From Candidatus Methylomirabilota bacterium (GTDB taxonomy: Bacteria; Methylomirabilota; Methylomirabilia; Rokubacteriales; CSP1-6): 33,716 nt of DNA. The stretch is taken from NCBI GenBank assembly GCA_035709005.1, contig DASTFB010000003.1, forward strand, positions 1-33,716, given 5' to 3'. Of this stretch, positions 1-33,716 are shown in pieces (the stretch's first letter is position 1; every line of letters begins with the position of its first letter). A program made the position numbers and the translations under genes. The notes under the pieces were generated by a model that was not told where the DNA came from, ran no database searches, and saw nothing but the letters and a program-made list of their open reading frames with translations.

Positions 1-6
1 GGCCCA

Positions 7-26
7 ACGCCCTGGCGCCAGGGCGT
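7..26. repeat. Perfect 20-base palindrome at the start of the first gene
   Basis: The ten bases ACGCCCTGGC at 7-16 are followed directly by their reverse complement at 17-26. The palindrome overlaps the GTG at 25. It has no loop, so it would serve better as a dimeric protein-binding site than as an RNA hairpin. It could instead be a terminator remnant of a gene to the left, which is not visible. Confidence 0.5.
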
Positions 27-708
27 GCGCGACGCTCGAGCTACCGTGGACGACGTTCTCGAGCGGCGGCAGCGAGGCCGGCGAGCCTGGGCACCTGAGG
101 AGCCCGAGCGCAGGCCCAGCCGGATCGTCGCCGTCACCGTCATCGCCCTGATCGTGCTGCTGACCGCGGTGTTCCTGAGCACGGAATTCTGGCCAGGAGG
201 TTTGTCCGCGCTCACCCGCTGGATCGCTCCGCCGGACAGGCAGGCCGTCGCCAGTCGTCCCGCCCTCGACCCGGTTCCCGTCCCCACCGAGCCTGCCGCC
301 CCCAGCGAGCCCGCCGCCGTGACAGAGGGTTCGTCGACGACGGACGCGACCGTCAGCACCGAGGCTGCACCCCCGGCGCCCGCCGCCCCGAGCGAGCCGG
401 CCGCTGCAAGCCTGCCGGCCGCCCCGGCCGCACCTGCTCCAGGAAGGCTCGAAGGCCCGGGCCGGTCCGGGATCCCGCCCCGGCCAGAGGAGCCAGCGAG
501 CACGCCCGGCCCAAGCACCAGCGTGGAGCGGATGGCGACGTTCCTGATCGGACGCGACGGCCCCGAGCGGGCCGTCCAAACGGCGCTCACCGTCGCCAGG
601 TTCTATCCAGCGAACACCGACGATTTCAAGTACTGGCACGGCGTCGCCGCCGCGATCCGCGGCTCGACGGCGCGGACAGGCGAGCGAGACGAGGGCGTCC
701 GACGCTGA
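25..708 (+). CDS. Hypothetical single-pass membrane protein with Pro/Ala-rich linker
   Basis: I do not recognise a family. The 227-residue product has a charged N-terminal segment of about 33 residues, one hydrophobic helix at about 34-52, then a long low-complexity stretch rich in Pro, Ala, Ser and Glu (about 65-165) containing repeated PSEPAA-like units. It ends in a more ordinary segment of about 50 residues with the string DDFKYWHGVAAAIRG. The layout suggests an inner-membrane anchor with the N-terminus inside and a flexible outside linker carrying a small C-terminal domain. The GTG at 25 is the most upstream start in the window, but the frame stays open to base 1, so the gene could begin outside. 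A GTG at 46 is an alternative. A perfect 20-base palindrome overlaps the first start. It converges on the thiamine-diphosphate enzyme gene, with 22 bases between the stops. Confidence 0.6.
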   Translation: MRDARATVDDVLERRQRGRRAWAPEEPERRPSRIVAVTVIALIVLLTAVFLSTEFWPGGLSALTRWIAPPDRQAVASRPALDPVPVPTEPAAPSEPAAVTEGSSTTDATVSTEAAPPAPAAPSEPAAASLPAAPAAPAPGRLEGPGRSGIPPRPEEPASTPGPSTSVERMATFLIGRDGPERAVQTALTVARFYPANTDDFKYWHGVAAAIRGSTARTGERDEGVRR

Positions 709-730
709 GAGGCCGTCCCTCGATGCTGAC

Positions 731-2350
731 TCAGAGCTCCCAGGGCGGCTCGATGGCCAGTGGCACCTCGATGAGCGTGGGACCGTCGGCGCGGAAGGCC
801 GCCTGAAGAGCGCCCGCGAGCGCGTCGACCCGGCTGACGCGCACGCCACGGGCGCCGAAGGCGTGAGCCAGAGCGAGGAAATCGGGGTTGGCCAGATCGG
901 CCTCGCCCCAGCGGCCGTAGAGTCGCTCCTGCAGCCACTTGATGGCGCCGTAGCGGTCGTCGTTCATGACGACGAAGGCGATCGGCAGCCGGTACTTCAC
1001 GGCGGTGGCCAGCTCACCGACCGAGAACATGAAGCCGCCGTCACCGACAACGCTAGCCACCGGCCGGCCCGGCCGGGCCACCTGCGCCCCGATCGCCGCA
1101 GGGACCGCATACCCGAGGACCGCCGTCCCGATCGGGTACAGAAACGTCCTCGGGAAGACAACAGGAAATCGCCATTCCATCCAGTAGTTGATACCCGTCT
1201 GATCATTGACGACTATACCGTCGCGTGGCACTGCTTCCCTGAGAGCGGCGATGAGGCCGGCCACCTCGTCGGTATAGGCCGGGCTCGCCGTCTGCCGGAG
1301 GGTGGCCAGTCGGCCCCGGTCCCAGCCGGCGCCGCCCGCACCGGCTCCCAGGGCGTCGACGAGCCTGCCCAGGCCGTCCCGGGCGTCGCCCACGATGGCG
1401 AGCTGCGGCTTGAACAGCTTGCCGATCACGCTCGGGTCGAGGTCGAGGTGGATGAGCGTCTGGCTCTCTGAGAAGGAGAGCTTCAGCAGCAGGCCCTGCG
1501 TCGAGCGCGCAGCGAAGCGGCAGCCCACGGCGAAGACGACATCGGCGGCGCGAATGGCGGGCTCGCTGGCGCGACCGTTGGGGAGCACGCTGAGCCACAG
1601 CGGATCGTCTTCGGCGATCGCCCCGCGGCCCATCACCGTGGTGATGACGGGAGCACCCAGTCGGCGGGCCAGCGCCACAAGCTCGTGCTCCGCGCCGCTG
1701 GCGATGACGCCGCCGCCAGCGATGATGAGCGGGCGCTCGGCTCGCCCGAGCCGGCGGGCAGCCTCCATGATGTCGTTGACGTGGCAGGGCGGCCGCCGCC
1801 CGCCCCGCGATGTCCGTTGCGCGCCTTCGCTGCGGGCCCCCAGCAGATCGTTGGGGATGGAAATCGCGATGGGGCCGGGACGGCCCGTGCGCAGCAGGTC
1901 GAAGGCGCCGGCGATCGTGGGGGCGATGTCGCCCGTGGCCTGGACGTTCTCGGCCATCCGGCACACCGGGCGAAAGCAGTCGATCTGGTTGGGGATCTCG
2001 TGGAGCGCGCCCACGTCGCGGCCGACGAGCGGCGCGGCCACGTCCGACATGATTAACAGAATTGGCACCGACCCCGAGTACGACTCGGCCAGCGCCGTCA
2101 GGGTGTTGGTGGCCCCGGGGCCCGTCGTCACCACGACGACGCCCACCTCGCCGGAGGCGCGAGCGTAGCCGTCGGCCATGAAGGCGGCGCCCTGTTCGTG
2201 GCGGGCCAGCACGTGGGCGATCTCGGATTGCCGGAGCAGGGCGTCGTAGACGGCGAGATTGTGGATGCCCGGAATCCCGAAGACGTGGCGAACGCCCTCG
2301 GCGCGCAGCGCCTCCACCACCCACTCCCCGCCCGAGCGCGCCGGGCCCAT
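731..2350 (-). CDS. Thiamine-diphosphate-dependent enzyme, acetolactate synthase-like large subunit
   Basis: The 539-residue product has the three-domain layout of the acetolactate synthase/2-oxoacid decarboxylase family. The N-terminal pyrimidine domain holds the cofactor-activating Glu52 in HEQGAAFMADGYAR, with GPGATNT just after. The C-terminal domain holds the diphosphate/Mg motif GDGG at 436-439 with the paired Asn463. The HEQG-type N-terminus resembles catabolic members such as 5-guanidino-2-oxopentanoate decarboxylase (AruI) as much as true acetolactate synthase; no regulatory small subunit lies next to it. Having Glu52 argues against glyoxylate carboligase, which lacks it. The ATG at 2350 shares one base with the stop of the upstream decarboxylase gene (TGATG), so the two are probably translationally coupled. 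An open frame runs further upstream but only antiparallel to or inside the neighbour. The substrate cannot be read from sequence. Confidence 0.88.
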   Translation of the reverse strand: MGPARSGGEWVVEALRAEGVRHVFGIPGIHNLAVYDALLRQSEIAHVLARHEQGAAFMADGYARASGEVGVVVVTTGPGATNTLTALAESYSGSVPILLIMSDVAAPLVGRDVGALHEIPNQIDCFRPVCRMAENVQATGDIAPTIAGAFDLLRTGRPGPIAISIPNDLLGARSEGAQRTSRGGRRPPCHVNDIMEAARRLGRAERPLIIAGGGVIASGAEHELVALARRLGAPVITTVMGRGAIAEDDPLWLSVLPNGRASEPAIRAADVVFAVGCRFAARSTQGLLLKLSFSESQTLIHLDLDPSVIGKLFKPQLAIVGDARDGLGRLVDALGAGAGGAGWDRGRLATLRQTASPAYTDEVAGLIAALREAVPRDGIVVNDQTGINYWMEWRFPVVFPRTFLYPIGTAVLGYAVPAAIGAQVARPGRPVASVVGDGGFMFSVGELATAVKYRLPIAFVVMNDDRYGAIKWLQERLYGRWGEADLANPDFLALAHAFGARGVRVSRVDALAGALQAAFRADGPTLIEVPLAIEPPWEL

Positions 2351-4014
2351 CAGCTGAGCGCACGCACGGCGCGGTCGATGGCTACATCGACCAGCGCCGG
2401 CCCGGCATGGCTCAGGCCTTGGCTGAGCGCGTCCTCCAGATCGCCGGGCTTGTCCACGCGCTCGGCGCGCACCCCCAGGGCTCGGGCCAACGCCACGTAA
2501 TCGACCTCCGGGTTGACGAGGTCCATGCCTGGATAGATGCCGCGCGCCGCCGACTCGAGCCCCAGGCTCAGCATGCCGGCCTTGAGGATCGCGTAGGAGG
2601 CGTTGTTGGCGACGACACAGGTGATGGGCAGGCGGTAGTGCGCCGCCGTCCACAGCGCCTGCGGCGCGTACATCAGCGAGCCGTCCCCCACCGTGACGAC
2701 CACCCGGCGGGAGGGCTCGGCGAGCTGGACACCGATTGCCGCGCCCATTCCCCAGCCCAGCGTACCGGTCTTGGATCCGAAGAACGAGCCCGGCGCCCGG
2801 AAGGGCAGATACCGGAGCACGAATGGCAGCGAGCTGGCCGACTCGTCGACGACGATGGCGTCGTCGGGAAGGAGGCGAGCGAGCGTCTGCATCAGATAGG
2901 CGGGCGAGATCGGCACTCGATCCGCCTCGGCGCTGGCGGCGGCGGCGATACGCGCCAGATGAGCCTGCCGGGCGGTCGCCAGCTCGCTGATCCGTCGGGC
3001 CGCCGCGGCGCGCTCGGCATCGGTCATGCGCTCGCCCAGCGCGGCGGCCAGCGCCTCCAGCGCCGACCGTGGATCGGCGATGAGCCCTTCGCTCACCGCG
3101 TAGCTGCGCCCGATGGCGCGCGCGTCGTCGTCGAGCTGCAGCACGGTGAGACCGCGCGGGAAGGGCGCGCCGGGCGCGTGCAGAAACCACGTGAAGACAT
3201 CAGCGCCCACGACCAGCGCCACGTCCGCGCCGGTCAGGGCCTTGCGCACCGCCGCCGGGGCCGGGGCCAGTCCTCCTCGCCAGAGCGAGTGGTCGCCGGG
3301 GAAGCTGGTCCGGCGGTAGATGGGCTCGCCGTGGACGCGGGCGCCCAGCTGCTCGGCCACGCGGACCAGCGCCGGCACGGCGCCCGCGCGAGCCACGCCG
3401 TCGCCGGCGATGATGGCCGGCGTCCCGGCCCGCCGCAGCGTATCGGCCCAGCGGACGACGGTGGTCGGGTCAGGACCGGGCCGCAACGGCGGGGCGGGAA
3501 CGTCGTCCGGATCCTCCACCGGCGCGCCCATCACATCCATGGGGAGGGACAGGAACACCGGCCCCGGGGGTGGGGCCGTCGCCAGCGCCAGAGCTCGACG
3601 CAGCGCTCCCGGCGCCTCCTCGGCCCGGCGCACTTCGTACGACCACTTGGTGAACTGCTCCGTCATCTGAACGAGGTCACCGGCCAGGATGGGGTCGTCG
3701 ATGAGAAGACGCGTGTCCTGCTGGCCGGCGGTCAGCACCAGCGGGGACCGGGACCGCGCCGCGTTGTGCAGCGCCGAGAGCGCGTTGGCGACGCCGGGCG
3801 CGACGTGGACATTGGCGACCCCTGCCCGCCCCGAGGCCTGGGCGTAGCCGTCGGCGGCGGCCACCGCCGTGGCCTCGTGCAGCCCCAGGACGTACTCGAG
3901 GCCGCTGCCGGGAAACGCGTCCAGAAAGGGCAGCTCCGTCGTTCCGGGATTGCCGAAGAGGTAACGCACTCCCGCCGAGCGGAGAGTGGTCATCAGCGCA
4001 GCCGCGGCGTTCAT
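2350..4014 (-). CDS. Benzoylformate decarboxylase-like thiamine-diphosphate enzyme
   Basis: The 554-residue product aligns by eye with benzoylformate decarboxylase (MdlC), which turns a 2-oxoacid into an aldehyde and CO2. Landmark positions match: GNPGTTELPF at 21-30, catalytic Glu47, His70 in NVHVAPG, a TAGQQ segment, KWSYE, and a His at 279 close to the second active-site His of MdlC. Residue 26 is Thr where MdlC has Ser. The diphosphate/Mg motif is GDGS at 443-446 with NN at 470-471. It is the first gene of a two-gene unit, coupled by a one-base overlap to a second thiamine-diphosphate enzyme. A TTGACA-type promoter lies just upstream, so the pair may be expressed apart from the preceding genes. 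The aromatic substrate of MdlC should not be assumed; a phenylpyruvate- or oxalyl-like substrate is possible. Confidence 0.85.
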   Translation of the reverse strand: MNAAAALMTTLRSAGVRYLFGNPGTTELPFLDAFPGSGLEYVLGLHEATAVAAADGYAQASGRAGVANVHVAPGVANALSALHNAARSRSPLVLTAGQQDTRLLIDDPILAGDLVQMTEQFTKWSYEVRRAEEAPGALRRALALATAPPPGPVFLSLPMDVMGAPVEDPDDVPAPPLRPGPDPTTVVRWADTLRRAGTPAIIAGDGVARAGAVPALVRVAEQLGARVHGEPIYRRTSFPGDHSLWRGGLAPAPAAVRKALTGADVALVVGADVFTWFLHAPGAPFPRGLTVLQLDDDARAIGRSYAVSEGLIADPRSALEALAAALGERMTDAERAAAARRISELATARQAHLARIAAAASAEADRVPISPAYLMQTLARLLPDDAIVVDESASSLPFVLRYLPFRAPGSFFGSKTGTLGWGMGAAIGVQLAEPSRRVVVTVGDGSLMYAPQALWTAAHYRLPITCVVANNASYAILKAGMLSLGLESAARGIYPGMDLVNPEVDYVALARALGVRAERVDKPGDLEDALSQGLSHAGPALVDVAIDRAVRALS

Positions 4015-4027
4015 GAGCCCGGCCGCG

Positions 4028-4057
4028 ACGGTACCGAGGCCGCGCCGGCCCTGTCAA
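4028..4057 (-). promoter_or_regulatory. Candidate sigma70 promoter for the two thiamine-diphosphate enzyme genes
   Basis: On the minus strand a perfect TTGACA (4052-4057) is followed after 18 bases by TACCGT (4028-4033, a 3/6 match to the -10 consensus). The start codon is 13 bases further on. The strong -35 stands out in this GC-rich gap of 61 bases. The weak -10 keeps confidence moderate. Confidence 0.4.
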
Positions 4058-4075
4058 CCGGACCACCCCGGCCCC

Positions 4076-4549
4076 TCACGCGGGCCGCCGCAGCAGCGCG
4101 TATTCGCGCCCGCCCAGCCGCAGGCGGCCGGTCCCGGTGTGCTCATCGTACTCCGCGAGGGCGAACAGCTGAAAGGCGGCGGCACGGCTGAAACGCGCCT
4201 CGAAGGCCCCGCCCTTCACCGGGCAGTACGGAATGTCGCCCGGGCCCAGGCGAAGCGCGGCCGGGTCGATGTCCGTCTCGGAGCCGTCGTTGAGGATGCC
4301 CCGCAGGCGGCCGCCCTGCGCTTCCACTCGCGTGACCACCCAGGGAACGTCGTCCACCTCGACGGGAATGCGGACCCGCGTCTGGATGAAGTACCCGTCG
4401 CCGTCCCGGCGGAGCGTGGCCCGGAGGTTGGCCAGGATCCCGGGATGAGTGATCTCCACATCGTCGTCGAACCAGTCGCCGTCGACGTCCACGCGCAAGC
4501 GAGGCAGCCTCCACTCGGCCGGCGGTCCGGCGGCGGCGGGCCCCGGCAT
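4076..4549 (-). CDS. DUF1285 family protein
   Basis: The 157-residue product fits the DUF1285 pattern: an opening DGDWFDDDVEITHP, then LRRDGDGYFIQT, then VEVDDVPWVV, and a region GDIPYCPVKGGAFEARFSR near the C-terminus. The family is of unknown function and is best known from Proteobacteria. The protein is predicted to be soluble, mainly beta, and has no signal peptide. The chosen ATG at 4549 shares one base with the stop of the Memo-family gene upstream (TGATG), arguing for coupled translation and perhaps a related role. A longer reading to 4597 would run inside the Memo gene and adds only low-complexity Arg/Ala residues. Confidence 0.75.
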   Translation of the reverse strand: MPGPAAAGPPAEWRLPRLRVDVDGDWFDDDVEITHPGILANLRATLRRDGDGYFIQTRVRIPVEVDDVPWVVTRVEAQGGRLRGILNDGSETDIDPAALRLGPGDIPYCPVKGGAFEARFSRAAAFQLFALAEYDEHTGTGRLRLGGREYALLRRPA

Positions 4550-5769
4550 CAGTACACCACGCTCGCGTGACTGACGACGCCTTGCGGGTCGGGCCACTGG
4601 CCGTAGTGGCGCAGGGCGCCGGCTCGGCCCCCCAGCACCCGCAAGACCGCGTAGATCGGGGACAGTCCGCAGATGCGCCGCCGATCACCGTCACGGGCCA
4701 CCGACTCGAAGAAGGCACCCGCATCGCCGGCCACGACGGACTCCAGCATCGCTCGATCCTCGCGCTCGATCCGCTCCCGCTCCGCCGCCGACACGGGCGC
4801 CGGGTCGCCGAAGCGCGGGCCGACGTGGGCCAGGTCCGCGCCGGCCACCAGGGCCACCCGACGCTTGCTGGTAACGATCGTCTGGATCAGCGCATCGAAG
4901 AAGCGGGGCACCGCGCCGTCCTGCTCCACGCCCTGCCCGCGGGCCAGCGCCTCGTGGGCGAAGCTCGCCAGGATAGGGACGATGGTGAAGTCGCGCCGCC
5001 CCGCATAGAGGTAGCGCAGGAACACCGCCTGGAACTCGATGGAGTGCTCCGTGCGGTGAGCCCCCTCCGAGGCGAAGCAGTCGGCGCCGGCGCGGGCGGC
5101 GAGCCGCTCCACGAAATCGCGATCCGCGACGGCGGGACCGAACGGCGTGTCGTAGTCCTTGTCGGTGAGGGCGAAGGGATCGGCCATGCCGGCGTGGCAG
5201 GTGCCGAAGACAATGAACAGATCGGCCTCGCAGCGCTCGGCGACGTCACGGTAGGCCCAGGCGTAGGCCGGCCCGCCGCGGTGATAGTCGATGTGCGGCG
5301 CGATGATCGCCACCAGGTCGTTCCCGCGGGGCGGAGGGATGGCGCCCGGGCCGGCCGGAGGCGCGAAGAAGCCGTCCATGGCCGAGCGCAACTCCGCGGC
5401 GTTCGCGGCGTAGGCTCCGCCGGCGTGGACCGCCGGCCTGGACGGGGAGGCGCGAAAGGCCGCGTCAATCGCGGCCCGCCGCTCCGTGAAGCGCGCGCTC
5501 TCCATGAAGCCGTGCTGGTCCAGCGTGGCGATCAAGTGCTCGAGGTCGGCGCGGGGGACGATGTCCCCGTGCCGGCGCGTCAGGTCGGCCTGGACGTCGA
5601 GCAGCGAGCGCCGGCCGTCGAAGAGGGCCACGATTTCGACGAGCGGCCACGGCAGCATGAGCACCGACTCGGTATAGCCGGCCGGGTCACGCAACACCAG
5701 AACGCGCCGCCCCTCGTGCTCCGCGGGGAAAGCCTCGACGGGCCGCAGACGCGGGACGGTGACGCTCAG
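4549..5769 (-). CDS. Memo-family protein (AmmeMemoRadiSam system protein B) with N-terminal domain
   Basis: The C-terminal two thirds is a Memo domain, with the conserved landmarks IIAPHIDYHRGG, FGTCHAGM, EHSIEFQ, VAGADLAHVG and CGLSPIYAVL. These include the His and Cys residues that line the metal-binding pocket in this family, which is related to non-haem-iron dioxygenases. The N-terminal ~130 residues (beginning RLRPVEAFP, with LFDGRRSLLDVQADLTRR) are the extra domain often seen on bacterial protein B. AMMECR1 and the radical SAM partner that usually complete the trio are not next to it, so the chemistry is unknown. The start is uncertain: no ATG, GTG or TTG precedes the conserved N-terminus without deep overlap into the GroES-like gene. 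I chose the CTG at 5769, one base past that gene's TAG stop. A GTG at 5697 would delete conserved residues. Confidence 0.8.
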   Translation of the reverse strand: MSVTVPRLRPVEAFPAEHEGRRVLVLRDPAGYTESVLMLPWPLVEIVALFDGRRSLLDVQADLTRRHGDIVPRADLEHLIATLDQHGFMESARFTERRAAIDAAFRASPSRPAVHAGGAYAANAAELRSAMDGFFAPPAGPGAIPPPRGNDLVAIIAPHIDYHRGGPAYAWAYRDVAERCEADLFIVFGTCHAGMADPFALTDKDYDTPFGPAVADRDFVERLAARAGADCFASEGAHRTEHSIEFQAVFLRYLYAGRRDFTIVPILASFAHEALARGQGVEQDGAVPRFFDALIQTIVTSKRRVALVAGADLAHVGPRFGDPAPVSAAERERIEREDRAMLESVVAGDAGAFFESVARDGDRRRICGLSPIYAVLRVLGGRAGALRHYGQWPDPQGVVSHASVVY

Positions 5770-5770
5770 G

Positions 5771-6073
5771 CTATTCGTGCGGGAAAGACAGGATGACGGC
5801 GTCGAGCCGGATGACCCGATACTCTTCACCGGCGACGTAGAAGTAGTGGCCCTCGACCTCCTCCGGACTCTCCTCGAAGGCCACGACCGTCTTGAGCGCG
5901 GGCATTTCCCGGAAAGCGCTGGCCCCCTCGTCGAATCCATCGCCACGGGCCACGACTTCACCGTAGCGGATCGGCGAGCCCTTCGGACAGTGCACGCGGA
6001 CATCGGCAGGCGCTTCAGGGAGCAGCCGAACCAGGAGGTTGATGCCGTAGACCTGGATCGGAATGTTCGTCAT
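5771..6073 (-). CDS. GroES-like (Cpn10) co-chaperonin family protein, no GroEL partner nearby
   Basis: The 100-residue product has the Cpn10 outline: an opening beta strand (INLLVRLLPE), a middle YGEVVARGDG turn, and a closing HYFYVAGEEYRVIRLDAVIL that matches the end of GroES (EYLI...DDILA). It is divergent in the region of the mobile loop that binds GroEL: where GroES has a Gly-rich GGIV-type stretch this protein has VRVHCPKGSP. That makes a canonical GroEL interaction doubtful. It stands alone, without groL, between a sodium:solute symporter and a Memo-family gene. The ATG at 6073 is preceded by a strong ribosome-binding site, GAGGAGG, four bases away. A TATGAT -10 candidate overlaps the end of the symporter gene. 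It could be a secondary GroES paralogue or a repurposed Cpn10 fold. Confidence 0.65.
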   Translation of the reverse strand: MTNIPIQVYGINLLVRLLPEAPADVRVHCPKGSPIRYGEVVARGDGFDEGASAFREMPALKTVVAFEESPEEVEGHYFYVAGEEYRVIRLDAVILSFPHE

Positions 6074-6105
6074 CGGCCTCCTCGCCAGGCGGAAAGGTTC
6101 TTTCA

Positions 6106-7856
<1,751 letters not shown>

Positions 7857-7860
<4 letters not shown>

Positions 7861-9245
7861 GGGGCCAGGCCCGGCGCGTCGAGCTGCCGGGGGAATTCGG
7901 GCGCCGCCAGCTCGCGCGGCTGCTGGTCCACCACCTCGAGCGGCGGGATCTCCCCGCCGGTGGCGGCCCCCAGGTCGCGGAACTTCCGCGCGGCCGGCAG
8001 CACACGCGTCTCCATCGACCCCACCGCCTGATTGAAGGCCTCGGTGGCACGTTTGAGCGCGCGGCCCACGTCGTCGAAGTGCTTGCCCATCGTGCGCAGC
8101 CGGTCGTAGAGCAGCCGGCCGAGCTCGCTGATGCGCTCGGCGTTCTCGGCGAGATGCTCCTGTCGCCAGCCGTAGGCGCCGGCGTGGAGCAGGCCGATCA
8201 GCGTGGCCGGTGAGGCCACCACGACCCGCCGGGCCATGCCGTCCTCCAGCAGCGCCGGGTCGACCTCGACCGCCGCGGACACGAACGTGTCGGCGGGAAT
8301 GAACATGACGACGAACTGAGCCGCCCCGCCGAACTCTTCCCAGTAGGCCTTGCCGGCGAGAAGCATCATGTGCTGGCGCAGCTGCTGGGCGTGTCTCAGC
8401 AGCGCGACCCGGCGCTCCTCGGGGCTGGAGGCGGCCACGGCGTCCAGGTAGGCGCTGAGCGGCACCTTGGCGTCGACGACGATCTGGCGGCCTCCGGGAA
8501 GGCGCACGATGAGGTCCGGGCGGACTCGACCGCCCTCGCCTTGCACGGTGACCTGCTCGACGTAGTCGCAGTTCTCCACCATCCCGGCTAGCTCGACGAC
8601 GCGGTGCAGGGTGATCTCGCCCCACCGCCCCCGGATCGACGGGCTCCGGAGCGCGCCCACCAGGTTGCCGGTCTCTCGCTGGAGGTCGGCGCTGCTGTCG
8701 GTCAGGGCCCGCAGCTGCTCCTCCAGGCTGCCGTAGGCGCGCTCGCGCTTGGTCTCGAGCTCGCGCAGCTCGCGCTCGTACCGGATCAGGGCCTCCTGCA
8801 GGGGCTTCACGAGGGTGTCGATGGCTTCCCGCCGGTGGTCGAACTGCGCGCCCACCGTCTCCTTCGCCTGCTCCATGAACGCCGCCGTGCTTTGTCTGAG
8901 GGCGTCCGCGCTCAGCGCCTTGAAGGTGTCCCCCAGCCGCTCCCGGGCCTCGGCCAGGAGCGCCTTCTGCTCCTCCAGGTTCTCGCGCGCCGCCTGCGAC
9001 CGGGTCTCCGCCTGGGCCCGGAGGGTCCGCTCGGTATCGAGGGTGGCCCGCACCTCTCCGAGCTCCAGCTCCCGCTGGGTGAGCTGCTTGCGCAGCTCGT
9101 CGCCCAGAGCCTCGGCGGCGGCGAGCCGCGTTCCCAGCGTTTCACGCTCGTGAAGCAGTCGCGACCGTCCGTGGATGCGAGTGACCAGCCAGCCGAGGCC
9201 GGCGCCCAGCGCCAGCCCTCCGACGAGCAGGAGCGTCTCAGGCAC
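7857..9245 (-). CDS. rmuC: DNA recombination protein RmuC
   Basis: The 462-residue product begins with a hydrophobic helix at about 4-22, then a long heptad-rich coiled coil (about 28-195), then the RmuC nuclease-like domain (about 200-430). The signature stretch RGRWGEITLHRVVELAGM and the core IVVDAKVPLSAYL carry the Asp and Lys expected of a PD-(D/E)XK-type fold. RmuC limits inversions at short inverted repeats in E. coli; its biochemistry is not settled. The GTG at 9245 overlaps the end of the TIGR02757 gene by eight bases. Its place after a possible DNA glycosylase-like gene fits a small DNA-maintenance pair at the head of a longer operon. Confidence 0.93.
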
Positions 9246-10113
9246 GGCGGCCGCTCCAGTGCCGGCAGACCGCGCGCAGGCCGCACGGCTCGCACACGAC
9301 CGGGTCCCGCCGATCGCGGCAGTCGCCCGACATGCGCTTGTGGCAGAGGGCGAAGTCGTACTTCACCGGATCGGCGGCATCGATCGCCGCCAGCCGCGCG
9401 GTGATCTCCTCGGCCATCCGCCACGTGCGCGAGCGGCGTCGGGTCAGCCCGATGGCCCGGCTCATGTTCTCCACATGCGTGTCGACGGGCATCAGCAGCC
9501 TCGACGGCGCCATGGACGTCCACAGCCCGAAGTCGGGAGGCGCCCGCCGCACCATCCAGCGGAGGAACAGGTGCCATCGCTTGCACGGCCCTCCGGCAGA
9601 GGGCAGCGGAAAGAGATGGCGATAGCCGCGGGACAGCCGCCCGCGTGGGAACAGCGATCTCACCTCGGCGTCGAGAAACGCGCGGGCGAACCGTTCCAGC
9701 CCGGGTCCGATGGGCCCCTGGCCGTCGCCGTCGCCGGCCGCGAAGCACTTCTCGAGCGTGCCGTGGCGGGCGAGGATCTCCCGCGCGGCCACGCAGAAGG
9801 CCACGAGGTCCCGCGGCCGGTTGAACCGATAGTGGAAGCGCGCGAAGCGTGGCCCATCGCGGACGGGGTCGAACTCCGCGACGAAGGCGGCCGGCGACGG
9901 CCCCATGACCGCCAGCACGTCGTGTAGCTGGCGGGCGAACAGGTCGACGCGCCCGTAGGCCAGACAGGCGGTGAGCAAGGCCACGATCTCGCGGTCGACG
10001 GGATCGGGATAGCGGAGGGGGAACTGGATGGCATCGCGGTCGACACGGGCGCCGTAATCGAACTCGCGATAGAGCCGCTCGAGTGGCTCGCGCAGCGCGC
10101 CGGCTCGGCTCAT
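9238..10113 (-). CDS. TIGR02757 family protein with endonuclease III-like Asp and Cys cluster
   Basis: The 291-residue product matches TIGR02757, a family of unassigned function. Features visible here recall HhH-GPD DNA glycosylases: LMPVDTHVENMSRAIGL with Asp211 sits like the catalytic Asp of endonuclease III, and four cysteines near the C-terminus (265, 274, 277, 283) are spaced C-X8-C-X2-C-X5-C, close to the C-X6-C-X2-C-X5-C iron-sulfur loop of Nth/MutY. I do not see the helix-hairpin-helix with its catalytic Lys, so activity may differ. The ATG at 10113 is preferred because residues upstream are low-complexity and would run over nadX. It heads the leftward gene series and is divergent from nadX with about 35 bases between starts. 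Confidence 0.82.
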   Translation of the reverse strand: MSRAGALREPLERLYREFDYGARVDRDAIQFPLRYPDPVDREIVALLTACLAYGRVDLFARQLHDVLAVMGPSPAAFVAEFDPVRDGPRFARFHYRFNRPRDLVAFCVAAREILARHGTLEKCFAAGDGDGQGPIGPGLERFARAFLDAEVRSLFPRGRLSRGYRHLFPLPSAGGPCKRWHLFLRWMVRRAPPDFGLWTSMAPSRLLMPVDTHVENMSRAIGLTRRRSRTWRMAEEITARLAAIDAADPVKYDFALCHKRMSGDCRDRRDPVVCEPCGLRAVCRHWSGRRA

Positions 10114-10129
10114 TCGCCGCACTGCCGGG

Positions 10130-10139
10130 ATGATATCAT
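10130..10139. promoter_or_regulatory. Symmetrical -10 element between the divergent TIGR02757 and nadX genes
   Basis: The perfect palindrome ATGATATCAT gives TATCAT (5/6 to the -10 consensus) on both strands. On the plus strand TATCAT ends 8 bases before the nadX GTG at 10148. On the minus strand it ends 16 bases before the TIGR02757 ATG at 10113. Shared symmetrical -10 elements are known to drive divergent transcription. Clear -35 hexamers are absent on both sides. Confidence 0.35.
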
Positions 10140-10147
10140 GGCGCCCC

Positions 10148-10957
10148 GTGGACAAACCGCGAAACGTCGGCGTCGTGGGGCTCGGTGTCATCGGGCGTGC
10201 CGTGTGCCGCGCGCTGGACACCGGGATCGCCGGCCTCCGGCTCGCGGGCGGGCTCGCCCGCGACCGCGGTCGCGCCGAAGCCTTCCTGGCCGGGTTGGGC
10301 GGCCAGCCGCCGTTCCTGCCGCTCGACGATCTCATCGCCGCGGCCGACGTCGTGCTCGAAGCCTCCACCCAGGCGCACCTCGAGGAGATCGCCCCCAAAG
10401 CGCTGGGCGCCGGCCGCGATCTGATTGTGCTCTCCTGCGGCGGTCTGCTCGGTCACCCCGAGTGGATCGCCCTGGCCGAAGCCAACGGCGGTCGGATCTA
10501 CGTGCCCTCGGGCGCCATCGCCGGCCTCGACGGGGTCAAAGGAGCCCGGGTCGGCGCGGTGACGTCGGTGACGATGGAGACCCGCAAGCCCCCACGTGGG
10601 CTGGCCGGCGCGCCCTGGATCGAGCAACAGAAGATCGATCTCGAGGCCATCACCGCCGAGACGCTCATCTTCGAGGGGCCGGCCACGCAGGCGTGCCGCG
10701 CCTTCCCGGCCAACGTCAACGTCGTGGCCGCGCTCTCTCTCGCCGGGATCGGCCCGGACAGAACACGGATCCGGATCTACGCCGTCCCCGGCCTGACCCG
10801 GAACACCCACCGCGTGACCATCGAGGGCGAGTTCGGCCGCCTGGCCGTCGAGATCGCGAACGTTCCCTCGGAGAATCCCCGAACCGGCAAGCTCTCCGCA
10901 CTCTCCACGATCGCCCTCCTCCGCGACCTCGCCGCCCCCCTCCGCGTCGGCACATAG
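10148..10957 (+). CDS. nadX: L-aspartate dehydrogenase
   Basis: The 269-residue product matches NadX, which oxidises L-aspartate to iminoaspartate with NAD(P) and feeds NadA in NAD synthesis, replacing the oxidase NadB. The N-terminal Rossmann motif is GLGVIG at 11-16. The later segments ACRAFPANVNVVAALSLAGIG and RNTHRVTIEGEFG, with its conserved His, are typical of the C-terminal catalytic domain, and the end NPRTGKLSALSTIALLR is a family hallmark. The GTG at 10148 gives the natural NadX N-terminus. An ATG at 10130 is in frame but would lie inside the probable -10 element. nadA and nadC are not adjacent, so the gene stands alone. Some members act in poly-hydroxyalkanoate or amino acid metabolism instead. 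Confidence 0.88.
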   Translation: MDKPRNVGVVGLGVIGRAVCRALDTGIAGLRLAGGLARDRGRAEAFLAGLGGQPPFLPLDDLIAAADVVLEASTQAHLEEIAPKALGAGRDLIVLSCGGLLGHPEWIALAEANGGRIYVPSGAIAGLDGVKGARVGAVTSVTMETRKPPRGLAGAPWIEQQKIDLEAITAETLIFEGPATQACRAFPANVNVVAALSLAGIGPDRTRIRIYAVPGLTRNTHRVTIEGEFGRLAVEIANVPSENPRTGKLSALSTIALLRDLAAPLRVGT

Positions 10958-10960
10958 ACA

Positions 10961-10996
10961 GGGCACGGGCACCCGGGCTTCGCCACGCCCGTGCCC
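10961..10996. terminator. Hairpin just downstream of nadX
   Basis: Perfect 10-base arms GGGCACGGGC (10961-10970) and GCCCGTGCCC (10987-10996) enclose a 16-base loop, starting three bases after the nadX stop. There is no T-run after it, so it is either a weak intrinsic terminator or a transcript-end stabiliser. A further short hairpin with 6-base arms lies at 11073-11088. The rest of 10997-11115 shows nothing else I can name. Confidence 0.45.
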
Positions 10997-11115
10997 CGCC
11001 GAGACCACACGGGTCGGCCAGTTTCGCAAGCCGATCCGAGTCGCGACTACCGCGTTCAGCCGAGCGCCGCCCCCGCCGGCTTCGGCGGTTGCTGCTCGCT
11101 GGCCTGCCCTGATCA

Positions 11116-11250
11116 GGGGGCGTGGGGGTGGGAGATCCTGTGAGACCCGTTTCCCTGGCGTAGTGAGCCCTCGCGAATGGATGGTGAAACGCCACCCGTC
11201 CCCCGCCACCGCGCTCGTGGTCTCACAGGGTCTCCCACCCCCGCGCCCCC
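11116..11250. repeat. Long imperfect inverted repeat (32-base arms) in the nadX-trxB gap
   Basis: The arm at 11116-11147 and the arm at 11219-11250 are reverse complements except at two positions, separated by 71 bases. At both exceptions the plus-strand RNA would form a G.U pair, so a plus-strand transcript folds into an unbroken 32-pair stem, whereas a minus-strand transcript would have two A.C mismatches. The 71-base interior contains a smaller pairing, TGGCGT (11156-11161) with ACGCCA (11189-11194). It lies between convergent genes and carries no coding sequence I can support. It may be a structured RNA, a double-sided transcription barrier or a remnant of a small palindromic mobile element. 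No target-site duplication is seen. Confidence 0.6.
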
Positions 11251-11272
11251 ACGACCGTGGACGGGCCGCGAG

Positions 11273-12208
11273 CTAGTGCGGCTGGGTGGCCTCCAGGTAG
11301 CGCTCGGCCTCCAGCGCGGCCATGCACCCGCTGCCCGCAGCCGTCACGGCCTGCCGGAACGTGAAGTCCTGGACGTCGCCCGCGGCGAAGACGCCCGGCA
11401 CCGAGGTCTGGGTCGTGCCCGGCACCACCTTGACGTAGCCGTTGGGGAGCAGGTCCACCTGCCCCTGGAGGATCCGGGTGTTCGGCTCGTGGCCGATGGC
11501 GATGAAGAGCCCGTCGACGGCCCGCTCCGACCGCTCTCCGGTCTGAACATTGCGCAGGCGCACTCCGGTGACCTTGCCCTTGGCCGGATCCATCACGTCT
11601 TCCACGGCGCTGTTCCAGATGAACTCGATCTTGGGATTCTTGAGGGCGCGTTCCTGCATGATCTTGGACGCGCGCAGCGCGTCCCGCCGATGCACCACGC
11701 TGACCCTCCGCCCCAGCCGGGAGAGATAGAGCGCCTCCTCCATCGCCGAGTCACCGCCGCCCACGACCATGATGTCCTGGTCTTTGAAGAAGAACCCGTC
11801 ACAGGTGGCACAGGTCGACACGCCGCGTCCCATCAGCCCCATCTCGGCGGGCAATCCCAGCAGCTTGGCGGTAGCGCCGGTGGCGATGATGACCGTATGG
11901 CCCTCATACTCGGTATCGCCCACCTTCACCACCAGGGGCCGGCGGGTGAAATCGACCGCGGTGACGTCCTCCGCGATCATCTCGGTCCCGAACCGCTCCG
12001 CCTGCTTGCGGAAGGCTTCCATGAGGTCGGGCCCCATCAGGCCGTCGACGAAGCCGGGGTAGTTCTCGACGAGCGTGGTGAGCATCAGCTGCCCTCCGGC
12101 TTGCACGCCCGTGAAGAGGAGGGGCGCCAGGTTGGCGCGAGCCGCGTAGATGGCCGCCGTGTAGCCGGCGGGCCCCGAACCGACGATGATCACCTTGCGC
12201 ACGGTCAT
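11273..12208 (-). CDS. trxB: Thioredoxin reductase
   Basis: The 311-residue product is a low-molecular-weight thioredoxin reductase, which passes electrons from NADPH through FAD to thioredoxin. The FAD-binding motif GSGPAGY is at 10-16, the redox pair is Cys133-Ala-Thr-Cys136, the NADPH motif GGGDSA lies at 150-155, and the C-terminal FAD contact GVFAAGDVQD is present. Length and order are standard. The ATG at 12208 is chosen because a GGAGGAG ribosome-binding site lies upstream and the Rossmann strand follows at once; a start eight codons earlier is possible. It ends the leftward glycolate-oxidase series, 26 bases after the HAD gene. No thioredoxin gene is adjacent. Confidence 0.95.
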   Translation of the reverse strand: MTVRKVIIVGSGPAGYTAAIYAARANLAPLLFTGVQAGGQLMLTTLVENYPGFVDGLMGPDLMEAFRKQAERFGTEMIAEDVTAVDFTRRPLVVKVGDTEYEGHTVIIATGATAKLLGLPAEMGLMGRGVSTCATCDGFFFKDQDIMVVGGGDSAMEEALYLSRLGRRVSVVHRRDALRASKIMQERALKNPKIEFIWNSAVEDVMDPAKGKVTGVRLRNVQTGERSERAVDGLFIAIGHEPNTRILQGQVDLLPNGYVKVVPGTTQTSVPGVFAAGDVQDFTFRQAVTAAGSGCMAALEAERYLEATQPH

Positions 12209-12234
12209 GCCGTCACTCCTCCGTCTCCTCACCG

Positions 12235-13002
12235 TTAGATGCGTCTCTGGCCGCCCAGGATACCGCGCAGCTCACCCAGGTCGCGGATCTCGAATTCGGG
12301 CGGCGCGACGCCGGATGGCAGCGCCCCGCCGCCGGGATTGAGCCAGACGGCATGCATGCCGATCCGCTGGGCGCCGAGCACGTCGATGTCCGCGCGGTCT
12401 CCCACGAACAGCGCCTCGGTCGGCGACAGCCCGAGCCGATTCAGGGCCACTTCGAAGATCGCCGGCGCCGGCTTGCGCCAGCCCACGGCGTCGGAGACCA
12501 CGACCGCCTCGAACAGGTCCGCCACTCCCGCCGCTTCCAGAATCCCGATCGCGGTGGGGGTGTAGTCGAAGTTCGAGACGACGGCCAGGCGGTACCGCCC
12601 GGCCAGGTCGACCAGCAGCTGTCCGTGTGGCGCGGGGAACTCCGCAGCCCGGCTCAGCCCCCGCCGGTGCGTCTCCACGAGCTGGTGCACCACGTCGCCG
12701 GGGCACACCCCCGGATCCAGGCCGAGATAGCGCAAGAGACACGCGAATCGCTCGGGCGCGGCGACCTCACGGTGATCGATCGCGCGCAGCCGCTCGGCTT
12801 CCTGCCAGCTCGCCAGCAGGGCATTGTAGAGCGCCTCCAGGGTGACCCCGGGCGCCCACGTCGTCAGGATGGGGTGGAGCTCGCCGACGGTGGAGCGCAC
12901 GACCCGTCCGTTCACCGCTACTGCGGGCAGCCGCTCGCGGTCGAACCGGACGAGGGTGTCGAAGAGATCGAAGAGCACGGCCCGGTACGCCCGTCCGCTC
13001 AT
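12235..13002 (-). CDS. HAD-IA family hydrolase with altered motif I (D-x-F)
   Basis: The 255-residue product has the four HAD motifs with a C1 cap after the first. Motif I is FDLFDTLV, with the nucleophile Asp12; the position of the second Asp, the acid/base of phosphatases, is Phe14. Motif II is Ser143-Asn144, motif III is Lys177 in KPAPAIF, and motif IV is GDRADID (202-207). Loss of the second Asp is typical of haloacid dehalogenases, but motif IV is the ordinary phosphatase kind, so the reaction is unclear. The gene overlaps the DUF2203 stop by four bases (ATGA) and is part of the glycolate oxidase series. This invites a phosphoglycolate phosphatase reading, but motif I speaks against it. 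Confidence 0.85.
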   Translation of the reverse strand: MSGRAYRAVLFDLFDTLVRFDRERLPAVAVNGRVVRSTVGELHPILTTWAPGVTLEALYNALLASWQEAERLRAIDHREVAAPERFACLLRYLGLDPGVCPGDVVHQLVETHRRGLSRAAEFPAPHGQLLVDLAGRYRLAVVSNFDYTPTAIGILEAAGVADLFEAVVVSDAVGWRKPAPAIFEVALNRLGLSPTEALFVGDRADIDVLGAQRIGMHAVWLNPGGGALPSGVAPPEFEIRDLGELRGILGGQRRI

Positions 13003-13412
13003 AGCGCCTTGCGGCTGGCGTAGCCCTCGTCCAGGCCATGCCAGAACCGGATCTCACGCTCGCCGTATTTCCAGCAGAGATTGACCACGCGCCCGTCGCG
13101 CAGGTGGGCGAAGTCGACCAGTCCCAGGTCGAGATCTTTGGGGACGCCCCCCAGCGCCGCGATGCGGTCGAGCCCCTCCTTGACCTGCCCGCCCAGCCGC
13201 TGCAGGCGTTCGCGCATCGTCCGCCACTGTTCGCGGTCGACGAGCCCGCCGCCGACCAGGCTGATCCGTCGCTGATCGTCCTGCATCTCCTCGCCGAGCG
13301 CCCTGGCCTCCGCGTGGGCCCGCCGGACATCGTCCATGATCCCGGTGAGCGCCGGGATCAGCGCCTCCACCTCGGCCGGCGAGAAGTACCGGTCAGCCAC
13401 GGATCGGGGCAT
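12999..13412 (-). CDS. DUF2203 family protein
   Basis: The 137-residue product has the DUF2203 signature: an opening RYFSPAEVEALIPAL, a heptad-rich helical middle (about 25-85), then GGVPKDLDLGLVDF, and the hallmark VNLCWKYGEREIRFWHGLDEG near the C-terminus. The family is soluble, small and of unknown function. The ATG at 13412 lacks a good ribosome-binding site; a GTG four codons on is a possible alternative start. It sits between a cupin (30-base gap) and a HAD hydrolase (four-base overlap), in the run that begins with glcD. Confidence 0.85.
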   Translation of the reverse strand: MPRSVADRYFSPAEVEALIPALTGIMDDVRRAHAEARALGEEMQDDQRRISLVGGGLVDREQWRTMRERLQRLGGQVKEGLDRIAALGGVPKDLDLGLVDFAHLRDGRVVNLCWKYGEREIRFWHGLDEGYASRKAL

Positions 13413-13442
13413 CCCAGACGGCGACGCGCGCCTCCCGGCCGC

Positions 13443-13766
13443 TCATGCGTGGCGCGGGGGAGGCGTGACGACGACGAGGGCCAGGAGCGGCTCGGTGCCG
13501 GCGTTGGCCAGCCCGTGGGCGGCGCCGGCCGGCGCCACCACCGCCTCACCGGCCTCGACGATCTCCTCGCGGTCGCCGAGCACCACGCGGCCCCGGCCCT
13601 CGAGCACGAAATAGATCTTGTCCTGATCCGGATGGGTGTGGGGCTTCTGCTCCTGGCCGGGGGCGAGACAGTAGAGGTCGAGCTGCGCCCGGGCGGTCGT
13701 GGCCAGCGCGATACGGGCCATCTTGTCCGGATTGACGGTGGCGTGATCTCTGACGCGAATCTTCAT
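13443..13766 (-). CDS. Small cupin-domain protein
   Basis: The 107-residue product is a single cupin barrel. Metal-ligand candidates are His43 and His45 in KPHTHPDQDK, an acidic residue at 47 or 49 where Glu/Gln is usual, and His84 in GAAHGLAN. The core YFVLEGRGRVVLG and EAGEAVVAPAGAAHG are typical of the two cupin motifs. Stand-alone cupins of this size may be sugar or organic-acid binding proteins, dioxygenase relatives or sensors; the sequence does not decide. Its ATG overlaps the glcF stop by four bases (ATGA), so it is made together with the glycolate oxidase subunits. Confidence 0.85.
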   Translation of the reverse strand: MKIRVRDHATVNPDKMARIALATTARAQLDLYCLAPGQEQKPHTHPDQDKIYFVLEGRGRVVLGDREEIVEAGEAVVAPAGAAHGLANAGTEPLLALVVVTPPPRHA

Positions 13767-15037
13767 CGTGACCTGTCTCCGGCGGCGACCGAGCGCGCCA
13801 GCAGCTGCACGGGGTGCAGCACCTCGATGTCGAGCCCCCGGGCGCGGCACCCCCGGGCGATCTGCAGCAGGCATCCCGCGTTACCCGTCACCACGATCCG
13901 GGCTCGGGTAGCGGCGATGCGGTCGACCTTTCTGTCCAGCAACCGATCGGCCAGCACCGGCTCGAGCAGATTGTAAATGCCGGCGCTCCCACAGCAGAGA
14001 TCGCTCTCGGCCAGGGGCTCGAGCCGGAGGCCAGGGATCCGCGCCAGCAGGGCCCGGGGCTCGCCGCGCAGCCGCTGGCCATGGACCAGATGACAGGGGT
14101 CGTGATACGTCGCCGTCGTGTCGAGCCGGCCCAAGGGCAGGTCGGCGTCGACGAGCAGCTGACTGACGTCGCGGACGCGCTGGGCGACGCCCGACAGCTC
14201 GACAATCCAATGGCCGTACTCCTTCATCGCCGATCCGCAGCCGGCAGCGTCGGTGACGATATGGTCGAGGTCGTCGCCGAAGGCAGCGGCCAGCGTGCGG
14301 GCCCGCCGGCGAAAAGCCTCGAGCCGGCCGCCGTGCAGCTCGAGCGCGCCGCAGCAACCCTGCTCGCCCGGCACCACGACGTCCCAGCCCGCCAGGCTGA
14401 GCAGCCGCACGCTGTCCGGGCCCACCCCGGGACAGAGGTGGCGCTGCACGCAGCCGGTGAGAAGCCCGACACGCCCGCGGCGGGCGCCCCGAGCGGGGGT
14501 GAATCGCGGCAGGCTCGCCGCCTGCGGGATATCGTCGGGCAGCAGCGCCTCCATCGCCGCCAGGCGGGGGACGAGCCGCCAGACTCCGCTGTTCCGAAAA
14601 CGGCGCCGCAGCCCCCGACCGGGCCAGCCACGAACCGCGGCCAGGGCAACGCCGATGCGACCCGGATGGGGCAGCAGCAGATAGAGCAGCCGCTCGAGGA
14701 GTCGTGGGCGGGACGTGAGGCCCTGGCGGGTCAGCTGCCCCCGCGTCTGCTCGAGGAGCGAGCCGAACGGCACCCCGGCCGGACAGGCGGTCTCGCAGGC
14801 CCGGCACGCCAGACAGAGATCCATGTGGCGAGCGAACGTCGCCGACGGCGTCAGACGGCCCTCGGCGACGGCGCGCATCAAGTAGAGGCGCCCGCGCGGG
14901 GAGTCCATCTCCTCGCCCAGCACACGATACGTCGGGCACTGCGGCAGGCAGATCCCGCAGTGGACGCAGGCGCGCAGGGCGTCGAGATCCACCGTGTCCG
15001 GCGCCGCGACGCTTGCCGGTCCCGCCGGGGACGTCAC
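13763..15037 (-). CDS. glcF: Glycolate oxidase iron-sulfur subunit GlcF
   Basis: The 424-residue product carries two [4Fe-4S] motifs near the N-terminus, Cys24-27-30-34 and Cys75-78-81-85, followed by the two Cys-rich CCG domains (GCCGALELHGG and DLCCGSAGIYN) found in GlcF and related heterodisulfide reductase-like subunits. It should carry electrons from the GlcD/GlcE flavins to the membrane quinone pool as glycolate is oxidised to glyoxylate. The GTG at 15037 overlaps the glcE stop by four bases (GTGA). A longer open frame to 15583 runs antisense-like through glcE and is rejected. D-lactate or another 2-hydroxyacid remains possible as substrate. Confidence 0.93.
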   Translation of the reverse strand: MTSPAGPASVAAPDTVDLDALRACVHCGICLPQCPTYRVLGEEMDSPRGRLYLMRAVAEGRLTPSATFARHMDLCLACRACETACPAGVPFGSLLEQTRGQLTRQGLTSRPRLLERLLYLLLPHPGRIGVALAAVRGWPGRGLRRRFRNSGVWRLVPRLAAMEALLPDDIPQAASLPRFTPARGARRGRVGLLTGCVQRHLCPGVGPDSVRLLSLAGWDVVVPGEQGCCGALELHGGRLEAFRRRARTLAAAFGDDLDHIVTDAAGCGSAMKEYGHWIVELSGVAQRVRDVSQLLVDADLPLGRLDTTATYHDPCHLVHGQRLRGEPRALLARIPGLRLEPLAESDLCCGSAGIYNLLEPVLADRLLDRKVDRIAATRARIVVTGNAGCLLQIARGCRARGLDIEVLHPVQLLARSVAAGDRSR

Positions 15038-16353
15038 AGACCGCCCACGAAGCGACCGGGGTTGAGCACGCGGCCGGGGTCGAACTCGTCTCGAAGGCGT
15101 CGCATCAGCTCGAGGGCGGCAGGCGCCACAGCGCCCCAGGGATCCACGGTTGCGCGGAGCGCTCGGGGGCCCGCCTGGACGACGACGCTGCCATCGAACC
15201 CGCCCACCGCCGCACGCAGACGCGTGACCACGCTCGCCGCGTCCTCGACGCCAGCGCCGGGCAGGAGCAGGCGTAGCGAACCACTGGCCGCGCAGCCGGC
15301 CACCCGAGGCGTGGCGCCCGAGTTCACCTCGGCGTGGGCCGCCGTGATGGCATCGAGCGTGTCGGCGATCCGGCTCGGCAGCACCCCGAGTTGCAGCACC
15401 ACCTCGCCTTCGGCCCTGGCCAGGGCGCGGTCGTAACGCGGCCAGAAGCCGTCGTCCAGCGCGACGAGGTGTCCCCCCGCCCCCCGGGCCAGCGCCTGCA
15501 AGCGGTCGGCCTCGTCGCGGACCGCGGCTTCCACGCCGGCCAGCGACACGGCGACGCCGAAGGGCGCGGGCGGCGCCTGGCACGCCCGCAGGGCCGGCTC
15601 GTTCAGCAGCTCGAGGCGCGTGGGCTCCAGCGTGGAATCGAGCACGAGCCCGATGAACGACTGGGCGGCCGCGGCCGACGGCAGGGTCGCCAGCCAGGTT
15701 CCCTCGCGGTCGGGGACCGGATGCAGCCGCAGGGTCAGCTCCACCAGCACCCCGAGCGTCCCCAGCGCGCCCACCATCAGCTTGGGCACGTCGTACCCGC
15801 TGACGGACTTCACGACGCGGGCGCCGCCCCAGGTCAGCACACCGTCGGCCTGGACGAAGCGGACGCCGAGCAGCAGGTCACGAAGTGTCCCGTAGCGCGC
15901 GCGCAGCGGCCCGTGGGCGTTGGTGGCCACGAGCCCGCCCAGCGTCCGCGTCTCCCAGCCCGGAGGATCCACGGGCAGCTGTTGACGCCGGGGACGCAGC
16001 TCTGTGGCCAGCGCCCCCGCGGACACGCCCACTTCCACGCTGACCGTCAGATCGTCGGGTTGGTAGTCCAGCACGCGGACCAGGTCCTTCGTGTCCAGCA
16101 CCAGATCGAGCCGCGCCGGCGGCGCGCCCAGATCCATCGCGGCGCCGCTTCCCCGCGGGATCACGGCCAGCCGCTCCTCCGCGGCCAACGCGAGCACGGT
16201 GGCGACCTGTTCGGCGCTGGCCGGCCTCACCACCCACCGGGGCACGCGATCATCGACGGCGGCGGCGCGTAGCGCCGCCGCATGGTCGGTGACGCGCGCG
16301 GCCCCGACGACGTCGGCGAGCGCGGCGCCGACGGACCGCATGGAGACGGCCAT
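15034..16353 (-). CDS. glcE: Glycolate oxidase FAD-binding subunit GlcE
   Basis: The 439-residue product is a PCMH-type FAD-binding protein. The FAD-binding segment VIPRGSGAAMDLG is at about 64-76, followed by the second loop with TLGGLVATNAHGPLRARYG and the typical VKSVSGYDVPKLMVGALGTLGVL. The C-terminus FDPGRVLNPGRF is shared by the GlcD/GlcE group. It is longer than E. coli GlcE (about 350 residues) but lacks the full GlcD catalytic half. The order glcD-glcE-glcF with one base between the first two and a four-base overlap to the third is the usual operon. The ATG at 16353 directly follows the glcD stop. Confidence 0.92.
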   Translation of the reverse strand: MAVSMRSVGAALADVVGAARVTDHAAALRAAAVDDRVPRWVVRPASAEQVATVLALAAEERLAVIPRGSGAAMDLGAPPARLDLVLDTKDLVRVLDYQPDDLTVSVEVGVSAGALATELRPRRQQLPVDPPGWETRTLGGLVATNAHGPLRARYGTLRDLLLGVRFVQADGVLTWGGARVVKSVSGYDVPKLMVGALGTLGVLVELTLRLHPVPDREGTWLATLPSAAAAQSFIGLVLDSTLEPTRLELLNEPALRACQAPPAPFGVAVSLAGVEAAVRDEADRLQALARGAGGHLVALDDGFWPRYDRALARAEGEVVLQLGVLPSRIADTLDAITAAHAEVNSGATPRVAGCAASGSLRLLLPGAGVEDAASVVTRLRAAVGGFDGSVVVQAGPRALRATVDPWGAVAPAALELMRRLRDEFDPGRVLNPGRFVGGL

Positions 16354-16354
16354 C

Positions 16355-17800
16355 TCAGATCCAGGTCCCGGCCGGCAGGGTCGGACGTGACGGGCGGAAG
16401 CCCTCCCCGCACGCCGGATGGGACGGCAGCAGCTTATCGGGATTCATGATGCCGGGCGGATCGAAGACCCGGCGCAGCCGGTACATGAAATTGAGGTCGG
16501 CGTCGGCGAACTGCAGCGGCAGGTTCTTGGCCTTGTCCACGCCGACGCCGTGCTCGCCGGTGACACTGCCCCCCAGCGCGATGCACGCCTGCAGCAGCTC
16601 CTCGTTGGCCAGCCCCGCCCGCCGCAGCTCATCGGGCTGGCGATCATCGTAGCAGATCAGGGGATGGAGATTACCGTCGCCGGCGTGGAAGACGTTCGCG
16701 ATGAGCACGCCGTGCCGCGCCGCGATCGTCTGCATCTCCTGCATGATGTCGGGGAGCTTCGAACGAGGGACGACCGCGTCCTGCAGCAGGTAGCTGGCGG
16801 TGAGGCGGCCCACGGCGCCGGCCGCTTCCTTGCGTCCCTTCCAGAGCAGTGCCTGCTCCGCCTCGTCCCGCGCCACCCGAACTTCGAGCGCCCGGCGCTC
16901 GCGGCACACGGTGGCGCAGCGCTCCCCCTGTCGCTCAACCTCGGCGCGAGGACCGTCGAGCTCGATCAGCAGCACGGCGGCGGCCTCGGTCGGGTACACG
17001 GGGGCCACGCCGGCGTTGATGGCCCGGATGATGACGGCGTCGAGCATCTCCAGCGCCGCGGGAATGACGCCGGCGGCGATGATGTCGGACACGGCGTGCG
17101 AGGCATCCACCAGGGATGGAAACGACGCCAGCACCGTCTTCACCGCTTCGGGCGCGTGGCGCAGGCGCACGGTGACCTCGGTGACGAGTCCGAAGGTGCC
17201 CTCGCTGCCGACGACCACGCCGGTGAGATCGTAGCCGGGACGGTCAGCCACCTTCCCCCCCAGCCGGATCAGCTCTCCTCGGCCCGTGACGATCTCCAGC
17301 CCGAGCACGTGATTGGTGGTGATGCCGTACTTCAGGCAATGCGCGCCCCCGGCGTTGGTGGCCACATTACCGCCGATAGAGGACACCATCTGGCTCGAGG
17401 GGTCAGGGGCGAAGAAATAGCCGCGCTCGGCCACGGCCCGCGTGAGCCACAGGTTGATGACGCCGGGCTGCACGGTGGCGCAGCGGTTGGGCAGATCGAT
17501 CTCGAGGATGGCGTCCATCCGGTTGAGGCCGATCATCACGCCACCCCGCGCCGCCATCGCGCCGCCGATGAGCCCGGTACCCGCGCCGCGCGGGATCACC
17601 GGGACGCCGTGCTGGTGGCAGCGGCGCACCAGCTCCACCACCTGCTCGGTGCGGCTGGGCAGGGCCACGACGTCGGGGATGCCCTTGTAGTACGTGTGCA
17701 TGTCGCACTCGTAGACCAGCCGTCCTTCCGGGGACATCACGAGCCCCTCGGGCCCGAGAATCCCTCGCAGCTCATCGACGAACTGGTCACTCAGCGCCAT
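16355..17800 (-). CDS. glcD: Glycolate oxidase subunit GlcD (FAD-linked 2-hydroxyacid dehydrogenase)
   Basis: The 481-residue product is the catalytic flavoprotein of the glycolate oxidase complex. It has the PCMH FAD-binding segment PVIPRGAGTGLIGGAM, SSIGGNVATNAGGAHCLKYG and GVVVGSEGTFGLVTEVTVRL. The FAD-oxidase C-terminal domain contains NVFHAGDGNLHPLI, GSVTGEHGVGVDK and the ending DPPGIMNPDKLLP. Length is normal for GlcD. The ATG at 17800 is preferred over the GTG at 17812, as homologues begin near here. A GATAAT element a few bases upstream suggests the glc unit has its own promoter, separated from korB by three hairpins. Close relatives oxidise D-lactate, so glycolate is the best but not the only assignment. 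Confidence 0.93.
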   Translation of the reverse strand: MALSDQFVDELRGILGPEGLVMSPEGRLVYECDMHTYYKGIPDVVALPSRTEQVVELVRRCHQHGVPVIPRGAGTGLIGGAMAARGGVMIGLNRMDAILEIDLPNRCATVQPGVINLWLTRAVAERGYFFAPDPSSQMVSSIGGNVATNAGGAHCLKYGITTNHVLGLEIVTGRGELIRLGGKVADRPGYDLTGVVVGSEGTFGLVTEVTVRLRHAPEAVKTVLASFPSLVDASHAVSDIIAAGVIPAALEMLDAVIIRAINAGVAPVYPTEAAAVLLIELDGPRAEVERQGERCATVCRERRALEVRVARDEAEQALLWKGRKEAAGAVGRLTASYLLQDAVVPRSKLPDIMQEMQTIAARHGVLIANVFHAGDGNLHPLICYDDRQPDELRRAGLANEELLQACIALGGSVTGEHGVGVDKAKNLPLQFADADLNFMYRLRRVFDPPGIMNPDKLLPSHPACGEGFRPSRPTLPAGTWI

Positions 17801-17817
17801 GGGACGCCTCACGCCGG

Positions 17818-17823
17818 ATTATC
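17818..17823 (-). promoter_or_regulatory. Possible -10 element for the glc operon
   Basis: Minus-strand GATAAT (5/6 to the -10 consensus) ends 5 bases before the GTG at 17812 and 17 before the ATG at 17800. It is AT-rich against a GC-rich background. No clear -35 hexamer is visible. Confidence 0.3.
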
Positions 17824-17883
17824 GCGCACAACAGTCAGGAGGGCCGGCCCGAACACCGGGGCCACCGGACCAGCTCTGCTCGA

Positions 17884-17985
17884 GCGCCGGCTTCGCCGGC
17901 GCAATCCTTCCCAGGGGGGAGGCAGGGAGGAGCACGCCGTGAGGCGTGCGACGACCGTCGGAAGGGGGGCTTCGCCCCCCTCCGA
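17884..17985. repeat. Three tandem hairpins between korB and glcD
   Basis: Three perfect or near-perfect stem-loops follow one another. The first has 8-base arms GCGCCGGC/GCCGGCGC (17884-17902, loop TTC). The second has 7-base arms GCACGCC/GGCGTGC (17932-17949, loop GTGA). The third has arms of about 11-12 bases around GGGGGGC/GCCCCCC (17958-17985, loop TTC, one bulged base). The last starts only a few bases past the korB stop, in the right place for a minus-strand terminator, but no T-run follows. The spacers are purine-rich. The block looks like a repetitive intergenic palindrome unit and may also isolate kor from glc transcription. Confidence 0.55.
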
Positions 17986-17986
17986 G

Positions 17987-19006
17987 CTAAATCCGCCAGG
18001 TATCGCCCGACGTCAGCAGCTGGGCGATGTCACCCTCACCCCGCTCGGCGATCGCCCGGCGCTCCTGCTCGAGCAGGATCTCCTCGTAGCAGGGCTGTTC
18101 GATGGCCGCCAGCACACCCACCGGGATGGGGAAGTCGGGGACCCAGAGATCGGCCAGGAGCTTGGCGGCGTTGACGTTCGTCTCGTCGTGGATCCAGAGC
18201 GCCCGCTCGCCTACCTGCCCGGCGGGCACCACGCGCGGCGTGACGCCGTCCATGACGACGGCTTGCCGCCGGTCGGGTGGACCGAACAGCAGAGGCTTGC
18301 CGTGCTCGAGCCGCAGCTCGTGCGCCAGCCTGGACTCTTTCTCGTAGAGCGCGTTCCAGGCCAGGTCGTTGTAGACGTTGCAGTTCTGGAGGATCTCCAG
18401 GAACGCGGCGCCCTGGTGATGGGCGGCCCGCTTGAGCATCTCCTCCATGTGACGCACGTCGCGATCGACGGTCCGCGCCACGAACGAGGTCCCGCAGCCC
18501 AACGCGAAGGCCAGCGGGTTCACGGGACGGTCCGCCGAGCCCAGGGGCGTCGATTTCGTCACCTTGCCGAGCTCGCTGGTGGGCGAGTACTGGCCCTTGG
18601 TGAGCCCGTAGATGCGGTTGTTGAACAGCAGCACGGTGAGGTTCACGTTCCGCCGCAGGACGTGCAGCATATGGTTGCCGCCGATCGACAACCCGTCGCC
18701 GTCGCCGGTCACCACGAAGACCTTCAGATCCGGGCGGGCCAGGCGGAGCCCGGTGGCGATGGCCGGAGCCCGTCCGTGGATGGTGTGGAAGCCGTACGTG
18801 TTCATGTAGTACGGAAACCGGCTGGAGCACCCGATGCCGGAGATGAAGACGATGTTCTCCCGCGGGATACCCAGGTCGGGCATCGTCTTCTGGATGGCGC
18901 TCAGGATCGCGTAGTCCCCACACCCGGGACACCAGCGGACGTCCTGGTCGGATTCGAAGTCCTTCTTGGTGTAACGAGGGGCTTCGGCGGCCGCCCCGGC
19001 GCTCAC
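17987..19006 (-). CDS. korB: 2-oxoacid:ferredoxin oxidoreductase beta subunit (KorB)
   Basis: The 339-residue product is the thiamine-diphosphate subunit of a two-subunit 2-oxoacid:ferredoxin oxidoreductase, most likely converting 2-oxoglutarate to succinyl-CoA. The four [4Fe-4S] cysteines match the known pattern: Cys26 and Cys29 in WCPGCGD, Cys60 in GIGCSS and Cys209 in LQNCNV. The diphosphate/Mg motif is GDGDGLSIGGN from 101, with NN at 129-130. Motifs and length match archaeal two-subunit enzymes and actinobacterial KorB. The GTG at 19006 overlaps the korA stop by four bases (GTGA). No ferredoxin-like delta subunit is adjacent, so a separate ferredoxin must take the electrons. Confidence 0.92.
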   Translation of the reverse strand: MSAGAAAEAPRYTKKDFESDQDVRWCPGCGDYAILSAIQKTMPDLGIPRENIVFISGIGCSSRFPYYMNTYGFHTIHGRAPAIATGLRLARPDLKVFVVTGDGDGLSIGGNHMLHVLRRNVNLTVLLFNNRIYGLTKGQYSPTSELGKVTKSTPLGSADRPVNPLAFALGCGTSFVARTVDRDVRHMEEMLKRAAHHQGAAFLEILQNCNVYNDLAWNALYEKESRLAHELRLEHGKPLLFGPPDRRQAVVMDGVTPRVVPAGQVGERALWIHDETNVNAAKLLADLWVPDFPIPVGVLAAIEQPCYEEILLEQERRAIAERGEGDIAQLLTSGDTWRI

Positions 19007-20874
19007 GCGGGGTCTCCCAGCAGCTGCTTGATGGCCGCGTAGATCTCGTCGGAGGCCAGCGGCAGGCCGCGCACCCGGTTGAAGCCGACCGCGTCGACCA
19101 GATATTCGGCCCGCAACACCCGCACCAGCTGACCGCTGTTGATCTCCGGCACCAGCACCTTGCGGTACTCGCGCAGGATGTGGCCGAGGTCGGGCGGCAG
19201 CGGATTGAGATAGCGCAGGTGAACGGCGGCGACCGAGCACCCCTCGCTCTGAGCCTGCTCGACCGCGGCGGTGATCGAGCCGTAGGTGCCGCCCCAGCCC
19301 ACGACCAGCAGGTCCCCGGTGGCCGGCCCGTTGATCGACGTCGGCACGATCTCCTGGGCCACCCGCCGGACCTTCTCGGCTCGCGTGCGCACCATGTGGT
19401 CGTGGTTGTCCGGATCGTACGAGATGTTGCCGGTGACATCCTGCTTCTCGATGCCGCCGATCCGGTGCTCCAACCCGGGCGTCCCGGGCCGGACCCAGGG
19501 GCGCGCCAGCGTGGCCGCATCCCGCAGGTAGGGGAAGAACCCGTCCTTCTCGGTGCGGAACTGCACGTCGATCGTCGGCAGCGTGCTGACATCCGGGATG
19601 AGCCAGGGCTCCGAGCCGTTGGCCAGGAACCCGTCGCTGAGGACGATGACCGGGACCATGTACTTCGCGGCGATCCGCACGGCTTCGTAGGCGATATAGA
19701 AGCAGTCCCCCGGGGTGGCGGGAGCGAGCACCACCACGGGCGATTCGCTGTTGCGCCCGTACAGGGCCTGCATCAGGTCGGCTTGTTCGGTCTTGGTCGG
19801 CATGCCGGTGGAGGGACCGGCGCGCTGGATGTTGAAGATCACCAGCGGCAGCTCGGCCGTGACGGCCAGCCCGATCCCCTCGCTCTTGAGCGCGATGCCC
19901 GGCCCGCTGGACCCGGTGACGCCGATGGCCCCGCCGAAGGCGGCGCCGATGGCGGCTGTCACCGCGGCGATCTCGTCCTCCGCCTGGATGGTGCGGATCC
20001 GAAACCGCTTGTGCATCGCCAGCTCTTCCAGGACGCTGCTGGCCGGCGTGATCGGGTAGGCGCCGTAGACGACAGGCAGCCTGGAGCGCTGGGCGGCGGC
20101 GAGCAGCCCCCAGGCCAGCGCCCGGTTGCCGGTCATGGCCCGGTAGAGACCAGCCGGCAGGTCGGCCGCCTCCACCGTGTAGTGCTCGGCGAAGATCTCG
20201 GCCGTTTCCCCGAAGGCATGCCCGGCCTTGAGCACGCGGCTGTTGGCCTCCAGGAACGCCGGATTCTTGGCGAACCTCTTGGTGATCCACTCGAGCGTGG
20301 GCTCCAGCGGCCGCGTGTAGATCCACGAGACCAGGCCCAGCGCGAAGAAGTTCTTGGTGCGGTCCTTTTCCTTGGTGTTGAGCGGCAGATCCTTGATCGC
20401 TTCGTGAGTCAGCCCGGTCATGTCGACGCGGTGCAGACGGTAGCGCTCGGCCAGCGCCGGATCCTCCAGCGGATTCGCCGGGTACCCCGCTTTGTCGAGA
20501 TTGCGCTTGTCGAAGGCGCTGGTGTTGACGATCAGCAGGCCCCCCGGCTTGAGGTCGCGCAGGTGCACCTTGAGGGCCGCCGGATTCATGGCCACCAGGC
20601 AATCCAGGCGATCGCCGGGCGTATACACCCGCTGGCTGCCGAACTGGAGTTGGAAGCTCGATACGCCGAACAACGTTCCGGCGGGGGCGCGGATCTCGGC
20701 CGGAAAGTTGGGGAGCGTGGCGATGTCGTTGCCGGCCCACGCCGACTCGGTCGTGAACTGTTCACCGGTGAGCTGCATGCCGTCCCCGGAATCCCCGGCG
20801 AACCGCACCACAGCCCGTTCCAGCTCCCGCAGCCGCTTCTCGGCGCCCTTGACAGGAGCGATCGTGTCGCTCAT
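19003..20874 (-). CDS. korA: 2-oxoacid:ferredoxin oxidoreductase, fused gamma-alpha subunit (KorA)
   Basis: The 623-residue product joins a gamma domain (about 20-215, opening VVRFAGDSGDGMQLTGEQF) to an alpha domain with YPITP at 273-277. The alpha domain also holds AEDEIAAVTAAIGAAFGGAIGVTGSSGPGI-type sequence and the motif QRAGPSTGMPTKTEQADL. This fused form is typical of two-subunit 2-oxoglutarate enzymes. With KorB it would oxidise 2-oxoglutarate to succinyl-CoA and reduce ferredoxin, or run in reverse for CO2 fixation; direction cannot be told. Pyruvate as substrate is less likely given the fusion type, though some relatives are broad. A GAGG site lies a few bases before the ATG at 20874. 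The gene follows a LysR gene in the same direction. Confidence 0.92.
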   Translation of the reverse strand: MSDTIAPVKGAEKRLRELERAVVRFAGDSGDGMQLTGEQFTTESAWAGNDIATLPNFPAEIRAPAGTLFGVSSFQLQFGSQRVYTPGDRLDCLVAMNPAALKVHLRDLKPGGLLIVNTSAFDKRNLDKAGYPANPLEDPALAERYRLHRVDMTGLTHEAIKDLPLNTKEKDRTKNFFALGLVSWIYTRPLEPTLEWITKRFAKNPAFLEANSRVLKAGHAFGETAEIFAEHYTVEAADLPAGLYRAMTGNRALAWGLLAAAQRSRLPVVYGAYPITPASSVLEELAMHKRFRIRTIQAEDEIAAVTAAIGAAFGGAIGVTGSSGPGIALKSEGIGLAVTAELPLVIFNIQRAGPSTGMPTKTEQADLMQALYGRNSESPVVVLAPATPGDCFYIAYEAVRIAAKYMVPVIVLSDGFLANGSEPWLIPDVSTLPTIDVQFRTEKDGFFPYLRDAATLARPWVRPGTPGLEHRIGGIEKQDVTGNISYDPDNHDHMVRTRAEKVRRVAQEIVPTSINGPATGDLLVVGWGGTYGSITAAVEQAQSEGCSVAAVHLRYLNPLPPDLGHILREYRKVLVPEINSGQLVRVLRAEYLVDAVGFNRVRGLPLASDEIYAAIKQLLGDPA

Positions 20875-21017
20875 CGAACCTCGTCCTCTCTGCCGCGACG
20901 ACTCACACGTTGTCGGCGACGCTTGGCGGCCCCCACGCGCACCACCCTCCCATTACGCCTCGCCTGGGGATACACCGAATCCCGTGGCCGCGGCTGCTCA
21001 CCGCGCAAACCACGCTA

Positions 21018-21046
21018 ATGGTATCGGAGCAACACCGGAAGGGCAA
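21018..21046 (-). promoter_or_regulatory. Candidate promoter for korAB
   Basis: On the minus strand TTGCCC (21041-21046, 4/6) and TACCAT (21018-21023, 4/6) are 17 bases apart, in the 186-base gap between lysR and korA. Transcription from here would give a leader of about 135 bases. The rest of the gap shows no other element I can name. Confidence 0.3.
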
Positions 21047-21060
21047 GGATTGCCAGGCGG

Positions 21061-21984
21061 TTAGCCCGGCCGCGCCGTTGCGGCCCCGGCGGGCGTCTCG
21101 GCACCCTTCTGCTCGCTGAGCAGCTGGATGAACCGGCCGACCACCGGGGCCAGCGGCTTCTGCCGGCGGTGGATGATCCCGACCGGCCTCACCAGATCGG
21201 GGATGCCGAACGGCACGATGGCCAGCGTCCGGATCCCGGCCTCTTTCTCCACCGTGTGGCGGGGCAGCAGGCTGACTCCGGCAGCGATCATGATGGCCTG
21301 CTTGATGGTCTCGATGTTGTCGAACTCCATCACGATGTTGGGGCGGACGTTGTGCTGGCGGAGCGCGCGATCGATGGCCCGGCGGATCGTGAGCCCCCGG
21401 TCGAAGGCCACGAAACGCTCGGCCGACAGATCCGCCGGCATGACCATCCGGCGCCGGGCCAGGCGGTGATTGGGATGGCATACGAAGGTCATCGGCTCGG
21501 AGCGGAGCGGAATGACGGACAGGGCCCGGTCCGTTGGCGGATAGGACATGATGCCGACGTCGGCCTCGTCGGCGAGAACGGCTTCCACCACTTTGTGGGG
21601 GTGCAGGCACTCGAGCTGCACCCGGGCGTTCGGGTAGAGCGACATGAAGCGCTGCAGGTGGTGACTCATGTCGTGCAGGCCCACCGAATAAATCGCGGCA
21701 ACCCGCACGGTGCCGTCCACGCGGGCCTTCACCGCAGCGATCGCCGACCGGGTCTTGTCCCAGGTGTCGAGCAGGCTCCGGCAGGCGGTGAAGAGCGCCT
21801 GGCCCTCGGCGGTCACCACGAACGGCCGCTTCGTGCGATCGATGAGGGCGACCCCCAGGTCGCGCTCGAGCTGCTGGACGGCCTGGCTGGCCGCGGACTG
21901 GGAGACGAAGTTCTGTTCGGCGCCGCGCGAGAAGCTGTGCAGGCGAACGATGTCACAGTACAGACGCAGGGTCTCCAGCTGCAT
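21061..21984 (-). CDS. LysR-family transcriptional regulator, divergent from gltB
   Basis: The 307-residue product has the LysR winged helix at 1-60 (QLETLRLYCDIVRLHSFSRG, then SQSAASQAVQQLERDLG) and a two-lobed effector-binding domain from about 90. The domain sits like that of CysB/CbbR-type members, with PMTFVCHPNHRLA and AGVSLLPRHTVEKEAG as typical hinge segments. It is divergent from gltB and codirectional with korAB, between two systems that use 2-oxoglutarate. The arrangement resembles GltC beside gltAB in Bacillus, so a regulator of glutamate synthase responding to 2-oxoglutarate or glutamate is a fair inference. Sequence alone does not give the effector. A TATGAT -10 lies 8 bases before the ATG, hinting at a leaderless message. 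Confidence 0.9.
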   Translation of the reverse strand: MQLETLRLYCDIVRLHSFSRGAEQNFVSQSAASQAVQQLERDLGVALIDRTKRPFVVTAEGQALFTACRSLLDTWDKTRSAIAAVKARVDGTVRVAAIYSVGLHDMSHHLQRFMSLYPNARVQLECLHPHKVVEAVLADEADVGIMSYPPTDRALSVIPLRSEPMTFVCHPNHRLARRRMVMPADLSAERFVAFDRGLTIRRAIDRALRQHNVRPNIVMEFDNIETIKQAIMIAAGVSLLPRHTVEKEAGIRTLAIVPFGIPDLVRPVGIIHRRQKPLAPVVGRFIQLLSEQKGAETPAGAATARPG

Positions 21985-21992
21985 GCCCGGAC

Positions 21993-21998
21993 ATCATA
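21993..21998 (-). promoter_or_regulatory. Candidate -10 element for the lysR gene
   Basis: Minus-strand TATGAT (5/6) ends 8 bases before the lysR ATG. Transcription would begin at or within a base or two of the start codon. A good -35 is not evident, which could mean activator dependence. Confidence 0.4.
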
Positions 21999-22038
21999 CC
22001 ATCAGTAGAACTAATACCCACGATCTGATTTTTGCGGG

Positions 22039-22067
22039 ATGACTAATGTTCTGAACTCGGGTACTAT
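22039..22067 (+). promoter_or_regulatory. Candidate gltB promoter
   Basis: ATGACT (22039-22044, 4/6 to TTGACA) and TACTAT (22062-22067, 4/6 to TATAAT) are 17 bases apart, placing the transcript start about 45 bases before the gltB ATG. The -10 overlaps an inverted repeat at 22066-22085. Confidence 0.45.
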
Positions 22068-22085
22068 CGTGCAACTTTTCACGAT
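22066..22085. promoter_or_regulatory. Inverted repeat ATCGTG-N8-CACGAT, candidate operator for gltB
   Basis: Perfect 6-base arms flank 8 bases and cover the -10 end and the predicted start of gltB transcription. A third copy of the half-site, CACGAT, lies at 22019-22024, close to the lysR side. The even spacing does not fit the T-N11-A core of a classic LysR box, so the binding protein could be the adjacent LysR or something else. Confidence 0.4.
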
Positions 22086-22117
22086 CGGTTCAAAACCCCG
22101 AGCCGAAGGGATAGCGT

Positions 22118-25100
22118 ATGAATCACCCGGTAGGACCACCGCCCGCCCAGGGGCTCTATGACCCGCAGCACGAGCACGATGCCTGCGGCGTCGGGTTCGT
22201 GGTCCACGTGAAGGGGCGGAAGTCGCACGACATCGTGGTCAAGGCCCTCACCGTGCTGAAGAACCTCCTGCACCGCGGGGCCTGCGGCTGCGAGCCCAAC
22301 ACCGGTGACGGCGCCGGGATCCTCATGCAGATGCCCGACCGGTTCTTCCGGCAGGAGTGCACACGGCTCGGCATCGCGCTGCCGCCCGCCACGCACTACG
22401 GTGCCGGACTGGTGTTCCTGCCTCGCGACCTCATTCAACGCGAGAAGGTCCAGGCCCTGATCCAGGCGCTGGTGGAGGAGGAGGGCCAGCGGTGCCTGGG
22501 CTGGCGCGACGTGCCTACCGACGACAGCCCGCTGGGCGCCAGCGCGATCGCCTGCGAGCCGCACATCAAGCAGATGTTCATCGGGCGTGGCCCCGACGTG
22601 ACCGACCACCGCCACTTCGAGCGCAAGCTCTACGTCATCCGCAAGCGGATCGAGCACGCCCTGGCCGGCATGGAGTTTCCCGAAAAGAAGCTCACGTACA
22701 TCCCGAGCCTGTCCTCGAACACCATCATCTACAAGGGCATGCTCTCGGCCGATCAGATCGAGACGATGTTCCCCGACCTCACGGATCCCCACGTGGAGTC
22801 GGCCTTGGCCCTGGTACACCAGCGGTTCAGTACCAACACCTTCCCTTCCTGGCCCCTGGCCCATCCGTATCGCTACATCGCCCACAACGGCGAGATCAAC
22901 ACGCTGCGGGGCAACATCAACTGGATGCGGGCCCGCGAGGCCCTCTGCCGGTCGGGCCTCCTGGGGGACGATCTCCCGGAGGTCTTTCCGGTGACGCGGG
23001 AAGGGCTGTCCGACTCCGCCACCTTCGACAACGTCCTCGAGTTCCTCGTGATGAGCGGGCGGTCGCTGCCTCACGCCATCCTCATGATGATCCCCGAGCC
23101 GTGGCAGAACCACGAGTCCATGAGCCCCGAGCGCCGAGCGTTCTACGCCTACCACGCCTCCCTCATGGAGCCGTGGGACGGGCCGGCCTCCATCGCGTTC
23201 ACCGACGGCACCGTCATCGGCGCAGTGCTCGACCGCAACGGGCTGCGTCCCTCGCGCTACTACGTGACCAAGGATGACCTCGTCGTCATGGCCTCCGAGG
23301 TCGGGGTGCTGGACATCCCGCCGGAGAACGTCAAGGTCAAGGAGCGGCTCCACCCGGGCCGGATCTTCCTGGTCGATACCGCCCAGGGACGGATCGTCGA
23401 CGACGAGGAGATCAAAGCCCAGCTGGCCGGCGAGCATCCGTATGCCGAATGGCTGCGCGACAATCTCGTGTCGCTGGAGCAGTTGCCGGCGGCGCCTGTC
23501 CGCGCTGCCGATCACGAGACGGTGCTGACGCGCCAGATCGCCTTCGGTTACACCCACGAGGACGTGCGCATCCTGCTCACGCCGATGGCCCGACAAGGCG
23601 AGGAGCCGATCGGGTCGATGGGCACGGACACCGCGCTGGCCGTGCTCTCCGACCGACCCCGGCTCCTCTACGACTACTTCAAGCAGCTCTTCGCCCAGGT
23701 CACCAACCCGCCGCTGGACCAGATCCGCGAGGAGCTGGTGACCTCGATGGAATCGACGATCGGGCCCGAGCGCAACCTGCTCTGTCCCGAGCCCCAATCG
23801 TGCCGCCAGATCGCCTTGCCCGACCCCGTGCTCTCCAACGAGGACCTGGCCAAGCTGGAGCACGTGGCCGTGGCTGGCTTCAGGGCCGTCACCCTGCCCA
23901 CGCTCTACGCCCCGGTCGAAGGCCCGGTGGGGCTCGAGCGGGCGCTGGCGGAGCTTCAGACTCGGGCCAGCCAGGCCATCGCCGAGGGGGCCAACATCAT
24001 CATCCTGTCCGATCGCGGCGTGAGCCGCGATCGGACCGCGATTCCCAGCCTGCTGGCCACTGCTGCGGTTCATCACCACCTCGTGCGCCGAGGGGAGCGA
24101 ACCCGGTGCGGGCTGGTGATCGAGACCGGCGACGCCCGCGAGGTGCACCACATGTGCCTGCTCATCGGGTATGGCGCCGGCGCCGTGAACCCCTGGGTGG
24201 CCTTCGAGACCCTGGACGACATGATCCGCGAGGGCCTGCTGACTGGCGTGGACCACGCCAAGGCGGTGAAGAACTACATCAAAGCCCTCAACAAGGGAAT
24301 CCTCAAGGTCATGGCCAAGATGGGGATCTCCACCCTGCAGAGCTATTGCGGCGCGCAGATCTTCGAGGCCATCGGGCTGGACAAGACACTGGTGGACCGC
24401 TACTTCACGGGCACCGCCTCCCGCGTCGCGGGGATCGGCATCGACGTGATCCACGAGGAGGTTTGCCGGCGGCACGGGCAGGCCTTCCCCGAGCGGCCGG
24501 TCGGGCCGGCCGAGCTCGACTGGGGCGGCGAGTACCAGTGGCGGCGCGACGGCGAGCACCACATGGTCAACCCCGACATGATCGCCCGCCTCCAGGATTC
24601 CACCCGGACCGGTCGCTACGGGCAGTTCAAGGAGTACGCGAAGCTCGTCGATGATCAGAGCCGTCGTCGGGCCACCCTGCGCGGACTCATGCAGTTCAAG
24701 TTCTCCGACGCCCCTATCCCGTTGGAAGAGGTGGAGTCGGTGGAGGCGATCTTCAAGCGGTTCGCCACCGGGGCCATGTCCTACGGATCCATCAGCCAGG
24801 AGGCGCACGAGGCCCTGGCTATCGCCATGAACCGCATCGGCGGCAAGTCCAACACCGGCGAGGGTGGAGAGGACCCGGCCCGGTACCGGCGCGACCCCAA
24901 CGGCGACTGGCGCCGCAGCGCGGTCAAGCAGGTCGCCTCCGGCCGCTTCGGCGTCACCAGTGAATATCTCGTCAATGCCGACGACCTGCAGATCAAGATG
25001 GCTCAAGGCGCCAAGCCCGGCGAGGGCGGGCAGCTGCCCGGTCCCAAGGTGTACCCGTGGATCGCCAAGGTGCGCTTCGCCACGCCCGGGGTGGGGCTGA

Positions 25101-26683
25101 TCTCGCCGCCCCCGCACCACGACATCTACTCCATCGAAGACATCAAGCAGCTCATCCACGACTTGAAGAACGCCAACCCGCAGGCCCGTGTGCACGTCAA
25201 GCTCGTGGCCGAGGTGGGCGTGGGCACGGTGGCCGCCGGCGTGGCCAAGGCGTTCTCGGACGTGGTCCTCATCTCCGGTCACGACGGCGGGACCGGGGCC
25301 TCGCCCCTCACCTCCATCAAGCACGGCGGAATCCCCTGGGAGCTCGGTCTGGCCGAGACCCAGCAGGTCCTCGTCATGAACAAGCTGCGCGATCGGATCA
25401 CGGTGCAGGTGGACGGTCAGCTCAAGACCGGGCGCGACGTCGTCATCGCCGCCCTGCTGGGAGCCGAGGAATACGGTTTCTCGACCGCTCCCCTGGTCGT
25501 GCTCGGCTGCATCATGATGCGGGTCTGCCATCTCAATACGTGCCCGGTCGGCATCGCCACCCAGAACCCGGAGCTCCGCAAGCGCTTCGCCGGCCGCCCC
25601 GAGCACGTCGTCAACTTCTTCCGCTTCCTGGCCCAGGAAGTGCGCGAGTACATGGCCCGGCTCGGCTTCCGGACGATGGACGAGATGATCGGCCGGGTCG
25701 ACCGCCTCGACATCGCGCCGGCCGTCGATCACTGGAAGGCCCGTGGGCTCGATCTGTCGGCCATCTTCTACCAGCCGCCGATGGGAGCCGACGTCCCCCG
25801 GCGCAAGGTCCGCGAACAGGATCACGGCCTGGAGAAATCGCTGGACGCCACGACGCTCATCCCCGCCTGCCGGGACGCCATCGAGCACGGCAAGCCCGTC
25901 GCGCTCTCGCTCCCCATCCGCAACGTGCACCGCACGGTAGGGACCATGCTGGGCTACGAGGTCACCCGTCGGTGGGGCGGCGAGGGGCTCGGCGACAACA
26001 CCGTTCGCCTGCACTTCACGGGCTCGGCCGGCCAGAGCTTCGGGGCCTTCGTGCCGCGCGGGATCACGATGGTGCTGGAGGGCGACGCCAACGACTACTG
26101 GGGCAAGGGCCTGTCCGGCGGCAAGCTGGTGGTGTATCCCCCGCGCGCATCGACCTTCGTCCCGGAAGAGAACATCCTCGTCGGCAACGTGGCCCTCTAC
26201 GGCGCCACCGGGGGCGAGGCCTATGTCCGGGGGGTGGCCGGCGAGCGGTTCGCCGTCCGCAACTCGGGGGTGCACGCGGTCGTGGAAGGCGTCGGCGACC
26301 ACGGGTGCGAGTACATGACGGGCGGGCGGGTGGTCATCCTCGGCCGTACCGGCCGGAACTTCGCCGCCGGCATGTCGGGAGGGCTGGCCTACGTCCTGGA
26401 CGTCGACGGCGATTTCGCCCGCCGCTGCAATCCCGGCATGGTCGAGCTGGACCGGTTGAACCAGGCCGAGGACATCAACCTGGTGCGCGACCTGATCGTG
26501 CGACACGTGAGCCACACCGGCTCCCCCTATGCCGCGGGGATCCTGGACCGGTGGGTCGAACTGCAAGCGAAGTTCGTGAAGGTCACGCCCAAGGACTTCA
26601 AGCGCGTGCTCCTGGCCGAGAGCCGGGCCCGCGCCGAGGGCCGGGAGCCCACCTTCACCGAGCTGGTGGGCGCCGGTGGGTAA
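22118..26683 (+). CDS. gltB: Glutamate synthase large (alpha) subunit
   Basis: The 1521-residue product is the large subunit of NADPH-type glutamate synthase. It converts glutamine plus 2-oxoglutarate to two glutamates. The N-terminal glutamine amidotransferase domain starts with the nucleophile Cys23 ([10 protein letters not shown]), implying removal of a 22-residue propeptide. Next come the central domain and the FMN-binding synthase domain with [16 protein letters not shown] and [19 protein letters not shown]. The [3Fe-4S] cysteines are at 1131, 1137 and 1142 (C-X5-C-X4-C). The C-terminal part is the beta-helical GXGXG domain. Length is full and no frame break is seen. The ATG has an AAGGGA site about 8 bases upstream. 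gltD overlaps its end by eight bases. Confidence 0.97.
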
Positions 26684-28124
26684 GGCCACCGGGTTCCTGG
26701 AAATCAAGCACAAGAAGTGGCCGACCCGCCCGGTGGCGGAGCGGACGCGGGACTGGAACGAGGTCTATCTCCCCTACCCGGAAGACGAGCTCAAGAAGCA
26801 GGCGGCCCGCTGCATGGATTGCGGCATTCCCTTCTGCCATCAGGGCTGCCCGCTGGGCAACCTGATCCCCGACTGGAACGATCTCGTCTACAAGGAGCAC
26901 TGGCACGACGCGATCCAGCGCCTGCACGCCACGAACAACTTCCCCGAGTGGACGGGCCGGCTCTGTCCCGCCCCCTGCGAGGGCGCCTGCGTGCTGGGGA
27001 TCAACGACGATCCGGTGACGATCAAGGCGGTGGAGGTCTCGGTCATCGAGCGGGCCTTCACCGAAGGCTGGGTCGGGCCGGACTCTCCGGCACTCAGGAC
27101 GGGCAAGCGGGTGGCCGTCGTGGGCTCGGGGCCGGCCGGGCTGGCCGCCGCCGCCCAGCTGAACCGGGCCGGGCACTGGGTGACCGTATTCGAGCGCTCC
27201 GACCGGATCGGCGGGCTGCTGCGCTACGGAATCCCCGAGTTCAAGATGGAGAAGCGATTCATCGATCGGCGCCTGCAGCTCATGGAAAAGGCCGGCGTGG
27301 CCTTCCGGCCGAACGCGGACGTGGGGAGCACCGTGCCGACGCGCTCCCTGCTCGAGCAATTCGACGCCGTGGTCCTGGCTTGTGGAGCGGGCTGGCCCCG
27401 CGACCTGGCCGTGCCCGGGCGTGACTTGGCAGGAATCCACTTCGCGATGGAATACCTCACGCTGCAGAATCGGCGCTGCGAGGGCGATGCGATTGCCGAC
27501 GAAATGTTCATCACCGCCAAGGACAAGCGCGTGGTGATCATCGGCGGCGGCGACACCGGGGCCGACTGTCTGGGCACCGCTCACCGCCAGGGCGCCCGGT
27601 CGGTCCACCAGTTCGAGCTGCTGCCGCGGCCTCCCGACACCCGCGCCCTCGACAATCCCTGGCCGCAGTGGCCCAACGTCTTCCGCGTTTCCTCCGCCCA
27701 CGAGGAAGGCGGCGAGCGCGTGTATTCGGTGTCGACCCGGAGCTTCCGGGGCGACACTCAGGGCCGCGTGCGAGCGCTGGAAGCGGTCAAGGTGGAGATG
27801 GTCCGCGACGGCGGGCGCCTGGAGTTCCGGCCCATCCCGGGGAGCGAGCTCACCCTGGAGGTCGATCTCGTGCTCCTGGCCATGGGCTTCCTCGGACCGG
27901 AGCGCCCCGGCCCTATCGAAGAGCTGGGACTCCGCCTGACCGAGCGCGGCAACGCCTGGCGCAATGAGAACTGGATGACCAGCGAGCCGGGCGTGTTCAC
28001 GTGCGGGGACATGCAGCGTGGCCAGTCGTTGATCGTGTGGGCCATCGCCGAAGGACGCTCGTGCGCTCGGGGCGTCGACCGCTATCTGATGGGCGCGTCC
28101 GAGCTGCCGGCTCCCTTGCCCTGA
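26676..28124 (+). CDS. gltD: Glutamate synthase small (beta) subunit
   Basis: The 482-residue product passes electrons from NADPH via FAD and [4Fe-4S] clusters to GltB. N-terminal cysteines that hold the clusters are at 46, 49, 54 and 58 ([13 protein letters not shown]) and 97, 101 and 105 (CPAPCEGAC). The FAD motif GSGPAG lies at 150-155, and a second Rossmann motif GGGDTGADC near 290-300 binds NADPH. The ending [20 protein letters not shown] is characteristic. The GTG at 26676 overlaps the gltB stop by eight bases and gives the usual [12 protein letters not shown]-like N-terminus. Length is normal. Confidence 0.96.
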
Positions 28125-28212
28125 CCGACCGGCAAAACATCGCCACCGCCGAGAACGACCCGGGAGAAGCTGACCACCGCCGCCGCAACGCGCTGTTTTT
28201 CGAGGTTGCAAC

Positions 28213-29151
28213 ATGCGAGCGTTTCCTCGTGTGGTCCTGTCGCTGGCTGTGCTCACCAGCGCGTTGGGGGCGCCCCCGGTCCTGGCCCAGCCGGCCCCGG
28301 CTGGCGTCGTCACCGCCGTACACGGAACGGCCACGATCGCGCGCGCCGCGGACCGGCAGACGGCTCCCCTGCGATTCAGGGACGACGTGTACTTCCACGA
28401 TCGCGTCGCCACCGGGGCGCGATCGCTGGCCCGCATCCTCCTCGGCGGCAGAGCGGTGGTGACGGCGCGCGAGCACTCCATCTTGACCATCACGGCGGTG
28501 CCGGGGGCCGCCACGCTCGATCTGCAGAACGGGCGCCTGCTCCTGGCCGTCTCCAAGGGCGCCATGCGGCCGGGCGAGTCGATCGACATCAAGACTCGCA
28601 ATGCCATCATCGGCATCCGGGGAACGGTCGTGGTCGCCGAGTTCACACCGGGCAACGCGACCGACGGCCGCGACGATGCGACGGTCTTCACGATCCTGCG
28701 AGGTCTCGTCGAGGTGATCCAGGTCGACCCTCTGGCCGCCCACTCGACGGCGCCGCCCCTGCGCCTGCGCGCGCTGCAGAGCGTGAGACTGATCGGCGCT
28801 CGCCTCGTGGAAGTGACCTCGATCTCGGCTGAACAGGCCAAGCGACTGTCGCAGGGCTTCGCCGTACCGATCCGACCGATGCCCGAGACGAGCCAGGAGG
28901 TCGCTCGCCTCCACGCCGCACACGTCGGCCAGGAGCTCACCGCCCTCTTGCCTCCGGTCGGTGCCTGGCCGGGCGAGCGGCAAAAGTTGTCGCTGAGCGC
29001 TACCGATCTGAACTTCCTCCACACGGACGGCGGGTCTCAGACGCTTCTGGGGCGGGTGACGTCGGGGAGAACGACGGGAACCCTGGTCGACCGGACGACG
29101 GACACGCTGGCCGCGGTGACCGGGCTGGTGCCCGGTGTGACGGGGGCTTGA
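28213..29151 (+). CDS. Exported FecR-domain protein, probably with truncated C-terminus
   Basis: The 312-residue product has a clear signal peptide (about 1-25, cleavage after PVLA) and a FecR domain at roughly 55-150. Supporting strings are ARILLGGRAVVTAREHS, LQNGRLLLAVSKG and IKTRNAIIGIRGTVVVAE, the last with the IRGT hallmark. Proteins of this type without a sigma factor or TonB receptor nearby are common and probably act as periplasmic or envelope proteins rather than as iron-dicitrate regulators. The ATG is preceded by GAGG seven bases away. It follows gltD by 88 bases. The reading stops at TGA 29149-29151, but the same kind of Gly/Thr/Leu-rich sequence goes on in shifted frames to 29322, so the C-terminus may be artificially or genuinely lost. 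Confidence 0.8.
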   Translation: MRAFPRVVLSLAVLTSALGAPPVLAQPAPAGVVTAVHGTATIARAADRQTAPLRFRDDVYFHDRVATGARSLARILLGGRAVVTAREHSILTITAVPGAATLDLQNGRLLLAVSKGAMRPGESIDIKTRNAIIGIRGTVVVAEFTPGNATDGRDDATVFTILRGLVEVIQVDPLAAHSTAPPLRLRALQSVRLIGARLVEVTSISAEQAKRLSQGFAVPIRPMPETSQEVARLHAAHVGQELTALLPPVGAWPGERQKLSLSATDLNFLHTDGGSQTLLGRVTSGRTTGTLVDRTTDTLAAVTGLVPGVTGA

Positions 29152-29322
29152 CAGGCCTGACGGGGACATTGCCGGGCGTCGCTGACGGACAGGGCAGGAT
29201 CGCTGATCACGCCCTCCGGCTCCACGCCGGCGGTCTCGCCGCCCGCGCAGCAGCCGCTACCGAGCCTGCTGGGAACGACCGGCGCCCTGCTGGGAGGGGC
29301 CACCGGCGCGCTGCTCAAGTGA
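29152..29322 (+). pseudogene. Frameshifted C-terminal continuation of the FecR-domain protein
   Basis: Just after the stop, one frame over, the sequence reads LTGLTGTLPGV, close to the preceding TLAAVTGLVPGVTG. Then, back in the original frame, it reads TPAVSPPAQQPLP and LLGTTGALLGGATGALLK before a TGA at 29320-29322. One extra G in the GGGGG run at 29142-29146 would open the first junction. One base less near GGG at about 29191-29193 would restore the second. The two shifts cancel out. Either the gene has decayed at its end or the sequence has two homopolymer errors. Confidence 0.5.
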
Positions 29323-29325
29323 TCC

Positions 29326-29368
29326 CGCGGCCGTGAGCCGCGTGCTCGGGCCGCGCCCCGGCGTGGCC
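29326..29368. terminator. Two adjacent hairpins between convergent FecR and moaA genes
   Basis: Arms CGCGGC/GCCGCG (29326-29342, loop CGTGA) are followed by a second near-palindrome around GGCCGCGCC...GGCGTGGCC (29349-29368). The stops of the two convergent genes lie on either side, so a two-way terminator is plausible. There is no T-run on either strand. Confidence 0.3.
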
Positions 29369-29375
29369 GACACCG

Positions 29376-30395
29376 CTACCCGCCGCGGGTGTGCATCTCC
29401 AGGTGGGGATCCTCCTTGAGCCGGCCGAGCTGGACGAGCGGCCCCCGCTCCCGCGCGGCCAGCCGCTCCTCCGCGCCCCGATCGGTCCGGGCCCGCCAGG
29501 GCTCGCGGATCAGCGACGCCAACTCCTCGGAGGTCGCGCCTCGACGCAGCGGGCCGCGAAGATCGGTGCCCTGCAGGGCGTAGAGGCACAGGTACCACAT
29601 CCCGTCGGCAGTGAGCCGGCTGCGGTCGCAGGAGCTGCAGAAGGGCGCTGTCGTCGAGGCGATGATCCCAAAGACCGTGCCGTCGGGCAGGCGGAAGCGC
29701 TCGGCCGGGGCCGTGCTGTCCGGCTCCCGGACGGGTTCGATGCGCCCGTACCGACGGCCCAGGCCTTCCAGCATCTCGGCACGAGACACCACTTTGTCCA
29801 TGGCCCAGCGAGTCGCCCCCCCGACGTCCATGTACTCGATGAAGCGCACCTCGGCGGGAACGCCCCTGGCGAATTCGATCAGGTCCTGGAGCTCGTCGTC
29901 GTTGACGCCACGCATGACCACCGTGTCGAGCTTCGTCCCCGTGAAGCCGGCGCGGGCCACCGCCGCGATGCCTTCCAGGACCTGAGAAAGCGTGTCCCGG
30001 CGGGTCAGGAGGCCGAAGCGGTCGGGACGAAGCGTGTCGAGGCTCACGGTCACCCGGTGGAGGCCCGCCGCCCGCAGTGCCTCCACCTGGCCGGCCAGCA
30101 GCACGCCGTTCGTCGTGATGGCCAGATCCCGTAGCGGCTTCTCCGCCAGCAAACGGATCAGTGCGGGCAGATCGCGACGCAGCAGCGGCTCGCCGCCTGT
30201 CAGGCGGACCTTGTCCACCCCCAGCCCCACGAACACGTCGACCAGCCGGCTGATCTCCTCGAAGTTGAGGAGGCGCTCCCGGGGCAGCCAGACGTAGTCC
30301 TCCTCGGGCATGCAGTACTGGCAGCGCAGGTTGCAGCGGTCGGTGACCGATAACCGGAGATTCCGGAGCGGCCGGCCCCACGTGTCGCCGATCAG
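29376..30395 (-). CDS. moaA: GTP 3',8-cyclase MoaA, probable CTG start
   Basis: The product is the radical SAM enzyme that starts molybdenum cofactor synthesis from GTP. The N-terminal [4Fe-4S] motif CNLRCQYC lies just upstream of the first ATG (30311), so that ATG cannot be the true start: the residues before it, [14 protein letters not shown], are conserved MoaA sequence. With a CTG start at 30395 the protein has 339 residues and the SAM cysteines fall at 21, 25 and 28. The second cluster CSSC plus a Cys 13 residues on ([10 protein letters not shown]...YLC) and the C-terminal GlyGly are present. CTG overlaps the TGA of the hemQ-like gene as CTGA, the same four-base overlap seen at many junctions here. 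No other molybdenum cofactor gene is in the window. Confidence 0.9.
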
Positions 30396-31078
30396 CCCAG
30401 CGATTGGAGGATCTCCTCGAGAGGCTGCCGCGCGCAGGTATGTTGTGGCGTGTCCCTCACGGTATACCGGCTGGCCTCGGTCTCCCGCAGCTGCATGAGC
30501 AGGGTGACGAACTCCTTGGGGTTGTCACCCTCGAAGGCCACGACGAAGTCCTGATCGTCCAGGCCGAACGAGTAGGCGGTGTTGATGCGGATGGCCGGGA
30601 ATCGGTGCCCGGCCCGGATGTGCTCGGCCATCATGCGGCGCCGCTCCTCCATGGGCAGCAGATACCACTCGCGGGTCTTCACGAAGGGGTAGACGAACAG
30701 GTATTTCGACTGCCCGGGCTGCATGGTAACCGGCGTTTCGTCGTCGGGGTGGGCCTTGACGTACTGCGACTCTCGTGTGACCGCCAGGTAGGTATACGTG
30801 TTCCGCAGATGCGGTGCCAGCGTCGTCGCCCGCAATCCCTGGGTGAGCTCACGGATCGGCTCCAGCTCGCGGGAGATGAGCCAGAGCAAGAAGTCGGTGT
30901 CGCGCCGGAGCCCGATCGTCGAATAGGCGCGGATGGTGACACGCGTCTTGTAGTCGTCCACCCGGGCCAGGTACTCGGCGATGGCCCAGCTCTTTTCCGC
31001 TTTGGGCAGGGCCCACCACGACGGCTGCGCCTGGAAGAACGAATAGAGCATGCAGTAGCCAGGTGGCGTCTGTTCCAC
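30392..31078 (-). CDS. hemQ: Chlorite dismutase family protein, HemQ-like coproheme decarboxylase
   Basis: The 228-residue product belongs to the chlorite dismutase superfamily. The HemQ catalytic pair is kept with the same spacing as in Staphylococcus: Tyr130 and Lys134 in YPFVK. The probable proximal haem ligand is His153 in MMAEHIRAG, and [12 protein letters not shown] follows as in the family. HemQ removes two propionate groups from coproheme III as the last step of the coproporphyrin-dependent haem route. The distal residue that separates HemQ from true chlorite dismutase cannot be fixed by eye, but the Tyr/Lys pair favours HemQ. The GTG at 31078 has a strong AGGAGG site just upstream. 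The stop overlaps the proposed moaA CTG start. No other haem gene is adjacent. Confidence 0.8.
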
Positions 31079-31088
31079 TGCCCTCCTC

Positions 31089-32792
31089 CTAGGCGACGGG
31101 AATCGCGGCCGCGTCCGCCCGGGCCCGTTCCCACTCGCGGATCAGTCCCGCCCTCTTGACGCCGACCTCGAAATGGTCCCAGGGCAAGCGCTCGTCGCAG
31201 CTGCGCTCGCGCGTGGTGTAGAAGCCGGCATCGCCGTCCCACTCGCGCAGGGCTCTGCGCCAGTCGCCGTCGAGCCGGGCCGCCCGCTCCAGGAGATCGG
31301 CCACGCGACGATCGCCCCGGGCCAGCAGCGCCTGCAGCGCGGCCTCTCGCGGATTCTCGTGCAGCACGCGGACGTTCGGCAAGCGGCGGACGCCGCGCTT
31401 GATGGCCTCGAGCTTCTGCTGGAGCGATTCCACCCCGTCGAAGGGCGCCCACTGGAACGGCGTCCACGGCTTGGGCACGAACGAGGAGATCGATAGCGTC
31501 AGCCGACCGAACGGCCGGCCGGTCGAGTCCAGCACCCGCAGCCGATCGAGCATGCGCTCGGCCAGGCCGGCGATGGCCTCCACGTCCTGCGCGGTCTCGC
31601 TCGGCAGGCCGATCATGAAGTACGTCTTGAGGTTGGGGATGCCGTGGCCACGGATGACCTCGCAGGCGGCGAAGAGCTGAGCATCACTGATGGCCTTGCG
31701 GATCACACGCCGCAGCCGCTCGGTACCCGCCTCCGGGGCGACGGTGACCGTGCGGTGGCCGCCTCGGGCCAGCGCGGCGACCAGCTCGGGGGTCAGGCTG
31801 TCGGCGCGCAGCGAGGAGATCGACAGCTCCAGCTCGTTGGCCTCCACCACCTTCAGGAGCTCACCGATCCAGGGGTAGTCGGAGACGCAGGCCCCCACCA
31901 GTCCGATGCGGCGGTTGGCGGGATCGGCCGCGAGCCGCCCCACGCTCTCGGCCAGGGCCTGGACCGAGCGGTGACGCACCGGCCGATAGATCTGGCCCTC
32001 CAGGCAGAAGCGGCAGCCGCGCCCGCATCCCTTGCCCACCTCGAGAAGCGCCATGTGGCCGTATTCGGCCAACGGCGTCTTCACCAGCGAGAGGGTCTCG
32101 AAGCGGTCGACCTCGCGCAAGCGTCGCTTGACCACGGTCGTGGGAGCGCCGGCGGCCGGCCGCACCTCGGCGACGGCGCCCTGGGGGTGATAGGTGATGG
32201 CGTAGCGCTCGGGCACGTACACGCCGGGCACACTCACCACCCGATCGAGGAAGGCCTCCCGACCGGGATCCCCTTCCCGGTAAGCGGCGATCAACTCGCC
32301 GACCAGCTCCTCGCCCTCGCCGACGACGATGAAATCCATGAACGGCGCGATCGGCTCGGGGTTGGAGAAGGCACACACCCCGCCCATCATGACCAGCGGA
32401 TCGTGAGGCCGGCGCTCGGCCGCCCGCAGCGGGATGCCGGACAGGGCCAGGAGCCGCAGCGCGTTGATGTAATCGCCTTCGTAGGTGATCGAGAACCCGA
32501 TCAGGTGGAAATCGGCGAGCGGTCGCTGGGACTCGAGCGAGAACGGCCGGCCTTGCGTGCGCCGTAGCTCGTCGAGGTCGGCGGGATCGGGCATGAACAC
32601 CCGCTCGCAGACGACGTCGGGGAGCTGGTTGAAGTGCCAGTAGATGGTCTGCAGACCGAGATTCGACATTCCCACGGCGTACGTATTCGGGTAGACGAGA
32701 GCCACCGCGATCTTGCCGCCCCAGTCCTTGCGGACCGCACCCTCCTCCTGGGCAAGGAGGGCAAGCGCTTTTTGCTTCAGCGACCAGGACAT
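31089..32792 (-). CDS. B12-binding-type radical SAM protein (TIGR03960-like)
   Basis: The 567-residue product has an N-terminal region resembling a cobalamin-binding domain (about 25-170, with VYPNTYAVGMSNLGLQTIY and FHLIGFSITYEGDY), then a radical SAM core with Cys256, Cys260 and Cys263 in CGRGCRFC. Later segments GACVSDYPWIGELLK, TVAPEAGTERLRRVIRKAI and KTYFMIGLPSETAQDV are typical of the core barrel. It resembles the TIGR03960 group, which often sits beside a DUF2344 protein; that partner is not here. The classic B12-binding DxHxxG motif is not visible, so cofactor use is uncertain. The ATG at 32792 has TAGAGT 7 bases before it and no ribosome-binding site, hinting at a leaderless message. 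It is followed after 10 bases by the hemQ-like gene. Confidence 0.85.
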   Translation of the reverse strand: MSWSLKQKALALLAQEEGAVRKDWGGKIAVALVYPNTYAVGMSNLGLQTIYWHFNQLPDVVCERVFMPDPADLDELRRTQGRPFSLESQRPLADFHLIGFSITYEGDYINALRLLALSGIPLRAAERRPHDPLVMMGGVCAFSNPEPIAPFMDFIVVGEGEELVGELIAAYREGDPGREAFLDRVVSVPGVYVPERYAITYHPQGAVAEVRPAAGAPTTVVKRRLREVDRFETLSLVKTPLAEYGHMALLEVGKGCGRGCRFCLEGQIYRPVRHRSVQALAESVGRLAADPANRRIGLVGACVSDYPWIGELLKVVEANELELSISSLRADSLTPELVAALARGGHRTVTVAPEAGTERLRRVIRKAISDAQLFAACEVIRGHGIPNLKTYFMIGLPSETAQDVEAIAGLAERMLDRLRVLDSTGRPFGRLTLSISSFVPKPWTPFQWAPFDGVESLQQKLEAIKRGVRRLPNVRVLHENPREAALQALLARGDRRVADLLERAARLDGDWRRALREWDGDAGFYTTRERSCDERLPWDHFEVGVKRAGLIREWERARADAAAIPVA

Positions 32793-32799
32793 GAAGGTC

Positions 32800-32805
32800 A
32801 CTCTA
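32800..32805 (-). promoter_or_regulatory. Possible -10 element for the radical SAM gene
   Basis: Minus-strand TAGAGT (4/6) ends 7 bases before the ATG. The same spacing occurs at other operon heads in the window. The -35 is weak. Confidence 0.25.
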
Positions 32806-32854
32806 CCACACCGTGCCCGAGCCCCTGAGCGCGACCGGGTCGCCGGCGGGGCGT

Positions 32855-33646
32855 TCAGTTGGCCGCGGCCGGACTGACCCGCCGACGGCTCCAGGCCAGC
32901 CCGATCAGGGCCACCAGGACGCCGATCGCGCTGGCGAGCTGGGGCACACGGATGGTGCCCAGCCAAAAGCTATCCAGCCGCAACGCCTCGATCGCGAAGC
33001 GCCCGATCGAGTAGAGACCGATGTAGAGAAAGAAGAGGGCGCCGGGGTGCGCGCGCATCCGCGGTCGCAGCCAGGCGATGAGCACCAGGAACACCGCGAA
33101 GTCCCAGAGCGACTCGTAGAGGAAGGTCGGGTGAAAGTACTCGTACTGCCCGTACCCGGGGGGACGGTGAGGCGGCGAGATATAGAGCTTCCAGGGCAGG
33201 TCCGTCGGCCGCCCGAACGCCTCTTCGTTGAAGAAGTTCCCCCAGCGACCGATGGCCTGTCCCAGGGCCAGGCCGGGGGCCGCGACATCGAGGCTCCGCA
33301 GGACCGGAAGACGCCACCGGTGCGCCAGCCATATGCCTACCAGCGGTCCGACGATGAGGCCGCCGTGGATCGCCAGACCGCCCTCCCAGACCGCCGGGAT
33401 CTTGGCGGGATGCTGACCATAGTAGTCCCAGTTGAACACCACCTCGTAGAGGCGGGCCCCCACCAGGCCAGCGAGAATCGCCCACTGGGCCGCGCTGATG
33501 AGATCATCGGCGGGCAGGCCTTCGTGCCGGGCTTGCCGGTGCGCCAGCCAGAGCCCCAGGATGATGGCGATGGCCATGAGGATGCCGTACCAGCGGATGG
33601 CGAAGGGGCCGATCTGAATGGCGATGGCGCCGGGCGACGCAAACAT
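32855..33646 (-). CDS. lgt: Phosphatidylglycerol-prolipoprotein diacylglyceryl transferase
   Basis: The 263-residue product is Lgt, an inner-membrane enzyme with about seven helices that moves a diacylglyceryl group from phosphatidylglycerol to the lipobox Cys of prolipoproteins. The conserved segments are in order: FAIRWYGILMAIAI, GGLAIHGGLIVG with the essential His, the signature GRWGNFFNEEAFGRPT with its Arg and Asn, HPTFLYES, and GRFAIEALRLDSF with the late essential Arg. Length is normal. The ATG at 33646 has no ribosome-binding site, but a promoter-like pair ends 8 bases before it. A further gene starts on the opposite strand 37 bases away. The downstream gap to the radical SAM gene is 62 bases. 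Confidence 0.96.
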   Translation of the reverse strand: MFASPGAIAIQIGPFAIRWYGILMAIAIILGLWLAHRQARHEGLPADDLISAAQWAILAGLVGARLYEVVFNWDYYGQHPAKIPAVWEGGLAIHGGLIVGPLVGIWLAHRWRLPVLRSLDVAAPGLALGQAIGRWGNFFNEEAFGRPTDLPWKLYISPPHRPPGYGQYEYFHPTFLYESLWDFAVFLVLIAWLRPRMRAHPGALFFLYIGLYSIGRFAIEALRLDSFWLGTIRVPQLASAIGVLVALIGLAWSRRRVSPAAAN

Positions 33647-33654
33647 TCAGAGGT

Positions 33655-33684
33655 AAGATAGCCCGCCAGGTGGAATTCGTCCAA
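33655..33684 (-). promoter_or_regulatory. Candidate lgt promoter, leaderless arrangement
   Basis: On the minus strand TTGGAC (33679-33684) and TATCTT (33655-33660) are 18 bases apart, and TATCTT ends 8 bases before the lgt ATG. Transcription would start at about the first base of the start codon. No Shine-Dalgarno sequence is present. Confidence 0.4.
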
Positions 33685-33716
33685 TGAAGCTCTCCGGCTG
33701 GCGCCGGGCCACGCTC
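33684..33716 (+). CDS. Start of a gene cut by the window edge
   Basis: An ATG at 33684 opens a frame of 11 codons to the end of the window, MKLSGWRRATL. An AGGTGG site lies about 10 bases upstream. The Lys/Arg-rich beginning could be the start of a signal peptide or membrane anchor. It is divergent from lgt. Too little is visible to name it. Confidence 0.4.
   Translation, partial: MKLSGWRRATL

Follow-up and report, generated by a model that had tools for sequence, protein, structure and literature searches.

A clade-restricted palindromic repeat with a conserved center and variable, mutually tracking arms in the Methylomirabilota

Introduction

What is the long inverted repeat that lies between nadX and trxB in a Candidatus Methylomirabilota genome, and what keeps its two arms complementary? 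An earlier note, made from the letters alone, pointed out that both mismatches between the arms are G.U in plus-strand RNA and A.C on the other strand, the pattern expected if selection keeps an RNA fold, and it offered three options: a noncoding RNA, a 3′ end element of nadX, or a nonautonomous palindromic repeat. Here, we consider these options for the element itself (positions 11116 to 11250 of the window, i.e., the whole 33,716-nt stretch of contig DASTFB010000003.1 that was analyzed) and for its relatives within and beyond its family, CSP1-6. Genomes (G), loci (L), and contigs (C) are numbered where they must be told apart.

The element and its neighbors

The two genes that converge on the element are nadX (aspartate dehydrogenase; positions 10130 to 10957, plus strand; NF009825, 308 bits against a cutoff of 253) and trxB (thioredoxin reductase; positions 11273 to 12232, minus strand; TIGR01292, 405 bits against a cutoff of 343), and both end in TAG. 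Inverted-repeat detection places a G-rich 5′ arm at 11116 to 11147 and a C-rich 3′ arm at 11219 to 11250, each 32 nt long, 94% complementary, and 71 nt apart. Thirty of the 32 positions pair, and the sole mismatches, T11123/G11243 and T11136/G11230, are U.G in plus-strand RNA, just as the earlier note had described them. The inverted-repeat score of 26 is the top score of the window and compares with 18 for the best of 60 dinucleotide shuffles; the 156 nt around the element fold at −101 kcal/mol, compared with a shuffle mean of −64.5 (z = −9.1), and 0 of 200 dinucleotide shuffles fold as well. A standard intrinsic terminator was considered and rejected: a hairpin near a stop codon fits, but the stem is 32 bp long, the loop is 71 nt long, and no T run follows either arm.

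A separate GC-rich repeat lies just 3′ of nadX (window positions 10958 to 11078; GGGCACGGGCACCCGGGC...GCCCGTGCCC), with three other places in the same genome at 80 to 85% identity (two on C47 and one on C26). No inverted repeat of at least 12 nt was reported within it, and a stretch resembling it comes after a damaged copy of the element in L022/L005.

A repeat family confined to one family of genomes

Does the element occur elsewhere? In its own genome, a blastn-type search turned up fragments and one further copy with 77% identity, and blastn with the window element found relatives in only 4 of 60 searched; hits are few because the arms diverge, and a covariance model was therefore needed. 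The 13-mer GAGACCCGTTTCC already points to a larger set: it matches the same genome exactly at 9 places and with one mismatch at 12 more (a reversed control pattern has 1). Most of these 21 places share one plan, namely, a long near-perfect stem, GACCCGTTTCC, a central GATGGA block, CTCGTGGTC or GCGTGGTC, and the other arm.

The search for further copies that the earlier note had proposed was then answered by a model built from 14 copies (R1), which gave 17 matches at an E value of ≤1 in the element's own genome and hits in 31 of the 57 family genomes searched. A second model (R2), built from an alignment (A3) of 56 of 59 diverse copies chosen, again found 31 of 57 genomes, with 1 to 36 matches each, and matched 0 of 38 genomes from other families of the order, class, and phylum. 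Within the family, only 12 of 24 genera carry the element. It is thus close to certain that the element belongs to a repeat family with many copies per genome. The sample of 102 copies used below comprises 65 of the 75 rows of the first model search, which covered 74 loci (7 same-place duplicates, 1 partial copy, and 2 antisense readings were left out), and 37 of the 38 rows of the second (1 antisense reading was left out).

Phage and plasmid collections yielded no match, and no Rfam family reaches its gathering threshold for the element; a permissive Rfam scan returned only rows far below threshold, 15 of them microRNA hairpins (several matched on both strands) and 1 an sRNA. We found no description of the repeat in the open-licence PMC literature, which is weak evidence of absence. 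Exact 14-mer matches, among those listed, fall in scattered organisms; the one examined, at L110 (Rokuibacteriota), looks like chance and was rejected.

How closely is long inverted symmetry tied to this family? In 147 kb (the window plus seven stretches chosen for holding elements), the core is present in 15 of 15 inverted repeats scoring at least 16. Across the loci examined except L035 to L153 (chance 14-mer loci and the numbers between them), 115 distinct long inverted repeats have one of the two main core types, A or B, and 24 do not; by inspection, the latter are core types C, D, and E, a fused pair, a damaged type B copy, the G021 miniature inverted-repeat element (MITE) described below, inverted paralogous genes, and plain hairpins.

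A conserved core inside arms of variable sequence

The copies have in common the blocks GACCCGTTYCC, GATGGA, and CGTGGTC inside a long stem. The core is about 70 to 80 nt long and is enclosed by the stem, whose arms differ in sequence in every copy and nevertheless pair. The window element is of type A (71 to 74 nt, GAGACC to CTCGTGG); type B is 78 to 81 nt long. On the plus strand of the window, the 5′ block GAGACCCGTTTCCC occupies positions 11142 to 11155 (supported by the 13-mer counts and near-invariant columns in the 56 copies), the central block GATGGTGAAACGC, seen in the alignments, occupies positions 11180 to 11192 and is the type A form of GATGGAAACGC (type B has GATGGAGCCCAGCC), and the 3′ block CTCGTGGTCTC occupies positions 11214 to 11224, with CGTGGT near-invariant in the 56-copy alignment. 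Types D (GACCCGTG...GCGTGGTC) and E are otherwise different from these, and the stem-loop junction GACC-CGT...CGTGGTC is common to at least these four types.

Neither RNAalifold nor mutual information, applied to 85 type B copies, revealed a convincing helix beyond the outer stem. The core is conserved as sequence blocks, and an internal helix has no convincing covariation support. Of the earlier description of the interior, the 71 nt between the arms stand, and the second small stem finds no covariation support across copies, type B being the type tested and the window element being type A. A coding core, suggested by the frequent reading ATG GAG CCC AGC CGC, was rejected given one-base length differences among copies.

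A further feature was seen beside the core of many type B copies, in which alignment columns 16 to 22 with 116 to 122 hold tandem A.G/G.A mismatches (CGAG against CGAG); together with an unpaired A in the 5′ arm, these resemble a sheared GA motif.

Position and orientation at gene ends

Tandem genes flank 60 of the 102 copies, convergent genes 30, and divergent genes 4; 3 copies lie inside a called gene, and 5 are undecided. Context was taken from a codon-usage gene caller trained on the window, and the 3 in-gene copies are possibly call errors. Cores are commonly tens of bases from a stop codon, and 90 of 102 copies sit between tandem or convergent genes. Where the flanking genes are in tandem, the core reads with them in 22 cases and against them in 38. 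The suggestion of a 3′ end element is therefore borne out as to position, just 3′ of genes, but not as to a fixed sense.

Elements also often occur as back-to-back pairs in opposite orientations with their 5′ sides facing (L200:1471-2038, L207, L177/L208, L202, L266, L015, and L018). In G028 (L286), an orthologous pair of inverted elements is fused into one palindrome.

Pairing is kept, with a strand bias

The stem has a median of 47 pairs in the 102 copies (quartiles, 43 and 57), and its 5′ arm is G-rich, with 1,473 G-C versus 741 C-G among the Watson-Crick pairs of 65 copies. In the 56-copy alignment, both partners have changed at 22 of 25 stem pairs, and 0 of 500 shuffles reach the observed covariation; every measure drops when the register is slid. 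Since the stem was defined from the same 56 copies, these shuffle and slide controls outweigh the raw fraction of paired cells (77.4%). Covariation analysis, which the earlier note had named as a check, thus finds substitutions that keep the pairing; with homologues present as well, the observation withstands the refutation that the note had laid out.

Is it as RNA that the pairing matters? In the 40 pairs nearest the core of the 102 copies, scored symmetrically, G.U outnumbers A.C by 93 to 46 (P = 8e-5), counting aligned pair positions only; 42 copies have more G.U, and 12 have more A.C. Because the model itself could favor G.U, 41 further copies were collected from 39 stretches of the blastn list, with cores detected by motif alone and no pairing-aware scoring. 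The excess is repeated there (39 versus 19, P = 0.012; 20 copies versus 5), which means that the bias is no product of the model; it follows the strand of the core itself. Broken down by gene context, with the first four pairs omitted, the G.U:A.C counts are 24:12 for sense cores, 18:12 for antisense cores, and 31:10 between convergent genes. The argument from G.U mismatches thus survives as a tendency and fails as an exclusive pattern: A.C makes up a third of transition mismatches, so selection on plus-strand RNA is not the whole story. The excess could reflect weakly selected folding of the core-sense strand, as RNA or as single-stranded DNA (ssDNA), or it could reflect more C-to-T change (C deamination) on an exposed or transcribed core-sense strand.

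Orthologous sites: empty sites, paired changes, and flips

Comparisons at orthologous sites reveal both presence/absence differences and coordinated change. The L171 element of G066 is present in G068, where the flanks are 96% identical, and absent in G065, G028, and G064; the G064 site, compared with G066 and G008, provides a further presence/absence difference. Empty-site junctions are too diverged for target-site duplications to be read. Between G066 and G068, the arms carry matched changes on both sides and an insertion shared by both arms, and four further pairs from these genomes show similar patterns (L250/L262 is less clean). As a separate observation, one region of G066 and G068 (L171 and L221) is 96% identical, compared with 79 to 89% at other shared loci; recent transfer or bin contamination may be involved (the contamination listed for G068 is 9%).

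Over 10 orthologous comparisons, 290 pairs are unchanged and 69 have changed on both sides, 50 of them from one Watson-Crick pair to another and 19 otherwise, while single changes comprise 15 G.U, 8 A.C, and 46 others, the last inflated to some extent by alignment slips in G runs; 10 pairs are gapped. Double Watson-Crick changes therefore number 50, versus 23 single G.U or A.C intermediates. Arms are not clearly faster than cores in orthologous pairs (identities of 0.58 to 0.90 for arms and 0.73 to 0.87 for cores), and the idea that arms always evolve faster is not supported.

The core can also turn around. At L200:8926, G064 has a type B core, G068 and G063 have a type D core, and G065 has the type D core reversed; judged by eye, the outer arms in G063, G064, and G065 appear to be homologous. 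The type D cores of these relatives are homologous, and relative to G063 and G068, that of G065 is flipped. G024 and G060 likewise have cores in opposite orientations at one shared site, through either a flip or two independent insertions.

We inspected the nadX-trxB locus itself in 15 relatives and could read the intergenic gap in 11 of them. The element of G031 is decayed, and in G012, of the same genus, the gap holds a plain GC-rich hairpin; type E elements, which share the junction of other cores, are present in G005 and G026. The gap has no element in G024, G078, G001, or G011, and none was seen in G013 (partly N), G030, or G023.

Palindromes that extend into genes

How far does the symmetry reach? 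In 22 of the 102 copies, inverted similarity farther than 45 bp from the core is above the 99th percentile of a null distribution, with about 1 such copy expected. The null pairs flanks with those of other copies; its maximum is 40, no copy lies above that maximum, and its few high values probably come from orthologous pairings, which makes it conservative. A separate MITE accounts for L204, L205, and perhaps L187 and L213 among the 22. In at least 12 copies (L172, L173, L181, L186, L206, L240, L253, L254, L258, L259, L261, and L265), one side of the inverted image comprises at least 35 nt of called coding sequence; the 12 are not independent, as they include orthologues (L240, L265, and apparently L186). 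In at least 12 of 102 copies, then, a degenerate inverted copy of the end of the neighboring host gene lies across the element. L171/L175 have a shorter image of a gene end within the stem itself, and that gene end is host sequence, present in the empty-site relatives.

What maintains the arms?

Of the three options in the earlier note, the nonautonomous palindromic repeat is the best supported. On balance, we favor the view that the window element is one copy of a family-restricted, nonautonomous dispersed palindromic repeat with arms homogenized and extended by template switching during replication. After arrival, the arms would be kept identical by DNA polymerase switching templates between the inverted repeats, and the same process would lengthen the arms into the flank; it homogenizes arms and could also invert the spacer. 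Both arm homogenization and spacer inversion are given as outcomes of template switching between inverted repeats in excerpts of PMC8604942. Coordinated arm changes together with spacer inversion among relatives, as seen in these alignments, are what arms maintained in this way would be expected to show. More tentatively, we posit in addition a strand-specific influence on the core-sense strand that may underlie the surplus of G.U mismatches relative to A.C. That template switching maintains the arms is our best reading, held with modest confidence, and several observations count against it: the spacer of 70 to 80 nt is longer than the short spacers said to favor template switching in the same excerpts (PMC8604942); 19 of 69 double changes are not Watson-Crick on both sides, and there are 46 other single changes; the G.U excess is not predicted by template switching alone; arms are not clearly faster than cores; and in G021, a different MITE supplies part of the long arms.

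Could the arms instead be held together by selection on a functional structured RNA (a small RNA, a 3′ UTR stabilizer, or a bidirectional terminator), with copies spread by duplication? The G.U excess, also in the independently collected copies, the strong stem covariation, the invariant core blocks, and the placement at gene 3′ ends all speak for such an RNA. Yet a core orientation that is not fixed relative to genes, absence of the element at orthologous sites, the lack of a covariation-backed helix inside the core, the A.C third of transition mismatches, window arms free of a T run, and the Rfam result make us regard it as rather unlikely. Quite unlikely, in our judgment, is a mobile element that targets hairpins, in which core and inner arms insert into the loops of preexisting hairpins (terminators or palindromic MITEs) and the old hairpin supplies the outer arms. 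Its best cases are G021, where the element is centered in a CTAG-flanked MITE that is also found empty or otherwise filled; G003, where the empty site is a hairpin (GCCGCTGA-CCGGC-TCAGCGGC) whose two arms recur as the outermost arms of the G024 element; and the plain GC-rich hairpin of G012 at the nadX-trxB position where the window and G031 have the element. However, the G021 copies may equally well go back to a single nested insertion that the MITE then multiplied, a center deletion could explain the G003 scar just as well, the empty site in G065 and G028 has no clear hairpin, and inner arms differ between copies too.

A related and still more doubtful idea makes the core the mobile unit: a strand-specific folded cassette (ssDNA or RNA) whose GACC-CGT...CGTGGTC junction would be recognized by a putative recombinase or reverse transcriptase and which would be moved, flipped, and exchanged inside gene-end hairpins, with arms rebuilt at each site. 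If true, the repeat would represent a hairpin-loop cassette system of a new class. A chance palindrome or assembly artifact deserves practically no credence, being refuted by the copies: 17 matches in the same genome, the same plan in 31 genomes, and a score above 60 of 60 shuffles.

Relation to known repeats

Where does the repeat stand among known systems? Like the REP/BIME repeats, which excerpts of PMC3733652 describe as palindromic, intergenic, present in many copies, located mostly 3′ of genes between tandem or convergent genes, and often paired in opposite orientations, it is palindromic, intergenic, multicopy, 3′ of genes, and often in opposite pairs. Unlike REPs, given there as 20 to 40 bp with a GTAG or CGTC tag, it spans about 130 to 250 bp and is conserved in its apical core but not in its arms, and no foot sequence common to its copies was seen. 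The Y1 transposase domain (Y1_Tnp, PF01797; RAYT) has 0 occurrences in the window's genome and is found in 3 of 31 carriers of the family versus 8 of 26 noncarriers; a REP/RAYT identity was rejected because the window's genome and 28 of 31 carriers lack the domain, and a Y1 transposase as the mover is not supported.

MITEs are generally conserved at their ends. The repeat resembles MITEs (e.g., those of Coxiella and Porphyromonas) in being short, nonautonomous, and dispersed, with inverted arms and presence/absence at orthologous sites; it differs in that its ends are variable and its center is conserved. No parent transposase was found, nor a target duplication at empty-site junctions too diverged to show one. 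A standard MITE was rejected since terminal arms differ between copies in most genomes, and the shared ends in G021 belong to the separate CTAG-flanked MITE. The bcr1 repeats of the Bacillus cereus group are reportedly mobile repeats of about 150 bp with a proposed RNA fold and compensatory changes, and our repeat is likened to them by description only; variable arms around a conserved core are not a known feature of bcr1. The patterns of arm homogenization and spacer inversion are like those of quasipalindrome template switching, insofar as excerpts of PMC8604942 treat it (see also PMC7202029), but the quasipalindromes described there have short repeats and short spacers, whereas here stems of about 47 pairs enclose spacers of 70 to 80 nt in a repeat family.

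We therefore describe the element as a new clade-restricted variant of bacterial dispersed palindromic repeats, with a conserved center and concerted arms. Bacterial palindromic repeats are usually recognized by conserved ends; here, the ends vary, the arms track each other, and the center is conserved. Because a genome may hold up to tens of copies and orthologues can be compared at many divergences, the family is a large natural data set that could separate selection on an RNA fold from mutational homogenization by template switching, measure spacer inversion, and show how palindromes grow into neighboring genes. It is a natural test case for the joint evolution of hairpin halves and a warning that compensatory changes alone are no proof of a functional RNA.

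Other palindromes at the same kind of site

In G021, the element with its inner arms sits at the center of a MITE of about 100 bp with CTAG and ATTCATGAACG ends; this MITE is palindromic and distinct from the element, and it accounts for part of the long arms seen in that genome. The MITE is also found empty (L299 and L319) or filled with another hairpin (L312 and L316). Over its examples (L299, L304, L310, L312, L316, and L319), it has CTAG ends with ATTCATGAACG nearby, often right at a TAG stop codon. Exact matches to its motif number 23 in G021, 0 for the control, 0 in G000, 0 in G012, and 2 in G064. A CTAG target as a general rule was rejected, as it occurs only in G021 and is explained by the separate MITE. 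Finally, hairpin type C (L298:641-797, L309, L312, and L316) occurs in two genera, with a shared core, GTGGGACCCC...GGTGACGGAGCC, inside long variable arms, and constitutes a separate family with the same design of conserved center and variable arms.
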